Part shown: piece after piece, positions 1 through 64,000 of the stretch | How the letters are laid out: every line of letters begins with the position of its first letter | Numbering within the stretch: position 1 is the first letter of the stretch | NCBI GenBank assembly: GCA_005791165.1 | Contig: SXXW01000042.1 | Span: forward strand, 1-64,000 | DNA length: 64,000 nt | From: Cytophagaceae bacterium | GTDB taxonomy: Bacteria > Bacteroidota > Bacteroidia > Cytophagales > Spirosomataceae | Reading direction: 5' to 3' | Notes under the pieces: model-generated | What the model was told of the DNA's origin: nothing | Seen by the model: only the letters and a program-made list of their open reading frames with translations | The model's database searches: none | Made by a program: the position numbers and the translations under genes

Positions 1-34
1 TAGTCAATGATTAAAATTTAACCAAACAAAATAA

Positions 35-3000
35 TTAAAAATCATATCCAAAAGTCAAATAGGTAATTGGAGGTTTAACCTCACCATTATCGATACCAAA
101 GGCGTAATCAAATTTGATGAAGTAGCCTAACAAATTAGCCCTTGTACCAACCCCGTATCCAAACAAAAATGGATTTCTGAAATCCGTAACGGTCGCCTTA
201 AAAGGATTTGTGCCGCCACCATAAATGTTGGTGTTAAACCCATTCGTCCGAGAAAAAGGATTGGTTCCGGTCCAAGCACTTCCGATATCGGTAAATCCAA
301 TAAACTGAAATGAATTCATGAATCTAGATTTCGAAAAATCTGCACTCAATAACGACTTAAGAGGAATCCGAAGTTCTAAATTGACCAATAAATGACTATT
401 TCCAGACAACTTATTCATATTAAATCCTCTCAAGGAAGTAGCAAAATCACTCATAAATACATCCCTTTGCGCGATACCTTGCATACCTAAAGGGTTTTCT
501 TTATTTCTAGAATCTGTGTTAATAAATAACCAATTATCCATGCCACCTAATATGGTTTGTCGGGCCGCCGCACCCAAAGCATGAGAAGCTGAAATCCTTC
601 CTGCCAATAAAAAAGTATTGGACAGTTTAAGGTATTGTCGCGCATCTATTTTAAATCGAGTAAATCCTAAACCATTGGTTAATCCCAATTGGTTTTCTGC
701 TGACACATTCATCCTAAATCCAGTTCTTAGGTTCTCAGCCCAATGAATCGTATTGTCAAAAGTGTACTCCAATTTTGTTCCACCATAAGTAGCTAAATCT
801 TCTGGGGTGGCTAAGTTAAATTGATCGAAAGCCCGATTAGATGTAAATATCCCAGAAAAAGACAATTTATTTGACAGATCAAATGGATAAACGGCTTTAA
901 TTTCCAGGCGATTAAATCTAATTTTTTGGGAATACGTTTCGGTCTGTTGATCTAATACCTTACGATCAAACCTAACAAACCAGTCAATTTTATTAGCTAA
1001 ATAGGCATACTCCCCCCATAAATCAGTATTCTTTAAATTCGATGTAACAAAAATTCCTGTTCTCACTAAATGATTTTCTAATAAATCATTCATCTTAACC
1101 TCAAAAGAATACCCTAAACCCCTAACAGGATCTACTCGGAAATTTCCTTCCGAATTATTAACGACAAAAGAATTTTGATATTCAATGGGGCCCGTCAATT
1201 TTCCAGGCTCCTTGCGAAGTCTAAGACTCGCCTGGCGTTCTAATCGTGCTTTTTTCAATTCTGCATTTCGCCTATCCCGTGCAGTTAAACTCTGGTTTAA
1301 GGTACTATCTACAACCGTATCTTGAAAAGTAGATTCCGAATTTTGATTGTAATCTAATGTTGGAATCCATTGGCTGGTCTGAAGATTCAAAATCACATCC
1401 GTTGGAAAATACTGTAATTTATCAGTCATATTATCCCGACTTTTAAATACAATTTTATCCTTTACCCAATCAAAACTATCCCAAGTACCGGCACGAATGG
1501 GAGTAAATGAAAACTTATCCGTATTGATGTGATAAGAAACCAATTCGTTTCCAGAATATTGTTTCACTAAAAGATAAATTAAACTATCTGAAACAGCTCT
1601 TACATTGAAATAATCACCTTTATGCGAAAAGACTCTTTGTACTTTTGAAGGCTCATCAGCACTCCATTTATATAATGACTTTACCCCCTCCTTTACTGAA
1701 TTATTTTGCAAAGTATCATCATACCGTTCAGAAACATAATAAACATCCCCTGTGGTACCCACCCAATGCGCTTCGGATTCATCATAAATATCCTGAGTAA
1801 TTGGAGAAAAACGATTTCGTTTTAAGTCATAAATCCCCACATCCACTTGCCCATTTCGTAGCGTGCGAACTAACATTCTTTGCGCATTACTAGATAATTC
1901 AAAATCTAAAAATTGCCAATCGCCTAGACTCTTTTTTGCTTCCATTCGAATGGAATTTCTTTTCTCTGTTAAAGGAGCAAAAGTTTGAAGCCAAGATTTA
2001 CCTTCATTTTGGTATAAAACAGACAGGCTATTCGTTTTTGACCAAAAAACAAGAGGTCCTCTCCCATTCGAAATTCTCAGTGGATCCTTTAAGCCAGTTT
2101 TAAAAACCTCCGTTATCCTTTTAGTCTTCAAATTCATGAGTTGAATTCTAAATTTACCTGACTCATCGATTACATAAGCCATCCAAATCCCATCTGAACT
2201 AACTTTAAAGTCACGTAAAACTTCTACCCGATCCAATTCCTTTTGAATTAATTCAGTGGCTCCCTGAGTTGCCACAGTATTAACCTCATACTGCTTTGAT
2301 TCAGACAAATAAAACTCATACCATTCCTTCAAAAATTTAGCATATGGTCTTCGCAATGTACTCGAAATACTAGATTGATCATTGCGAATGATACGGGTTA
2401 AATTCAAAATATTGCCAACAGGCTGCTTCCCATATGTTTTAGCAATATAATTCCAAATAGATTGCCCTAATAATTCAGCTTCTTTCCCCCTAGCTAAGGA
2501 AGGTTTTCTTACTTTATTTGATGAAACTACTTGATACATATATTGATTCATCTCAGGCGAATCACCCAAAGCAACATAGGCTGAAATACCTGATAAATAC
2601 CATTCAGGAAGGCTTAGCAACAAAGAATTTTGTAAAACATCTTTAATACTACCCCCATAAAGCATATCATGAACATATACTTTAGAAATTTCTTTGCTTA
2701 AATTTTTTCGAAAGTTTGTTAAATCTTCACTAAAGGAAATTTCAAATCTGAATTTGGATAAATTTTCATTTTCAACTTCAGCCGGATCATTTAAACTGAT
2801 TCCGCTATTTGACTGCAATAATTCCGATTGTGACGGATAAACAAAAATTTTAGTTTTTTGAAATGGGGTATAACTGAGTAATTGAGTAATCCTCTGAAAA
2901 TCACTCTCCGCAAATTGAATAGTCGTCCTTGCTAAATTTTCATTTTTCCCAAAATAATAAACCTCGAAATTTTGACTAGAAAAAAACTGCCAAACATATT

Positions 3001-3121
3001 TTTGATATTGAATTCGCGTCTTGTCAAATGATCTTTGGGATGGAAAAAAATCTTGCGCGACTAGACTAGTGCATAAGTTCACCAATAACAAAACCAATAA
3101 GTGTTTAAATATAAGGCGCAT
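35..3121 (-). CDS. TolB-like propeller / outer-membrane beta-barrel protein
   Basis: A 1028-aa exported protein with a signal peptide at about residues 1-22. The N-terminal third resembles the peptidase-MA-like region of Bacteroidota surface proteins, but where a zinc HExxH would be expected I see only a LPEWYLSG stretch, so it is probably not a protease. Residues of about 300-600 look like TolB/WD40-type propeller blades. From about residue 660 the pattern is alternating, aromatic-rich beta-strands ending in a C-terminal Phe, as in outer-membrane barrels. It is the last gene of a minus-strand chain, 32 bp after the FAD oxidoreductase. Function beyond outer-membrane or surface location is unknown. 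Confidence 0.7.
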   Translation of the reverse strand: MRLIFKHLLVLLLVNLCTSLVAQDFFPSQRSFDKTRIQYQKYVWQFFSSQNFEVYYFGKNENLARTTIQFAESDFQRITQLLSYTPFQKTKIFVYPSQSELLQSNSGISLNDPAEVENENLSKFRFEISFSEDLTNFRKNLSKEISKVYVHDMLYGGSIKDVLQNSLLLSLPEWYLSGISAYVALGDSPEMNQYMYQVVSSNKVRKPSLARGKEAELLGQSIWNYIAKTYGKQPVGNILNLTRIIRNDQSSISSTLRRPYAKFLKEWYEFYLSESKQYEVNTVATQGATELIQKELDRVEVLRDFKVSSDGIWMAYVIDESGKFRIQLMNLKTKRITEVFKTGLKDPLRISNGRGPLVFWSKTNSLSVLYQNEGKSWLQTFAPLTEKRNSIRMEAKKSLGDWQFLDFELSSNAQRMLVRTLRNGQVDVGIYDLKRNRFSPITQDIYDESEAHWVGTTGDVYYVSERYDDTLQNNSVKEGVKSLYKWSADEPSKVQRVFSHKGDYFNVRAVSDSLIYLLVKQYSGNELVSYHINTDKFSFTPIRAGTWDSFDWVKDKIVFKSRDNMTDKLQYFPTDVILNLQTSQWIPTLDYNQNSESTFQDTVVDSTLNQSLTARDRRNAELKKARLERQASLRLRKEPGKLTGPIEYQNSFVVNNSEGNFRVDPVRGLGYSFEVKMNDLLENHLVRTGIFVTSNLKNTDLWGEYAYLANKIDWFVRFDRKVLDQQTETYSQKIRFNRLEIKAVYPFDLSNKLSFSGIFTSNRAFDQFNLATPEDLATYGGTKLEYTFDNTIHWAENLRTGFRMNVSAENQLGLTNGLGFTRFKIDARQYLKLSNTFLLAGRISASHALGAAARQTILGGMDNWLFINTDSRNKENPLGMQGIAQRDVFMSDFATSLRGFNMNKLSGNSHLLVNLELRIPLKSLLSADFSKSRFMNSFQFIGFTDIGSAWTGTNPFSRTNGFNTNIYGGGTNPFKATVTDFRNPFLFGYGVGTRANLLGYFIKFDYAFGIDNGEVKPPITYLTFGYDF

Positions 3122-3153
3122 TTGAGAAAACTCAGAAAATCAAATTTAACGAT

Positions 3154-4152
3154 TTAAATGGAAAATAAATGATTAAATCTTCGAATTGATGCATCTGGAT
3201 GAACCATTTTTTTTCCTTGTAGTTCACCCACAAATTCATCGGCGAAATATGGAATTAAAGAAACACCTTTAGAACCAAATCCATTAAAAATACCTATTGG
3301 TTTTGATGGATGTATACCTACAAATGGCCGCCTATCCTGTGTAGCAGGCCTAATGCCAACCATTTTCTCTATTTCAGTATAATCGCCCACTTTGAATTGG
3401 GCCAATTTATCTTTCAGTTCCTCATAGCCAGAAGCTGTGGGCTCTGGCCCAAATTCATCCCAGCGATAAGTAGCGCCTACTTTAAATGTATTATTTCCAA
3501 TAGGCAATAAAAATCCATTTTTATTTAAAATGAAAGATGAATCTGCTTGAACCGTTTGAATTTTAAGCAATTCGCCCTTGGCCGGTAAAAAATTCAAACA
3601 AGACCACAGTGGGTTTTTCATCCCATGAAATCCTTCACAAAAGATGACCTGAGAAAAATCGGAAATATCTGTTTGAACGTCAACAAACTCTTTATTAAAA
3701 AACACACCCATCTCACGAAAAAAAAATTGAGATGAACGTAATAAATGGGGCACATCGACCCAACCCGCATTTTTTACCCATACTCCATCCGCTTTCCAAT
3801 CCAAAAATTCATTGTCTATGTCCTCTCGCCTGGTGTTCAGCCAATATGCCATTTCTACATTTGCAAATGGTCTGAATAATGGCATTGGGAAAAAGAAGGA
3901 AGCGTTTACCTTTTTTTCTAGCGCTTGGTAAAATGGAAATAAGTAGGTGAAAATTTCATTGGCTAGCCAAGTTGGCTCTAATTTTCGACCCGTAACTGGA
4001 TTAAAAATACCGCCTGCAGCATTTGAAGAAGTGAAATGTGTTTGACTGGAATCCCATATTTGGAATTCAATATTTTGTTGATGTAAATGATGTGCCAATA
4101 TTGTGCCGGCCAAACCATGGCCCACAATCAAAACCGATTTATTTGATTTCAC
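3154..4152 (-). CDS. FAD-dependent oxidoreductase, DAO family
   Basis: A 332-aa flavoprotein of the D-amino-acid-oxidase-like fold. The N-terminal dinucleotide-binding motif reads VGHGLAGTILAHHL, followed by an acidic residue about 20 positions on (WDSS). A C-terminal GIRPATQDRRPFVG segment matches the second FAD-contacting motif of this family. No signal peptide, so it is cytoplasmic. Its start overlaps the end of cmk by 14 bp, which suggests translational coupling. The substrate (amino acid, amine or hydroxy acid) cannot be told from the sequence. Confidence 0.75.
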   Translation of the reverse strand: MKSNKSVLIVGHGLAGTILAHHLHQQNIEFQIWDSSQTHFTSSNAAGGIFNPVTGRKLEPTWLANEIFTYLFPFYQALEKKVNASFFFPMPLFRPFANVEMAYWLNTRREDIDNEFLDWKADGVWVKNAGWVDVPHLLRSSQFFFREMGVFFNKEFVDVQTDISDFSQVIFCEGFHGMKNPLWSCLNFLPAKGELLKIQTVQADSSFILNKNGFLLPIGNNTFKVGATYRWDEFGPEPTASGYEELKDKLAQFKVGDYTEIEKMVGIRPATQDRRPFVGIHPSKPIGIFNGFGSKGVSLIPYFADEFVGELQGKKMVHPDASIRRFNHLFSI

Positions 4153-4828
4153 CTTGAACTCTTCGTACGTGTTCTAAAACAAACTCTACTTGTTCATCCA
4201 TACTTTTAAATGAGGTGTCAAGATCAATCGCGTCAACTGCCCGCTTTAGAGGTCCTTCACTTCGATTCGAATCTATTTCATCGCGCTTTCGCAAATTTTC
4301 AACAATCTCCTCTAATGGCAAATCCTCTCCTTTTTGCAAAAGTTCCAATTTGCGACGCTGAGCTCGAATATGAGGTTCAGCAGTCATAAATATTTTCAAT
4401 TCCGCTTTCGGAAAAACAACCGTACCTATATCACGTCCATCCATTACAATCCCTTTTTTCTCCCCCATTTTTTGTTGGAGCACAACCATCGCATGTCGAA
4501 CAATTGGCAGCGCGCTTACTTGGCTAACCATATCAGAAATGAACATCATTCTTATTTCGCTCTCGACATTTTCGCCATTCAAATAAGTGTCTGATGACTG
4601 TTTAATTGGATTAAAAACAAAAGTTATTTCAATTTGCTTTAACGCATCCGCAACTTGATCCAAATCTGATAAAGAAATATTATTGCGATGAAAATACAAG
4701 GCCACTGCTCGATACATGGCACCGGAATCGACAAACGCATAATGCAAAACAGCGGCTACATGACGAGCCGTTGTGCTTTTTCCACAAGAAGAAAATCCGT
4801 CAAGCGCAATGACTATTTTTTTTGACAT
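4139..4828 (-). CDS. cmk: Cytidylate kinase
   Basis: 229 aa, normal length for (d)CMP kinase, which phosphorylates CMP and dCMP with ATP for nucleotide supply. The P-loop is ALDGFSSCGKSTTA near the N-terminus. DSGAMYRAVALYF is the typical CMP-binding segment, DGRDIGTVVFP is the family hallmark, and RAQRRKLELLQKG fits the lid. It overlaps the upstream hydrolase gene by 16 bp and the downstream FAD oxidoreductase by 14 bp, so it sits inside a compact operon. Confidence 0.95.
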   Translation of the reverse strand: MSKKIVIALDGFSSCGKSTTARHVAAVLHYAFVDSGAMYRAVALYFHRNNISLSDLDQVADALKQIEITFVFNPIKQSSDTYLNGENVESEIRMMFISDMVSQVSALPIVRHAMVVLQQKMGEKKGIVMDGRDIGTVVFPKAELKIFMTAEPHIRAQRRKLELLQKGEDLPLEEIVENLRKRDEIDSNRSEGPLKRAVDAIDLDTSFKSMDEQVEFVLEHVRRVQGEIK

Positions 4829-5538
4829 AATTTAATAAACGCGTTAATGGCCTCAAAACAAGCTTCTGGAGCCTCATATTGCCCCTGATGACCAACACCT
4901 TGTAAAATTACTAATTTATGTTGGGCTTTATCTTGTAAAACCTCTTTAATTAAATCCGTAGAAATTAATGCGTCATCGCTTCCCTGTATAAATAAAAACG
5001 GGATTTTAGTTTTGTCTAAAAACAATTGATAATCAGGCCTATTTTTCATCGCCAAAGACGAAGCAATTAAGCCACTCGAAGGCATATCTTGATATCGAGC
5101 AATCAAATTATTTCTTAATTCAACATGAGTTTCGGCAAATTTTGGCGCAAATAAATTTGGCACAAATGGGCCTAAAAAATCTTTAACAGGGTGTTTTTTA
5201 AGAAAATCAATGGTTCGTTGGCGCCCGATTTTTTTCTCTTCTGTATCCGCAAATGGACTCGAATGAAGCATCACCACTTGATGAATTTCACTAGGAAATA
5301 ATTCTGCCATAGCCAGTGCCACATAGCCCCCCATCGAGTGACCTACTAAAATGAATTTAGTTTCAAGAGGTAAATTTGACATGATTTTAGTGGAATAATC
5401 CTTCATGTCCATACAATCCGTCCAAGTAGAATAGTCAACTATAATGTATTCAAAAGGCCAAGAAAACAAGGGTAAAAAATCTGACCATACGCGGTGGTCT
5501 TCTCCAAATCCGTGTAGAAAAACGAATTTAGTTGGCAT
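4813..5538 (-). CDS. Alpha/beta-fold hydrolase
   Basis: 241 aa, single domain, no signal peptide. The nucleophile elbow is GHSMGGYVALA (Ser about residue 88). The acid is probably in GSDDALIS and the catalytic His in GVGHQGQYE near the C-terminus, and HGFGEDHRVW supplies the oxyanion-hole His-Gly. This pattern is common to MenH/BioH-like esterases and haloperoxidase-like hydrolases; the substrate is not predictable. Coupled to cmk by a 16-bp overlap and separated by 1 bp from the lipoprotein gene upstream. Confidence 0.8.
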   Translation of the reverse strand: MPTKFVFLHGFGEDHRVWSDFLPLFSWPFEYIIVDYSTWTDCMDMKDYSTKIMSNLPLETKFILVGHSMGGYVALAMAELFPSEIHQVVMLHSSPFADTEEKKIGRQRTIDFLKKHPVKDFLGPFVPNLFAPKFAETHVELRNNLIARYQDMPSSGLIASSLAMKNRPDYQLFLDKTKIPFLFIQGSDDALISTDLIKEVLQDKAQHKLVILQGVGHQGQYEAPEACFEAINAFIKLCQKK

Positions 5539-5539
5539 G

Positions 5540-6058
5540 TCAATAATACGTATTTAACAATCCCAAGAGTGTAAAAAGCAATCCAATAAAAGCGGAAATA
5601 CCTCCAATTAAACCTAGCCCAAACACACTAAGAACAATACCAATCACTAATAAAGTTACACCGATTTTCAATCGAGGTTCCCAATGACTAGCACCCGATT
5701 TTTTTTCAGCCAACTTATTTTGAGCCTTAAAATTCCGAATAGTCTGAACCAATTGCTTGTGGTATACCTTTTTTTGGAATTTCTTACCTTGTATTGAATT
5801 AAGATTCCTTGAGGAAGATTGACTATAATGATTTTCAATGGATTGATTTGTAGATGCAATCACCAACGATTGGGAAGGTGAAATCAGAGATGATCGAATT
5901 AGTAAAACCTGAGAGCGACTGGCTAATAATTGAGGTTCTTGCTTATCAGCATAAACATTTCGAGCTACATCATTAGAAAAGTAACCTTTAGAGCGTGAGC
6001 AAGCGTTAATAGCTAATACTAAAAGTGAAAAGATTAAAATTTTAATTTTAAGCGACAT
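5540..6058 (-). CDS. Lipoprotein with C-terminal membrane hairpin, unknown function
   Basis: I start this at the internal Met giving [21 protein letters not shown], because that places a lipobox-like Cys (INAC) right after a hydrophobic segment; the upstream Met would lie well inside clpX. The resulting 172-aa protein has a polar middle rich in Ser, Gln and Lys and a very hydrophobic C-terminal third (two predicted helices with [15 protein letters not shown]). It overlaps the 3' end of clpX by 11 bp. I do not recognise the family. The mix of lipid anchor and membrane hairpin is unusual. Confidence 0.65.
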
Positions 6059-7289
6059 GATCAATTTGATGGAAAACTGTGCGTTCAAACTTAGTTTTTG
6101 CATATGTTAAGTCGACCTTGAAATCCTTCAAATTTTCTTGAGATGGAATTTCATACATCGCATCATTCATGATGGCTTCCATAATCGATCTTAAACCTCT
6201 GGCACCTAATTTAAATTGCATCGCCTGTTCTACTAGGTAACTCAATGCCTCTTTAGTAAAGCTTAATTTAACCCCCTCCATATCAAAAAGCTTACTATAT
6301 TGCTTCACAAGCGCATTTTTAGGTTCAGTCAAAATGGACATTAAGGCCGTACTATCTAAAGGATTTAAATAAGTAATCACAGGAAGTCTACCTAATAACT
6401 CAGGAATCAAACCAAATGATTTTAAATCTTGGGCCGAAACATATTTCATGATTTGATCTTGTTCAAAAGACTTATGAAAGGTATCATCTCCTGAGAAACC
6501 AATAGGTCGAGCATTTAATCTTTTGGCAATATGGCGCCCAATTCCATCAAAAGCACCTCCACAAATAAATAAGATATTTTCTGTGTTGACAGCAATCATT
6601 TTTTGATCCGGATGTTTCCTTCCTCCTTGCGGGGGAACATTTACAATGGAACCTTCCAATAATTTCAAAAGTGCTTGCTGAACTCCTTCGCCAGAAACAT
6701 CGCGAGTAATGGATGGATTATCTGATTTTCTAGCAATTTTATCAATCTCGTCGATGAATACAATGCCACATTCCGCTTTAGCCACATCGTAATTAGCCGC
6801 CTGTAATAGTCGGGTTAAAATAGTCTCTACATCCTCTCCTACGTACCCAGCCTCCGTAATTACGGTTGCATCAGCGATACAAAAAGGCACCTGAAGTCTT
6901 TGGGCTAATGTTCTAGCCAAATATGTTTTTCCGGTACCGGTCTCCCCTACCATTAATATATTTGACTTCTCAATCTTCACCTCGTCATTTGAAGCTGGTT
7001 GCATCAAACGTTTATAATGATTGTATACGGCTACTGAAAGATGTTTTTTTGCTTCATCTTGCCCGATCACATATTCATCCAAGTACGCTTTTAGGTCTTT
7101 GGGTTTTACTAATTCGAACTTTTTATCAGACGTTTTTTCCTTACCTTCTGACCCTAATTCCTCTTTAACAACTTCGTATCCTTGTTGTAAGCAATTGTTA
7201 CAAATATGACCTTCTATTCCGGACAATAACATGCCCACTTCATTTTTGGAACGACCACAAAAAGAGCAATTAATTTTTTTAGTTGCCAT
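6048..7289 (-). CDS. clpX: ATP-dependent protease ATP-binding subunit ClpX
   Basis: 413 aa, full length. The N-terminal zinc finger (CSFC near residue 9 and CNNC about 20 residues later) is intact. Walker A is [11 protein letters not shown], Walker B is [11 protein letters not shown], the GYVGED pore loop is present, and the ClpP-contacting IGF tripeptide lies in RPIGFSGDD. It unfolds substrates and feeds them to ClpP in the cytoplasm. It follows clpP by 3 bp in the usual tig-clpP-clpX order. Confidence 0.97.
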
Positions 7290-7292
7290 GAA

Positions 7293-8000
7293 TTAGACAG
7301 TCCTAGTTAAAATTTCATCAATCAATCCGTAAGCCTTAGCTTCTTCTGATTTCATCCAATAATCTCGATCAGAATCTTTTTCAATTTCTTCAAATGACTT
7401 ACCTGAATGTTTAGCTAAAATTTCATACAATTCTTGGCGTATCTTAACAATCTCTCTGGCTGTAATTTCGATGTCACGTGACTGTCCTTGCGCTCCACCA
7501 GATGGTTGGTGAATCATGATTCTCGCATGTTCCAACGCTGAACGTTTTCCAGCAGCACCACCTGCCAACAAAACAGCACCCATCGAGGCGGCTAATGAAG
7601 TACAAACGGTAGAAACATCTGGACGGATATAATTCATGGTATCATAAATACCTAAACCTGCATAAACGGATCCTCCTGGGCTATTGATGTACATCACAAT
7701 GTCTTTTTTGGCGTCCGTAGATTCCATAAAAAGCAATTGGGCCACAATGATATTGGCCATATAATCATCCACAGGCACGCCCATAAATATAATGCGATCC
7801 ATGATTAAGCGTGAGAAAACATCAATTTGAGCAAACCGCATTGGTCGCTCTTCAATGATGTACTGCGTCATATCTTCTATTTGATGAATAGGGCGATCGC
7901 CAATATTATTCATGTATTGGTCAACAGCAAGGCCATTTAAACCTCTATGATGCACGGCATACTTACGAAACTCTTCTCCAGATAAATCCTTAGGAATCAT
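7293..8000 (-). CDS. clpP: ATP-dependent Clp protease proteolytic subunit
   Basis: 235 aa. The catalytic Ser lies in [14 protein letters not shown], the His in [13 protein letters not shown], and the Asp in the DRDYWM segment. It assembles into the double heptameric chamber served by ClpX. Roughly 30 N-terminal residues precede the usual core and may be a propeptide or a longer axial region. A TAAATTTG promoter element sits 20 nt upstream of the start, so clpP-clpX can be transcribed apart from tig. Confidence 0.97.
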
Positions 8001-8019
8001 GATATTTATATTTAAGATT

Positions 8020-8027
8020 CAAATTTA
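8020..8027 (-). promoter_or_regulatory. Putative Bacteroidota -7 element for clpPX
   Basis: Read on the minus strand the sequence is TAAATTTG, a full match to the TAnnTTTG -7 consensus of Bacteroidota. It lies 19 nt before the clpP ATG. I see no clear TTTG -33 partner at the right spacing, so this rests on the -7 element and its position. Confidence 0.4.
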
Positions 8028-8086
8028 CAATTTTTCGAGTTAAAATTGATATGCACTAAACCGAAAAACCATTATGTTAGTTCACA

Positions 8087-8112
8087 GAAAACCCCGCAAA
8101 AACGGGGCTTCT
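8087..8112 (-). terminator. Rho-independent terminator after tig
   Basis: On the minus strand a 5-bp all-G/C stem CCCCG/CGGGG closes a short T-rich loop and is followed by TTTTC. It lies about 20 bp after the tig stop codon and before the clpP promoter region. Confidence 0.75.
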
Positions 8113-8132
8113 TAAAAAAATCTTTTTTATGA

Positions 8133-9473
8133 TTAAAGTGCGGCAGCTATTGCTTTAAATTTATCCACATCTATTTTACTTATTTTGAAAGAAATATTCT
8201 CAACAATCGCATTGGACACCTTATCCGCAAACGCTTGATTATATAAGTTCATGAAATTATCTGATTTAGACTTATCACTTAAATAGCCCATCGCAATTTT
8301 TTCAATCATTTCTTCAATTCCTGGCTGATCTGATGATAAATAACCACCAAATTGTTGGCGCACCATATCTTTAGCTTTTTCTACCACCTCTGCATATTCT
8401 ACTTTAACTTCAAATTTATCCGCTACACTGTTCTTAATTAAATTCCAACGAATGTCCTTTTTCACATTGTCAAAATCTTTTTCTATATCATCAGCCGTAA
8501 ATTTACCCTCGTTGATACGAATAAGCCATGTCTTTAAAAATGCATCTGGTAGGTCTATTTTTATTTGTTCCAATAAAGCCTTCTCCGCATCTATTTTCAA
8601 CAAATAATTAGCCTCCCTCTTATAATTCTCATCCACTATTTTAACCAACTCTTCTCTAAACGTTTTTTCATCAGTAGCCTTTCCAGCACCTAACACTTTA
8701 TCAAAAAATTCTACATTTAATTCTGAAAGAATTTGGCGAGTAATATCTTCCACCACATAAGTAACTTCTCCTTTTAAATCAGCAACCTCATCTTCCTTCT
8801 TTCCTGTAGCTAATGCCAACGATTTATCATCCACAAACACCTTATCGATGTCAAATTTCAAACTATCGTCTTTTTTGGCACCCAAGAATATTTTCTTAGA
8901 CTTATCCTTAATGGCATGCAATGGAATAGCTGACTTCTCCACCCAATCTCCTTGTGTAAATGTCCCAAAAACTAAATCACGATCTTCCACCGTATCTGGA
9001 TGCGTTTGCTCACCAAATTGCTTTTTAAGATTTTCAATCGTCTCTTCTATTTCCTTTTTCTCAGCCTTGATTTCGTAAGAAGTTAAGGATTTGATTTTTG
9101 ACAAGTCAACAGTGAAATCACCATGGAATCCTAAATCATAGTGAAAGGTGAATTCTGTATCTTTTTCCCAGTCGATGGAATCCGTTTCCTCAATCGCAGG
9201 AAGTGGCTCGCCGACTAAATTCAATTTATTTTCTTTGATATAATCGCTTACTGTATGACCTAATAAATGATTGATTTCCTCGACAAGAACGGATTGGCCA
9301 TATAATTTTTTGACTAAAGCAGTTGGAACCATGCCAGGACGGAATCCCTTAATGCTCGCCTTCTTGCGATAATCCTTTAATTTGGCGTCAACTTTTTCTT
9401 GATAATCGGCCTCTGATACAACAACTGTCAAACGACCTTGTAAATCATTTGCGTGGTTGAGTGAAATATTCAT
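8133..9473 (-). CDS. tig: Trigger factor chaperone
   Basis: 446 aa. The ribosome-binding signature GFRPGMVP lies near residue 44, preceded by a basic stretch. A charged, helical C-terminal half typical of the substrate-cradling arms follows. The middle region that is a FKBP-like isomerase in E. coli is recognisable only by position and is divergent, so isomerase activity is uncertain. It acts on nascent chains at the ribosome exit. Only about 25 bp separate its start from the terminator of the upstream tRNA. Confidence 0.93.
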   Translation of the reverse strand: MNISLNHANDLQGRLTVVVSEADYQEKVDAKLKDYRKKASIKGFRPGMVPTALVKKLYGQSVLVEEINHLLGHTVSDYIKENKLNLVGEPLPAIEETDSIDWEKDTEFTFHYDLGFHGDFTVDLSKIKSLTSYEIKAEKKEIEETIENLKKQFGEQTHPDTVEDRDLVFGTFTQGDWVEKSAIPLHAIKDKSKKIFLGAKKDDSLKFDIDKVFVDDKSLALATGKKEDEVADLKGEVTYVVEDITRQILSELNVEFFDKVLGAGKATDEKTFREELVKIVDENYKREANYLLKIDAEKALLEQIKIDLPDAFLKTWLIRINEGKFTADDIEKDFDNVKKDIRWNLIKNSVADKFEVKVEYAEVVEKAKDMVRQQFGGYLSSDQPGIEEMIEKIAMGYLSDKSKSDNFMNLYNQAFADKVSNAIVENISFKISKIDVDKFKAIAAAL

Positions 9474-9495
9474 ATGATTATATTTTAAATTTCTA

Positions 9496-9534
9496 TTAAA
9501 AAAGCCCCCAAAACCTTAAGAGTGTTGAGGGCTT
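9496..9534 (-). terminator. Terminator-like hairpin between tRNA-Leu and tig
   Basis: On the minus strand the outer stem is AAGCCC/GGGCTT, extended inward by a few pairs with one mismatch, and directly followed by a run of T. It sits just after the tRNA 3' end and about 23 bp before the tig ATG. It could end the tRNA transcript or act as an attenuator for tig. Confidence 0.7.
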
Positions 9535-9539
9535 GCCAT

Positions 9540-9624
9540 TGGTACGGGCGAAGGGACTCGAACCCCCATGCCTCGCGGCGCCAGATCCTAAGTCTGGTAT
9601 GTCTACCAATTCCACCACGCCCGC
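9540..9624 (-). tRNA. tRNA-Leu (anticodon UAG)
   Basis: Read on the minus strand the gene starts GCGGGCG and ends CGCCCGT, then A and an encoded CCA. The acceptor stem pairs fully with one G-U. The anticodon stem is CCAGA/TCTGG around the loop CTTAGGA, giving anticodon TAG, which reads CUN leucine codons. A long variable arm (class II) and a GGTTCGAGTCC T-arm are visible. About 85 nt including CCA. Confidence 0.95.
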
Positions 9625-9637
9625 GTAATTTGGAGTG

Positions 9638-9669
9638 CAAAGGTAATTAGCAAAAATAACTATTCCAAA
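9638..9669 (-). promoter_or_regulatory. Promoter of tRNA-Leu (-33/-7 type)
   Basis: On the minus strand TTTG (9666-9669) and TACCTTTG (9638-9645) are separated by exactly 20 nt, matching the Bacteroidota TTTG-N19/20-TAnnTTTG promoter. Transcription would start a few bases before the tRNA 5' end at 9624. This is the best promoter match I found. Confidence 0.75.
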
Positions 9670-9706
9670 ATGATTGTTATATTTATGAATAAAGAAAAAT
9701 CTGAAT

Positions 9707-9714
9707 TAAATTTG
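9707..9714 (+). promoter_or_regulatory. Putative -7 element for the symporter operon
   Basis: TAAATTTG on the plus strand fits the TAnnTTTG consensus and lies 20 nt upstream of the small membrane-peptide start at 9735. A clear -33 TTTG at the right spacing is not seen. Confidence 0.4.
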
Positions 9715-9734
9715 ATTAACAAAACCACTCCAAA

Positions 9735-9845
9735 ATGGAATCTGAAGAAATAAATCCTCGTTGGGGTAAATGGTACATTGGCCTAATTGCATTTCTCATT
9801 TCGGTGATTCTTATATTCATCATTATTTCCAATCAATTTCAATAA
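9735..9845 (+). CDS. 36-aa single-pass membrane peptide upstream of symporter
   Basis: A short frame beginning MESEEINPRWGKWYIG and running into an uninterrupted hydrophobic segment (about residues 15-32, rich in Ile, Leu and Phe) before NQFQ and stop. The layout is an acidic N-terminus, a WGKW interface motif, one membrane helix and a very short tail. The stop lies 3 bp before the symporter ATG, and a promoter-like element precedes it. Small membrane partners encoded just upstream of solute symporters are known in other families (for example YhdT with PanF), so I infer a symporter accessory peptide. I do not recognise the exact family. Confidence 0.65.
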   Translation: MESEEINPRWGKWYIGLIAFLISVILIFIIISNQFQ

Positions 9846-9848
9846 AAT

Positions 9849-11546
9849 ATGGAATATTTAGATTGGGTCGTTTTGATTTTAACTATTGGCGGAATTGTCG
9901 CTTATGGCAGTTGGCAAGGAAAACAAGCCAAACAATCACTAAAAGGCTTTTTATTGGCCGACCGGGAATTACCTTGGTACCACATATTATTGTCGGTGAT
10001 GGCCACACAGGCTTCAGCCATCACTTTTCTATCCGCTCCGGGCCAAGCCTACACCGATGGCATGCGCTTTGTCCAATTTTACTTGGGGCTACCTATCGCC
10101 ATGATTGTTTTATCGGTCACCTTTATACCGCATTATTACCAATTAAAAGTTTATACCGCGTATCAATTTTTAGAAAAAAGATTTGATTCAAAAACACGAA
10201 TTTTAACAAGTTTATTGTTTTTAATTCCACGGGCATTATCGACCGGAGTAACCATTGCAGCTCCTTCCATTATTTTATCCACTTTATTAGGCTGGGACTT
10301 AACCTGGACCAATGCCATTACAGCGGCCATCGTGACTACTTATTGCATCCTTGGAGGATCTAAGGCCATATCCTATACGCAAATGTTGCAAATGTCGGTG
10401 GTATTAGCGGGCATGGTCATGGCTGGAGTACTGATTATTTATAAACTACCAGAAGAGATTGGGTTAAAAGAATCCCTACATATAGCCGGAAAAATGGGTA
10501 AGATTAATTTGATTGATTGGAAGTTCGATTTAAACAATCGATATAATATTTGGTCAGGAATTATCGGTGGATTCTTTTTGCAGTTGTCTTATTTTGGAAC
10601 TGATCAGAGCCAAGTAGGCCGATATTTAACGGGCCAATCAGCCTCAGAAAGTAAAAAAGGATTACTCTTAAACGGGTTTCTTAAAATCCCGATGCAATTT
10701 TTCATCTTGCTCGTTGGGATTTTAGTTTTCGTTTTTTACCAGTTCAATGAACCACCCATGTTCTTTAATAGGAACTCAGAAGCAAAGTGGGTCGCGACGA
10801 AAGGGCATGAAAAATTTGAAACAGAAAAATCAGCCATCTTTCAGGCTAAAAAGGATTTAGATATCCAATTAGTTCGTTCGCTCGACAATCCAGGGGAAAC
10901 CTCTAAAATCAAAAATGAAATACAAAATTTACAGGTAAGGCAAGATGAAGTTAGGAAAGAAGCGGTGGCATTCGTCAACAAAAATGAGCAAAAAATAGAG
11001 CCTCAGGATACTAATTACATATTTTTGCGATTTATTATAGACCAATTACCCATTGGAATAGTTGGATTTTTAATCGCCATGATTTTGTTGGCCTCCATGG
11101 GATCAATGGCATCGGCATTTGGCTCGTTGACCTCGACCAGTATGGTGGATATTTATCAACGGTTTTTAAATAAAAATTCGACCAACAAGCATTATTGGAT
11201 TGTATCGAAATTGATAACGTTAGGCTGGGGAATTTTATGTTTAATCGTAGCACAGTTTGCCGTTAACATGGGAAGCTTGATCGAGGTGGTCAACATCCTC
11301 GGCTCGTGGTTTTATGGGACTATTTTAGGTGTATTTCTTTGTGCGTTTTACTTGCCTAAAACAAAAGGAAACCATGTTTTTTGGGCGGCTTTGTTGGCAG
11401 AAGCATTTGTTATTTACGCTTGGAAAGTCGATTTGATGGCATTTTTGTGGTTAAATGTCCTAGGGTGCTTATTGGTCATGATCTTTTCGCTAATTTTACA
11501 AAACATTAGCAGCCTTTATCAAAGAATATCATCTCCAAATAATTAA
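9849..11546 (+). CDS. Sodium:solute symporter (SSS family)
   Basis: 565 aa with about 13 hydrophobic helices of the LeuT-fold SSS type. GKQAKQSLKGFLLADRELPW and the following SVMATQASAITFLSAPGQAY match the first helices of Bacteroidota SSS transporters. A polar, coiled-coil-like insert of about 80 residues (near residues 305-385) sits between two helices. Sodium-driven uptake across the inner membrane is the likely role; the substrate is unknown. The stop codon shares its last base with the start of the MBOAT gene (TAATG). Confidence 0.88.
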   Translation: MEYLDWVVLILTIGGIVAYGSWQGKQAKQSLKGFLLADRELPWYHILLSVMATQASAITFLSAPGQAYTDGMRFVQFYLGLPIAMIVLSVTFIPHYYQLKVYTAYQFLEKRFDSKTRILTSLLFLIPRALSTGVTIAAPSIILSTLLGWDLTWTNAITAAIVTTYCILGGSKAISYTQMLQMSVVLAGMVMAGVLIIYKLPEEIGLKESLHIAGKMGKINLIDWKFDLNNRYNIWSGIIGGFFLQLSYFGTDQSQVGRYLTGQSASESKKGLLLNGFLKIPMQFFILLVGILVFVFYQFNEPPMFFNRNSEAKWVATKGHEKFETEKSAIFQAKKDLDIQLVRSLDNPGETSKIKNEIQNLQVRQDEVRKEAVAFVNKNEQKIEPQDTNYIFLRFIIDQLPIGIVGFLIAMILLASMGSMASAFGSLTSTSMVDIYQRFLNKNSTNKHYWIVSKLITLGWGILCLIVAQFAVNMGSLIEVVNILGSWFYGTILGVFLCAFYLPKTKGNHVFWAALLAEAFVIYAWKVDLMAFLWLNVLGCLLVMIFSLILQNISSLYQRISSPNN

Positions 11547-12997
11547 TGCTTTTTAATTCCATATCTTTTTTGATTTTCCTTCCCATTGTTTATGGGCTTT
11601 ATTGGTGGATTCAATCTTGGGAAAATTTCAAACAGACGATATCTGTTCAAAATATATTACTACTCATTGCCAGTTATTTCTTTTATGCTTATTGGAACAT
11701 TTGGTTCTTAGGCTTATTGATTTTTTCTACTTCTCTAGATTATTTTTCTGGACTTAAAATTGAAAGTTCTGCTACGAACCAGCATAAAAAAATATGGTTT
11801 TGGCTTAGTATTTGTATCAATTTAGGCCTACTCGGATTATTCAAATACTTTAATTTCATTTCTATTAATCTGAGTGAATTGTTTGAAAATTTTGGTTGGA
11901 CTTACCAACCCATGCTATTATTAATCGCATTGCCCATTGGCATTTCTTTTTATACCTTTCATGGCTTATCGTATGTCATTGATATTTATCATGATAAAAT
12001 TAAGGCCGAAAAGAATATCTTGAACTATAGCTTATTCGTATGCTTCTTCCCTTTATTGGTGGCAGGGCCTATTGAGCGAGCGCAACATCTTATCCCGCAA
12101 TTGGTACAAAGAAAAGTTTTTAGTCGGGCTAAAACTATTAATGGTTTACAACAAATGCTATGGGGATTTTTTAAAAAAATTGTGATCGCCGATAATTGTG
12201 CCGTTTTTGTCAATCAAATTTTTTCTGATTATGAAAATTTAAATAGTTCAAGTTTATTCATTGGAGCTATTTTCTTCTCCTTTCAGATTTATGGTGATTT
12301 TTCCGGATATACTGACATTGCTTTAGGTGCCGCAAGACTTTTTGGGATTGAATTATTTAATAACTTCTCATACCCCTATTTTTCAAAAAGCATCAATGAG
12401 TTTTGGAAACGTTGGCATATATCTTTAACCTCATGGTTTAGGGATTATATCTATATTCCCATGGGAGGTAATCGAGTAAACCTGATCAGAAAAATTATAA
12501 ATACGATTGTTGTGTTTCTAATTAGCGGATTTTGGCATGGAGCCAATTGGACTTATATTAGTTGGGGCTTCTTAAATTCCATTTTCATCTTACCCAAAAC
12601 ATTGTCGCAAAAAACACTATCGATTGATTCAAATAAAATAGCGAATAAGGTAATTGGCGCTATTAAAATGCTATTAACCTTTTTGACCGTCAGTATTTTG
12701 TGGGTTTTCTTTAGATCAAAAACCGTATATGATGCTTCAAAATATTTACAGAACCTTGTATTTAAATGGAATTCGATTCTTCCTGATTTCAATGGTCGAA
12801 AAAATGCATTAGTGCTATCCTTTATCATTTTTGTTTTTATGATTTTCGAATGGATCGGAAAAAGTCATAATTGCCCTTTGGTATTTACGAATTCATTCAA
12901 AAACAAATGGCTTAAATGGGGATTTTATTATGCGATCATATTTTGCATATTGTATTTCTATAGAGGAAACGATCAATTCATATATTTTCAATTTTAA
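11546..12997 (+). CDS. MBOAT family O-acyltransferase (AlgI-like)
   Basis: 483 aa, polytopic. The family histidine is His331 in SGFWHGANWTYISWG, and EFWKRWHISLTSWFRDYIYIPMGG is the conserved segment of AlgI/PatA-type polysaccharide O-acetyltransferases. It would carry acyl groups across the inner membrane onto an extracytoplasmic glycan. It overlaps the symporter by 1 bp and is followed after 4 bp by an SGNH-type protein, the usual pairing for glycan O-acetylation. The glycan target is unknown. Confidence 0.9.
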   Translation: MLFNSISFLIFLPIVYGLYWWIQSWENFKQTISVQNILLLIASYFFYAYWNIWFLGLLIFSTSLDYFSGLKIESSATNQHKKIWFWLSICINLGLLGLFKYFNFISINLSELFENFGWTYQPMLLLIALPIGISFYTFHGLSYVIDIYHDKIKAEKNILNYSLFVCFFPLLVAGPIERAQHLIPQLVQRKVFSRAKTINGLQQMLWGFFKKIVIADNCAVFVNQIFSDYENLNSSSLFIGAIFFSFQIYGDFSGYTDIALGAARLFGIELFNNFSYPYFSKSINEFWKRWHISLTSWFRDYIYIPMGGNRVNLIRKIINTIVVFLISGFWHGANWTYISWGFLNSIFILPKTLSQKTLSIDSNKIANKVIGAIKMLLTFLTVSILWVFFRSKTVYDASKYLQNLVFKWNSILPDFNGRKNALVLSFIIFVFMIFEWIGKSHNCPLVFTNSFKNKWLKWGFYYAIIFCILYFYRGNDQFIYFQF

Positions 12998-13001
12998 ATA
13001 G

Positions 13002-13829
13002 ATGAAACATTTAGCTCGAGATATTTCCAAGTTTTTAGTGATATTTTTAATCCTCTTTCATCTATATCCAGAATATAAATATTGGACAAATAAATATAAA
13101 GAAGAAGTCAATGGAGGTGAAGTTTATCAGGCGATTGAAAAAAGCAAAAAGAGGGGAAAAAAGAAAAAATTGATATTGGGAGATAGTGTGACTAAGCAAT
13201 TTTCTGAATCAGATATTGACACCAATATATATTTAAATTTAGCTTCCAATCAAGCTATTTCACTGGTTGGACAATTTTGCCTTTTGACCAACTATATTCA
13301 AACAAAAAATGAAATAGATACCTTGTATTTAATCTATCATCCACTCAGTTTTTCCAATAATCTAGATAATTCATTCACATTTCATTATTTCGAAAAACCC
13401 TTTTATGGGAATGAATATATACCATTATTTACAGAGGAAGTTAAATCTCAGATAGAGAAAATACCCTTCCATTACTTAGCAAAATACCATCCAGTATTGA
13501 CGAGTAATTGGTCGCCCACATTTTCAAATGACGAAAAGAACAAGTCCTTTATTTCAAATATTTCGAGGATATATCTAGAGAAAATAGTACTACTCTGCAA
13601 GGCTAAAAATATTCGATTATTAATAGTATCTCCGCCAATCAATCAAAAATTCAAAAACGAATTTTTAGCTATTAAAAAATCAACCAAAAATTTACACCTG
13701 AAATCATATTTTGAAAATTTGAAGTATTATCCTGAATCCAATTTTTTTCCTGATCACATCCATTTAAACAAAAACGGATTAAATTACTTTTCATTTCAAG
13801 AGCTTCTAACTAATTCAACACCGAAATAG
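13002..13829 (+). CDS. SGNH-hydrolase-like membrane-anchored protein
   Basis: 275 aa with one N-terminal hydrophobic helix (about residues 10-25) as an anchor. Block I is LILGDSVTKQF with Ser62. A block III-like Asn lies in LASNQA, and the Asp-His pair is in FPDHIHLNKNG near the C-terminus, so the SGNH triad appears intact. In AlgJ/AlgX-type systems such proteins hand acetyl groups from the MBOAT partner to the polysaccharide. The gene is 4 bp after the MBOAT gene. It overlaps the convergent cyclophilin gene by 20 bp. Confidence 0.7.
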   Translation: MKHLARDISKFLVIFLILFHLYPEYKYWTNKYKEEVNGGEVYQAIEKSKKRGKKKKLILGDSVTKQFSESDIDTNIYLNLASNQAISLVGQFCLLTNYIQTKNEIDTLYLIYHPLSFSNNLDNSFTFHYFEKPFYGNEYIPLFTEEVKSQIEKIPFHYLAKYHPVLTSNWSPTFSNDEKNKSFISNISRIYLEKIVLLCKAKNIRLLIVSPPINQKFKNEFLAIKKSTKNLHLKSYFENLKYYPESNFFPDHIHLNKNGLNYFSFQELLTNSTPK

Positions 13830-14391
13830 AGAATTTGACGGGTACTACCGGCTTTTCATCATACGACTTTTCGGATTTAATGGAATCTACTATAGCCATT
13901 CCCTTCGTGACCATTCCGAAAACGACATAATTTTTATAGAAAGGGGCTGCCTGTTCAGAATCTGTCACGATAAAAAATTCAGTCGGCGATGAAGACTTCT
14001 CGGGATTTCCTTCATCATATCGAGCCATGGCAATAGTTCCTCTTACCGGCTTTAGTCCATCTATATATTCAGCAGGCAATAAATAACCTAATCGGTCCAA
14101 AAACTCTCCTCCCCCTTGGATACCTGAATCATAAATATTTCGGTAAAAATAACGATCATCAAAATATCCCATTTTAACCAAGCGAATAAAATTAATTCGA
14201 TGCAAGGGAGTTCTAGAGTCTAATTCAATTTCAAAATCTCCCAAACGAGTTGTGAATAGGACTTTTGACTCTTTATTTTCTTGGGCCAATGAATTGAGTT
14301 GGCCCGCAACACCTTCAGGCTTTAATTTCCAATCTGGCTTACAACTGCCCATAAGAATCACCAATAGCATCAAACTAATTAATCGAATCAT
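13810..14391 (-). CDS. Cyclophilin-type peptidyl-prolyl isomerase lipoprotein
   Basis: I use the internal start MIRLISLMLLVILMGSC because it gives a clean signal with a lipobox Cys; the longer frame runs back through a terminator hairpin. The mature part is a compact cyclophilin: FYRNI carries the catalytic-type Arg, IQGGGEF matches the QGGDF core, and PTEFFIV the FFI strand. Expected to fold proline-containing proteins in the periplasm, anchored by lipid. About 194 aa. Confidence 0.85.
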   Translation of the reverse strand: MIRLISLMLLVILMGSCKPDWKLKPEGVAGQLNSLAQENKESKVLFTTRLGDFEIELDSRTPLHRINFIRLVKMGYFDDRYFYRNIYDSGIQGGGEFLDRLGYLLPAEYIDGLKPVRGTIAMARYDEGNPEKSSSPTEFFIVTDSEQAAPFYKNYVVFGMVTKGMAIVDSIKSEKSYDEKPVVPVKFSISVLN

Positions 14392-14424
14392 TCTTTTATA
14401 CTTATTTATTGGTAGTAAAATTAA

Positions 14425-14458
14425 AACAAAAAAGGGAACCGAAGTTCCCTTTTTTTTC
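14425..14458. terminator. Bidirectional terminator with UUCG tetraloop
   Basis: Perfect 6-bp stem GGGAAC/GTTCCC at 14434-14449 with a four-base loop. On the minus strand the loop reads TTCG closed by C-G, the very stable UUCG tetraloop. T-runs flank it on both strands. On the minus strand it follows the MFS gene by about 20 bp. Confidence 0.85.
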
Positions 14459-14475
14459 AAAAATAGCATCTTGAT

Positions 14476-15684
14476 TTAAGCATGATTTACTTTCTTTCCT
14501 AAGAAATATAAACCAATAAAAGCAACGATTAAGATCGCTGGGAAAATCAACATATTTGACAAAGTTGCTTGGCCTGCAGCTAAATCAGCAGCATCACCCA
14601 CTAAACCATTACTTAAGGCAACCGTTTTGTTTGAATCAATCCAGCCACCGATGATCGGTTGGAACATAGACGAAGAAAACATTCCAATTCCACCTAAAAT
14701 AGAAAGTCCTAAAGCTCCCGTTTGAGGCATTGTCTCGCCTACAAAACCAAGCATGTTTGGCCAGAAATAACAGATTCCTAATGCATAGAAAACAGCAGCT
14801 ACATATAACATAGAACCGTCCATTGTGCTCATCATATAGATACCGATTACACCAAATACGGCTGAACCTAATAAAACTCCAACGGTATTTAATTGCTTAA
14901 TGATGGGTCCTGCAAAGTAACGGCCAACCGCCATTAAACCCGTAACCAAAGCTAATATTAACATAGGACTAGCACCTGCTTTAGCCAAAATAGGGCCAAC
15001 CCATTGCTGAGGGCCGAATTCGGAAATTGCAGTCAAAGCCATACACGCTGCCATAAATAAATACAAAGGATTTAACATCGCTTTGAAATTATCTAATGTA
15101 GTGTTTTCAGCTATACGAGGCTTAGGGAAAGCTTGACCAAAGAATAAATAAGCATAAATAACAGTAGGGATAATAATCACCCATACTTGAGTTTGCCAAG
15201 CCATTCCTGAATCCGTCATAAATTTAGAAATCAAAGAACCGATAACGATTCCTCCTGGAAACCACATGTGAAAACGATTCAATTTACTATTGAAATCTAG
15301 TCCAGAATAAGAATCTGCAATCATTGGATTACAAGCCGCTTCCGTACATCCATTTCCTAATCCGATCAATAGAGTAGAAATTAATAATGTGTTGTAATCA
15401 ACGGCATAAATTGTCATCAAAATACCAACTGCGTGAGCAATTAAAGCAATTTGCATAATCAATTTTGGACCAATGGCAGAGTAGAATACACCGCCTAAAA
15501 TCATAGAAATTGGAAAACCTAGGAACCACATTTGGTTAATGTGACCTAATTGCTCATTAGATAAACTTAATTCAGTTCCTAATTGGGGTAAAATACCTGC
15601 TCGAATACTAAATGAAAAGGCAGTCGTGATAAGTGCAAAGCAACTTGCCAAGAATAGGCGATTTGCATTAATGGATTGACTCAT
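14476..15684 (-). CDS. MFS transporter, probably sugar-related
   Basis: 402 aa with about 12 hydrophobic helices and the duplicated 6+6 layout of the major facilitator superfamily. It starts MSQSINANRLFLASCFALI, has a charged loop between the halves (FPKPRIAENTTLDNFK) and ends in the basic tail GKKVNHA. It is divergent from two Gfo/Idh/MocA genes and a sugar isomerase-like gene, so I infer import of the sugar or polyol they process. A hairpin terminator follows directly. Confidence 0.8.
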   Translation of the reverse strand: MSQSINANRLFLASCFALITTAFSFSIRAGILPQLGTELSLSNEQLGHINQMWFLGFPISMILGGVFYSAIGPKLIMQIALIAHAVGILMTIYAVDYNTLLISTLLIGLGNGCTEAACNPMIADSYSGLDFNSKLNRFHMWFPGGIVIGSLISKFMTDSGMAWQTQVWVIIIPTVIYAYLFFGQAFPKPRIAENTTLDNFKAMLNPLYLFMAACMALTAISEFGPQQWVGPILAKAGASPMLILALVTGLMAVGRYFAGPIIKQLNTVGVLLGSAVFGVIGIYMMSTMDGSMLYVAAVFYALGICYFWPNMLGFVGETMPQTGALGLSILGGIGMFSSSMFQPIIGGWIDSNKTVALSNGLVGDAADLAAGQATLSNMLIFPAILIVAFIGLYFLGKKVNHA

Positions 15685-15866
15685 AGTTGTTTGGATTTAG
15701 TTAAAGGTTTAAAAAATAGGTTTTCTTTAAAAAATTAAAAATGAAATAGAAAAAATTATGTCAAAAAAACAAAAAGATTTTCATTTTTTATTCAAAAATT
15801 CTCATTTTTTTATAAAATTCAGTAAATTCAAACTCGAATTATGGGCAATTTGATGAAATTAAGCCC

Positions 15867-15874
15867 TATTTTTG
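15867..15874 (+). promoter_or_regulatory. Putative -7 element of the oxidoreductase operon
   Basis: TATTTTTG on the plus strand matches TAnnTTTG and ends 25 nt before the ATG of the first oxidoreductase. A TTTG lies upstream (15849-15852) but only 14 nt away, shorter than the usual spacing. The rest of this 215-bp divergent gap is very A/T-rich and I see no other clear element. Confidence 0.4.
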
Positions 15875-15899
15875 TGTAATTATAAATCTATTTTTAATT

Positions 15900-17096
15900 A
15901 TGATACAAGGTGGTACTTCTACGCAGGCAAAAAGCCGACAAGGTAGAAAAATTAAGATGGGGATGATCGGTGGAAGTTTAGAGGCATTCATAGGTGCAGT
16001 TCACCGTCGGGGTGCTCAATTAGACGGTGAAATCGAATTAGTTTGTGGTGCATTTAGTTCAAGCGCACAAAAATCAAAAGAAACAGGAGAGGCATTATAT
16101 TTAGATCCTGCTCGCGTATATGAGAGCTATGAAGAAATGATATTAAAAGAAAAGGAGCTTCCAGAGGGAGATCGAATGGACTTTGTTACCATTGTCACTC
16201 CTAATCATTTGCATTTCCCTGCCGCAAAAATGGCTTTGGAAAATGGATTTCATGTCGTATCTGATAAACCAGCTACTTTAAACTTATCAGAAGCAAAAGA
16301 ATTAAAAAAAATAATCGAAAAATCAGGATTGATCTATGCCTTAACCCATAATTATACCGCCTATCCGATGATCAAAGAAGCCAAGGCGCTTGTGGACGCT
16401 GGTGAATTAGGCGAAATTAGAAAGGTAATTGTTGAATATCCTCAAGGTTGGCTCATTGATTTAGTCGAAGCCACTGGTCAAAAACAAGCTACTTGGAGAA
16501 CCGATCCAGAACGTTGTGGAGCAGCAGGAGCGATTGGAGATATTGGAACTCATGCAGAGAATCTAGTTGAATATATCACAGGTTTAGAAATAGACGAACT
16601 TTGCGCTGACCTAACTATATTTGTCGAAGGGCGCAAATTAGATGATGATGGTAATATTTTAATTCATTATAGTAATGGTGCTAGAGGTGTTTTACATTGT
16701 TCTCAAATTTGCAATGGAGAAGAAAATGATTTAAACATCCGTATTTATGGAAGCAAAGCGGGTCTCGTTTGGCATCAAATGGATCCCAATACCATGATTT
16801 TGAAATCAAGAGATGGAGGTAGCCGAAATATCCGCACGGCTGTGGGCCAATTAAGTGATGCGGCAAATGCGCATTGTCGCCAACCCGCTGGTCATCCAGA
16901 AGGATATGTGGAGACATTTGCCAATATTTACCGAAATTTTGCTTTTGCTTTACGAGCGAGATGGGAAGGTAAACCACAAAATCCTTTGTACGATTTCCCA
17001 GGTATAGAGGAAGGAATCAAAGGAATGGCTTTTATTTCCAATGTGGTTAAATCAGCGCAAGACAATAAAAACAAGTGGATTAAATTTGAAATTTAA
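15900..17096 (+). CDS. Gfo/Idh/MocA family oxidoreductase
   Basis: 398 aa. The N-terminal Rossmann motif is degenerate (GMIGGSLEAFIGAVH rather than GxGxxG). SDKPAT replaces the usual EKP and carries the conserved Lys, and GAIGDIGTHAENL fits the family GxxxDxGxHxxD motif. These enzymes oxidise or reduce sugars and polyols with NAD(P). It heads a three-gene operon, 15 bp before a second family member and divergent from an MFS transporter. The substrate is unknown. Confidence 0.85.
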   Translation: MIQGGTSTQAKSRQGRKIKMGMIGGSLEAFIGAVHRRGAQLDGEIELVCGAFSSSAQKSKETGEALYLDPARVYESYEEMILKEKELPEGDRMDFVTIVTPNHLHFPAAKMALENGFHVVSDKPATLNLSEAKELKKIIEKSGLIYALTHNYTAYPMIKEAKALVDAGELGEIRKVIVEYPQGWLIDLVEATGQKQATWRTDPERCGAAGAIGDIGTHAENLVEYITGLEIDELCADLTIFVEGRKLDDDGNILIHYSNGARGVLHCSQICNGEENDLNIRIYGSKAGLVWHQMDPNTMILKSRDGGSRNIRTAVGQLSDAANAHCRQPAGHPEGYVETFANIYRNFAFALRARWEGKPQNPLYDFPGIEEGIKGMAFISNVVKSAQDNKNKWIKFEI

Positions 17097-17111
17097 GAAA
17101 TAACAACAATC

Positions 17112-18257
17112 ATGAATAAAATTAAAATTGGAATTGTAGGTACAGGATTTATTGGACCCGCTCATATTGAAGCATTAAGACGTTTACCTAATGTGGAAGT
17201 AGCTGCTTTATGTGAGGTAACCATTGAATTAGCAGAGGCTAAGGCGAAACAATTAGGAATATCGCGTTGGTATACGTTTGAAGATTTATTGAAGCAAGAC
17301 GACATTCAAAGCGTCCATATTTGCACACCTAATTTTTTGCATTATTGGCAGTCAAAAGCGGCTTTATTAGCAGGAAAACATGTGATTTGTGAAAAACCTT
17401 TAGCCACAGATCTACACGAAGCAGAGGAATTAGTCGCTATTGCCGCCAAATCAGGTTTAGTGAATGCCGTACATTTCAATTTACGCTATTATCCTTTGGT
17501 GCGCCAAATGAAAACGATGCGCGAAAAAGGGGATTTAGGCGAAGTTTATTCGATTATAGGTTCATATTTACAAGATTGGTTATTCTATGCGACGGATTAC
17601 AATTGGCGTTTAGAACCTGATAAGTCAGGGGATTCCCGTGCTATTGCCGATATAGGTTCTCATTTATTAGATGTCATAGAATACATCACAGGATTAAAAA
17701 CGGTAGAAGTAATGGCTGATTTCAATACGGTTCATAAATTCAGAAAAAAGCCATTGAAGCCAGTAGAAACGTATTCGGGCAAAATGTTACAACCTGAAGA
17801 TTATGCGGATGTGCCGATCAACACAGAAGATCATGCCAATGTATTATTGCGCTTCGACAATGGAAATAGAGGTTCCGTGACCGTTTCTCAAGTTTCAGCA
17901 GGACGCAAAAACCAATTGAAATTAGAGATTTCAGGATCAAATAAAACATTTGCATTCAATTCTGAATCACCGAATGAAATGTGGATTGGTAATCGCGATC
18001 AAGCAAACCAAGTGCTCATGCGCGATCCGTCGTTAGCCTACCCGGAAGCTACCGCCTTAATGACATTCCCTGGAGGACATAATGAAGGATTTTCAGATAC
18101 ATCCAAACAATTATTCAAAGAAGTATACGCGGCCATCGAAGAGGGCAAGCAACCGGAAAATCCGAAATTCCCAACTTTTGCGGACGGATACCGTGAATTA
18201 TTAATTTGTGAAAGAATTTTAGATAGTACACGCAAGCAAGCTTGGGTGAAAATATAA
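17112..18257 (+). CDS. Gfo/Idh/MocA family oxidoreductase
   Basis: 381 aa with a canonical nucleotide-binding motif GIVGTGFIGPAH, the CEKPLA catalytic Lys, and AIADIGSHLLDVIEYI in the C-terminal domain. Clearly a paralogue type of the preceding gene but more typical. Pairs of such dehydrogenases followed by a TIM-barrel isomerase are found in pathways that process sugars through keto intermediates, which I infer here. It lies 11 bp before the isomerase start. Confidence 0.88.
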   Translation: MNKIKIGIVGTGFIGPAHIEALRRLPNVEVAALCEVTIELAEAKAKQLGISRWYTFEDLLKQDDIQSVHICTPNFLHYWQSKAALLAGKHVICEKPLATDLHEAEELVAIAAKSGLVNAVHFNLRYYPLVRQMKTMREKGDLGEVYSIIGSYLQDWLFYATDYNWRLEPDKSGDSRAIADIGSHLLDVIEYITGLKTVEVMADFNTVHKFRKKPLKPVETYSGKMLQPEDYADVPINTEDHANVLLRFDNGNRGSVTVSQVSAGRKNQLKLEISGSNKTFAFNSESPNEMWIGNRDQANQVLMRDPSLAYPEATALMTFPGGHNEGFSDTSKQLFKEVYAAIEEGKQPENPKFPTFADGYRELLICERILDSTRKQAWVKI

Positions 18258-18268
18258 ACCTTATTATT

Positions 18269-19321
18269 ATGCAAACGATTAAAGGACCAGCTATTTTTCT
18301 GGCACAATTCATGGGGGATGAAGCCCCGTTTAATACATTAGATGGCATTACTACATGGGCGGCCTCACTTGGATACAAAGGAGTTCAAATTCCTTCTTGG
18401 GACGGACGCTGCATAGATTTGCAAAAAGCGGCTGAATCAAAAACCTATTGTGATGAACTGAAAGGAATGTTGGCTGCCAAAGGCTTACAAATAACAGAAC
18501 TGTCATCCCATTTACAAGGACAATTAGTGGCCGTTAATCCAGCATATGATTTAGGATTTGACTCTTTTGCTCCAGATTCAGTTAAGGGGAATCCCAAGGC
18601 TAGAACGGAATGGGCGATCCAACAATTAAAATATGCAGCACAGGCATCTAAAAACTTAGGATTAACTGCGCATGCAACCTTCTCGGGTTCATTAATGTGG
18701 CACACCGTTTATCCATGGCCACAAAGACCAGCAGGTTTAGTAGAGCAAGGATTTAAAGAATTAGGTCGCCGCTGGTTACCGATCTTAAATGCATTCGACG
18801 AAGCGGGTGTAGACCTTTGCTACGAAATTCATCCAGGTGAAGATTTGCATGATGGAATAACGTTTGAAATGTTTTTAGATGAGGTGAAAGGACATAAGCG
18901 TGCTAATTTATTGTATGACCCTTCCCATTTTGTTTTGCAAGCTTTAGACTACAAACAATACATTGATTTTTACCACGAACGCATCAAAATGTTCCACGTA
19001 AAAGATGCTGAGTTTAACCCAACGGGCAAACAAGGTGTATATGGAGGATTTCAATCTTGGATCAATCGGGCGGGTAGATTCCGTTCATTGGGAGATGGCC
19101 AAGTGGATTTCAAAAGCATCTTCTCTAAACTTACTCAATACGGATATGATGGTTGGGCTGTTTTAGAATGGGAATGCTGCATTAAAGACCCTGTTCAAGG
19201 AGCTACAGAAGGAGCGCCATTTATTGCAAGTCACATCATCAAAGCAACTGAAAAAGTATTTGACGATTTTGCAGGAACAGGTGCAGATGAGGAATTTAAC
19301 AAAAAGATTTTAGGACTTTAA
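18269..19321 (+). CDS. Sugar phosphate isomerase/epimerase-like TIM-barrel protein
   Basis: 350 aa from MQTIKGPAIF; the longer frame would start inside the previous gene and adds a non-family N-terminus. The metal-binding residues of the xylose-isomerase-like fold are visible in order: Glu in CYEIHPGED, Asp in LYDPSHF, His in MFHVKDAE and Glu in AVLEWEC. Likely an isomerase, epimerase or 3-keto-sugar lyase acting on the product of the two upstream dehydrogenases. A strong hairpin terminator ends the operon. Confidence 0.82.
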   Translation: MQTIKGPAIFLAQFMGDEAPFNTLDGITTWAASLGYKGVQIPSWDGRCIDLQKAAESKTYCDELKGMLAAKGLQITELSSHLQGQLVAVNPAYDLGFDSFAPDSVKGNPKARTEWAIQQLKYAAQASKNLGLTAHATFSGSLMWHTVYPWPQRPAGLVEQGFKELGRRWLPILNAFDEAGVDLCYEIHPGEDLHDGITFEMFLDEVKGHKRANLLYDPSHFVLQALDYKQYIDFYHERIKMFHVKDAEFNPTGKQGVYGGFQSWINRAGRFRSLGDGQVDFKSIFSKLTQYGYDGWAVLEWECCIKDPVQGATEGAPFIASHIIKATEKVFDDFAGTGADEEFNKKILGL

Positions 19322-19340
19322 TTCCCGAAAATTTAAAATA

Positions 19341-19387
19341 AAAACGCTAACATTTTGAGTTTCTCAAATATGTTAGCGTTTTTTTAT
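19341..19387. terminator. Strong bidirectional terminator
   Basis: A 10-bp outer stem AACGCTAACA/TGTTAGCGTT plus an inner TTTGAG/CTCAAA stem, followed by seven T on the plus strand and preceded by an A-run that serves the minus strand. It separates the plus-strand sugar operon from the minus-strand barrel gene, though it lies on the 3' side of both. Confidence 0.9.
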
Positions 19388-19401
19388 ACTTACAAAAAAA
19401 A

Positions 19402-20508
19402 TTAAAAACGGTGACTGACAGTCGCTGAAATAAAGTAATCAGCAAAAGCTGCGTCGCCGTGTCTTAATCCAGAAGGGTCTTTTAAATCAAATGCACTTTT
19501 AATTCGGTTTCGAACAATGGCTAGAGGCATCGTTAATGAAAACATATTTTTTGACTTAGAATAGGAAATTCCGGGTTCAATCGAAATAATGTAACCTGGA
19601 CGTCTAAAACCATCACTTTTACCTAAAAGATCATTGGAAGGAATTCCTTCCATTCTTCCGCCTAACATAACTTGAAATCCTTTGTTAGGAATCAAATCGT
19701 ATGCAACACCTACCCTAGCAGCAAATTGATCTGCCACTGAATGATACCGAATCATCAAATCTGTGATGGGTTTATCAGAAGCAAACTGTTCTGTTTCGTT
19801 CACATTTTGTGGACTTAAGAGATAAAAACCATTGTAATACAACAATGATTTTGTACCTAATAACTTGTAGCCTTGAACCTCCAAATTATATCCAATCGCT
19901 CCATCCCCTAATTGAATGGATTGGTCTACGGGTTTTTCCAAGGTATAATCAGAACCATCCACTTTCCGGCGATGCACCACGTCTTTTACATTTGAATTTC
20001 CCGTAGGTAATTTAACTCCTAGCCCCAACATAACATTCGATTTGGGGTGTTTCAATGGATCTAAAATCCAATAATTAGCAGTTAGACGAGCATCTCCAAT
20101 TCCAACAGATTTTGTTTCAAATCGATTCCTTCCTGGATTTACCGTTACCGAGTTCCCATAATGTTCATACAAAGAGGTTCGGTCGTTATAAGAAAATGGT
20201 AAGTTGGCACTCACCGACAAGCGACCCGTCACTGAATAACTAATTCCTAAGTCTGCACTTTGTGTATTGTTGATCACGTTCGTGCCCTCCGTTTCCCTTT
20301 GTGGCTGATATTCTGTACCCACGAAATGTTTATACGAATGAAGGCTGCGCATCCCTAAGGAAACTTGCCATTGACCTGGAGACATTAATGTGTTTGAATT
20401 GAGTCCAGATCCTACGGCGCAACTCATGTGACGAACTGCTATACAGCCCTGGCCTTTACCTAGAGAAGGAATTAGACCTATTAAAAATAATATAAATAAC
20501 TTTTTCAT
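19402..20508 (-). CDS. Outer-membrane beta-barrel protein (transporter-like)
   Basis: 368 aa with a signal peptide (about residues 1-19). The mature N-terminus starts QGCIAVRHMSC, two cysteines that might form a disulfide. The rest is amphipathic strands with many Gly and aromatic residues, a PTGNSNVKDVVHR-type loop, and ends in HRF, an aromatic terminus typical of barrels. It resembles phenol-degradation-associated or generic transporter barrels of Gram-negatives. It follows a small exported protein by 75 bp. Substrate unknown. Confidence 0.65.
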   Translation of the reverse strand: MKKLFILFLIGLIPSLGKGQGCIAVRHMSCAVGSGLNSNTLMSPGQWQVSLGMRSLHSYKHFVGTEYQPQRETEGTNVINNTQSADLGISYSVTGRLSVSANLPFSYNDRTSLYEHYGNSVTVNPGRNRFETKSVGIGDARLTANYWILDPLKHPKSNVMLGLGVKLPTGNSNVKDVVHRRKVDGSDYTLEKPVDQSIQLGDGAIGYNLEVQGYKLLGTKSLLYYNGFYLLSPQNVNETEQFASDKPITDLMIRYHSVADQFAARVGVAYDLIPNKGFQVMLGGRMEGIPSNDLLGKSDGFRRPGYIISIEPGISYSKSKNMFSLTMPLAIVRNRIKSAFDLKDPSGLRHGDAAFADYFISATVSHRF

Positions 20509-20583
20509 TTTGCTTAATATTTTAAATACGAGTGTTAGTTAAGAATATACAATCCTAAACTTTAAAAAATTGTATCAAAAAAA

Positions 20584-21084
20584 TTATGCTTTCCTAGGAG
20601 GCGAATACACATCTGATTGAAAATTTATAGTTGATAAAACCAGATGCTGATTAATTAATCTTTTTAATGGCCATTCAATGATATAAAAAACCCAAGATTC
20701 TACTCGTTCACAATATTCAGAAACTAGCGTTACGATTAACTTCTTACTCGCAGGTGCTGAAGAATTTTCATCGCTCATAAATTCGTTCATCTTCTCTGCT
20801 AATTGCAAAAATCGATCTCGAGCATATGGATCAGCATCCATATTGATCTGCACATCTACTTCTTTACTTATTTTATGATCTGAAGTAGGAAAATCTTGTT
20901 TCCCTACAATTGCCCTTTCAGGTGATTGCCAATCATTTTGATAAGGCATCGAAATATTAACATATACTTCATTCGTATCCCCATTCAAAGTTGAATTTCG
21001 CTCTAAGACAAAATAATGCAATGCAAATCCTCCAGCCTGAAATAGCAGAACTAACATAGAGAAAATGGCAAATATTTTTTTCAT
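20584..21084 (-). CDS. Small exported or anchored protein with C-terminal PP tail
   Basis: 166 aa. An N-terminal hydrophobic helix (MKKIFAIFSMLVLLFQAGGF) is followed by a polar domain with one Cys (SEYCERV) and an amphipathic C-terminal region ending VYSPPRKA. In Bacteroidota, small proteins with this layout and a diproline tail often sit beside outer-membrane transport genes; here a barrel gene follows. This comparison is from memory and gives no biochemical role. It starts 25 bp after dnaG, so it may be read through from that operon. Confidence 0.6.
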   Translation of the reverse strand: MKKIFAIFSMLVLLFQAGGFALHYFVLERNSTLNGDTNEVYVNISMPYQNDWQSPERAIVGKQDFPTSDHKISKEVDVQINMDADPYARDRFLQLAEKMNEFMSDENSSAPASKKLIVTLVSEYCERVESWVFYIIEWPLKRLINQHLVLSTINFQSDVYSPPRKA

Positions 21085-21109
21085 AGATTAATAATAGAGC
21101 AAAATTAGC

Positions 21110-23080
21110 TTATTTTTCAATGACGGTTCCTAATTCTTGAGATATATTTTTTTGAACTTCTTTAAGCCGGATGAAATTGACCAGTAAATCATTCATGTCA
21201 TTCGGATCACCTTGAAAGTTGGCCATCAAGTCCAATGATTCTTGCAATCGTTGATCATTGTACACTTTACGTAATCTCAGCACATTTTTATAAGCTAAAT
21301 CTTCTAGCATTTCTGCCTCATTCGTCACTTTAATTTCATGGCGATCTTTCCAAGTGGACGATAAATTATGCTTCTCTGAAGAGCAATCAATCGCAAATCG
21401 TTGAATTTCTTCGTCGGTGTGATGTAAATAAAATTCAGGTTTTAGGCTATTGCTATTTTTAAATTCCGTTTTACATATTTCCATCAACTTATTAAACAAA
21501 GGCATTTGGAATAAAACCCCATCTAATTCCTCCAATAAATACTGCGTAACAGAAACACCTGGCGCTTTTTCTGGATTTATTTCCAGGTGACCGAAATTGA
21601 CCAACAAACGAATGCATTCCGATTCCTGGTAAAAAGCTAAATTTTGATACGATTCAACACCCGTTTCTGAAACAGGCTCAATCAAATTTTGGACTTCCGT
21701 ATACGCTTGGCCCGAAATGGGTGAAGTACCTGTTGGCGAATTGCCCCCTCCTCTTTGCTTTAAATTCTTTAAATGAATTTTATTCATTTCGGCCAACAAC
21801 ACATCTTCTTCCAAGCGCATCAAAGATGATGTTTTCTGAATAAATAGACTTCGCTGAATAGCATCAGGAATCTTAGAAATGCTCAGCACCATTTCCTTAA
21901 TCAATTCAGATCTTTTAAACGGATCATCACCGGCCTCTTGCAAAAATAAATTGGCCTGAAATGAAATAATGTCTTTAGATTCTTTTTTGATGTACTCAAC
22001 AAAAGCCTCTGAGCCAATTTTTCGAACATAACTATCAGGATCTTGACCTTCCGGGAAAACGACTAAATTAACTTGCAAACCCTCTTCTAAAATAAGGTCC
22101 ATTCCTCTTAATGCTGCTTTTATCCCAGCAGAATCTCCATCATACAGAACGGTAATATGTTGGGTAAAGCGCCCAATTAATTTTATTTGTTCAATGGTCA
22201 AGGAAGTACCTGAAGAAGCAACCACATTTTTTATGCCCGCCTGATGCAATGAAATCACATCGGTATATCCTTCAACCAGGTAGCACACGTCCAACCTCCT
22301 TAATTCGTTTTTAGCTTGATGTATTCCATAAAGACTCGATGATTTATGGTAGACCTCCGTCTCAGGGGAATTAAGGTATTTTGCCTGGCTAGACTTTGCA
22401 TCATTTCTTAAAATACGCGCACCAAAAGCAATTATTTTACCCGAAACATTGTGAATAGGGAAAATAACCCGATTTCTAAATCGGTCATATACTTTACCCT
22501 CATCGTTTTTCTGTGTCACCAAACCCGCCTTCTCAATAATCTCTTGAGAGAATCCTTGCTTTAGCGCAGATTTCAATAATGCATCCCAAGCCTCTGGACT
22601 ATATCCTAAATCAAAAGCTTGTAATGTTGAATCTGAAAAACCTCTTTCTTTAAAATATGGCAAGGCAATAGACTTCCCTTCCTCCGTATCATACAATTGC
22701 TTTTTGAAAAATTCTTTGGCATAATCCAGCATGATGAACAAACTTTCACGCTCATTTTGACGCAAAATCTGATCATCCGTCATCTCCTCTTCTTGGATAT
22801 CGATGCCATATTTTTTTGCCAAATGCCTAAGAGCTTCCCCATAGCCTAGCCCTTCAATATCCATGACAAATCGAACCGAATCACCGGCTTTGCCACAACC
22901 AAAACATTTATAAATTCCTTTGCTGGGGGAAATCGAAAAAGATGGAGTTTTTTCACCGTGAAAAGGGCAGCAAGCCCAATAATTAGCTCCCTTTTTTTTA
23001 ACGGTCACATAATCCCCGATGACCTCAGCCACCGCTGCTGCTTGCTTAATTCGCTCGACAGTTTCGGGATCAATGCGCAT
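21110..23080 (-). CDS. dnaG: DNA primase
   Basis: 656 aa, full length. The N-terminal zinc-binding domain has CPFH and CFGC pairs. The TOPRIM domain shows CYLVEGYTDVISLHQAG and ITVLYDGDSAG. The C-terminal helicase-interacting region is present but poorly conserved, as usual. It makes RNA primers at the replication fork. The gene begins 1 bp after the nucleoside transporter stop. Confidence 0.96.
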   Translation of the reverse strand: MRIDPETVERIKQAAAVAEVIGDYVTVKKKGANYWACCPFHGEKTPSFSISPSKGIYKCFGCGKAGDSVRFVMDIEGLGYGEALRHLAKKYGIDIQEEEMTDDQILRQNERESLFIMLDYAKEFFKKQLYDTEEGKSIALPYFKERGFSDSTLQAFDLGYSPEAWDALLKSALKQGFSQEIIEKAGLVTQKNDEGKVYDRFRNRVIFPIHNVSGKIIAFGARILRNDAKSSQAKYLNSPETEVYHKSSSLYGIHQAKNELRRLDVCYLVEGYTDVISLHQAGIKNVVASSGTSLTIEQIKLIGRFTQHITVLYDGDSAGIKAALRGMDLILEEGLQVNLVVFPEGQDPDSYVRKIGSEAFVEYIKKESKDIISFQANLFLQEAGDDPFKRSELIKEMVLSISKIPDAIQRSLFIQKTSSLMRLEEDVLLAEMNKIHLKNLKQRGGGNSPTGTSPISGQAYTEVQNLIEPVSETGVESYQNLAFYQESECIRLLVNFGHLEINPEKAPGVSVTQYLLEELDGVLFQMPLFNKLMEICKTEFKNSNSLKPEFYLHHTDEEIQRFAIDCSSEKHNLSSTWKDRHEIKVTNEAEMLEDLAYKNVLRLRKVYNDQRLQESLDLMANFQGDPNDMNDLLVNFIRLKEVQKNISQELGTVIEK

Positions 23081-23081
23081 A

Positions 23082-24320
23082 TTACAAAAGTAAACCAGCT
23101 AAAGTAGCAGATAAATAAGAAGCTAAAGTTCCGGCAATTAAGGCTTTAAAGCCTAATTTAGCCAAGTCTGATCGGCGAGATGGGGCTAACTCCCCTATTC
23201 CGCCAATTTGAATGGCCACGGAAGAAAAATTAGCAAAGCCACAAAGTGCAAAACTAGTAATGGCAATGGTTTTGGGGCTCAACGTATCTTTGATTTTAAC
23301 CATATCCAAGTAAGCCACAAACTCATTAACAACCATTTTCTTTCCCATTAAAGCACCTGCCACTTCTATATCAACGGCCGGAACTCCCATGGCAAATGCA
23401 AATACTGAAAATACTTTGCCCAAAATTAAATTCATCGATAAGGTTGGCATATTAATTAATCCACCCAATTGGCCCAAGCCTAAATCCACCAAAGCTATCA
23501 AAGCAATAAAACCGATCAACATAGCGATCACATTCATTCCTACTTTTAACCCTTCGCTCGCGCCGGCTGCAATCGCATCCACCAAATTAGCATGCGTTTT
23601 TTCAATGGACAGTTTTACTTCACCCTCCGTTTCCGACTTTTCAGTTTCCGGAAATATGATTTTTGAAATGACTAAAGCACCTGGGGCAGCCATTAAACTG
23701 GCGGCCAATAAATATGCCGCAGGAACTCCTAAGGATATATAAACAGCCATAACTCCACCTGCGATACAAGCAAAAGAACCTGTCATGGAAGCCATTAACT
23801 CCGATTTGGTCATATTTTTTAAATAAGGCTTAATCATGATTTGAGCCTCCACCTGTCCTACAAAAGTGGATGCCACATTTGATAAGGCCTCCGCACCACT
23901 CACGCCCATCAACCAATGAACTCCTTTTCCCATGGTCGAAACAATGCGTTGTAAAATACCCAAATGATAAAACATGTTCACTAACACGGCCACAAAAATG
24001 ATGGTGGGAACTACTTTGAAAAAGAAAATATAATCATTGCCAGGACCAAAGGCCTTCGTCATTAAATCACGATCAACGAGCGAGCCAAAAACAAAAAGTG
24101 CACCTTTATCCGCTTGGCCCAACAGCGTATTGATACTATCACCAAGCCACTGAAAAAGAGATTGCCCCACAGCAGTCTTTAGAATAAAAACAGCTAAGAG
24201 AACTTGCAATAATAAACCCACCCCCACGGTTCGATAATTAATGGCTTTGCGATTATTCGACATTAAAAAAGCAACTCCTAAAATCAGCACAATGCCCAAA
24301 AGGCCAGTAAATCGTTCCAT
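23082..24320 (-). CDS. Concentrative nucleoside transporter (CNT/NupC family)
   Basis: 412 aa, polytopic. Family segments include SGAEALSNVASTFVGQVEA, a variant of the NupC gating motif, and CGFANFSSVAIQIGGIGELAP near the C-terminus. It imports nucleosides with sodium or protons across the inner membrane. It lies between ppk1 (26 bp) and dnaG (1 bp), suggesting co-transcription. Confidence 0.9.
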   Translation of the reverse strand: MERFTGLLGIVLILGVAFLMSNNRKAINYRTVGVGLLLQVLLAVFILKTAVGQSLFQWLGDSINTLLGQADKGALFVFGSLVDRDLMTKAFGPGNDYIFFFKVVPTIIFVAVLVNMFYHLGILQRIVSTMGKGVHWLMGVSGAEALSNVASTFVGQVEAQIMIKPYLKNMTKSELMASMTGSFACIAGGVMAVYISLGVPAAYLLAASLMAAPGALVISKIIFPETEKSETEGEVKLSIEKTHANLVDAIAAGASEGLKVGMNVIAMLIGFIALIALVDLGLGQLGGLINMPTLSMNLILGKVFSVFAFAMGVPAVDIEVAGALMGKKMVVNEFVAYLDMVKIKDTLSPKTIAITSFALCGFANFSSVAIQIGGIGELAPSRRSDLAKLGFKALIAGTLASYLSATLAGLLL

Positions 24321-24346
24321 CTATATCAATTTCGTTGGTGTATTTT

Positions 24347-26635
24347 TTATTCCTTACTTGTTAAATTTAAGGTATAATTCTCAAATGGAACTAAATCCAC
24401 TAAATCGTCCTCTTTTAAATGATAAAATTCTTGATGAATATTAAAGGGCTCATCGCTTTCCACCTTCCAGTAATCCCCATCTTCTTGCATCTCATACGAA
24501 TTTACCGTATCACGCAAATTCCAATTTAAAATGGTTATTGCCAAGTTTTTTGCCCGCGAATTAACCAACTCAAATAATGATTCTATTCGTCGATCAAAAC
24601 TTCGCACCATGACATCCGCGGAACCACCATAAACTTTTGGATCTGCATTATTATGGAAATAAAAAATCCGGGTGTGCTCCAAGTAATTCCCTACAATGGA
24701 TTTGATGTAAATATTCTCCGATAAACCGGGTCTTTGTGGCCTTAAACAACAAATTCCACGAACAATTAACAAGATGGGAACCCCAGCCTTAGATGCTTTA
24801 TAAAGCGCTTCCATAGTAAGCGTGTCTTGTAATGAGTTAATTTTCCAACAAATTCCTGCAGGTAATCCAGCCTTATGATTGTCGACCTCATGCTGAATCA
24901 TCTCAATCAAACGGTTTCGCATGTCACGAGGAGCCGTAATTAAATGTTCATAATGCGTAGGCATTGAATGCCCCGTAATTACATTGAAGAACTCGGCAAT
25001 ATCTTGCGTGATTCGGATGTCGGTTGTCAATAAACCTAAATCTGTATATAATTTAGCCGTATCCTCATTGTAATTCCCAGAAGATAAATGCGCATAACTC
25101 ATCACATGCGTACCCTCATTCCGAATCACTTGCAATAATTTAGTATGCGTCTTTAAGCCTGGTATTCCATAAATCACAAAGCAACCCGCTTTTTGAAGCC
25201 TAGTGGCCTCACGAATATTATTCTCTTCATCAAAACGCGCCTTCACTTCAAAGAGAACCGAAACGTGTTTGCCTTGTTCAGCTGCACGCAATAAGGCACT
25301 CGCAATTCTCGAATTTTTTGAAATACGGTATAAGGTAATTTTAATCGCCAACACATGGGGATCATCTGCCGCTTGTTCTAATAGCTGTATAACCGGCTCA
25401 AAATTATTGTAGGGATGATGCAATAGGATATCCCCACGCTTCATGGTCTCAAAAATATCGCCAATTTGAACGGACTTCAAACCTAAAGGAGGCACAACGG
25501 GCGGGTTTACCGCCATTTGACCTTTGAATTCCGAATGCTTTAATATCTGCCAAAAAGAAGTAAAGTCTAAAATCGCAGTCTTAACAAAGATATCTGACTT
25601 TTCTAAAGACCAGCGTTTCAACATCTCTCCGAGCAAAAATTCAGAATGTTCCTGCTCCACCTCTACGCGTGTCACTCGGCCTAGTCGTCGGTCTTTAATT
25701 TTCTTTTTTATCTCGTCAACAAAATCCGTTTCCGTGTCCTCATGCTCCACTAAATCAAAATCCCCATTACGAGTAATCCTAAAAAGGGTCATGGATTCTA
25801 TTTCTACATTTCGGTAAAGGACTTGTAATTGTTGGCGTATTAATTCTTCAATCGGCAAAAAGACAATTTTATCCTCCCGCTCAATCACATAAAACCGAGC
25901 TAAATTAAGTGGTATTTGAACAAACGATATTTTACGATCACGCTCAGATTTCCCCTTACCTCCTTTTTTTTCAGGCCCTCCAATGGTTACAACCCCAAAA
26001 ATCAAGGTCTTCGCCAACAAACTTGGAAATGTGTGTGTATGGTCAAAAACCATAGGCGTCAACATCGGATATATCGTTCGATTAAAATAGGTTTCTACTT
26101 CCGTCTGTTCTGCTGTGTTCAAATCAGAAAAAGAAGCTAAAAGCAAACCATTTTCTGAAAATAATGGAAGGATCTCATCCACAAATAATCGATGCTTTTC
26201 CTGGCTAAATTCTTGAGCCGATGAAATAAGCATTTGCTTAAACGGAACTTCACGTAAGCCTGAATAATCCGTTCGCTCCTTCCCAAAATCAATGTAATTA
26301 TACAAGGAACCAATTCTAATGGTAAAAAACTCATCCAAATTAGAAGCTGTAATGGCTAAAAATTTCAATCGATCAAAAAGGGACTTCGTCTTATCTCGCG
26401 CTTGGTCTAATACTCTTTCATCAAACTTAAGCCAAGAAAGATCACGAGAAATAAACTTTGCCTTTAACTGAATCTCATGCGATTTTTGCATGGATTTATC
26501 CGATTTCCAAGTAGGACCCTTAGAAGCCAATAAATTGATTTTCCAATTTTTAGGCCTCAAGAAAGACAAAAGATTCCCAGTTTGAGAATCTTTGTCATTC
26601 GAATTCGAATCCGTATTTTGATCTGTTTGTACCAT
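24347..26635 (-). CDS. ppk1: Polyphosphate kinase
   Basis: 762 aa. Catalytic segments are present: MSYAHLSSGNYNEDTAKLY carries the phospho-histidine, and YLEHTRIFYFHN carries the second conserved His. The N-terminal region starts a little longer than usual, with a low-complexity NSNDKDSQTGN stretch. It polymerises ATP gamma-phosphate into polyphosphate at the membrane. The operon context with gyrB and dnaG is unusual compared with the ppk-ppx pair of enterobacteria. Confidence 0.95.
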   Translation of the reverse strand: MVQTDQNTDSNSNDKDSQTGNLLSFLRPKNWKINLLASKGPTWKSDKSMQKSHEIQLKAKFISRDLSWLKFDERVLDQARDKTKSLFDRLKFLAITASNLDEFFTIRIGSLYNYIDFGKERTDYSGLREVPFKQMLISSAQEFSQEKHRLFVDEILPLFSENGLLLASFSDLNTAEQTEVETYFNRTIYPMLTPMVFDHTHTFPSLLAKTLIFGVVTIGGPEKKGGKGKSERDRKISFVQIPLNLARFYVIEREDKIVFLPIEELIRQQLQVLYRNVEIESMTLFRITRNGDFDLVEHEDTETDFVDEIKKKIKDRRLGRVTRVEVEQEHSEFLLGEMLKRWSLEKSDIFVKTAILDFTSFWQILKHSEFKGQMAVNPPVVPPLGLKSVQIGDIFETMKRGDILLHHPYNNFEPVIQLLEQAADDPHVLAIKITLYRISKNSRIASALLRAAEQGKHVSVLFEVKARFDEENNIREATRLQKAGCFVIYGIPGLKTHTKLLQVIRNEGTHVMSYAHLSSGNYNEDTAKLYTDLGLLTTDIRITQDIAEFFNVITGHSMPTHYEHLITAPRDMRNRLIEMIQHEVDNHKAGLPAGICWKINSLQDTLTMEALYKASKAGVPILLIVRGICCLRPQRPGLSENIYIKSIVGNYLEHTRIFYFHNNADPKVYGGSADVMVRSFDRRIESLFELVNSRAKNLAITILNWNLRDTVNSYEMQEDGDYWKVESDEPFNIHQEFYHLKEDDLVDLVPFENYTLNLTSKE

Positions 26636-26640
26636 TTTTT

Positions 26641-26862
26641 CTATTTGGTTGACACTTGTTGATTTTTAATCGCCTCATAGTCAGATCCTAATCTGCCTAC
26701 TTCGGTCATCAAAAACTTTTGAAGTTCCAAATTAAATATTTGCTTTTCGTCCGGGGTTAAGGAATCGTAAAGATTTTTCAGCTCTACATTGATCAGCTTA
26801 CGCTCTTGTTCAGAATCCGCATGAATACTCCTTAAATGAAAAGATTTAAAATCAAAAATCAT
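26641..26862 (-). CDS. 73-aa helical protein between gyrB and ppk1
   Basis: A short, charged, mostly helical protein without signal or cysteines; the motif SLTPDEKQIFNLELQKFL is the most distinctive part. It starts 3 bp after gyrB and ends 5 bp before ppk1, so it is surely in the same transcript. Gap size, reading frame and composition support a real gene. I do not recognise a family. Confidence 0.6.
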   Translation of the reverse strand: MIFDFKSFHLRSIHADSEQERKLINVELKNLYDSLTPDEKQIFNLELQKFLMTEVGRLGSDYEAIKNQQVSTK

Positions 26863-26865
26863 TTC

Positions 26866-28839
<1,974 letters not shown>

Positions 28840-28961
28840 TTATTTATAAATGGTTAAATGGACTTCAATCCCTAATGAATCTACATCCGTAAAAATTTTA
28901 GAATTTAATGTTTAAAAATAAGGATTTATCTGCTTAAAAACTAATAAATCAGTTAAAAAAA

Positions 28962-30482
28962 TTAGTGCTTAAAGTGACGAATTCCGGTCATCACCATAGC
29001 CATATTATTTGCATCACAATAATCAATAGAATCCTGATCCTTGATCGACCCACCCGGCTGTGTAACCGCAACCACTCCTGCATTTCCAGCAATCTCCACA
29101 CAATCCGGAAAAGGAAAAAATGCATCCGACGCCATGACGGAACCTTTCAAATCAAAACCAAACTCTTTTGCTTTATCTATCGCTTGCTTTAACGCATCCA
29201 CTCGAGATGTTTGACCCACACCTGAAGCCAACAATTGTCCATCGTTGGCTAATATAATCGTATTCGATTTGGTGTGTTTACAAATCTTAAGCGCAAAGGC
29301 CAATGCGCGCTTTTGCTCATCCGTAGGTACGATTTTAGTCGCGGTCTTGAAATCACTTACTCCCTCCATCACCAAATCCTTATCTTGTTCCAATACTCCA
29401 TTGAGCAATGTTTTGAACATTTTCTTTGGAAAATCTACTTGGTTACGCTTCAACAAAATTCTGTTTTTCTTGGTTTGCAAAATAGCTAAAGCCTCCGCCG
29501 TAAAGGACGGGGCAATTAATATCTCGCAAAATAAGGGGTTAATAGATTCCGCAGCCGATTGATCTACTTCTCGATTCGTAGCTAATACACCTCCAAAAGC
29601 GGAAATCGGATCGCAAGACAAAGCTTTATCATATGCTTCCCTTACCGATTTACCCGTCGCCACTCCACAAGCATTCATGTGCTTTATAATTACAAAAGCT
29701 GTTTCTTCAAATTCATCCAATAAGGATAAACAAGCATCCACGTCAACTAAATTATTATAAGACAATTCCTTGCCATGTAATTTATCAAACAAAGCATTCA
29801 AATCCCCGTAGAAAGTACCTTGTTGGTGTGGATTCTCCCCATACCTCAAAGAGCTAGATGCCAAACTTGTGTAGTTAGCTAAATCCGCCGACTCACCCGC
29901 AAAATAACGCTGAATAGCACCATCATAATGCGAAGAGACATAAAACGCCTTTTGAGCAAAATTCCGACGCTGGTCTAAGGTTGTAGCTCCCCCATTTGCA
30001 CTTAATATCAACTCAACTTCCCCATATTGCTCACGAGAACTCACAATCAACACATCGTTGAAGTTTTTCGCAGCCCCCCGAATTAACGAAATACCACCAA
30101 TGTCAATTTTTTCAATAATATCTTCATCAGACGCACCCGAGGCAACCGTCTCCTCAAAAGGATACAAATCCACCATCACTAAATCCAAGGCAGGTATTTC
30201 AAATTGCTTCGCAACCTCCACATCAGAAGGTAAATCCCTCCGATATAAAATTCCGCCAAAAACTTTCGGGTGCAATGTTTTAACGCGCCCTCCAAAAATG
30301 GAAGGATAGCCTGTTAAATCTTCAACGGCAATAACTGGAATGCCTAATTTTTCAATAAAAGACTGAGTACCTCCCGTTGAATAAAGCGTAACGCCTTGTT
30401 GGTGAAGCAATCGAATAATGGGTTCTAAACCATCTTTATAATAAACAGATATGAGGGCAGATTGTATTTTTTTTAAGGACAT
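28962..30482 (-). CDS. purH: Bifunctional AICAR formyltransferase/IMP cyclohydrolase
   Basis: 506 aa from MSLKKIQSALISVYYKDG; the 14 extra upstream codons are not family-like. The N-terminal IMP cyclohydrolase (MGS-like) domain shows STGGTQSFIEKLG and GGRVKTLHPKVFGGIL. The C-terminal transformylase domain has the KHMNACGVA catalytic segment. It performs the last two steps of IMP synthesis in the cytoplasm. It is followed after 125 bp by gyrB. Confidence 0.96.
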   Translation of the reverse strand: MSLKKIQSALISVYYKDGLEPIIRLLHQQGVTLYSTGGTQSFIEKLGIPVIAVEDLTGYPSIFGGRVKTLHPKVFGGILYRRDLPSDVEVAKQFEIPALDLVMVDLYPFEETVASGASDEDIIEKIDIGGISLIRGAAKNFNDVLIVSSREQYGEVELILSANGGATTLDQRRNFAQKAFYVSSHYDGAIQRYFAGESADLANYTSLASSSLRYGENPHQQGTFYGDLNALFDKLHGKELSYNNLVDVDACLSLLDEFEETAFVIIKHMNACGVATGKSVREAYDKALSCDPISAFGGVLATNREVDQSAAESINPLFCEILIAPSFTAEALAILQTKKNRILLKRNQVDFPKKMFKTLLNGVLEQDKDLVMEGVSDFKTATKIVPTDEQKRALAFALKICKHTKSNTIILANDGQLLASGVGQTSRVDALKQAIDKAKEFGFDLKGSVMASDAFFPFPDCVEIAGNAGVVAVTQPGGSIKDQDSIDYCDANNMAMVMTGIRHFKH

Positions 30483-30590
30483 TTGAATTGTAAAAATGAA
30501 ATATAAATTTACAAAAAATGTCACAAAAAAGGTAGCTTTCCTGAATTTTTAAATTAGAAAAACTACCGATTTTAAGCCGACGAACAATTA

Positions 30591-31754
30591 TTACTTTTTG
30601 TTAAAATTTTGTAATCTCAACAAAGCCTCTAAATAATAATAATCCGCATAAATCAAGGGCACGTCTATCTCGGAATTTAATCCTTTTGCCCCAACACAAT
30701 GCTTGATCAGGAAGTTGTTATTTTCTCCTAAGGCTGCTCGGTATGCAGGACTAGACAAAGATTCCATCATCGTAACTGCATCATTGTAATATCTTTTTCC
30801 CTTAGCCCCTGAATATTTACTTAATTCCAATAATGCCGAAGCTGTAATCGCACCCGCTGAGGCATCTCTTTCCTCCGTTGGAATATTAGGCGCATTAAAG
30901 TCCCAATACGGAATTTTATCCTTGGGTAAATTCGGATGATTCAAATAAAAATCAGTGATTTTTTGAGCAAAATCTAGGTATTTTTGATCCTTCGTTTCAC
31001 GATACATGGCTACATATCCATAAATGGCCCAAGCATGTCCACGAGACCAAGTTGTTTCATCCTGATATCCCTGATGCTGTTTTTTAACCAAAACTTTACC
31101 TTCAGGATCGTAACAAATCACATGGTAAGAAGAATAATCAGGTCTAAAATGATTCTTGATCGTATTATCCGCATGGGTGATGGCGATGTCATGAAAACGC
31201 TGATCTCCCGTCTCACGTGAAGCCCAAAATAACAATTCCAAATTCATCATGTTGTCGATGATCACTGGATATTTATACCCTCCCTTAAAACTATTCCATG
31301 ATTTAATTAAGCCGATCTTAGGATCAAATCGAGTAGCTAGGGATTTAGCGGACTGAATTAAAACTTTTTTATACGCTGGATCTTTCGTTAAACGCAATCC
31401 ATTCCCAAAGGAATCAAACATCATAAAACCTAAGTCATGCGTTCCCGTATTATACTGCTCTTTTCTAACAGCTTCGGTCCACAAACGTGCTGCTTTTGCC
31501 CATTTGGGATCTTTTGTTTTTTCAAATAAATACCAAAGACCGCCAGGAAAAAATCCTGAGCACCACCAACTTGAAGGTAAATTGCGGTAAGTCCCATCAG
31601 GCTTAGCCGAATGTATGGTTACTGAAGTATCTGGATGATCTGCCAACATCCGAAGGTATTGTTGGCCTGCCAAAGCAAATTGCTTATTAATATCAATTTT
31701 CTGAGCAAAGGCTCCTGAACTTAGCAAAGCAAAAACGAAAATTAATTTTTTCAT
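30591..31754 (-). CDS. Glycoside hydrolase family 88 (unsaturated glucuronyl hydrolase)
   Basis: 387 aa with a signal peptide (about residues 1-17), thus periplasmic. Two catalytic-type aspartates are seen: Asp107 in YNTGTHDLGFM and Asp167 in YPVIIDNMMNLELLFW, matching the GH88 pair. ETTWSRGHAWAIYG is another family segment. It removes delta-4,5-unsaturated uronic acids from oligosaccharides left by polysaccharide lyases. It lies 115 bp after the kduD-like gene, which fits uronate use. Confidence 0.88.
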   Translation of the reverse strand: MKKLIFVFALLSSGAFAQKIDINKQFALAGQQYLRMLADHPDTSVTIHSAKPDGTYRNLPSSWWCSGFFPGGLWYLFEKTKDPKWAKAARLWTEAVRKEQYNTGTHDLGFMMFDSFGNGLRLTKDPAYKKVLIQSAKSLATRFDPKIGLIKSWNSFKGGYKYPVIIDNMMNLELLFWASRETGDQRFHDIAITHADNTIKNHFRPDYSSYHVICYDPEGKVLVKKQHQGYQDETTWSRGHAWAIYGYVAMYRETKDQKYLDFAQKITDFYLNHPNLPKDKIPYWDFNAPNIPTEERDASAGAITASALLELSKYSGAKGKRYYNDAVTMMESLSSPAYRAALGENNNFLIKHCVGAKGLNSEIDVPLIYADYYYLEALLRLQNFNKK

Positions 31755-31869
31755 TGAAATAGGTTTTGTTTAAAATTTAAAATGCCAAACGGTTCATGCT
31801 ATATGTAAACCAATCGACACTTGAATAGGCCTAAAAATATTTTTGAACCTGGCACGAAAATAACAAAAA

Positions 31870-32634
31870 TTACCGCCCCATCCAACCGCCATCCACGGTC
31901 AAAATAGTTCCATGCACATAGTTAGCCGCCTCTGAAGCTAAAAAGACAACCGGACCTTTGAAATCTTTCGCATCACCCCAACGACCCGCCGGAATTCTCC
32001 CTAAGATAGAAGCACTTCGTTCCTTGTCTTCACGCAAAGCCGAGGTATTGTCTGTGGAGATGTATCCTGGTGCAATCGCATTCACATTAATTCCCTTTCC
32101 TGCCCATTCATTGGCCAAAGCCATGGTTAATCTGGCAATCCCTCCTTTACTCGCTGCGTAACTTGGCACATTGATACCCCCTTGAAAACTTAATAAGGAG
32201 GCCGTAAAAATGATTTTTCCAGATCCCGCTTTTAGCATAGTCCGACCGATTTCCCTACTCAAAATAAATTGGGAAGACAAATTCACCTCTAATACCTCAT
32301 CCCAATATTCATCCGAATGTTCCGCCGCTGGATCGCGCAAAATTGTCCCTGCATTATTAACCAAAATGTCCACCTTAGGATAATCCCTCAACACGGACTT
32401 GATAAATTCATATAAAGACTCCCGGTCTGAAAAGTCGGCCTGATAGGCCTTAAAATTTCTCCCTAATGCTCTCACAGCCTTTTCAATAGCAGAACCATTT
32501 AACTCCAATGAAGCTGAAACTCCAATAATATCCGCTCCCGCCTCTGCTAGGCCAATGGCCATTTCCATGCCAATTCCACGTTTGCAGCCCGTTACAATAG
32601 CTACCTTACCCTTTAAATCAAATAAATTCTGCAT
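31870..32634 (-). CDS. kduD: SDR dehydrogenase, KduD-like
   Basis: 254 aa, classical SDR: TGCKRGIG cofactor motif, NNAG, and the SYAASKGG Tyr-Lys active site. The N-terminal LFDLKGKVAIVTGCKRGIG and the C-terminal SEAANYVHGTILTVDGGWMGR are typical of 2-dehydro-3-deoxy-D-gluconate 5-dehydrogenase (KduD). It would handle keto-deoxy sugars derived from unsaturated uronates released by the GH88 neighbour. Substrate assignment is by similarity and context. Confidence 0.8.
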   Translation of the reverse strand: MQNLFDLKGKVAIVTGCKRGIGMEMAIGLAEAGADIIGVSASLELNGSAIEKAVRALGRNFKAYQADFSDRESLYEFIKSVLRDYPKVDILVNNAGTILRDPAAEHSDEYWDEVLEVNLSSQFILSREIGRTMLKAGSGKIIFTASLLSFQGGINVPSYAASKGGIARLTMALANEWAGKGINVNAIAPGYISTDNTSALREDKERSASILGRIPAGRWGDAKDFKGPVVFLASEAANYVHGTILTVDGGWMGR

Positions 32635-32749
32635 CGTTTATTGTTTATTTACAAAGTATTTAAAATATGTTTTTTACTCATTTTTTTAACAATATTAGCC
32701 GGGTGAATTATACAAAACACTAATTTGCAAAACCAAAAATTAATTAAAG

Positions 32750-33739
32750 ATGCAAAACAAATCCATGAATCCGACCATGGCTCTCAAAAATGAGCATGAG
32801 GATATTCCCGGAAATCCATCCATTTCGAAGAGCAGTATCACCAAATTAAATGATCGGAGCAATGGAAAACCGCTCCGAGCACTAAGCGAAGATGAATTTA
32901 ATTTTTGGAAAAAAAACGGTTTTATTATCGTGAAAAATGCCATTAGCAAAGAAGCTGCCGCACGTACGGCAAAAGCAATTTGGGATTTTGAGGAAAAAGA
33001 TCCAGACCAACCCGAAACTTGGTACACTGAGCCTAGAGCCGAAATGCAAATGAAGGAACTCATCGGGTCTGGAATGGTTGAAATGTATAATCATCCATTA
33101 TTATGGGAAAACAGGCAATCTCAACGGGTTTATGATGCCTTTGTGGATGTTTGGGGCGTGGAAGATTTATGGGTGACGATCGATCGTTGCAACTTGAATT
33201 TTCCTGTGCAAGCCGATAAACCATTCAAGGGATTTATTCATTGGGATTATGATCCAGAGACAAAACCCGTTAATGTGCAAGGAGTATTAGCCTTAGCAGA
33301 CCAAACGGATGAAAATATGGGTGGCTTTCAATGCATTCCAGAATTGTACCGATCATACGACACATGGAAAAAAACTCAACCTGAAGACCGAGATCGTTTT
33401 AAACCAGACACGACAGGCTTCCAATTGCATAAAGTAAAATTAGAAGCAGGGGATTTATTGATTTTCAATTCTTTGTTGGCCCATGGCATCAGACCTAATT
33501 TGACGTCCGATAAAGTTCGCGTAGCCCAGTATATTTCCATGATGCCCGCGGAGCAAAATAATGAGGCGTTGAAACAATGGCGCGTCAACTCATGGCAACA
33601 TAAAATCGCGCCGGAAGGTTACGCCTTTCCGGGTGATCCGAGGCAATTAGAAAAATCCCAGCCTGTTGCCGTACTTAGCGACTTAGGAGAAAAATTACTG
33701 GGTTTGAAAGATCACGAGAAGTCGAACTTTTCGGATTAA
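32750..33739 (+). CDS. Phytanoyl-CoA dioxygenase (PhyH) family protein
   Basis: 329 aa. The Fe(II)/2-oxoglutarate triad is present: His164 and Asp166 in IHWDYD and His245 in LLAHGIRPN, with Arg248 positioned for the cosubstrate. About 40 residues precede the first core motif and are polar and low in homology, so a later Met is possible. Oxidises an unknown small molecule in the cytoplasm. It is divergent from kduD and its last 65 bp overlap the convergent BNR-repeat gene. Confidence 0.85.
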   Translation: MQNKSMNPTMALKNEHEDIPGNPSISKSSITKLNDRSNGKPLRALSEDEFNFWKKNGFIIVKNAISKEAAARTAKAIWDFEEKDPDQPETWYTEPRAEMQMKELIGSGMVEMYNHPLLWENRQSQRVYDAFVDVWGVEDLWVTIDRCNLNFPVQADKPFKGFIHWDYDPETKPVNVQGVLALADQTDENMGGFQCIPELYRSYDTWKKTQPEDRDRFKPDTTGFQLHKVKLEAGDLLIFNSLLAHGIRPNLTSDKVRVAQYISMMPAEQNNEALKQWRVNSWQHKIAPEGYAFPGDPRQLEKSQPVAVLSDLGEKLLGLKDHEKSNFSD

Positions 33740-34841
33740 CTCTATTTTTAACTCCCTCAAAAGCAATCAACCAAGAATGGCCACCCCATATGATCGCTGG
33801 ATAGGAACAATCAAAGTCTGTATTTGAAATATATGTTTTGGTCAAATGGCCTTTGACATCTTTTTTTACCAAACCAATCTGCTTAAAATATCGATCACCC
33901 ATTTGTTTAATCTCCGCAAAAACTAAAGCAGTTTCCCCCTTTGGATTGGAGGCGAGCTGGGGCATCCGAACTTTATCTCCTTTTAAATGAAGGATCATTC
34001 TTTTAGATGATTGATAAGCCCATTTCACACCGGATGATCCTTCCGCACCCGTGTACCAAGTGGCTTCTAGTCCTTTCGCACCAAGAACTAATGATGGACC
34101 CGCATGAGGACAAGCATCAACTACCCAATGATCTTCGTAAAGAGGTACTGGCGTTGTATACGTTTTGCCAAAATCGTTTGAATGTAAATATCCCATGTCG
34201 CGCTCTCCTTGATCGTTTAAATCGCGGTAAATCACATCCACATTTCCTTTTAAGTCAGTAACCGCATCAATGCGACAACATTCACAGGTTTTAGTGTCAA
34301 TCACTTTCATATCCCCAAAACCATTTCCGGGACTTGTGTCAGCCGTTACTAGCGTTCTACCTTTGGGTCCTAATTTAACATCGAGCCAATAAGCCCTCAC
34401 TTCTCCATTGGGTAGTGAAATAATTTTACCAAATGAATGGCTTAATCCAGCCGCGGTATCTTTGTGAATGTGTTGTGGTTTTTGCCAAACCCCATTTATC
34501 TCCATCGCATACAATAAATCTCCATTAAATCGAGAAGCCGCAGTAGGGCGATTCATCTCATACAAAAGAATGCAAGTTCCGTCAGCTTTATAGGCCAGTT
34601 TAGGCATTCCCTCCGCGTGGGTTGATGCTTTTTTATCCATAGGGACCTGCTCAGCAGGCCCCTGATTGACTTTTCTGAAAAATAAAACCCCATTGGCCGA
34701 CTTCTCTACCCAAGATAGAACGACATCGCCGTTTGATTTCAATGCAAAAGAGGGGTCCAACGCCTGATTAGAAGGATTAGACACCGTTTGCGCGAAAGAG
34801 ACCTGCGCAAAGAAAACGAGCAAAAAGGTTAGTTTTTTCAT
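33675..34841 (-). CDS. Exported BNR/sialidase-fold protein with CECC motif
   Basis: 388 aa with a signal peptide (about residues 1-17) and six-bladed-propeller-like repeats including a SNDFGKTY Asp-box. Unlike true sialidases it carries a cysteine cluster at Cys186, Cys188 and Cys189 (CECCR) and a Cys244-x-His246 pair in DACPHAGP. These look like a metal or thiol site. Its ATG overlaps the TonB-receptor stop (ATGA), so it is coupled to that receptor. I infer a periplasmic metal-handling or redox role rather than glycan cleavage. The 3' end overlaps PhyH by 65 bp. Confidence 0.65.
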   Translation of the reverse strand: MKKLTFLLVFFAQVSFAQTVSNPSNQALDPSFALKSNGDVVLSWVEKSANGVLFFRKVNQGPAEQVPMDKKASTHAEGMPKLAYKADGTCILLYEMNRPTAASRFNGDLLYAMEINGVWQKPQHIHKDTAAGLSHSFGKIISLPNGEVRAYWLDVKLGPKGRTLVTADTSPGNGFGDMKVIDTKTCECCRIDAVTDLKGNVDVIYRDLNDQGERDMGYLHSNDFGKTYTTPVPLYEDHWVVDACPHAGPSLVLGAKGLEATWYTGAEGSSGVKWAYQSSKRMILHLKGDKVRMPQLASNPKGETALVFAEIKQMGDRYFKQIGLVKKDVKGHLTKTYISNTDFDCSYPAIIWGGHSWLIAFEGVKNRVNPKSSTSRDLSNPVIFLLSR

Positions 34842-37159
34842 TTTTTAAATAGTTGGAATACGTCGATTTGTACACCGGCAACCACTGTGCGAGGAGCCGC
34901 GGGCGTATATGTTGATTTATCTGTAGCATTATTTCCACGTGTCGCCGTAGTGGCATATAAGGAATCACCTAGATTCAAGATGTTGGTGAAGAATTGATAC
35001 GCTTTGTAGGTATATCCTACACGTAAATTGAAAACAGAAACGCCTTCGAAGCTTACTTTGTTCACTTGATCTTGGAACCAAGGCCCAATTTTTTGCCATT
35101 CTAAGGCAATACGTGCTCCCTTGTATTTGTACGTTACCTCTGAGTTTGCGATGAAGTTAGGCGCTTGTGGCATCTCTTTTCCATTCACATTTTTCAATGC
35201 GTCTGACGCCCGCGTACTTAATACAAAGTCCACAAACGTATGTTTTGCATTCGTTCCTCCAAAGCGGAAGTTCCAAGAATCGTTCGGGCGGATCGTGATT
35301 TGGTACTCAATTCCTTCGTGCAAAGTCTTTCCGGCCGACTGATAATCCGTCGTATTATCCGGTTGACGAATCCCTAATAACTCATTATTTCCTTCTAAGC
35401 GATAGAACGTATAATCAAAGAAGACTTTATTTTGCCAAAGCGAAGCCCAACCTCCCACTTCGTAATTCGAAAACACAGCTGGGTCAATGCTTAAATAGAA
35501 TTTCTCTCCTGTTGCGGCCACTTGTGCCGCCGGTCTCGCGCGGAATACCGCTGAAAGGGCAGGTGGCGAGAAGCCTTTGGAGAAATTACCATAGAAACCT
35601 AGGGCTGAGGAAGCCTCATACGTAATTCCTAACTTAGGTGAGAATTGCTTGTAGCTTTTGGTACCCGTCGAATTGTCGATGAAGTTGGTATAGTCAAAGG
35701 ACATTTGATCGAAACGACCTCCTAAAGAAAGACGTAATTTCTCTAAGGGTTGCAGGTCAAATTGCGCATAAGCCGCTTTGTTCCAAATCACCGCCGAATA
35801 ATTGCCTAAGAACGTAGATGGCAAGACTTGGGTAATCGTGAATTTCTCCACCGATTTCTTGTCTGGTCGAAGCGTCGCGGCTAAGTTAATTTTGTAAGCC
35901 CAATAATCATTAGGCGAGCGATCTAACAAAAATCCTGCAACTATTTTTGAGTTCAAGAATTCAAAATTTTGGGTGTGCTGACCCATCAAGCCAAAGCTTT
36001 TGAAACTGTTCTGATTCACTTGTCCTGAAGCCATTAGCGCTGGACTAGTCCAAGAAATCGAATAGGATGGGTTTTGGCCTAAGGCATTATCCCGGTAAAA
36101 TGCAGTCAAACTCGAGTTAGCGTTCGCCGACCATTTATGCTCTAAGGTTAAACGGGAACGAGATGAGAAAGATGAACGGTAAGTAAAATCCGCAGGGCTT
36201 TTATAGCTACGAGAATAAAAACCCGTACTGTCGATGTTTCCACCCGTCTGCGAGAAATAATCGTTATAGGCAAAAGAAGCCCAAAGTTTCGTCTTAGGCG
36301 TAAATTGATAATCTAAACGTACGTTGATCGAAGACTTGTCGAAGTCGGAATTAGAGGCCCATGATCCTTTTTGACGCGCCAAATAACCCCCTGTCATAAC
36401 GGACCATTTCTTTCCTAATTGGGCCCCAGCCGTAAATTGAATTCGCTTATATCCCCACTCGTCTACCTGAAAACCAAACTGTGCCGTAGGAATACCAGGA
36501 GCGGTTTTTGTGATTAAGTTAATCGCTCCACCCACGGCCTCAGGGCCATATAAAGAAGAGGCTGGGCCTTTGATTACTTCGACTGAGTTCAATCCTTGTA
36601 GATTCGATTCAATTAAGGCATTGTGATTAAATACCCCCAAAGGACGCAATGCAAGCCCATCTTCCAAATACAAAAAATACGCAGATGTTCCGAAAGGCTG
36701 GCGTATCCCCATCCCGTGTTGTTCATTTCGGTAGTCCAACATCACCACGCCCGGAACCTTATTAATTATCTCCGTTAATTGAAGTGCCTTTGTATCTTGA
36801 ATCAATGCGGATCCAATCTTGTGAATCGCTACCGGCGTTTCCGCACGTGTGGCTGCTTGGCGTGAAGCGGTCACCACTACGGATTCGAGTGTGTATGTTG
36901 CCTCCTCTAAAAATACGATTTCTTCCTTTCCGCTTATTTTCTTGGCTTTAAAACCTAGCGCGCTAATCGCAAAATCACCTTGTTCTTTCAACTGGATTTC
37001 ACCTCGTTCATTCGAAAACGCGACGGTTTTTTGACCGTTTTTTACGCTGGCGCCAATGATAGGTTCGTTCGTGACAGCATTCAATACTTTAATAACAGGT
37101 ACTTGGGCATGTGCGATGGCCGCAACAAAAAGCAGCATCGCTACAAATAATGATTTCAT
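34838..37159 (-). CDS. TonB-dependent outer-membrane receptor
   Basis: 773 aa. Signal peptide (about 1-18), a carboxypeptidase-D-like domain at about 20-90, then the plug: VVVTASRQ TonB-box-like region and the conserved SSLYGPEAVGGAINLITK. The remainder is a 22-strand-type barrel ending VFQLFKK. No SusD partner is present, so glycan import of the SusCD kind is unlikely; the barrel ending YTPAAPRTVVAGVQI resembles siderophore or metal receptors. It is flanked in the same operon by two cysteine-motif proteins. Confidence 0.85.
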   Translation of the reverse strand: MKSLFVAMLLFVAAIAHAQVPVIKVLNAVTNEPIIGASVKNGQKTVAFSNERGEIQLKEQGDFAISALGFKAKKISGKEEIVFLEEATYTLESVVVTASRQAATRAETPVAIHKIGSALIQDTKALQLTEIINKVPGVVMLDYRNEQHGMGIRQPFGTSAYFLYLEDGLALRPLGVFNHNALIESNLQGLNSVEVIKGPASSLYGPEAVGGAINLITKTAPGIPTAQFGFQVDEWGYKRIQFTAGAQLGKKWSVMTGGYLARQKGSWASNSDFDKSSINVRLDYQFTPKTKLWASFAYNDYFSQTGGNIDSTGFYSRSYKSPADFTYRSSFSSRSRLTLEHKWSANANSSLTAFYRDNALGQNPSYSISWTSPALMASGQVNQNSFKSFGLMGQHTQNFEFLNSKIVAGFLLDRSPNDYWAYKINLAATLRPDKKSVEKFTITQVLPSTFLGNYSAVIWNKAAYAQFDLQPLEKLRLSLGGRFDQMSFDYTNFIDNSTGTKSYKQFSPKLGITYEASSALGFYGNFSKGFSPPALSAVFRARPAAQVAATGEKFYLSIDPAVFSNYEVGGWASLWQNKVFFDYTFYRLEGNNELLGIRQPDNTTDYQSAGKTLHEGIEYQITIRPNDSWNFRFGGTNAKHTFVDFVLSTRASDALKNVNGKEMPQAPNFIANSEVTYKYKGARIALEWQKIGPWFQDQVNKVSFEGVSVFNLRVGYTYKAYQFFTNILNLGDSLYATTATRGNNATDKSTYTPAAPRTVVAGVQIDVFQLFKK

Positions 37160-37229
37160 AAATAAATAATTAATTAAAATGAGAAATACCCACGACGTAA
37201 TGCCGCAGGAATAGAATCAAGAAAATTAA

Positions 37230-37607
37230 TTAGACTTGGGGTGGGTGAAAGAAGCCCTTGGCCGAGAAATTCGGATGGATTTCTGAAATTGGAAAATTAT
37301 TTTCAAGCACAGTGCGCTCGAAATAGCGTGCCTTGAAAAGACTTGGAATAGTTTGAAAACTTAGCACTACCTCAGGCATTTTATTTAATCGCTCTGAGTT
37401 GGATTTTTGCTCCTTTTCCTCAGCAGCTTTTAATTGTTTAGATAAATAACATTGTCCATTACAGTCCAACATCGGTTTATCACGGTTTACGCAAAGGTTT
37501 TTGGCAATGAAATCACGGTTCACTCGATAATATGCGACAGCCGACCACTGATTCATCAGGGGTATTTGCATAGCCATAAATAATAAAAGAGCAATAATGC
37601 GATTCAC
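37230..37607 (-). CDS. Small membrane protein with CNGQC motif
   Basis: 125 aa. An N-terminal hydrophobic helix is followed by Cys39 and the pair Cys49/Cys53 in LDCNGQCYLSKQL, then a charged helix, and the protein ends GFFHPPQV. I recall similar uncharacterised proteins beside TonB receptors in Bacteroidota. The CxxxC spacing with flanking Cys39 could bind metal or form a disulfide in the periplasm. It precedes the TonB receptor by 70 bp and is probably the first gene of that operon. No known function. Confidence 0.65.
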   Translation of the reverse strand: MNRIIALLLFMAMQIPLMNQWSAVAYYRVNRDFIAKNLCVNRDKPMLDCNGQCYLSKQLKAAEEKEQKSNSERLNKMPEVVLSFQTIPSLFKARYFERTVLENNFPISEIHPNFSAKGFFHPPQV

Positions 37608-37611
37608 AATG

Positions 37612-37619
37612 CAAAGGTA
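37612..37619 (-). promoter_or_regulatory. Putative -7 element very close to the CNGQC gene start
   Basis: On the minus strand TACCTTTG, the same octamer as in the tRNA-Leu promoter, ends 4 nt before the ATG at 37607. If used, transcription would start at or near the start codon, giving a leaderless or almost leaderless message. The -33 partner is weak (CTTG, 22 nt away). Confidence 0.4.
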
Positions 37620-37660
37620 TTGAATTAAATAGTGATGTCAGCAAGACATAAAAATTAATT

Positions 37661-39010
37661 TTACTTATCCTTTTCAGATAAATGAACCGCTGAATCGTTG
37701 ATTTCAAATGAGTACTTTTTCAACATTTCCATCATCGCTGAACCGGCCAATAAAGTAGGTCCGTACCCATGAGCCGCAAAAGGAGAAATCGGTCTGAAAT
37801 AATAAAATGCGGGATCCCAAGCTAAACCGGTTCCCACACAAGTTCCTTCTACTTGCCCTTGCGCATTGACTCGAGAATTGACCGCATTCCAAGCTAATAT
37901 GGCTGAGGGGGCATAAATCTTAGGATCGAGCCAACCTTTATTGACGGCATTCGCGATGACATACGCATAAATGGCCGTGGCAGAAGTTTCTAAATAGGAA
38001 TCGTTTTTATCTAATAATTGATGCCAAAACCCAGTACCATCTTGCAAACTCATCAAGCCTTTTAAATGGTTTTTCAATTGGCCCAACATGAACCTCCGAC
38101 CTGGATGGTTGGCAGGTAAATACATCAACATTTCTGAAGTCGTCAACAAAGCCCAACCATTCGCCCGAGCCCAATGAAATTCTGGATGCGCCTCCGCTCC
38201 TTCTAAATAACCATGCATAAAAACATTCAATGAAGGATTAAACATCCGCTTTTGATAGGCTGAAAATTGCTTAAATGACTCGTCAAAATACTTTTCATCC
38301 TTAGACGCAATGCCCAACTGGAGCAATGCCGGTATCGCCATATACACATCATCCAGCCACATCGTATTTTTCAAGGGCCGAATGCGAACCAAAGTGCCAT
38401 CGGGCAAACGATGCTCTTCCTTCAAAATAAAATCAGAGGCGCGCTGTGTCACATATGACATGTCCGACGAAAAACCTGATTTTTTCGCCTTCAAAACAGC
38501 CATGGCCATGGCACCGATATCATCTAAGGCTTTGGGTTGAATTAAACCTTTCAAGGTATGTGCTTTTGCCTTATTTGTTTCATCAAATTTCCGAGCAGAT
38601 TCAAGAGTGGATGAAATTAAATTCAAGCGCTTGAAAACATAATCTCGGTATTTTGTCTCACCGGTCAATTGGTACAGGTTCAACATCCCTGAATAAGTTA
38701 CGCCCCATTCATAGGAAATAGGTCTAAAATCTCCCTTCGCGAAAACCACTTGGTCTGAATATCTAAGTTCAGGCGTCCATGGTCTACCAGAACTTTTATC
38801 CACAAAATTAGAAGGCGTTGCTTTATCTAAATATTCAAATACCCGATCGATCGTTTTTTGAATGTCAGAAACCGAAGGTACACCATAAGGCGTGGGATAA
38901 TCAGGCTTTAATGCATGCAAGGGCGCTGTGGCATCTGAAGCAGTGGTAATATTTTTTTGAGCCTGAACCCAAAAACTAAAAAAAAGAAAAACAAAAATCA
39001 TTTTTTTCAT
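37661..39010 (-). CDS. Glycoside hydrolase family 105 (unsaturated rhamnogalacturonyl hydrolase-like)
   Basis: 449 aa, signal peptide about 1-17. The alpha/alpha-barrel fold family is indicated by TMWLDDVYMAIPALLQLG (catalytic-type Asp around 220), HWARANGWALL and LETSATAIYAYV. It cleaves delta-4,5-unsaturated galacturonic or glucuronic acid from oligosaccharides, in the periplasm. A short Ser/Glu/Lys C-terminal tail (SEKDK) follows the core. It is downstream of an acyl-CoA synthetase gene by 28 bp. Confidence 0.87.
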   Translation of the reverse strand: MKKMIFVFLFFSFWVQAQKNITTASDATAPLHALKPDYPTPYGVPSVSDIQKTIDRVFEYLDKATPSNFVDKSSGRPWTPELRYSDQVVFAKGDFRPISYEWGVTYSGMLNLYQLTGETKYRDYVFKRLNLISSTLESARKFDETNKAKAHTLKGLIQPKALDDIGAMAMAVLKAKKSGFSSDMSYVTQRASDFILKEEHRLPDGTLVRIRPLKNTMWLDDVYMAIPALLQLGIASKDEKYFDESFKQFSAYQKRMFNPSLNVFMHGYLEGAEAHPEFHWARANGWALLTTSEMLMYLPANHPGRRFMLGQLKNHLKGLMSLQDGTGFWHQLLDKNDSYLETSATAIYAYVIANAVNKGWLDPKIYAPSAILAWNAVNSRVNAQGQVEGTCVGTGLAWDPAFYYFRPISPFAAHGYGPTLLAGSAMMEMLKKYSFEINDSAVHLSEKDK

Positions 39011-39038
39011 ACCCAGATTTCATTTACCTAATCCAAAT

Positions 39039-40514
39039 TTAGAACATTTTTTTTAAATCATTTTTGGTCACTTTTCCCATGGCATTTCGAGGTAATTCTT
39101 CGATAAATTGATACAGTCTAGGAACCTTATACCCTGGTAAACGCTCACGTAACCAAGTATTTATTTCTTCTTTTGTAATTGCATTTTTTAAGACTAAAAC
39201 GGCGGCAACCACTTCGCCCCATTCGTCGTCAGGCAAACCCACGACCCCGCAATCTTCGATATCCGGGTGGACGCGCAAAACCTCTTCAATCTCTAAAGCT
39301 GAAAGTTTATACCCACCTGACTTGATAATATCCACGGAACTACGTCCTAAAATTTTATAATATCCACCATCTAAGTGGGCTACGTCTCCAGTTTTAAACC
39401 AACCGTCTTCCGTGAAGGTTTCTAAGGTCGCCGTGGGTTTATTCCAATACGATTGGAAAACATTAGGCCCCTTGATTTGTATTTCTCCAGGTTCTAATTC
39501 TTCTTTAATTTCTTCATTATCCCCCATCAAACGCACCAAAACTCCGGGCAATGGAAGACCGACATGCCCTGGTCTTCTTTCTCCATGAAATGGATTGCTG
39601 ATGGCCATGGCTATTTCGGTCATCCCATATCGCTCTAAGAGCCAATGGCCACTGATGGTATGCCATTTTTCCATAACAGAAACGGGTAAAGCAGCAGATC
39701 CAGATACCATTAGGCGAAATTTAAGCAACATGTCATATATGACGTGTTGGTCTGAAGCCGACAAGGTATCCCAATGCGATATAAGTTTAAAATATATGGT
39801 TGGCACCGCCATAAAAACAGTTAATTCGCCAGATTGCAATCGGCTAAAAACTTCGACTGCATTGAACTTGGGCATAAATTCGCAGGTGGCTCCCTCCGAC
39901 AAACTACAACCGATCACATTAATAATTCCATGAATGTGATGTAATGGCAAAATACAAAGTGTGCGATCCGTCGCTTTCCACTCCCAAGCACGCACCAGGC
40001 AATTGATTTGAAAATCAATATTTCCATGTGTGGTCACCACGCCTTTCGGCAGCGAAGTGGTTCCAGAAGTATACAATATCATGGCGGGTCGGTCAGAAGA
40101 AACCTCAGGCAAACTCATTTCCTGTGGGGTCACTTCTTCATGAACCAAATGGTATTTCAATTGGCTTTCTCGAACATACGAAAATAATACTTCTTGAAAA
40201 TCGGTATCAATAACCACCTGAGAAGTCCCGGTGTCCTCCAAAACATATTGCAAAGAGGCGATCGGATAAGTGACACATAAGGGAACGGCCACTCCACCGG
40301 CTTTCCATATTCCCCATTGGACGGCTACATAATGAAAACCGGGTTGGACCATAAAAGCCACTCGAGCGCCATCTAAGTCAGTTGCCCCAAACAAAAATCG
40401 ATACGCCCATTGGTTGGACGCATCGATCAATTGTTGGTAAGTATACTCCCCATTAGGGTCTAAAATCGCAACCGAGTTAGCAAATAAATGTGCACTCGAA
40501 GTAATTTTTGGCAT
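39039..40514 (-). CDS. Acyl-CoA synthetase, malonyl-CoA-synthetase-like
   Basis: 491 aa, ANL superfamily. The AMP-binding loop is ILYTSGTTSLPKGVV. RYGMTEIAMAISNP followed by ERRPGHVGLPLPGVLVRL closely matches MatB/ACSF3 malonyl- or methylmalonyl-CoA synthetases. GWFKTGDVA and the C-terminal catalytic Lys in NAMGKVTK are intact. Cytoplasmic. It begins 1 bp after the dehydrogenase-cytochrome fusion gene. Substrate preference is by motif only. Confidence 0.8.
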   Translation of the reverse strand: MPKITSSAHLFANSVAILDPNGEYTYQQLIDASNQWAYRFLFGATDLDGARVAFMVQPGFHYVAVQWGIWKAGGVAVPLCVTYPIASLQYVLEDTGTSQVVIDTDFQEVLFSYVRESQLKYHLVHEEVTPQEMSLPEVSSDRPAMILYTSGTTSLPKGVVTTHGNIDFQINCLVRAWEWKATDRTLCILPLHHIHGIINVIGCSLSEGATCEFMPKFNAVEVFSRLQSGELTVFMAVPTIYFKLISHWDTLSASDQHVIYDMLLKFRLMVSGSAALPVSVMEKWHTISGHWLLERYGMTEIAMAISNPFHGERRPGHVGLPLPGVLVRLMGDNEEIKEELEPGEIQIKGPNVFQSYWNKPTATLETFTEDGWFKTGDVAHLDGGYYKILGRSSVDIIKSGGYKLSALEIEEVLRVHPDIEDCGVVGLPDDEWGEVVAAVLVLKNAITKEEINTWLRERLPGYKVPRLYQFIEELPRNAMGKVTKNDLKKMF

Positions 40515-40515
40515 A

Positions 40516-43347
40516 TTATAATTTTGCTTCTATTCCGATAATCTGTACAACGGTTTGAGCTACAGCTGCTTTGGGATTAACCGCTACAAAATACAAATCT
40601 TGTAATCCAGTTGTTGCTTGAATGTCCACTTTAATCGCTGGCATTGGTGCACCACGGCGCATGCCGCCACCACCGCCACCAGCTTGCGCGGGAGTAGACG
40701 GAGCCACGACTGGTGTTCCTAGAGGAGCGCCTTTTTGAGCAGCATTTGGATTAGCAGCCGGTGGAGGTCCACCAAAACCTCCTTGTGATACTTCGATAAA
40801 TTTAGTTTTACCAATCACCGGACCTGTAGGAGAACCCACGTGCACTTCAATCACTCCACCGGAAGCATTAGATCTACCAGGCGCTGTCGCTGTAATATCC
40901 AAAGTTTTGATACCTGTTAAATCGATCGACTTAAAACCAACATATGGATTTTGACCCACCATATTGGTCGAGCGAGAAGGCGTGATTAATTGCTCAATAC
41001 CCGATTGTACATCTGCCTTCTCAGGATTCAAAAATGGGTGACGCAATAAAACCCACTTTTCTGATTGTACAGGAGCCATCTTTTTGTTTCCCTTATCTAA
41101 ATAAGTGGCACGAACGACAAAAACGCCTTTCGTAGTGGCTTGATCTTGAGGGATTGTTGGCGAAAGATCACCTTTCAATCCGATTGAATTATTTGCTTTG
41201 GGATCAGATAGACTCATGATATAGGTCACCATGGTTTTGGCATCTGCTTTTGAAATTTGTGGATGTGCAGCCATGGCATGATCACCCCAAACACCATTTC
41301 CACCTGCAATAATTTTATTAGACAATTGGTCAATCATGTTTTGGCCTTTATATTTCTCAGCCACTTCTTGGTAGCTAGGCCCTACAGAGCGTACATTTTT
41401 AATGTGACAAGATTTACAGTCACTTTGATTGATCAAACGCAAACCCGCGGAAGCAAACAAATCACTGTCGGCCTTGCGATGAGACTGTGCCATTTCAATC
41501 GGATCATATCCAGAAGGAATATAATCAATCGTGGCAGCTACGGCATCTTCTTTAATTCCATTTCCTAAAACACCGTCTTCCTTGTCTTTTACAGTCACCT
41601 GATAATTGATTTTTTGTCCAGGGAAATAAAAAGATTTATTGGCCGAATTTAAAACAATATCTACTTCGGGTGCTTCATTACCCACTAAAACTTCAAGCGC
41701 GTTTGTGTTGCTTGTACCTTTAGCATCCGTGGCTTTTAATGTTACTTGGTAAGTACCAGGATTTGTCAAAACCAATTCAGGACTTGCTCCTTTTAATGTT
41801 TTAACTAGAGTTCCTAATTTTTTAACGGTCCAAGTATAGGTTAATGCATCGCCATCAAAATCTTTGGTGCCTTCGGAGGACAAGTTCGTTTTAAAAGGAG
41901 CCGCGCCCTTTAATTTAGATGCGGATATTTCTACTTGAGGTTTACGGTTGCCTCCTTGGTATTCAACTTTGACTAAACGTGCATTGTCGTTTCCTTTGAA
42001 CCAGGCAGACCCATATTCCAAAACATATAAATCACCGTCTGGACTAAAGCTCATGTCGATGGCAGAACCAAAAGATTGGCTTGGAAGGAAGCGCTCCATG
42101 GACTTATAATTACCTTTTTCGTCCATGGTTACGGCCATGATCCAACCGCGCATAAATTCAACAATTAACCATTTCCCTTCATAATAGGCAGGAAAAGGTC
42201 TTTTTGCCGTTGGGAAGTCTGAACGATGGTACACAGGTCCGCCTGTTGCACTTCTGCCTGCGGCTCCCATCAATGGAAACTCTTCAGAATTAGCATAAGG
42301 GTACCATAGGAAAGCGTTTTGTGCGGGAGGCAATTCACGTAAACCTGTATTATTAGGTGAATCATTGATGGGCTTCGCCGGATTGAACTTAGGCCCCATC
42401 GCTAAAGTCTCGAAATTAAAGTCGGTATATGGAATGTTATTCCCTATAAAATAAGGCCAACCGAAAAACCCTGGACCCTTTGCTTGATTAAATTCGTCAT
42501 ATCCTCGAGGTCCTTTAGGTCCATCTACAGAGGCATCTGGGCCTACTTCACCCCAATAAATAAATCCTGTTTTTGAGTCAACACTCACACGCCAAGGATT
42601 TCTGTGACCCATGGTATAAATTTCAGGCTTTGTTTTTGGTGTTCCTACGGGGAACAAATTTCCTTTGGGAATTGAGTAAGTACCATCTTTTTCAGGATGA
42701 ATACGTAAGATTTTTCCGCGCAAATCGTTGGTTGAAGCAGCACCTCTTTGATCATCCCAATAGGCTTGGCCTGGACGTTCGTCGATTGGTGAATAACCCT
42801 CATTATTACTATTACTTGTGTTATTTCCTACGGTTAAAAATAAATTTCCTGATTTATCAAAAGTCATTCCACCGCCAGTATGGCAGCATTCCTCGCGTTG
42901 AACTGGAACATCTAAGATGATTTTTTGTTGGTCTACTAATAACTCCTCTCCCTTTAACTCGATACGAGACAATACGTGTTTCTTCTCCGTGGGATGTGCG
43001 TAATACACATAGAGCCAATGATTTTCTTTAAAATTTGGATCTAGAATTATGCCTTGTAAACCTTCTTCTGCCTCGCGAACGGTTCCGATGCGGTTGGTAT
43101 ATTTCGTGTTTACATTAATATGAGCAAGCACTTTAGTTTGCTTGGTCTTAGGATCAAATTGCTTTACGTCACCCTTCCGTTCGGCCAATAAAATTCGGCC
43201 ATCAGGTAAAAAAGTCATCATCATGGGCTCGTCCAACTTCTCAGCTAGTACTGTTTTGACAAATCGGTTTTCGTCAGGGGCTTGAGCAAAGGAACTTGAT
43301 ATTTGTAAAAAACACAAGCAAGCTAATAGAGAGTAAATTTTGTTCAT
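40516..43347 (-). CDS. Soluble-dehydrogenase/PKD/cytochrome c fusion protein
   Basis: 943 aa with a signal peptide. Residues of about 25-460 form a glucose/sorbosone-dehydrogenase-type propeller (FLPDGRILLAERKGDVKQF, HTGGGMTFD, GHRNPWRV), which usually binds PQQ. A PKD-like domain (about 470-555) and a second Ig-like segment follow. A cytochrome c domain has the heme motif CKSCH at 644-648. The C-terminal region looks like a carbohydrate-binding module, interrupted by a Gly/Pro/Ala-rich insert at about 855-896. Probably a periplasmic or surface sugar oxidase passing electrons to its own heme. Confidence 0.8.
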   Translation of the reverse strand: MNKIYSLLACLCFLQISSSFAQAPDENRFVKTVLAEKLDEPMMMTFLPDGRILLAERKGDVKQFDPKTKQTKVLAHINVNTKYTNRIGTVREAEEGLQGIILDPNFKENHWLYVYYAHPTEKKHVLSRIELKGEELLVDQQKIILDVPVQREECCHTGGGMTFDKSGNLFLTVGNNTSNSNNEGYSPIDERPGQAYWDDQRGAASTNDLRGKILRIHPEKDGTYSIPKGNLFPVGTPKTKPEIYTMGHRNPWRVSVDSKTGFIYWGEVGPDASVDGPKGPRGYDEFNQAKGPGFFGWPYFIGNNIPYTDFNFETLAMGPKFNPAKPINDSPNNTGLRELPPAQNAFLWYPYANSEEFPLMGAAGRSATGGPVYHRSDFPTAKRPFPAYYEGKWLIVEFMRGWIMAVTMDEKGNYKSMERFLPSQSFGSAIDMSFSPDGDLYVLEYGSAWFKGNDNARLVKVEYQGGNRKPQVEISASKLKGAAPFKTNLSSEGTKDFDGDALTYTWTVKKLGTLVKTLKGASPELVLTNPGTYQVTLKATDAKGTSNTNALEVLVGNEAPEVDIVLNSANKSFYFPGQKINYQVTVKDKEDGVLGNGIKEDAVAATIDYIPSGYDPIEMAQSHRKADSDLFASAGLRLINQSDCKSCHIKNVRSVGPSYQEVAEKYKGQNMIDQLSNKIIAGGNGVWGDHAMAAHPQISKADAKTMVTYIMSLSDPKANNSIGLKGDLSPTIPQDQATTKGVFVVRATYLDKGNKKMAPVQSEKWVLLRHPFLNPEKADVQSGIEQLITPSRSTNMVGQNPYVGFKSIDLTGIKTLDITATAPGRSNASGGVIEVHVGSPTGPVIGKTKFIEVSQGGFGGPPPAANPNAAQKGAPLGTPVVAPSTPAQAGGGGGGMRRGAPMPAIKVDIQATTGLQDLYFVAVNPKAAVAQTVVQIIGIEAKL

Positions 43348-43474
43348 AAAACAGGTTGATTTAATTATTTAACAAAAATGATACAATAATCGATCAATTA
43401 AAAATTTAGCATTTATATTGCTACCAAATTTGAAGATCTGTCGACAAATTTGTTTCTAACTAACCTTACAAACT

Positions 43475-43900
43475 ATGAAATTGTTTCTTCTACTCATTTT
43501 ATTGCCGTTTCATTCCGTATTTAGCCAAGCGAAAACGGATCAAAAAGAAATTGAACTTGTCTTACAAACACAAGTAAGCTTGTGGAATAAGGGGGATATA
43601 TCAGGGTTCATGGAATACTACGAAAAATCGGAAGACCTGAAGTTTATTGGCAAAAATGGCGTCACTAGTGGTTGGAAAGCCACATTACAAAGATACCTGA
43701 CCACGTATCCGGATCAGGAAACGATGGGAAATTTAACCTTTGACATCAAGGAAATAGACGTAACGGCGGGTAAAACAGCCTGGATTTTAGGAAAATGGCA
43801 ATTGGCACGCCCAAAAAAAGGAGATGTCGGTGGATATTTCACCATTTTAATGAAGAAAATAAAGGGCCGTTGGCTCATCGTCAGAGACCATACCAGTTAA
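43475..43900 (+). CDS. Exported SnoaL/DUF4440-like protein
   Basis: 141 aa with a signal peptide (about 1-17, ending FSQA). The rest fits the NTF2-like fold: VSLWNKGDISGFMEYY, then FIGKNGVTSG, and ending RWLIVRDHTS. Such proteins bind or turn over small molecules or have no known activity. Plus-strand and alone; its stop is 1 bp from the stop of the convergent phosphatase gene. Confidence 0.75.
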   Translation: MKLFLLLILLPFHSVFSQAKTDQKEIELVLQTQVSLWNKGDISGFMEYYEKSEDLKFIGKNGVTSGWKATLQRYLTTYPDQETMGNLTFDIKEIDVTAGKTAWILGKWQLARPKKGDVGGYFTILMKKIKGRWLIVRDHTS

Positions 43901-43901
43901 G

Positions 43902-44501
43902 TTAAACCCGTGAAAAAACGTAAAACATTTCGCTAGCAATTTGTTTGGAACGTTCGTCGTATTTTGCGGACTCAAGATCTGTATCATCAAATTCCTTTGG
44001 ATCCTCGTACCGAACGGGGATTCTTTCCTCGGCGCCAGGAATAAAAGGACAATTCTCATCTGCATGTGAGCAAGTCATAATCGTTGCAAAATTACCGTGG
44101 GGATTAATGACATCGTCATATAATTTTGAAAAGACAATGATGGGTCTAGTGTCCTTATCTTGTAAAATAAAATAGATGGGATTTGAGTGACCATGCTTGG
44201 AAATAATGAAACCTGAACGTTTCAAAGAACGAATGGTTCTTTCATTGCATGCCGTGACTTCGACACCACCTGAGTAGCAAAAAGCGGGAATTTCAAAGTA
44301 ATCGGCAGCGGTTTGCGCCCAGATTTGGGAAAACTGTGACCTTCTAGAATTATGGGTGCAAATGAAATTAAGTCGGATGGGCTGGCCCTTTTCACGCTTT
44401 GATTTGATGTAATCGATTAATTCCTGAAGCAAAGATTTACGTTCATCACTTATTGACAGGGATAAAATTGATTCTAAATTTGCGTTTAAAGTATCATTCA
44501 T
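43902..44501 (-). CDS. ArsC-like protein-tyrosine-phosphatase family protein
   Basis: 199 aa from MNDTLNANLES; an upstream Met seven codons earlier overlaps the previous gene and is less likely. The phosphatase loop is CTHNSRRS (Cys48, Arg54). Cys144 and Cys151 in MTCSHADENCPF are spaced seven apart, as the redox pair of thioredoxin-coupled arsenate reductases. With ArsR and an ArsI-like neighbour, arsenate reduction is the likely role. A canonical LMW-PTP Cys-Arg loop is otherwise slightly altered (SRR instead of xCR). Confidence 0.75.
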   Translation of the reverse strand: MNDTLNANLESILSLSISDERKSLLQELIDYIKSKREKGQPIRLNFICTHNSRRSQFSQIWAQTAADYFEIPAFCYSGGVEVTACNERTIRSLKRSGFIISKHGHSNPIYFILQDKDTRPIIVFSKLYDDVINPHGNFATIMTCSHADENCPFIPGAEERIPVRYEDPKEFDDTDLESAKYDERSKQIASEMFYVFSRV

Positions 44502-44512
44502 TGCATAATCAA

Positions 44513-45019
44513 TTAACAGCATCCTGAACCTGGGGCACAGGAACTAGTTGTAGCTATTTCGGATAAATTTATTTTTTCTTTTTGGGAAACCGGTGGCATG
44601 CAACAAGCGGCAGCATCTTCTAAGGCATAATGTGGATCATTAAATTCAGCATCTTCATGAAAGTAATAAACTTCCCACTGAACACCATCAGGATCTGTGG
44701 CCCAAAATTTATCTTGTACCGCGTAACAGCAAGATGTACCAATTTCCTCCTTGGATACTAATCCTTGGGCACGTGCTTTTTCCAATAAATTAGACATTTC
44801 CTCAAATGTTTCCACTTGAAAACCTAGGTGACCAAAATTTGATTGAACACGATCTGAATTTTCAATAAATGAAATAATTAAAGAAGGCTTATCTAAAATA
44901 TACTTTGCGTATCCTGGCTTTACCTTGTTAGCCGGCTGGCCAAAAAAAGTTGAATAAAAATTCACAGAAGCCGCTAGATTGCTGACATAAAGTGATACAT
45001 GCATACGTGGAAAGCTCAT
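44513..45019 (-). CDS. arsI: ArsI/CadI-type dioxygenase
   Basis: 168 aa of the vicinal oxygen chelate superfamily. Likely iron ligands are His7, His64 and Glu116, and the vicinal pair Cys97-Cys98 (TSCCYAV) matches the organoarsenical-binding cysteines of ArsI C-As lyases. The C-terminus is Cys-rich (AACCMPP and GSGCC). Predicted to demethylate methylarsenite. It lies 2 bp after the ArsR gene. Confidence 0.82.
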   Translation of the reverse strand: MSFPRMHVSLYVSNLAASVNFYSTFFGQPANKVKPGYAKYILDKPSLIISFIENSDRVQSNFGHLGFQVETFEEMSNLLEKARAQGLVSKEEIGTSCCYAVQDKFWATDPDGVQWEVYYFHEDAEFNDPHYALEDAAACCMPPVSQKEKINLSEIATTSSCAPGSGCC

Positions 45020-45021
45020 AA

Positions 45022-45357
45022 TTAACAGCAGTTAGATTTTTGTGTGACATAATAATCGTCAAAGAATGCTCCAAATAAGTGGCTAAATTCAGCCCATTTT
45101 TCTGGATTAATGCAATAGCAAATTGACACCCCTTCGATTGTACCTTGAATAAATCCGATTTCTTTTAATTCACGTAAATGTTGGGAAATAGTCGCTTGGG
45201 CTAGTCCCAGTTCTTGAACCAAATCCCCATTGATGCAAGAACTTGATTTCACTAAATACTGTAATATGGCAATTCGGGCCGGATGCCCTAAAACTTTAGC
45301 CATTTGCGCCATGGCATTTTGTTCCATTGAAAACAAATCGGTTTTGGTAATCCCCAT
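45022..45357 (-). CDS. arsR: ArsR-family transcriptional repressor
   Basis: 111 aa winged-helix regulator: LGHPARIAILQYL, the recognition helix in LAQATISQHLRELKEIG and a wing after GVSICYC. Cysteines that could sense As(III) lie in SSSCINGD, CYC and the C-terminal NCC; the CxCxxC of plasmid ArsR is absent. It heads the arsR-arsI-arsC-like operon and probably represses itself at the adjoining palindrome. Confidence 0.88.
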   Translation of the reverse strand: MGITKTDLFSMEQNAMAQMAKVLGHPARIAILQYLVKSSSCINGDLVQELGLAQATISQHLRELKEIGFIQGTIEGVSICYCINPEKWAEFSHLFGAFFDDYYVTQKSNCC

Positions 45358-45386
45358 ATCGTATTATTATATTGCAATATTACGAT
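45358..45386. promoter_or_regulatory. Candidate ArsR operator
   Basis: Immediately upstream of arsR: outer arms ATCGTA/TACGAT flank a perfect 12-bp palindrome ATATTGCAATAT, with five extra bases on the left side. Position and symmetry fit an autoregulatory ArsR-family site. Confidence 0.5.
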
Positions 45387-45448
45387 AAAAGGTTTTGATT
45401 TACAAAATCATATTACAAAAAAAATTAAAATTGAATGAAAAGCACTAC

Positions 45449-46321
45449 TTAATGATCTCCCTTCCTCTTGAGTAATACGCCACCAGCAGCTTCTTTGATG
45501 ATATTCGTAAAAATGAACGCATTCGCATCATATTCCAGAACTAAATTTCGTAAATGCCGAACCTCGAAACGGGTCATAATGGTGTACAAAATATCGGTCG
45601 GATGACTCACATCAAAACTATCTTTCATGAAACCTCGCTCTCCTTTATATACGGTAATCCCCTTCCCCATCTGCATAGCAACGGCCTTTTTTATTTCTTC
45701 ATGGTTTTTGGAAATAATCGTCACCCCGATGTATTCCTCTAAACCTTCGACGACATAATCGATGCTCCGAGTGGCGATGAAATAAGTCAGCATCGCATAA
45801 AGTGCGGTTACCATGCCTAATCCAATGGCTGCAATTAAAAATAAGATGACATTGATACCTAAAATAATTTCAGAAATAGTGAAACCAGACCGCTTCAAAG
45901 TATATAAAGCCAACACTTCAATCCCGTCGATGGCACAACCCCCTCGCATGCCTAAACCAATGCCTAAACCCAAAAAGACTCCTCCAAAGATTGAAATCAA
46001 TAATTTATCAGATGTAATGACTGGGTAAGGAATAAAAGTTAGGGCTAAGGCCAAACCTATCACGGCTAGTAAAGTTCGAATGGCAAAACTTTTACTAATT
46101 AAATAGCCGCCCATGATGATAAATGGGACATTACAAAGGATCACCAACACGGTGATCGGAATATGATAGGTTTCATGAATTAAAAGTGCAACACCCGTTA
46201 CACCCCCATCCAAAAAGTGATTGGGGACCAAAAAACTCTCTAGGGCAAATCCGGCGAACAAAATGCCTGCGACAGCATAGAAAAAGTCTTGAACATTATC
46301 TTTGATTGAATGAGTACTCAT
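45449..46321 (-). CDS. YitT-family integral membrane protein
   Basis: 290 aa. About five N-terminal membrane helices rich in Gly (GVFLGLGIGLGMRGGCAIDG) followed by a soluble DUF2179 domain (about 210-285, IMTRFEVRHLRNLVLEYD). Function of the family is not established. Its ATG overlaps the stop of the cyclase-HD gene (ATGA), so the two are translated together, and it precedes but is separate from the ars operon. Confidence 0.85.
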   Translation of the reverse strand: MSTHSIKDNVQDFFYAVAGILFAGFALESFLVPNHFLDGGVTGVALLIHETYHIPITVLVILCNVPFIIMGGYLISKSFAIRTLLAVIGLALALTFIPYPVITSDKLLISIFGGVFLGLGIGLGMRGGCAIDGIEVLALYTLKRSGFTISEIILGINVILFLIAAIGLGMVTALYAMLTYFIATRSIDYVVEGLEEYIGVTIISKNHEEIKKAVAMQMGKGITVYKGERGFMKDSFDVSHPTDILYTIMTRFEVRHLRNLVLEYDANAFIFTNIIKEAAGGVLLKRKGDH

Positions 46322-48414
46322 GAATATTTTGATTTAATAATTTGTAAGTGTTTTTCTTTTTGCTCTCCTCTTAATGTTCGAGCCGTTTCTGTAAAATAAT
46401 GATGATTCTCTAAGAACTTAATTTGTATTTGATCCCAAACAGATTCTTCATTGACCACATTTCTAGCTTTTAATTCGTTGAATAATTGATCGCCAATGAT
46501 AAAGAAATCATCCCGACCTAAATAATCTAAATCCGCATCGGCAATAATTTCTTCCAGTAAACTTTGTGGTTTTTGAGGGATTTTAGTGGCCCTAATCATG
46601 CCGCAAATCAATTCTATTTCAAGTAGCGTAAAACCAATATGAAACAAATGATCCTTTGCGTATTGACACGAAATCTCCTCATGTCCATCGGCCTGAACTA
46701 AAAAACCCGTATCATGAAAAAGTGCAGCCACCATCACCAACTCTAAATCATGTTCTCCTATTCCTTCTGATAAGGCAATTTTTCGGGCACTTGTAAATAC
46801 ATCGAGCGTATGAGAAATTGAATGATAGTATAAATCAGGAGATAAATTGACGAGCATCTCACCAATCACCAATTCATATACTTCCAACACCTTTGGGGTA
46901 CAAAAACATTTTGAGAGGGCATAAATCTGAACCTCATTTTCTTTTCCTTTTACCTTAATGGCATCTAACTTTTGAAAATCAAAAAGTCCGGAAGCATCTA
47001 CATCAGAGACAACGGATTCAGAAACCAGTATTTGGCCTGGGCCGGCATTTGAACATAGCCTTGCAGCTAAATTAACCGCATCTCCAATCACCGTGTAATT
47101 CATTTGGTCCTTGGAACCTATATTTCCGGCAATGGCCTTTCCTCGATTGATTCCGATGCCAATTTCAATGGGATCCATTCCCTTTTCCTTTCGAAGTTCA
47201 TTAAAATCGATGAGCAATTTCTGCATTTCAATGGCGGTCAACAAAGCCCTTTTGGTATCATCATGGCCATAAATAGGTGCACCATAAATAACCATTAGGG
47301 CGTCACCAATAATCTTATCCAAGGTACCGTTGTACTTGAAAACCACTTCGATCATCAAGTCAAAATATTCATTCAACGTTTTGACTACATCGATTGGATC
47401 CATGCGCTCACTCATATTGGTGAAACCACGGATGTCTGTAAATAAAGTTGTGAGCGTTAATTCCTGGCCCCCAAGATTCAATAAATCTTCATTTTCTAAA
47501 ATCTTGTCGACAATCTGTTTCGAAACGTATTTTTTGAAAGTGCTCTTAATTTTATCTAGGTAAGAGATATCCTCCATGGCAATGACCGTGCCGATTTGCT
47601 CTCCTAAATCATCGATCAAAGGCGAGATCGTCAGATTCACATGAACAGATTCTACACCTACTTTGATTAAAAAGTTTTGTTCCGAATAAACTCTGACTTC
47701 TTGTTCTACTTTTTCTAACAGGCTTAATAAATCAGGATCCTTTTCAAAAACAATTTGATAATGATTGCCAATACATTCCTCGGCTGAAATGTGTGCGATT
47801 TTGACCGCCGTTTTATTGACGTAATCAATTTCTCCAAACAAATTTGTGGTAATAACACCCGTATGAATCGACTCCATGATGTTATCATTAAATCGTTTCG
47901 ATTCCAAAAGTGTATCCAACAAAAACGTATTGTTATAAGCCACGCTAGCCTGAACTGATATGGCTGAAAGCATGGCCGCGTCCTCAACGGAGAAATCAGA
48001 TTTACCATTTCTAAGCTCTTTATCAAAAATAATTATCGAACCCAGCAATTGATTTTTCCCCGTAATAGGTGCAGCAAGGGCAAAGGATTTCTCTAATTTT
48101 TCTAACAGATTAGTCTCAATAGGAATACAAGCGTGCTTCTCCTTTTGAGTTGCTAAGGTATTCAAAAAGCCCCTTTTTTTATTAAAGATTATCTTAGATA
48201 GGACTTTTTCATCCAAATTAAAAACGGCCTTGGGGACAAATAAATCCGAGTTCTTTTCTTCAATTAAAACAAAACCACAGGAAGCATCTAGAATTCCACA
48301 GGTACGAATTAAAATATCTTGCAATAAATCATCCACGTCCTCATGTTCAATCAGCGTGTTAGTGATTTCAAGCAAAGTCTCTAATTCGAGCTGTTTGAAT
48401 GCAATATTATTCAT
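46318..48414 (-). CDS. GAF-PAS-class III adenylate cyclase-HD fusion
   Basis: 698 aa, no membrane helix. GAF at about 15-165, PAS at about 175-285, cyclase at about 310-485 and HD domain at about 505-690. Cyclase residues are complete: metal Asp327 (FTDIRGFTN) and Asp371 (KIIGDALMV), adenine-type Lys367 and Thr441, transition-state Asn448 and Arg452. Lys/Thr points to a class IIIb adenylate cyclase. The HD domain keeps its His, HD (LFHDTGF) and Asp (DADLDYLG) metal ligands, so it may be catalytic too. A terminator separates it from the STAS gene upstream. Confidence 0.87.
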   Translation of the reverse strand: MNNIAFKQLELETLLEITNTLIEHEDVDDLLQDILIRTCGILDASCGFVLIEEKNSDLFVPKAVFNLDEKVLSKIIFNKKRGFLNTLATQKEKHACIPIETNLLEKLEKSFALAAPITGKNQLLGSIIIFDKELRNGKSDFSVEDAAMLSAISVQASVAYNNTFLLDTLLESKRFNDNIMESIHTGVITTNLFGEIDYVNKTAVKIAHISAEECIGNHYQIVFEKDPDLLSLLEKVEQEVRVYSEQNFLIKVGVESVHVNLTISPLIDDLGEQIGTVIAMEDISYLDKIKSTFKKYVSKQIVDKILENEDLLNLGGQELTLTTLFTDIRGFTNMSERMDPIDVVKTLNEYFDLMIEVVFKYNGTLDKIIGDALMVIYGAPIYGHDDTKRALLTAIEMQKLLIDFNELRKEKGMDPIEIGIGINRGKAIAGNIGSKDQMNYTVIGDAVNLAARLCSNAGPGQILVSESVVSDVDASGLFDFQKLDAIKVKGKENEVQIYALSKCFCTPKVLEVYELVIGEMLVNLSPDLYYHSISHTLDVFTSARKIALSEGIGEHDLELVMVAALFHDTGFLVQADGHEEISCQYAKDHLFHIGFTLLEIELICGMIRATKIPQKPQSLLEEIIADADLDYLGRDDFFIIGDQLFNELKARNVVNEESVWDQIQIKFLENHHYFTETARTLRGEQKEKHLQIIKSKYS

Positions 48415-48505
48415 GTTTATATGCTATTCGCATAAAAAATTTATGAAATTAATGACCGCAAATTATTGCGTTATTTTTTTAAAAGAATTCAATTCCACTT
48501 TAGCC

Positions 48506-48546
48506 ATAAAATAACTCCTCTTAAAAACTCAAGAGGGGTTATTTTT
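48506..48546 (-). terminator. Terminator after the STAS gene
   Basis: On the minus strand AATAAC-C-CCTCTT pairs with AAGAGG-A-GTTATT around a T-rich loop, with one mismatch, then TTTT. It ends the phosphatase-kinase-STAS operon before the cyclase gene, whose start lies about 90 bp further on. Confidence 0.8.
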
Positions 48547-48554
48547 GAATGAAA

Positions 48555-48896
48555 TTAAAAATCAGCTAAAGCTTCTTCTTTCGTTGCGTACACGGAAGAG
48601 TACTTCGTCAAACCCATAATCTTAAAAGTCTTGTCGACGATAGGAGCCAGATTATAATATCCTAATTTACCATCTACTTCTTGTAATTTTTCAATAATTT
48701 CAATCAAGATAGACACCCCAATACTGTTGACCACTTTAGTTTGGGCCATATCTAATAAAAATCGAGTCTTTCCATTGGCTATGTTTTCGTAGCAAATGCC
48801 TGAAATCATTTCCCCTCCTTCATTATTCAAATACCCCTCAGTTGTTAAAATTACTAAATCGTTCTCTTCTTGTATGCTTATGTTAAATTGGCTCAT
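48555..48896 (-). CDS. STAS-domain anti-sigma-factor-antagonist-like protein
   Basis: 113 aa, single STAS domain. Ser58 in VVNSIGVSIL lines up with the phosphorylated serine of SpoIIAA (DSSG loop, here NSIG), so switching by phosphorylation is possible. It starts within the kinase gene (ATGA overlap) and is followed by a terminator. Expected partner: the RsbW-like kinase upstream; the output target is not encoded here. Confidence 0.85.
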   Translation of the reverse strand: MSQFNISIQEENDLVILTTEGYLNNEGGEMISGICYENIANGKTRFLLDMAQTKVVNSIGVSILIEIIEKLQEVDGKLGYYNLAPIVDKTFKIMGLTKYSSVYATKEEALADF

Positions 48897-49309
48897 GATT
48901 CTTTCTTTTTTGTCATTGTTACAGTTGTACCTTCTTTTGTGGATTCAAACTCTACGGTATCCATTAATTCTTTTATAAGTTGTAAACCCCAGCCACGCTT
49001 GCGTTCATCGGTGCCCAACTTATTTTCAATTTTTGGAATTTGAACTTTTGATTTATCAAATCCAATTCCTTGATCAATCACTTTAATTACTAATGTGTCT
49101 TCTTCCAAGATAAAATGGATGAATACATTGTTTTGAGCCTGAGAGTGCTCAAACGCATTTATACATGCCTCAATAAGCGCCATGCTAATTTCGGCAGCTT
49201 TATCTTCGCTCAAATCCATGTGTTTGGCGACCACCTCAGCCGTATTGATAGCCACTAATTCCATGTTGGCTATAATCGGAAGTTTTAATTCAATCTTCGG
49301 TTTATCCAT
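48893..49309 (-). CDS. RsbW/SpoIIAB-like serine kinase
   Basis: 138 aa GHKL ATPase. N-box ISMALIEACINAFEHSQ (Glu47, Asn51), G1 box DQGIGFD (Asp79) and G2 box RGWGLQLIKELMD are all present. Such kinases phosphorylate STAS partners and sequester a target such as a sigma factor. The upstream phosphatase gene is 22 bp away and the STAS gene overlaps by 4 bp. Confidence 0.88.
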   Translation of the reverse strand: MDKPKIELKLPIIANMELVAINTAEVVAKHMDLSEDKAAEISMALIEACINAFEHSQAQNNVFIHFILEEDTLVIKVIDQGIGFDKSKVQIPKIENKLGTDERKRGWGLQLIKELMDTVEFESTKEGTTVTMTKKKES

Positions 49310-49331
49310 TTTTTCATATTTGTTAATTAGC

Positions 49332-51272
49332 TCATTTATTTTTTTTGATTATTACAAACGTTATATCATCTGGGTTATGCAAACCCTCCAACCATTTATC
49401 TGCCTCTAATATAAAAGAATTTTTAATTTCATCCGCAGATTTAGATCCTATCGCTTCTAAATGGCATTTTACTCGATCATAATCATACATCTCCCCAGCA
49501 AGATTGGGTGCTTCAGGCAAACCGTCAGATAATTGAATCACCACATCTCCCGGCTCAAAATCCCTTTCAATCAGGTCAAAATCTTCATTTCCCAACCCCC
49601 CCAAAGGCAAATTTGTTTGTAAGATCTCTTCCACGTTTTTAGTGGCGGCTTTGTATAAAAATATGGGTGGCATAGCAGCAGACGTCATCCGTATTTTATC
49701 ATCCTTAATCTCAATAATATTTAAGCTCATCCTTAATGTACCTAAATCGATCTTGCGAATTACCTGATTTAATTTTTTAAGAATTAAGTTTATTTTAGTC
49801 TCTGTAATACTAATTAAACTAGCCTTCGTCACGGAAACCATCATACCTGAGGCTACCCCATGACCAGTTGCATCTCCACAAATGGATAAAATCGTATTAT
49901 CTGGCTGAACAATGAAGTCATAATAATCGCCACCCACCTCTGTGGAAGATCGGATAAAAGTAGCTATTTCAATATCATTGCTTTTTGGCAATATTTTGGG
50001 CAAAAAGCCTATTTGCATTTTTTGGGCAGCTTCTAATTCTTTTGTTTTCCGAGTCTCTTCGATTTTAGCAAATTTACGCTTTTGAGCGCTTGATTGAACC
50101 ATCAATAGGACAAAAATCGCCAAAACAAACAAAACACAAATACCACCAATCAATAGCTTTGTTTTCTCTTTTTGCTCATCCAATGCATCATTTTTATCCT
50201 GCTCGACAAGCGCATAATTCTGTGCCTGATTAACCTGTTTTTCACTGTAAAGGCTATCGCGTAAATCATTTGCTTTCTTTAAATACAAAAATGCTTGGCT
50301 ATCTTGCCCCAGACTTCTGTAGACTTTAGATAGAAGCTTATAATTATTTAGAGCTCCTAACGTATAAGAATACTTTTTAGAAAGCTCATTAAATAAGTTA
50401 CCATATTTCAAACTAGAGTCTGGCATATTGAGTTTATAATAAGCCTCCGACATGCCATAATATGATTCCAATGCACCTTTTAATCTACTAGTATATAACT
50501 GAATGGGAATTGCTTTGTGATAAGCCTTGATCGCTTTTTCAAAATTTCCCAATTGTATATTTATATTTCCCTCTAATATATATGGGTATCCCCATTGTTC
50601 TAAATAGGGATATTTATTATTGATTTTTTGTCCAATGATGAGAAATTTTTGTGCTTTGTCAAATTCATTGATTAATAAATATATATCGACTAAATGTATC
50701 ACTCTCTGCCTAGTAGTATTTGTCAATTCGGAATTTTTGACAGAGTTTAAACTCAACAAATCCTGATCTATTTTATTTAAATACTCTAAGCACTTGTCTT
50801 TATTCCCTAAATGCGCATATATATAAGCAATTTGATAATTTATATCATTGTAAGGATTTGAAAAATAAAAAGCAGATTTTTCTGTAAGAGCCGTTTTATA
50901 TCCCTTATCTAAATTAATTTTTCTATATTTTAAAGCATCAAATGCATGGTAAAGTGCAGAAGTATAGTTTCCCGAATAAATATTCTCTGCATTAGCAAAT
51001 AATAAATTAATTTGTTCAAGCAGTTCGGTTGAATTAACTTCTTTGGCTTCAATTTCAGCCTTCTTAAGAAAAATTACTGCTGAATCTAGTTTACTTTGAA
51101 CTAAATTGACAGCCAAACTAATGTAGATTTTTGCCTTTGCCGATTTATCACTTGTTTTCTCGATTTTAAGCAATGAATCCTTAACACTTACTTTAGATTG
51201 GGCATGTAATACATTCATGCTTCCCACAAATGCTAACAATAAAATAAAGAATGATTTAATAAAGTTCTTCAT
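49332..51272 (-). CDS. TPR-membrane-SpoIIE (PP2C) phosphatase
   Basis: 646 aa. Signal peptide (about 1-24), a periplasmic region of helical TPR-like repeats (about 30-340), a transmembrane helix at 373-392, a short coiled coil and a cytoplasmic PP2C domain (about 425-646). Metal motifs: EVGGDYYDF (Asp449), CGDATGHG, SDGLPEAPN and PDDITFVII. It would dephosphorylate the STAS protein in response to an external signal. Its catalytic half is clearly paralogous to the next gene. Confidence 0.87.
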   Translation of the reverse strand: MKNFIKSFFILLLAFVGSMNVLHAQSKVSVKDSLLKIEKTSDKSAKAKIYISLAVNLVQSKLDSAVIFLKKAEIEAKEVNSTELLEQINLLFANAENIYSGNYTSALYHAFDALKYRKINLDKGYKTALTEKSAFYFSNPYNDINYQIAYIYAHLGNKDKCLEYLNKIDQDLLSLNSVKNSELTNTTRQRVIHLVDIYLLINEFDKAQKFLIIGQKINNKYPYLEQWGYPYILEGNINIQLGNFEKAIKAYHKAIPIQLYTSRLKGALESYYGMSEAYYKLNMPDSSLKYGNLFNELSKKYSYTLGALNNYKLLSKVYRSLGQDSQAFLYLKKANDLRDSLYSEKQVNQAQNYALVEQDKNDALDEQKEKTKLLIGGICVLFVLAIFVLLMVQSSAQKRKFAKIEETRKTKELEAAQKMQIGFLPKILPKSNDIEIATFIRSSTEVGGDYYDFIVQPDNTILSICGDATGHGVASGMMVSVTKASLISITETKINLILKKLNQVIRKIDLGTLRMSLNIIEIKDDKIRMTSAAMPPIFLYKAATKNVEEILQTNLPLGGLGNEDFDLIERDFEPGDVVIQLSDGLPEAPNLAGEMYDYDRVKCHLEAIGSKSADEIKNSFILEADKWLEGLHNPDDITFVIIKKNK

Positions 51273-51322
51273 AGATTTAATTCGTACGTTCTATAAACAT
51301 TCTTTTCGTTTTATAATATTGA

Positions 51323-54300
51323 TCAAACGTGCTTAATAACCACTATCGTAATATCGTCAGGGGTTGTTTGGCCTGCCAACCAATCACTTCCTAATACCAC
51401 CAAAGCATCTTTTATTTCTTCAGCAGATTTTTCTGCACTAGCTAAAATACAATCTTCAACAGCCTGATAACCCAATTGATCCCCTTTTAAATTAGGAGCT
51501 TCCGGTAAGCCATCCGAGGCGATGACAAAAATATCACCTTTTGAAAATGAGCGTTCTTCCATATCAAAAGTAGCTCCATACAATCCACCTAGAGGCAAAC
51601 CACTGATTTGTATTTCTTCAATCTTCTTCGCCTTGGCTATATACAAATAACAAGGTGGCATAGCCGCTGAACTAAGTTTCAATTTGTTCTTTTTGAAATG
51701 AACGATATTTAAACTCATTCTTAAAATCCCCAAATCCACTTTTTTAACAAGTCGGTTTAAGTCATACAGCATTTTATTCGGTTCATCTAAAGGAAGACCA
51801 ATTAAACCGGCTTTAGTGATGGACACCAACATACCCGCTGCCGTTCCATGTCCGGTCGCGTCGCCACAAACGGCGACCAAACTACCATCCGGTTGGGGAT
51901 GAAAATCATAATAATCACCACCTACTTCCGATGAAGTTTGCAAATAACTGGCTATATCTAAGCCTTCCACCTTAGGCAAGGTTTTAGGCAACATTCTATT
52001 TTGCAGATCCTTAGCCGCCTCTAATTCAGCTATTCTGCGCTCATCCTCTGCCTTACCTCTTGATTTTTTGGCTTGGTATTTTCCAAACAAAATAAACAGA
52101 TACACCAATAAACCCAGGTAAACCAGGTAGGCAAAAATAGTTCTATACCAGGGTGGGGAAATTTTAAATTTAACACTAGTTTCATCGCTCACATGACCAG
52201 ATGCATCCATAGCTCTAACGTGAAAGGTATAAGTGCCTTCACTTAAATTGGTATATTCTTTTTTGAAATCCTTGGTATATTCAGTCCATGTATCATCCTG
52301 GTTTTCGAGCCAATAACTAAACGTTGTCTTGTTTTCTGTTCCAAATAAAGGATAAGCCACCTCAAATACCAGGTTGTTTTGAGAAAAAGGAAGAGTTTCA
52401 GGTACAATGGGAACAGGCTCACCATTGGAAGAGATCGATCGAATTAAGGCTTTAAATTGTTGGGCTGGTTCTTTTAAAGCCAAAGCAGGAACGTAGCGAT
52501 ATAATTTGCTTTCCTGCGAACCAAACCAAATAACCTCATCATCACCACTTCCTTCTGGTAAAACATTGTAACTTAACTCATCTAAATCCACTTTATAAAA
52601 AGGGTATTTTTCAAATGTAAATCCTTTTTTTAAGTCAAAATAAGTTTTGAAAAGTCCTTTTTTGCAGATGAGCCAACCATACCCTGAATCTTTATTATAA
52701 GTGTAACTCCATAATTCATCCGAAACCATTTCGTTTAAACTGAAGCCTGAATCTCTAAGTTTTTGAGCTTTGGTATCCACAATAAAAACATTATTGGACG
52801 AATCACAAGTGGCTAAAATGTTATCTTTTAAATAAACAATTCCTTTCTGCTGCTTGGTTTTAGCAAATGACTTATCTTGAGGTAGAGAAGTAAAAGTTCC
52901 TTGTCCAGATACATCATATTTGAACATGACAATTCCCTTCCGAGTGGAAATCAATATTTTTCCTGGCTCAAGTTCTGAAACATTAGAACCACGATATTGA
53001 TCACCTCCAATAATTTTAATTTGCTTCCAAACCTTGCCATTAAATTGATGTAGTAAAAGTCCATAAGCACTATTACTACTAAATAAAAGGGAAGGATTTA
53101 ACTTGGATTGGATAGATTTATTGCTTCTATAGGTATCTGAAATTTTAATCTTCTTCCCATTTAAAACGGCGTTAATCGAATAATTATTGGTACATACAAT
53201 TTGATCATTAAATAAAGTCAAAGAACCCCCTAACTCTTTAACATCCAAAGACTTAAATACCGAAGTTTCAGTAATTGACTTTTTAGGGATAAATTGGAAT
53301 AAATCTTTTCCTGTTCGAATGATTAATTTTCCCTTGTGCCTAATGATATCAGATACTCTACCTACAATTCCATTTAAGGAAGAAAAATTAGTCAAAGAAG
53401 GATCAAAAGAGATTTTAGTGGCTCCTGAATTTGCCCCCCAAATATCTCCTACTCGATCTTGCATGACAAACGAGAAGCCAGGTTCAGCTAAACCAGAACT
53501 TATGCCAACCTCCGCGTTTGTGCTTAAATCTTGATTTAGAAATAATATGCCCTTATTCATCGTAATAATGGCAATCTTGCCATTGCGCATGACTTTATCA
53601 TTAATATAACCCAAACCCTCAATGACGAATTTGTTGGCATACGGATTATTCACAGGCAGGAATTCGCCTTTCTTCGTCATCCTGATTAATCCGATGTTTC
53701 GAGAAACCAACAGGTGATCCCCGTTGTCCAATTGGTAATTTGCTTCAATCCGATTTTGAGCAAATAATTTTTCTGAACCTTTGATGACCGAAAATCCATT
53801 TTTAGCAGAATACTTAAATAATCCCTTGCCCCATATCCTTAAATAAACCCCATCCGGCGAACCTAGCATAATATGAATATCATCCTTAAACTTATATGAA
53901 CGCAAGTACTTTTTATCCTTAAATAAATAAACCGCATTCTCTGTTTGAAAAAATAAAGTATCTTGATGGACCTTTAAACTCCAAAAGGTAGAAGTAACCT
54001 CATCCTTTTTGGGTAGTTTATCGGAAAGTGATATATACTCATTTTGACCAAATTTATTTTTTTCCAAATAGCCAAAATTAACTCCCGCAAAGCCTAAGTA
54101 AATCGTATTTTTTGAATCTATTTCCGCATCACGAACAAAAGCACTCATCGGCTTTCCATTCTGTAATACCCGTCTAACCCTTTGTCCATCAAATTCGATT
54201 AAACCGTTTCTAACGTTGCCGACATAAATGACCCCTTCCTTATCTTGCATTACTACATAATTACCAAACGCGGACCTCAGAAAATCTCTTTTGTAATGCG

Positions 54301-54397
54301 AAATGAAAAAATTGCCTTGCTCTAAATCTTTAGAATTAGTATTTTGCGACACAACAAAAAATGGTAGAAATAACAGTAATGCAATGACGGATTTCAT
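51323..54397 (-). CDS. Propeller/Y_Y_Y-membrane-SpoIIE (PP2C) phosphatase
   Basis: 1024 aa. Signal peptide about 1-17, a long beta-propeller-repeat sensor (about 25-650), a Y_Y_Y-like domain (about 655-745, ENQDDTWTEYTKDF), transmembrane helix at 753-772, coiled coil, and PP2C domain. Motifs EVGGDYYDF (Asp828), CGDATGHG, SDGLPEAPN and PDDITIVVI are intact. The sensor half is of the kind found in hybrid two-component systems that sense glycans, here attached to a phosphatase instead of a kinase. It is the first gene of the operon. Confidence 0.87.
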   Translation of the reverse strand: MKSVIALLLFLPFFVVSQNTNSKDLEQGNFFISHYKRDFLRSAFGNYVVMQDKEGVIYVGNVRNGLIEFDGQRVRRVLQNGKPMSAFVRDAEIDSKNTIYLGFAGVNFGYLEKNKFGQNEYISLSDKLPKKDEVTSTFWSLKVHQDTLFFQTENAVYLFKDKKYLRSYKFKDDIHIMLGSPDGVYLRIWGKGLFKYSAKNGFSVIKGSEKLFAQNRIEANYQLDNGDHLLVSRNIGLIRMTKKGEFLPVNNPYANKFVIEGLGYINDKVMRNGKIAIITMNKGILFLNQDLSTNAEVGISSGLAEPGFSFVMQDRVGDIWGANSGATKISFDPSLTNFSSLNGIVGRVSDIIRHKGKLIIRTGKDLFQFIPKKSITETSVFKSLDVKELGGSLTLFNDQIVCTNNYSINAVLNGKKIKISDTYRSNKSIQSKLNPSLLFSSNSAYGLLLHQFNGKVWKQIKIIGGDQYRGSNVSELEPGKILISTRKGIVMFKYDVSGQGTFTSLPQDKSFAKTKQQKGIVYLKDNILATCDSSNNVFIVDTKAQKLRDSGFSLNEMVSDELWSYTYNKDSGYGWLICKKGLFKTYFDLKKGFTFEKYPFYKVDLDELSYNVLPEGSGDDEVIWFGSQESKLYRYVPALALKEPAQQFKALIRSISSNGEPVPIVPETLPFSQNNLVFEVAYPLFGTENKTTFSYWLENQDDTWTEYTKDFKKEYTNLSEGTYTFHVRAMDASGHVSDETSVKFKISPPWYRTIFAYLVYLGLLVYLFILFGKYQAKKSRGKAEDERRIAELEAAKDLQNRMLPKTLPKVEGLDIASYLQTSSEVGGDYYDFHPQPDGSLVAVCGDATGHGTAAGMLVSITKAGLIGLPLDEPNKMLYDLNRLVKKVDLGILRMSLNIVHFKKNKLKLSSAAMPPCYLYIAKAKKIEEIQISGLPLGGLYGATFDMEERSFSKGDIFVIASDGLPEAPNLKGDQLGYQAVEDCILASAEKSAEEIKDALVVLGSDWLAGQTTPDDITIVVIKHV

Positions 54398-54674
54398 CAG
54401 ATATTATTTTAAATAGGTATTTATAGAACTTATCGATTTTACCACTCAATGAATTTAGATTCTTTAAGAAACTAATTCTTGAATATACTAAAAATAATGA
54501 TACAAAATAACCATGACGGTAGTGTATATATGTATTAACAGGATAAACGATTATTATTTTATCTAAATTTAATTTTGATAAAACTTTCTTAATCTTGCCA
54601 GTAGCATTTTATGCAAAAACTGAAATAAATTTTCAATATTTCGAACCATCTAGTCAGAAAGCTAATCACCTATG
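54398..54674. other. Gene-free A/T-rich gap
   Basis: 277 bp upstream of the phosphatase operon and downstream of the M20 gene. It must hold the operon promoter on the minus strand, but I find no full TTTG/TAnnTTTG match, nor a convincing hairpin or small ORF. Confidence 0.4.
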
Positions 54675-56108
54675 TTAATTATCCCGATAATTCAAAGCTG
54701 GCTTCCGGGTTCCTAATAAGGACTTATATTGGAAATCTATTCCGCGTCTTTTGTTCCATTCTTCGGTAGCCTCTTGAATCATTTTGGGATTTTTAAATAG
54801 GTCAATGGCTGATAAGGCAATCGTTTTTGCTGCGACCATCATCCCTTTTCGACCTATGCTAGTACCGCCGGAGGCGACTGCTTGCCAACTATGTGCCGAG
54901 GTTCCTGGCACCCATGTAGCTGTTCCCAACCCGATGGTTGGCACCACCCATGACACATCCCCCACATCCGTGGACCCACCCGAACTCGGATCAGGTCGAT
55001 TTAACAACACTTGATTCGTTGTATTTAAATCCACGGCCTCCATCCCGGGGGTTTGTTGGAGTTGCTTCGCAAAAGCAGTCTCAGTCGGAGAAAGCACGTA
55101 CCCGCCAACCGCCTTTAAATTAGCCGCCATTACTTGTGCTAAATGTTCATTCGGTAAAATCTCATACACACCGCTGATCAGTTCCACTTCAAATTTAGTT
55201 CCAGTTCCTAACGCAGCTCCTTCAGCTGCTTTTTCTACCCGATCCCACACATCAAAAACGATATTTCGGTTTGGAGAGCGAATGTAATAATATACCTCCG
55301 CAAAATCGGGAACAATATTAGGAGCCTTTCCTCCATTGGTGATGACATAATGAATTCTTGTAGACGCCGGCACATGTTCGCGCATCATATTAACCATGTA
55401 ATCCATGGCTTCCACCGCATCTAACGCAGAACGCCCTCTTTCAGGTGATGCTGCCGCATGAGACGATAATCCATAAAAACGAAATTTACCTGCTTTGTTG
55501 GCCAGCGATGAAGAGGCCGCCACCGTGTTTTCATCATTGGGATGCCAATGCAACATGACATCTGATTGGGCAAATAAACCTGCTCGGACCATATAAACTT
55601 TCCCAGCACCCCCTTCTTCAGCAGGACAACCGTATAATTTAATGGTACCTTTTTGACCCGTTTCTTTCATCCAATCTTTAACCGCAATGGCCGCTGCCAC
55701 AGAACCCGTTCCAAACAAATGATGGCCACAAGCATGTCCAGAATTACCCCCAAATGAACGTTTTACAGGAATTGTATCCTGTGATAATCCCGGTAATGCA
55801 TCATATTCTGCCATGATTCCAATGACAGGTTTGCCCTGCCCAAAAGTCGCCACAAAGGCCGTCGGTATATCAGCAACCCCCGCTTCTATCGTAAATCCAG
55901 CTTGTTTTAAAGTTTCCTGAAGCAGCAATGAACTTTGCTTTTCCTTATAACCCACCTCGGCTAAACTCCATATTTTTTGTGCTATTTGACCATAAGTAGT
56001 CTCCAATTTACTGATGCGAGCGATGGCTTTTTTCTTATCAAGAACCTGAGCATTAGCGATGAATGAACTAAATGCCAACAGGCATACAACTATATTTTTA
56101 CGAATCAT
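54675..56108 (-). CDS. M20-family amidohydrolase (AbgB-like)
   Basis: 477 aa from MIRKNIVVCLLAFSSFIANAQ, which gives a proper signal peptide; the longer frame reads back into the lipid-kinase gene. Metal-site segments: GIMAEYDALPG, GHACGHHLFG and CPAEEGGAGK, and the dimerisation domain follows (GLSSHAAASPERGRSALD). The late STDVGDVSW segment is typical of aminobenzoyl-glutamate-utilisation (AbgB) types. A periplasmic amide hydrolase of unknown substrate. Confidence 0.85.
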   Translation of the reverse strand: MIRKNIVVCLLAFSSFIANAQVLDKKKAIARISKLETTYGQIAQKIWSLAEVGYKEKQSSLLLQETLKQAGFTIEAGVADIPTAFVATFGQGKPVIGIMAEYDALPGLSQDTIPVKRSFGGNSGHACGHHLFGTGSVAAAIAVKDWMKETGQKGTIKLYGCPAEEGGAGKVYMVRAGLFAQSDVMLHWHPNDENTVAASSSLANKAGKFRFYGLSSHAAASPERGRSALDAVEAMDYMVNMMREHVPASTRIHYVITNGGKAPNIVPDFAEVYYYIRSPNRNIVFDVWDRVEKAAEGAALGTGTKFEVELISGVYEILPNEHLAQVMAANLKAVGGYVLSPTETAFAKQLQQTPGMEAVDLNTTNQVLLNRPDPSSGGSTDVGDVSWVVPTIGLGTATWVPGTSAHSWQAVASGGTSIGRKGMMVAAKTIALSAIDLFKNPKMIQEATEEWNKRRGIDFQYKSLLGTRKPALNYRDN

Positions 56109-56118
56109 GAATTTAAAA

Positions 56119-57000
56119 TTAATGAGAATAATTTGGGACAATATATTTGAATTTAGCAGGAAGAATTTTAAAATCAAAAGTATTCGACTCCAAAACTTCG
56201 CCATCCACTTGCGCACTTAGGGCCCGATTGCATTGTATACGGGTCGATTGAATCGTAGAAAATTCCAAAAAAGAATAGTTCACATGCTTGCCCTTTTGAA
56301 TTAAGGGCATATAGAAAAGACGCTTAATAATAGCTATGGGATTACACAACATCATATTTAATGCTCCATCTTGAATGGAGGCCATTGGAAAAAAATGAAA
56401 TCCACCCCCTGCCCTAGATGAATTAAAAACCATGCATAAAAAAACTTTCTTAGAAATTTGTTGGCCCGCACGTTCAAAAGAAATTTCGTACGATTTAAAT
56501 TTAAATAGCTGGGGGATAGCCGCTAAATAATACCCTAACGCACCGCCAATAAAACGAATGGCTTGCATTGATTTCAACACATCCCCCTCAATACCAATCC
56601 CGACCCCATTTAAAAAAATCATTTGATTAACCTGGCCAGCATCTAAGTTCTCTATGTGACCATTCAAAATATGGTTCAAATGTTCTGTTTTTGAAATTTT
56701 ACCAAAAATTTTCCAATAAAAATCATTTCCCGTACCCCCCTGAAACAAACCTATAGGAATAGAGCAATCTGGGTATTTATTCACAAAATAGTTAAAGGTA
56801 CCATCTCCCCCCATGACCCATACTTCATCAAAATTTTGTAAGTCCGAAGGCCATTGTTGATGAAATAATTGAATGGACCAAAGAGGCATTTTTTCACCTA
56901 CTTCTGTCAAAATCCATTCATAATAAGCTTTTATTGCAACGGTATCTTTTTGAGGATTTATTAAAAAAGAAATCTTTTTAAGGTCAATGTTCGTTTTCAT
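56119..57000 (-). CDS. Diacylglycerol-kinase-family lipid kinase
   Basis: 293 aa, cytoplasmic. Nucleotide-binding motifs VMGGDGTFN and FQGGTGNDFYWK are present, and the late AQVDGEVLES matches the family. Phosphorylates a lipid such as diacylglycerol or a sphingoid base; substrate unknown. Its ATG directly abuts the CBS gene stop codon and it is followed after 10 bp by the M20 gene. Confidence 0.85.
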   Translation of the reverse strand: MKTNIDLKKISFLINPQKDTVAIKAYYEWILTEVGEKMPLWSIQLFHQQWPSDLQNFDEVWVMGGDGTFNYFVNKYPDCSIPIGLFQGGTGNDFYWKIFGKISKTEHLNHILNGHIENLDAGQVNQMIFLNGVGIGIEGDVLKSMQAIRFIGGALGYYLAAIPQLFKFKSYEISFERAGQQISKKVFLCMVFNSSRAGGGFHFFPMASIQDGALNMMLCNPIAIIKRLFYMPLIQKGKHVNYSFLEFSTIQSTRIQCNRALSAQVDGEVLESNTFDFKILPAKFKYIVPNYSH

Positions 57001-57429
57001 TTAGGCATTAATGTAATTCTTAAGATGCTCAATCGTTTCCAAATGGTTTTTAATCGTTGACCGTATTAAATCATTAATCGAAATGATCCCCATTAATTCT
57101 CCTTGCTCAACGACCGGCAAATATCGAATATTTTTTTCTGACATAATCATCATACACGTTTCAAGACTAGTCGTTCGATCGATCCATGGCAAATCTGTCG
57201 TCATGATTTCAGCGACCGAAGTATCAGATGAGTTCTTGTCCAATAAAACAACCTTACGCGCATAATCTCGTTCAGTCAAAATACCTACATATTTACCCTG
57301 ATCTAACACCACAACTGAACCTATGTTTTTTTCTTGCATAATTTGCAAGGCCGAAATGATCTTGGACTCCGGACTGACCGATACCACATAAGACCCTTTT
57401 TGCGCGAGTATGTCAATGACTTTTTTCAT
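57001..57429 (-). CDS. CBS-domain pair protein
   Basis: 142 aa made almost entirely of two CBS repeats (GSVVVLDQGKYVGILTERDYARKV and YLPVVEQGELMGIISINDLI). Such stand-alone pairs bind adenosine nucleotides and regulate partners. It heads an operon with a lipid kinase and an amidohydrolase, so its ligand may control one of them. Confidence 0.88.
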   Translation of the reverse strand: MKKVIDILAQKGSYVVSVSPESKIISALQIMQEKNIGSVVVLDQGKYVGILTERDYARKVVLLDKNSSDTSVAEIMTTDLPWIDRTTSLETCMMIMSEKNIRYLPVVEQGELMGIISINDLIRSTIKNHLETIEHLKNYINA

Positions 57430-57587
57430 GGCTTTAGATTTAATTATATTGGAATTATTTAAATTAATAAAAATATATTACAATAAAATATATTTAAAAA
57501 TTAAAATCTAAAGACTGAATAAAATCATGCATTGATTTGTATCTAGAAAGAAAACAATAAATTTAGGCGTAAATAATTGAAATCAAC

Positions 57588-58304
57588 ATGCAAGCCAACG
57601 TAAAAACCGCCATTATCACAGGAGCATCCAAGGGAATTGGACGTGCGCTAGCCTTATTACTAGCAAAAAATAATTTCCAATTATCCATCGTCGCGAGAAG
57701 CCAAGGTGAATTAAAGGATTTAGCAGCCGAAATAACCGAAATTGGACATCGACCTTTATACTTCGTGGGAGATGTTTCAGATGAAGCGTTTGTCCAACAA
57801 ACCATCGATAAAACGGCGCATACATTTCAAAAAATAGATTTCTTAATCAATAATGCGGGTACTGGGACTTTTGGCCCAACCGAGTCTTTTTCAGGCCAAT
57901 CCTGGGATACCATTTTTGACACCAATGTAAAAGGAACCTTTCTTTTCTCAAAAGCAGTTTTACCTTTTATGAAGGAAGCAAAAAAAGGGCACATTATATC
58001 CGTGGCTTCTGATGTGGCAAAACGTGTTTTTGATGGGGGAGCCTTGTATTGTTCATCTAAATATGCCCAACATGCATTTACGGAAGCACTTAGAAAAGAA
58101 GTTAGAAGAGATGGCATAAAAGTGTCTACCGTGTATTCAGGCTTAGTGGATACGATGTTTCACCCAGAACCTCAAGGGTCAGAAGCACATAAAGAATGGT
58201 TAACTTGCGACGATATGGCAGAAAGTATTTTTTACATTATGAATCAACCCGCGCATGTGGTCATTGACGAATTAATGATTCACCCACTTTCCCAAGAATA
58301 CTAA
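57588..58304 (+). CDS. Short-chain dehydrogenase/reductase
   Basis: 238 aa classical SDR: TGASKGIG, NNAG, a catalytic YCSSK motif (Tyr-x3-Lys). The sequence after the active site (GIKVSTVYSGLVDTMFH) is typical of FabG-like 3-ketoacyl reductases, but the substrate is open. Plus-strand and divergent from the CBS operon; a hairpin terminator lies about 115 bp downstream. Confidence 0.85.
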   Translation: MQANVKTAIITGASKGIGRALALLLAKNNFQLSIVARSQGELKDLAAEITEIGHRPLYFVGDVSDEAFVQQTIDKTAHTFQKIDFLINNAGTGTFGPTESFSGQSWDTIFDTNVKGTFLFSKAVLPFMKEAKKGHIISVASDVAKRVFDGGALYCSSKYAQHAFTEALRKEVRRDGIKVSTVYSGLVDTMFHPEPQGSEAHKEWLTCDDMAESIFYIMNQPAHVVIDELMIHPLSQEY

Positions 58305-58410
58305 AAAAAGGGAATTCGATGTCATAAAATACCTAAAATTAAATGGTAAACATTCGAATTGATTCATTAATGATCGCAAAGTAATTGTAGCACAAAAGAA
58401 TTTACCGCTA

Positions 58411-58447
58411 AATAAAAAAATCCTGGTCAATGGCCAGGATTTTTTTG
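58411..58447. terminator. Terminator in the 58.3-58.6 kb gap
   Basis: ATCCTGGTC/GGCCAGGAT (nine pairs with one G-T) with a 3-nt loop, followed by a T-run on the plus strand and flanked by A-run for the minus strand. It belongs to the SDR gene. The rest of the 322-bp gap (58305-58626) is A/T-rich, presumably with the promoter of the next gene; I see no other element. Confidence 0.85.
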
Positions 58448-58626
58448 AATTCTCCAATTTACTTCATCAAAATGTTCTAAACTCTATAACATATCCCAAA
58501 AGTTAATGTATAATTATGATACAATAAATTATTTGTAATTTTTTTATACAATTTCATGAATAGATTTCCTTAAAAGATGTTAATTCTAATCATTCTTTTT
58601 AATTTCAAGGGATAAAAAATATTAAC

Positions 58627-59706
58627 ATGACTCAATCAAAAAATATTCGTGTAATGGTAGTAGGATGTGGCAATATGGGCGCCTCACACGCAAAAGCTTA
58701 TCATACCATTCCAGGATTTGAAATATGTGGGCTCGTTTCCACAGGCACAAGTAAGGAAAAACTAAATCAGGAATTAGGCGGTGGCCAAGCATTGTATTCT
58801 GATTATTATGAAGCGCTTAAGGACTCAAAACCCGATGCCGTTTGTATTTCAACCTACCCAGATACCCATGAGGCTTTTTCAATCGCTGCGTTGGAGGCCG
58901 GTTGCCATGTATTTTTAGAAAAACCAATTGCAGATTCATTAGCCGGAGCAGAGAATGTGGCAAAGGCTGTGTTGAAATCAGGTAAAAAATTAGTCGTAGG
59001 TTATATTTTACGTCATCATCCATCTTGGATTAAGTTCATAGAAATCACAAAAAACCTGGGCAAGCCTTTGGTAATGCGGATGAATTTAAACCAACAAAGT
59101 CACGGTTACATGTGGGATGTGCATCGTAATTTAATGAAGAGTTTAAGCCCGATTGTTGATTGTGGAGTTCATTATATTGACGTTATGTGCCAAATGACTC
59201 GCTCGAAACCTGTCCGAGTCTCGGCCATTGGTGCTAGATTAACAGAAGATATACCGGCAGGGAATTACAATTATGGTCAACTTCAAATTTATTTTGAAGA
59301 TGGATCAGTAGGTTGGTACGAGGCGGGTTGGGGTCCCATGATTTCCCAAACAGCTTATTTTGTCAAGGATGTTTTTGGACCCAAAGGTTCCGTTTCCATC
59401 GTGGCTAAAGAAGCAGGTGGTGAAGGCAAATCTTCCTCCATCGAAGCTCATACAAAAACAGAATCTCTTCGCGTTCACTGGGCAGATTTAGATGCCAAAA
59501 ATGAATTTAGCCGAGAGGATGACTGGGTCAACCTAACCGACGAGCCAAATCACCAGGAATTATGTGATCGCGAGCAACTATTTTTCTTAAAAGCTATTCA
59601 AGAAAATGTGGATTTAAAGGATCATTTAGATGACGCCGTAAACAGCCTTCGCATTGCTTTTGCTTGCGATGAATCGATCAAAAAGGGTACTATGATTCAG
59701 CTTTAA
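58627..59706 (+). CDS. Gfo/Idh/MocA family oxidoreductase
   Basis: 359 aa with Rossmann motif VVGCGNMGASHAKAY, LEKPIA and PIVDCGVHYIDVMCQMT, the last being the family DxGxHxxD motif. It is not close to the pair at 15.9-18.3 kb in sequence and stands alone between an SDR and a convergent peptidase. Substrate unknown. Confidence 0.87.
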   Translation: MTQSKNIRVMVVGCGNMGASHAKAYHTIPGFEICGLVSTGTSKEKLNQELGGGQALYSDYYEALKDSKPDAVCISTYPDTHEAFSIAALEAGCHVFLEKPIADSLAGAENVAKAVLKSGKKLVVGYILRHHPSWIKFIEITKNLGKPLVMRMNLNQQSHGYMWDVHRNLMKSLSPIVDCGVHYIDVMCQMTRSKPVRVSAIGARLTEDIPAGNYNYGQLQIYFEDGSVGWYEAGWGPMISQTAYFVKDVFGPKGSVSIVAKEAGGEGKSSSIEAHTKTESLRVHWADLDAKNEFSREDDWVNLTDEPNHQELCDREQLFFLKAIQENVDLKDHLDDAVNSLRIAFACDESIKKGTMIQL

Positions 59707-59731
59707 TCAATTAAATTGATTAAAGCTGAAT
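59695..59731. terminator. Near-perfect palindrome between convergent genes
   Basis: Two perfect 18-bp arms (ATTCAGCTTTAATCAATT and its complement) around one base. The left arm includes the stop codon of the Gfo gene. A T-rich stretch follows, so it should stop transcription from both sides. Confidence 0.75.
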
Positions 59732-59735
59732 GCTT

Positions 59736-61781
59736 TTATTTTAAATAGGTGCTCAACCAGTTGCCAACTTCCTGATAATGAAACTTCGAATTTTCAGGAT
59801 TTAAAATCCAATGATTTTCGGTTGGAAAAACAATCAATTTACTTGGAATCTTTAAGCGCTGATGGATGCTCCAATTTTCTAAGGTATTATTGATCGGCAC
59901 TCGGAAGTCATTCTCCCCTACGGTCATTAGCATCGGCGTTTTGAAATTAGCTGCATAACGCATTGGATTTTGTTCTTTCCACGTTTTTGTGGGTACCCAA
60001 GGCGCACCCCCATTCATCAATTCACGACCCCAAATCACATCCGAAGTACCCCATTGCGCCTCCGAATTGACTAAACCCGCATGCGCAATCAAGCATTTGA
60101 AATGTGAAGTGGTCGCCTGCATCCAGTTGGCAAAGTGTCCCCCATAAGAAGCTCCCCCAGCGGCTTGACGCGTCCCATCAATATATGAAAAGCGCTTAAT
60201 CGCATCCGCAGCAGCCTCTAAAATCTCATTCCCTGGTCCGCGAAATGGATCAAATTGTATATCCTGAGTAAACTTCTCGCCATATCCTGTGGAACCCGTA
60301 TAATCCGTCATGATCAACACATAGCCCGGTGCACCTAAAATATGTGCATTCCAGCGATATCCAAAATTGTCCTTAATCGAAATCGCGGGTCCCCCATGCA
60401 TTAATACAAACAATGGATATTTTTTATTCGGATCAAAGCCCGCTGGTTTCAGTACAAAGCTTCTCACTTTTTTACCCCGACTAGTTACCGTCCAAATTAC
60501 TTCTGGCCTCGGAATGTCTAAAGATGAAAGAACTTGATCATTACTTTTTGAGATGGGTATTTGTTGGCCGCCAACAAATGTAAATACTTCTGGGGGCGCT
60601 CCTAAATGTTGGTATGTAAAGGCAAAATTTCCTCCACTCGCCGGTGAAATAGCTGTATAAGAACCCATTTGGCCACCTAATACCGGAATGGTTTCACCAG
60701 AACCGATTGAAATTTTAATGATTCTATCCACGCCCTGATCTTCAATACTAGCCAAAACTTCAGATCCATGAACTTTGAAATCATTCATAGGCCGGTCTAG
60801 TTTGGCTGCCAACTCCATTTTACCGTTCATCGCGGGCCATGAATATCTAAACATTCGATTTATGTAGTAGAGCTTATTTCCATTTTCAGATCCTGTCGTA
60901 ATTAAATAACGTCCATCACTTGAAAAATCAACCGTGGCATAATCAATTCCATCGGAGGTTAATTGGGTTTCTTTACCCCCTAGAAGATTGACTTGAAATA
61001 AATTTGACGTGGACGATTGATATGCAGTCGTATTATAATCAGTACTTGCAGCAAAAACGATAGATTTATTGTCTGGTGCAAATGAAAATGAACCCAAATT
61101 AAAACCTTGAGATTTTACTAGGGAAACATCTTTGAATAAATTAACGGGTTGAGAACCACTTAGGAATAAATCCATCGCGAAAATGTGCGCTTGTTTCTCG
61201 TCCAGCCATGAGTCCCAATAACGAACAGGAAATGAGGTATAAACGCGTGCTTTCGCTTTGATTTTTTTCTTATCATCCGCCATTTTCCTACTTAAAGAAT
61301 CTGTAAATGCGGAAGGAAATACGCTAGATGTGAAGGCTAACCAACGGCCATCCGAGGATATTTTTGCAGCAGAAACACCTGTAGATATAGATGTTATTCT
61401 TTGCGCTTCGCCCCCATTTAATGGCAATGAATATAATTGGGGTGCTTCGTCGCCCTCTCTTTTGGCTGTAAAGTAAATTTTATCTCCTGAAGGTGACCAA
61501 AAATAATTATCCTCCCCGCTTTTGGAAGAAGTAATTCTTCTGGGACTTGTTTTTCCATCGGTATGGGCCAACCATAAATCCGTTGTTTGTTCGTCCAAAT
61601 TATACGAAGTTTCTATTTGGCTGTAGACAACCGATTTACCATCAGGCGAAATGGAAGGGGCTCCTACTTTTTTAAGTTTGACCATTATTCCATGAGTCAA
61701 TGGTTTAGAAACTTGATTTTGACCGAATGAAATATGAATAAATAAAAAGAGACCGCAGATTATAAGTAAAAATTTCCTCAT
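59736..61781 (-). CDS. S9-family prolyl oligopeptidase-like peptidase
   Basis: 681 aa with a signal peptide (about 1-20). An N-terminal beta-propeller (TolB/DPP-like blades, about 30-390) precedes an alpha/beta hydrolase domain. The catalytic Ser545 lies in GGASYGGHFAN, the Asp in GENDFRVP and His in TENHWIL. A periplasmic or surface dipeptidyl or acylaminoacyl peptidase. Confidence 0.9.
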   Translation of the reverse strand: MRKFLLIICGLFLFIHISFGQNQVSKPLTHGIMVKLKKVGAPSISPDGKSVVYSQIETSYNLDEQTTDLWLAHTDGKTSPRRITSSKSGEDNYFWSPSGDKIYFTAKREGDEAPQLYSLPLNGGEAQRITSISTGVSAAKISSDGRWLAFTSSVFPSAFTDSLSRKMADDKKKIKAKARVYTSFPVRYWDSWLDEKQAHIFAMDLFLSGSQPVNLFKDVSLVKSQGFNLGSFSFAPDNKSIVFAASTDYNTTAYQSSTSNLFQVNLLGGKETQLTSDGIDYATVDFSSDGRYLITTGSENGNKLYYINRMFRYSWPAMNGKMELAAKLDRPMNDFKVHGSEVLASIEDQGVDRIIKISIGSGETIPVLGGQMGSYTAISPASGGNFAFTYQHLGAPPEVFTFVGGQQIPISKSNDQVLSSLDIPRPEVIWTVTSRGKKVRSFVLKPAGFDPNKKYPLFVLMHGGPAISIKDNFGYRWNAHILGAPGYVLIMTDYTGSTGYGEKFTQDIQFDPFRGPGNEILEAAADAIKRFSYIDGTRQAAGGASYGGHFANWMQATTSHFKCLIAHAGLVNSEAQWGTSDVIWGRELMNGGAPWVPTKTWKEQNPMRYAANFKTPMLMTVGENDFRVPINNTLENWSIHQRLKIPSKLIVFPTENHWILNPENSKFHYQEVGNWLSTYLK

Positions 61782-61839
61782 GTTGGTAGTTTTAAAGTTA
61801 TAAATCTATTAATTTAATTATTCATTAACATTAAAAAAT

Positions 61840-63870
61840 ATGAAGAAAAAGTTATCGTTGTTTGTCTTGTCTGTTGGAATATTTTTTTCAAACGCCACTA
61901 CAGCCCAAAATTTCAAGTTTATCGACAAGTCGAATATGAACTTATCCGTAAAACCAGGGGATGATTTTGTCGAATATTCGAATGGAATATGGGTAAAAAA
62001 TCACCCAATTCCTGCCAAAGAAACCCGCTGGGGTAGTTTTAATGAAATTAGGGATTTTAATATCAAAGCGGTTAAACTCATTTTAGAAGAAACTGTGGCC
62101 AAACAAAAATCGCTAGCGAAAGGGTCTGTAGAAAGAAGAGTTGCTGATTTTTATGCGGCGGCAATGGATAGCTTACGAATTGAATCCTTGGGATTTGATC
62201 CCATTAAATCAGACTTAAAAAAGGTACAAGATATTCAAACTAGAGAAGATTTATTGAGAGAAATAGCTCGATTTAAAACGCAGGGCCTAGGTTCTCCATT
62301 CTTTGGGTCTTATGTTGGCCAAGATCGAAAAAATGTAAAAAAGATGGTGCCCCAATTTGGCCAAGGGGGGACTTCATTACCCGATCGTGATTATTATTTA
62401 AAGACGGATGCTCGTACCTTGAAGATTCAGGAAGCATTTAAAAAATATATTTCAACCTTATTTGAGTTGATTGGCACACCTACCAATCAAGCCAAATCCA
62501 ATGCGGAACAAATTTTCTTATTAGAGAAAAGGCTTGCCACTGCACAAATGGCGCGTGTTGAAATGCGTGATCCATACAAAACCTACAATAAATTTTCATT
62601 AGCTGATTTTCAAAAGCAAACGCCAAACATAAATTGGAATGAGCAATTCAAATTATTGGGCATTCCATCTCAAGATTCCATCTTAGTTAGCGCACCTAAA
62701 TTTTTAGTTGAAGTAAACAATACGTTAACCGATACGCCCATTGAAAATTTAAAATCCTATTTAACTTGGAATATTTTAAAAGGGTCAGCATCCTATTTAA
62801 GTAGTCCATTTGTGAAAGCTAGTTTTGACTATGCGAAATTCTTAAGTGGTCAAGAGACCCAAACTCCTCGTTGGCAACGCATGTCCACATTAACGGATGG
62901 AACGATTGGTGAACTTTTGGGTCAATTATATGTGGCAAAACACTTTAAACCAGAGGCAAAAGAACGCATGAAAGAATTATTAGTTAACATGCGAACTGCC
63001 TTTGCTAATCGAATAAATCGACTTGAATGGATGTCAGATCTGACTAAAAAGAAAGCGCTAGACAAATTAAATGCGTTTACTCCAAAGGTTGGATACCCAG
63101 ATAAATGGAAAAATTATGATGGGCTGGAAATAAATGCAGATTCATTTTATCAAAACATGAAGAATGCTAGTATTTGGGCATATAATGATAACATAAATCA
63201 ATTAGGAAAACCGGTGGACCGGACAAAATGGGGCATGACTCCGCCGACGGTCAATGCTTATTATAGTCCGACTATGAATGAAATTGTCTTTCCAGCAGGT
63301 ATTTTACAATTCCCATTTTTCTCTGCAGATGCGGATGATGCAATCAATTATGGAGGAATCGCAGCAGTTATTGGCCATGAAATGTCACATGGATTTGATG
63401 ATTCAGGAAGCCAATACGATAATGATGGGACGCTAAGAAACTGGTGGACGCCTGAAGATTTGTCTAAATTTAAAGCTAAAACGGTGCAGTTGGCAGCTCA
63501 ATATGACCAATATACGGTGGTAGACACGATACATGTCAACGGAAAGTTTACATTAGGTGAAAACATAGGAGATTTAGGAGGATTGAATATTGCTTATGAG
63601 GCGTTTAAAATGACAAAACAGGGACAATCTAAAAAGAAAATTGATGGGTTGACACCAGACCAACGATTCTTTTTGGCATGGGCGCAGGTTTGGAGAGGAT
63701 CATCTAGACCAGAAATGGCGGCTCAAATGATTAAAACAGATCCTCACTCGCCTGGCCAATATAGAACTATTGGTACTCCAGTTAATATGGATGCTTGGTA
63801 TGAAGCATTTAACGTAAAACCAGGAGATAAATTATACAAGAAACCTGAGGACCGAATTAAAATTTGGTAA
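61840..63870 (+). CDS. M13-family metallopeptidase (neprilysin-like)
   Basis: 676 aa with a signal peptide (about 1-22). Zinc motif HEMSH with His513, Glu514 and His517; the third ligand Glu is in GENIGDLGGLNIAYEAF. NAYYSPTMNEIVFPAGIL and CxxW-free C-terminus are family-like. An exported zinc oligopeptidase. Divergent from the S9 peptidase gene across 58 bp, perhaps sharing regulation. Confidence 0.92.
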   Translation: MKKKLSLFVLSVGIFFSNATTAQNFKFIDKSNMNLSVKPGDDFVEYSNGIWVKNHPIPAKETRWGSFNEIRDFNIKAVKLILEETVAKQKSLAKGSVERRVADFYAAAMDSLRIESLGFDPIKSDLKKVQDIQTREDLLREIARFKTQGLGSPFFGSYVGQDRKNVKKMVPQFGQGGTSLPDRDYYLKTDARTLKIQEAFKKYISTLFELIGTPTNQAKSNAEQIFLLEKRLATAQMARVEMRDPYKTYNKFSLADFQKQTPNINWNEQFKLLGIPSQDSILVSAPKFLVEVNNTLTDTPIENLKSYLTWNILKGSASYLSSPFVKASFDYAKFLSGQETQTPRWQRMSTLTDGTIGELLGQLYVAKHFKPEAKERMKELLVNMRTAFANRINRLEWMSDLTKKKALDKLNAFTPKVGYPDKWKNYDGLEINADSFYQNMKNASIWAYNDNINQLGKPVDRTKWGMTPPTVNAYYSPTMNEIVFPAGILQFPFFSADADDAINYGGIAAVIGHEMSHGFDDSGSQYDNDGTLRNWWTPEDLSKFKAKTVQLAAQYDQYTVVDTIHVNGKFTLGENIGDLGGLNIAYEAFKMTKQGQSKKKIDGLTPDQRFFLAWAQVWRGSSRPEMAAQMIKTDPHSPGQYRTIGTPVNMDAWYEAFNVKPGDKLYKKPEDRIKIW

Positions 63871-64000
63871 ACGAATCATTCAATGGTTTAGGCTATTTTC
63901 AAGCAATGGCATAAACCTTTTGAATTGCATCCAGATAAAGGCATAAAGAACAGGTAATTCTTGTCAAATTGCATGTATGCTACAGATGCACCGATTAAAT

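Follow-up and report, generated by a model that had tools for sequence, protein, structure and literature searches.

Sigma factors are a known endpoint of partner switches. Among the systems close to the locus described here, SiaA of the SiaABCD system is a phosphatase (its NCBIfam name agrees), HsbR reportedly acts as both kinase and phosphatase, and we know of no HD domain or membrane-protein slot in the HsbR-HsbA-HsbD system. Partner switches ending in diguanylate cyclases have been described in a few cases (PMC5085249, PMC8457831). In Pseudomonas aeruginosa, the STAS-type anti-anti-sigma factor HsbA carries a phospho-serine, and whether it binds the cyclase HsbD depends on its phosphorylation (PMC5085249). 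SiaABCD of the same species includes a kinase, the small partner SiaC and the cyclase SiaD, and the phosphorylated partner cannot activate the cyclase, while in Sinorhizobium meliloti the STAS protein BgrV controls the cyclase BgrR in a partner switch (PMC8457831). Switch kinases have also been connected to GGDEF enzymes in stressosomes: in Moorella (PMC4976288) and in Gram-negative RsbRSTX operons (PMC9237108), the kinase acts on a downstream cyclase or is encoded close to one. Our searches of the literature turned up no description of a partner switch that has a class III cyclase as its output.

The window analyzed here (64,000 nucleotides of contig SXXW01000042.1 from a Cytophagaceae bacterium, assembly GCA_005791165.1) contains a gene block with phosphatase, kinase and STAS proteins of the same families as RsbU-RsbW-RsbV and SpoIIE-SpoIIAB-SpoIIAA, with the conserved boxes and a corresponding serine, Ser58. 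It differs from these systems in having no sigma factor gene on its contig and a cyclase in its place, and in the residues around the serine, NSIG instead of DSSG. Our proposal for the block resembles HsbR-HsbA-HsbD in the phosphorylation-dependent pairing of a STAS-type partner with a nucleotide cyclase, and SiaABCD in the combination of a kinase, a small partner and a cyclase. HsbD, SiaD and BgrR are diguanylate cyclases, whereas the window encodes a class III enzyme (PF00211); SiaC is a DUF1987 protein rather than a STAS protein, and the phosphatase domains of the window score far under the cut-off of the NCBIfam SiaA model. The stressosome-linked cyclases are GGDEF enzymes and belong to an RsbRSTX stressosome, not to an RsbU-RsbW-RsbV-type switch. 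By analogy, the best reading is that the block would work like HsbA-HsbD and SiaABCD, with a class III cyclase replacing the GGDEF enzyme. We consider it likely that a cyclic-mononucleotide cyclase, and not a sigma factor, is the output of this partner switch, which would join Rsb logic to cyclic-mononucleotide signalling.

Genes of the block and the phosphatase sensors

All features of the block lie on the minus strand. Open reading frames with Pfam matches encode two SpoIIE phosphatases, PP1 (51323..54397; SpoIIE 3e-25, Y_Y_Y 1e-10) and PP2 (49332..51272; SpoIIE 6e-27, TPR), and an RsbW-like serine kinase (48893..49309; HATPase_c_2 4e-25). The STAS gene (48555..48896; PF01740 2e-8) carries the Ser58 codon at 48723-48725, within the motif VVNSIG. 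Intergenic distances are 50 bp between PP1 and PP2, 22 bp between PP2 and the kinase gene, and -4 bp between the kinase and STAS genes. After a STAS-cyclase interval of 140 bp, which contains a terminator-like hairpin (48506..48548; -16.8 kcal/mol), comes the cyclase-HD gene (46318..48414; Guanylate_cyc 4e-31, PAS 2e-12, HD 1e-9), whose stop is overlapped by 4 nt by the gene for a YitT + DUF2179 membrane protein (45449..46321; Pfam YitT 6e-53). The YitT gene reaches beyond the span of 46318-54397 given in the earlier note.

The N, G1 and G2 boxes of the kinase, which had been described as complete, are intact in the window copy, and ten box residues are invariant in 77/77 relatives. The nearest solved structures of the kinase are RsbW and SpoIIAB. 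In an alignment to 1th8, Ser58 of the STAS protein falls, as previously claimed, on the first Ser of the SpoIIAA motif DSSG, which we take to be the phospho-site of SpoIIAA; the stretch N57-S58-I59-G60 is kept in 76/76 relatives. Gene families and conserved residues support the assignment of this set to a putative partner-switching system of the SpoIIE/RsbU - RsbW - RsbV type.

The earlier note had given the two SpoIIE/PP2C phosphatases a propeller and a TPR sensor, and both assignments hold, by Pfam matches and, for the propeller, which has no Pfam match in the PP1 of the window, by a structure model. PP1 consists of a hydrophobic signal-like start (judged by eye), a sensor, a transmembrane helix at about residues 751-774, the only segment shown by hydropathy, and the SpoIIE/PP2C domain. 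Model and Pfam together make the sensor a double beta-propeller plus Y_Y_Y, predicted to be periplasmic; the model of residues 21-799 (pLDDT 88.8) matches sensor domains of hybrid two-component proteins, best that of BT4663 (4a2l, TM 0.73). At each of the four metal-binding aspartate positions of PP1, 87-90 of 92 relatives have the aspartate; the others show a gap or X, with a single G as the exception. PP2 has a hydrophobic N-terminal stretch (residues 4-22), a TPR sensor, likewise predicted to be periplasmic, a transmembrane segment (369-398) and a SpoIIE/PP2C domain. The idea of two sensors converging on one switch stands in part: both membrane phosphatases are present, and conserved in relatives, but their number is not fixed and ranges from 0 to 4 per fetched locus, contig ends included in the count.

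The block holds both SpoIIE domains, the sole STAS protein as counted by PF01740, the sole PF00211 cyclase and the sole HATPase_c_2 protein over the cut-off in the window's genome, which is 84% complete. Since all of these matches lie in one block, their grouping is beyond chance. A contaminant contig was ruled out: the flanking 9.5 kb matches a genome of the same genus (G086) in six pieces at 65-75% DNA identity, of which five share a contig, and in a further piece of 40 bases.

Conservation of the switch and the cyclase

Related loci, in which the earlier note had proposed to seek the block, were collected around kinases 62-100% identical to that of the window. Among 80 fetched loci from Bacteroidota and Marinimicrobia, we scored the 66 with a kinase open reading frame and at least 2.6 kb downstream (14 were dropped, 3 without a kinase open reading frame and 11 too short). 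A STAS gene directly follows the kinase gene in 64/66 of these loci, a cyclase of the same type is present in 63/66 and a SpoIIE phosphatase in 58/66. Around the order's next-best RsbW kinases, used as a control, the cyclase was found in 0/24 loci, a phosphatase in 17/24 and a STAS gene in 21/24, and a chance neighbourhood of switch and cyclase is thereby ruled out. The cyclase is absent from L169 and L171 (both Marinimicrobia) and L123; in L169 ExbB-ExbD-TonB genes come next. Gene order is shuffled in L099 and L102 with every part still together, and in L100/L101 the STAS gene is separated from the cyclase gene by one for a phosphatase. Among eight regions of more distant kinase relatives (36-62%), only the one at 62% has the cyclase, and six (kinase 36-42%) have another SpoIIE phosphatase directly after the STAS gene; in L220 (kinase 48%) a scripted search for open reading frames found neither kinase nor STAS. 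These regions indicate that the switch also exists without the cyclase. The four commonest unlabelled neighbour families in related loci gave TPR, DUF481 or no Pfam match over the cut-off, and the extra neighbours of marine loci yielded nothing useful. Tree distances of kinase, STAS and cyclase correlate at r 0.83-0.86, a value left out of the evidence because common descent alone would give such a correlation.

The cyclase-HD gene had been taken for a separate unit behind a terminator, a view that the related loci do not support. In 57/69 loci the STAS gene overlaps the cyclase gene or stands no more than 16 bp from it. The gap with its hairpin is therefore a local condition, confined to some members of the window's clade; in that clade the gap measures 99-153 bp, and a terminator-like hairpin is present in some members. 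The evidence points to the cyclase as a core part of the module, and as the switch target that the earlier note had left open. Although co-localisation of the genes is no proof of contact, the conservation of switch and cyclase suggests that outside signals control a cyclic-nucleotide messenger rather than a sigma factor. An ordinary switch on an unlinked sigma factor held by the kinase, with the cyclase as a parallel pathway reading the same environment, would suit the structural neighbours RsbW and SpoIIAB, whose classic role is sigma-factor control, as well as the 11 Sigma70_r2 genes of the genome and the hairpin that sets the cyclase apart in the window. However, all 11 genes lie elsewhere in the genome and none on the window's contig, in agreement with the earlier claim of no local sigma factor, and the cyclase accompanies the switch in nearly all related loci and in no control; we regard this arrangement as unlikely.

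It is also conceivable, if quite improbable, that information flows in reverse, the cyclase being an input whose cyclic nucleotide tunes a switch component while the real output lies elsewhere. The cyclase does have its own PAS domain and a weak GAF match, and in a sister subfamily the place of the cyclase is taken by a SpoIIE phosphatase, which is an input enzyme. Yet Pfam finds no cNMP-binding domain in the kinase, STAS protein, PP1 or PP2, and the effector-type membrane proteins adjoining the cyclase suit an output role better.

The cyclase-HD protein and Pycsar systems

The domain order claimed for the cyclase-HD protein, followed by YitT, was confirmed: GAF (residues 25-159, under Pfam's cut-offs, best 8e-4), PAS (177-283), class III cyclase (321-500; 46915..47454) and a C-terminal HD phosphohydrolase domain (506-698; 46321..46899). 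Comparison of the GAF head with the sister-family phosphatase gave short matches only, and we claim no link. Residues K367, D371, T441, N448 and R452 of the cyclase are kept in 71/71 relatives and D327 in 70/71, the other having a gap. They provide two metal-binding Asp, base-selecting Lys and Thr, and transition-state Asn and Arg, the pattern of adenylyl-type class III cyclases (class IIIb). The best PDB sequence matches are likewise adenylyl cyclases. Judged by sequence, the catalytic residues are of the adenylyl-cyclase type across relatives, and cAMP is the most probable product. The HD domain is fused to the cyclase in 33 loci and encoded by its own gene in 6, and H33, H37, H69-D70, H80 and D128 are invariant in 32 rows. 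Its structural matches are led by 2pq7, the only one with E < 0.001; YpgQ and further HD proteins come next, and class I PDEs rank lower. Hydrolysis of the cyclase product would most probably fall to the fused HD domain, which would place synthesis and breakdown within one chain.

Some relatives resemble the Pycsar system (PycC + PycTM; PMC11224242) in that a class III cyclase stands beside a PycTM-type protein. A PycTM homolog was found by profile search in 24/80 loci (3 checked by Pfam, 2 by PADLOC, L133 at 1e-24), the PycTM of the block is the only PF18967 match in 5/10 f8 genomes, and the cyclase matches PADLOC PycC models at 1e-22. An anti-phage system of this type plus a switch would make a cyclic pyrimidine on infection, and its membrane protein would kill the cell. 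We find this very unlikely here: K367 and T441, the base-selecting residues, are of the adenylyl-cyclase type in 71/71 relatives, the solved structures closest to it in sequence belong to adenylyl cyclases, and the block is tied to a partner switch and periplasmic sensors and has YitT instead of PycTM in the window, with no PF18967 match in the genome and no TIR protein among the genes of the block. Pyrimidine-selecting residues of Pycsar clade D are, for example, F60, K104 and F109 (PMC11224242); by spacing from the metal aspartates, the window has F325 at the place of F60 and I369 at that of K104, in a comparison with clades B, D and E only.

Membrane proteins beside the cyclase and the proposed signal route

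A small membrane protein adjoins or nears the block in 31/40 well-covered loci, its kind varying by clade between YitT (as in the window), TMEM175 and PycTM; two kinds never occur together, and none of the three was found in the other 9/40. The YitT gene overlaps the cyclase gene (-4 nt) in 11/12 loci, and the distance from cyclase to TMEM175 is -26 to +8 bp in 18/18. These proteins are concrete receiver candidates, including YitT, which has no function assigned in Pfam. The possibility that YitT is a mere neighbour is weakened, since the YitTs of the module, a subfamily linked to it, are 82-99% identical to that of the window, whereas identity drops to 44% for the only YitT found in G086; in the window's genome, which is 84% complete, a second YitT could have gone unseen. 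We consider the membrane protein adjoining the cyclase the likeliest receiver of the messenger. The cNMP-binding family PF00027 has 4 matches in the window's genome and 0 in 10/10 f8 genomes (54-93% complete), 7/10 of which encode the full cyclase. CRP-type output as the shared receiver is therefore ruled out, and f8 genomes should have some other type of receiver; a CRP-type protein may serve as receiver in the window's organism.

We infer the following route. PP1 and PP2, both membrane phosphatases, would sense periplasmic signals, PP1 by a double propeller resembling that of a glycan sensor and PP2 by its TPRs, and would dephosphorylate the STAS protein at Ser58, which the kinase would rephosphorylate. 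The phosphorylation state would set the docking of the STAS protein (most likely in unphosphorylated form) or of the freed kinase on the GAF-PAS-cyclase, altering its activity. The resulting messenger, most likely cAMP, would probably be hydrolysed by the fused HD domain and received by YitT or another small membrane protein. More tentatively, and with some doubt on our part, the block might represent a modular cassette of Bacteroidota and Marinimicrobia with swappable phosphatase sensors and an NSIG-type STAS protein gating a class III cyclase, whose cyclic mononucleotide would directly affect an exchangeable membrane effector, be it YitT, a TMEM175 channel or PycTM. On that reading, YitT/DUF2179 and TMEM175 would be new cyclic-nucleotide receptors, and Pycsar-like effectors would have a relative outside defence that environmental sensing controls. 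The block-bearing lineages, known here almost only from MAG or single-cell records, are apparently mostly aquatic.

Gene content of the partner-switch loci

The gene set that an earlier note had read from the sequence is real. It lies on the minus strand and consists of two SpoIIE phosphatases with sensors, PP1 (51323-54397) and PP2 (49332-51272), a kinase with a HATPase_c_2 domain (48893-49309), a STAS gene (PF01740; 48555-48896), a GAF-PAS-cyclase-HD gene (cyclase PF00211; 46318-48414) and YitT (45449-46321). PP1 and PP2 are separated by 50 bp and PP2 and the kinase by 22 bp, the kinase-STAS and cyclase-YitT pairs each overlap by 4 bp, and the 140-bp gap between the STAS and cyclase genes contains a terminator-like hairpin. 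The genome (2.57 Mb in 42 contigs, 84% complete; the window lies on contig C41) carries both of its SpoIIE domains, its single PF01740 STAS domain and its single PF00211 cyclase within this block, and its one HATPase_c_2 match over the cut-off is the block's kinase. Sigma70_r2 had no match on contig C41 and 11 on the other contigs, in agreement with the earlier proposal that the target of the switch is not a local sigma factor. Downstream of YitT (43902-45357) there are genes for an ArsR-type regulator, a glyoxalase-fold protein and a protein weakly resembling low-molecular-weight phosphatases; six related loci share this arrangement, which may be an arsenic-response cluster.

Relatives of the kinase were found by a pattern-based scan with the kinase alignment in one genome per species, and the best 80 of 92 were kept as loci. 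They come from Cytophagaceae, Spirosoma, Chitinophagaceae, Sediminibacterium, Flavobacteriaceae, Flammeovirgaceae, Marinoscillum, Ca. Marinimicrobia and other taxa, and isolate codes would suggest a mostly lake or marine origin. We counted 66 loci after dropping 3 without a kinase ORF and 11 with less than 2.6 kb downstream. The block recurs in these related genomes: a STAS gene is directly next to the kinase gene in 64 of the 66 loci and a SpoIIE phosphatase is found in 58. A cyclase is found in 63 of 66, and in a stricter set (n=40, with 6.5 kb or more of sequence downstream and no less than 4 kb upstream) the cyclase is present in 39 and the phosphatase in 37. Controls were the 24 kinase matches ranking next in the order search, each with a region of 12-20 kb around it; they contained STAS (21/24) and SpoIIE phosphatases (17/24), and the kinase profile itself picked up 22, but the profile of the class III cyclase matched in none of the 24. 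The earlier interpretation is therefore extended rather than overturned: the partner switch stands, but the cyclase is not an outsider to it and is part of the module.

The cyclase gene lies close to the STAS gene in 57 of 69 loci, either overlapping it (up to 10 bp) or no more than 16 bp away; the overlap is exactly 1 bp in 20 of those 57. The 12 exceptions are six loci of the window's clade (99-153 bp), L111 (270 bp) and L132 (44 bp), two loci with a phosphatase gene inserted between the STAS and cyclase genes (L100 and L101), and two in which gene order is rearranged, yet all parts remain together (L099 and L102). In L102 a phosphatase gene is flanked by two kinase-STAS pairs. Over all 80 loci, those at contig ends counted too, there is one phosphatase gene in 53, two in 12, three in 1, four in 3 and none in 11.

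Conserved residues and the proposed signaling route

Ten box residues of the kinase are conserved in 77/77 sequences, and the eleventh is Leu or Ile. The STAS motif N57-S58-I59-G60 is conserved in 76/76. In the control loci all 21 STAS proteins have ISSAGL or a near variant where the module has NSIG, which marks the module STAS as a separate subfamily. Cyclase residues K367, D371, T441, N448 and R452 are conserved in 71/71 sequences and D327 in 70/71, the remaining one being a gap. The Lys/Thr pair is the pattern of class IIIb adenylyl cyclases, and adenylyl cyclases are also the solved structures closest in sequence.

PP1 and PP2 each appear to join a periplasmic sensor to a cytoplasmic phosphatase. 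By hydropathy PP1 has a single strong transmembrane segment (residues 751-774) and PP2 has hydrophobic segments at 4-22 and 369-398. A model of PP1 residues 21-799 built from 23 sequences (pLDDT 88.8, pTM 0.80) is nearest to periplasmic/extracellular domains of the Bacteroides sensor systems BT4663 (TM 0.73; the structure entry refers to heparin and heparan sulphate sensing), BT3049 and BT4673. In 33 loci the HD domain forms one protein with the cyclase, and in 6 Marinoscillum/Flammeovirgaceae-type loci it has a gene of its own. Its model (pLDDT 96.3) matches 2pq7 best, with the sole E value below 0.001, followed by YpgQ and other HD proteins, with the class I cyclic-nucleotide phosphodiesterases PDE2A and PDE4D lower in the list; a phosphodiesterase function would fit. 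In five loci of the window's family (L076, L079, L081, L082, L083) a 348-aa class III cyclase gene adjoins a 189-195-aa HD gene, with no switch genes, and L079 also encodes a 442-aa HD-PycTM fusion about 6 kb from the cyclase.

In the mechanism we propose, periplasmic signals would control phosphatase activity, the phosphatases and kinase would together determine the state of STAS Ser58, STAS or the kinase would gate the cyclase, the HD domain would remove the cyclase product, and the membrane protein would respond to the messenger. Published partners go either way: phosphorylation of SiaC blocks SiaD activation (PMC8457831), whereas phosphorylated HsbA is the form that binds HsbD (PMC5085249). 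We weakly favor a SiaC-like direction. Gram-negative stressosome operons can also have downstream GGDEF proteins (PMC9237108). The cyclases controlled by STAS or partner proteins in the texts consulted are diguanylate cyclases, whereas the module has a class III cyclase. The word "cyclase" gave no hit in a review of STAS-only proteins (PMC8256260) or in a study of what makes SpoIIE-type phosphatases specific (PMC11418112). A literature search returned no account of this block, nor of any partner switch that acts on a class III cyclase, with subscription journals mostly outside its coverage, and earlier reports may exist. In this block a known kind of system, the partner switch, is combined with a class III cyclase, which it probably gates.

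Membrane proteins beside the cyclase

Profiles built on a small number of seed members, part of which had been checked with Pfam, detected 12 loci with YitT, 18 with TMEM175 and 24 with PycTM, so that 54 of 80 loci have one; two kinds never occurred in one locus among the 80. Among the well-covered loci, 31 of 40 have one of the three kinds and 9 have none of them. YitT and the end of the cyclase gene share 4 nt in 11 of 12 loci (121 nt in the twelfth, with a start chosen by script), and TMEM175 starts at -26 to +8 bp relative to the cyclase in 18/18. PycTM is encoded on the opposite strand, within about 20 bp of the cyclase end in 10 loci, 4.8-5.1 kb off in 8, and on the kinase side, 88-165 bp away, in the other 6.

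In a tree of the window together with 67 other loci, YitT loci L121 and L122 are nested in the TMEM175 clade, and the main YitT clade has as its sister L127, a TMEM175 locus whose position is less sure because of its long branch; the labelled rows require a minimum of three changes of kind. Module YitTs are 82-99% identical to that of the window, and the YitT of G086, a genome of the same genus, only 44%. In f8, another family of the order, PF18967 (PycTM) matches once in each of 5 of 10 genomes, in the block, and PF00027 (cNMP-binding) in 0 of 10. In L200 (G190:C11:672500-692400), in a family member that lacks the switch, roughly 0.7 kb separates a PycTM gene from two stretches with weak similarity to cyclases, possibly a plain Pycsar-like pair.

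Distribution and switches with other third genes

The kinase matches at E <= 1e-25 in 9 of 395 drawn genomes of the phylum, the window's own counted. In the window's family, only G127 among 16 other genomes has a kinase match at 1e-3, a weak one (2e-5); the 15 without a match include G086, which matches the flank of the block at the DNA level. Close kinase relatives within the order come from 7 genomes of f8. The distribution is thus patchy, and the module has probably moved horizontally or been lost in many lines.

Two Marinimicrobia loci, L169 and L171, have the module's STAS motif and lack the cyclase; the next genes in L169 are ExbB, ExbD, ExbD and TonB (Pfam), and gene sizes in L171 are nearly equal. 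Eight kinase relatives lie further away (36-62% identity), and of these only L219, at 62%, has a cyclase. L221-L226 (kinases 36-42%) carry sister kinase-STAS pairs, the STAS again with VNSIG, followed by a gene for a 531-538-aa protein with a SpoIIE match, plus one or two longer phosphatases (1111-1280 aa; the tested member has propeller and Y_Y_Y domains). At L220 (G194:C14:6309-6710; kinase 48% identical, in-frame TGA) the script found neither a kinase nor a STAS ORF. The cyclase-less loci, with other genes after STAS, show that the cyclase is not obligatory and that the switch has alternative third genes, which is compatible with an exchangeable partner.

Pairs of genes for proteins of about 305-335 aa and 112-126 aa, the tested members of which had no Pfam match over the cut-off, lie beside the kinase gene in marine loci (L150:5935-9896, and likewise L137, L140, L151, L154 and L157), one to three in a row.
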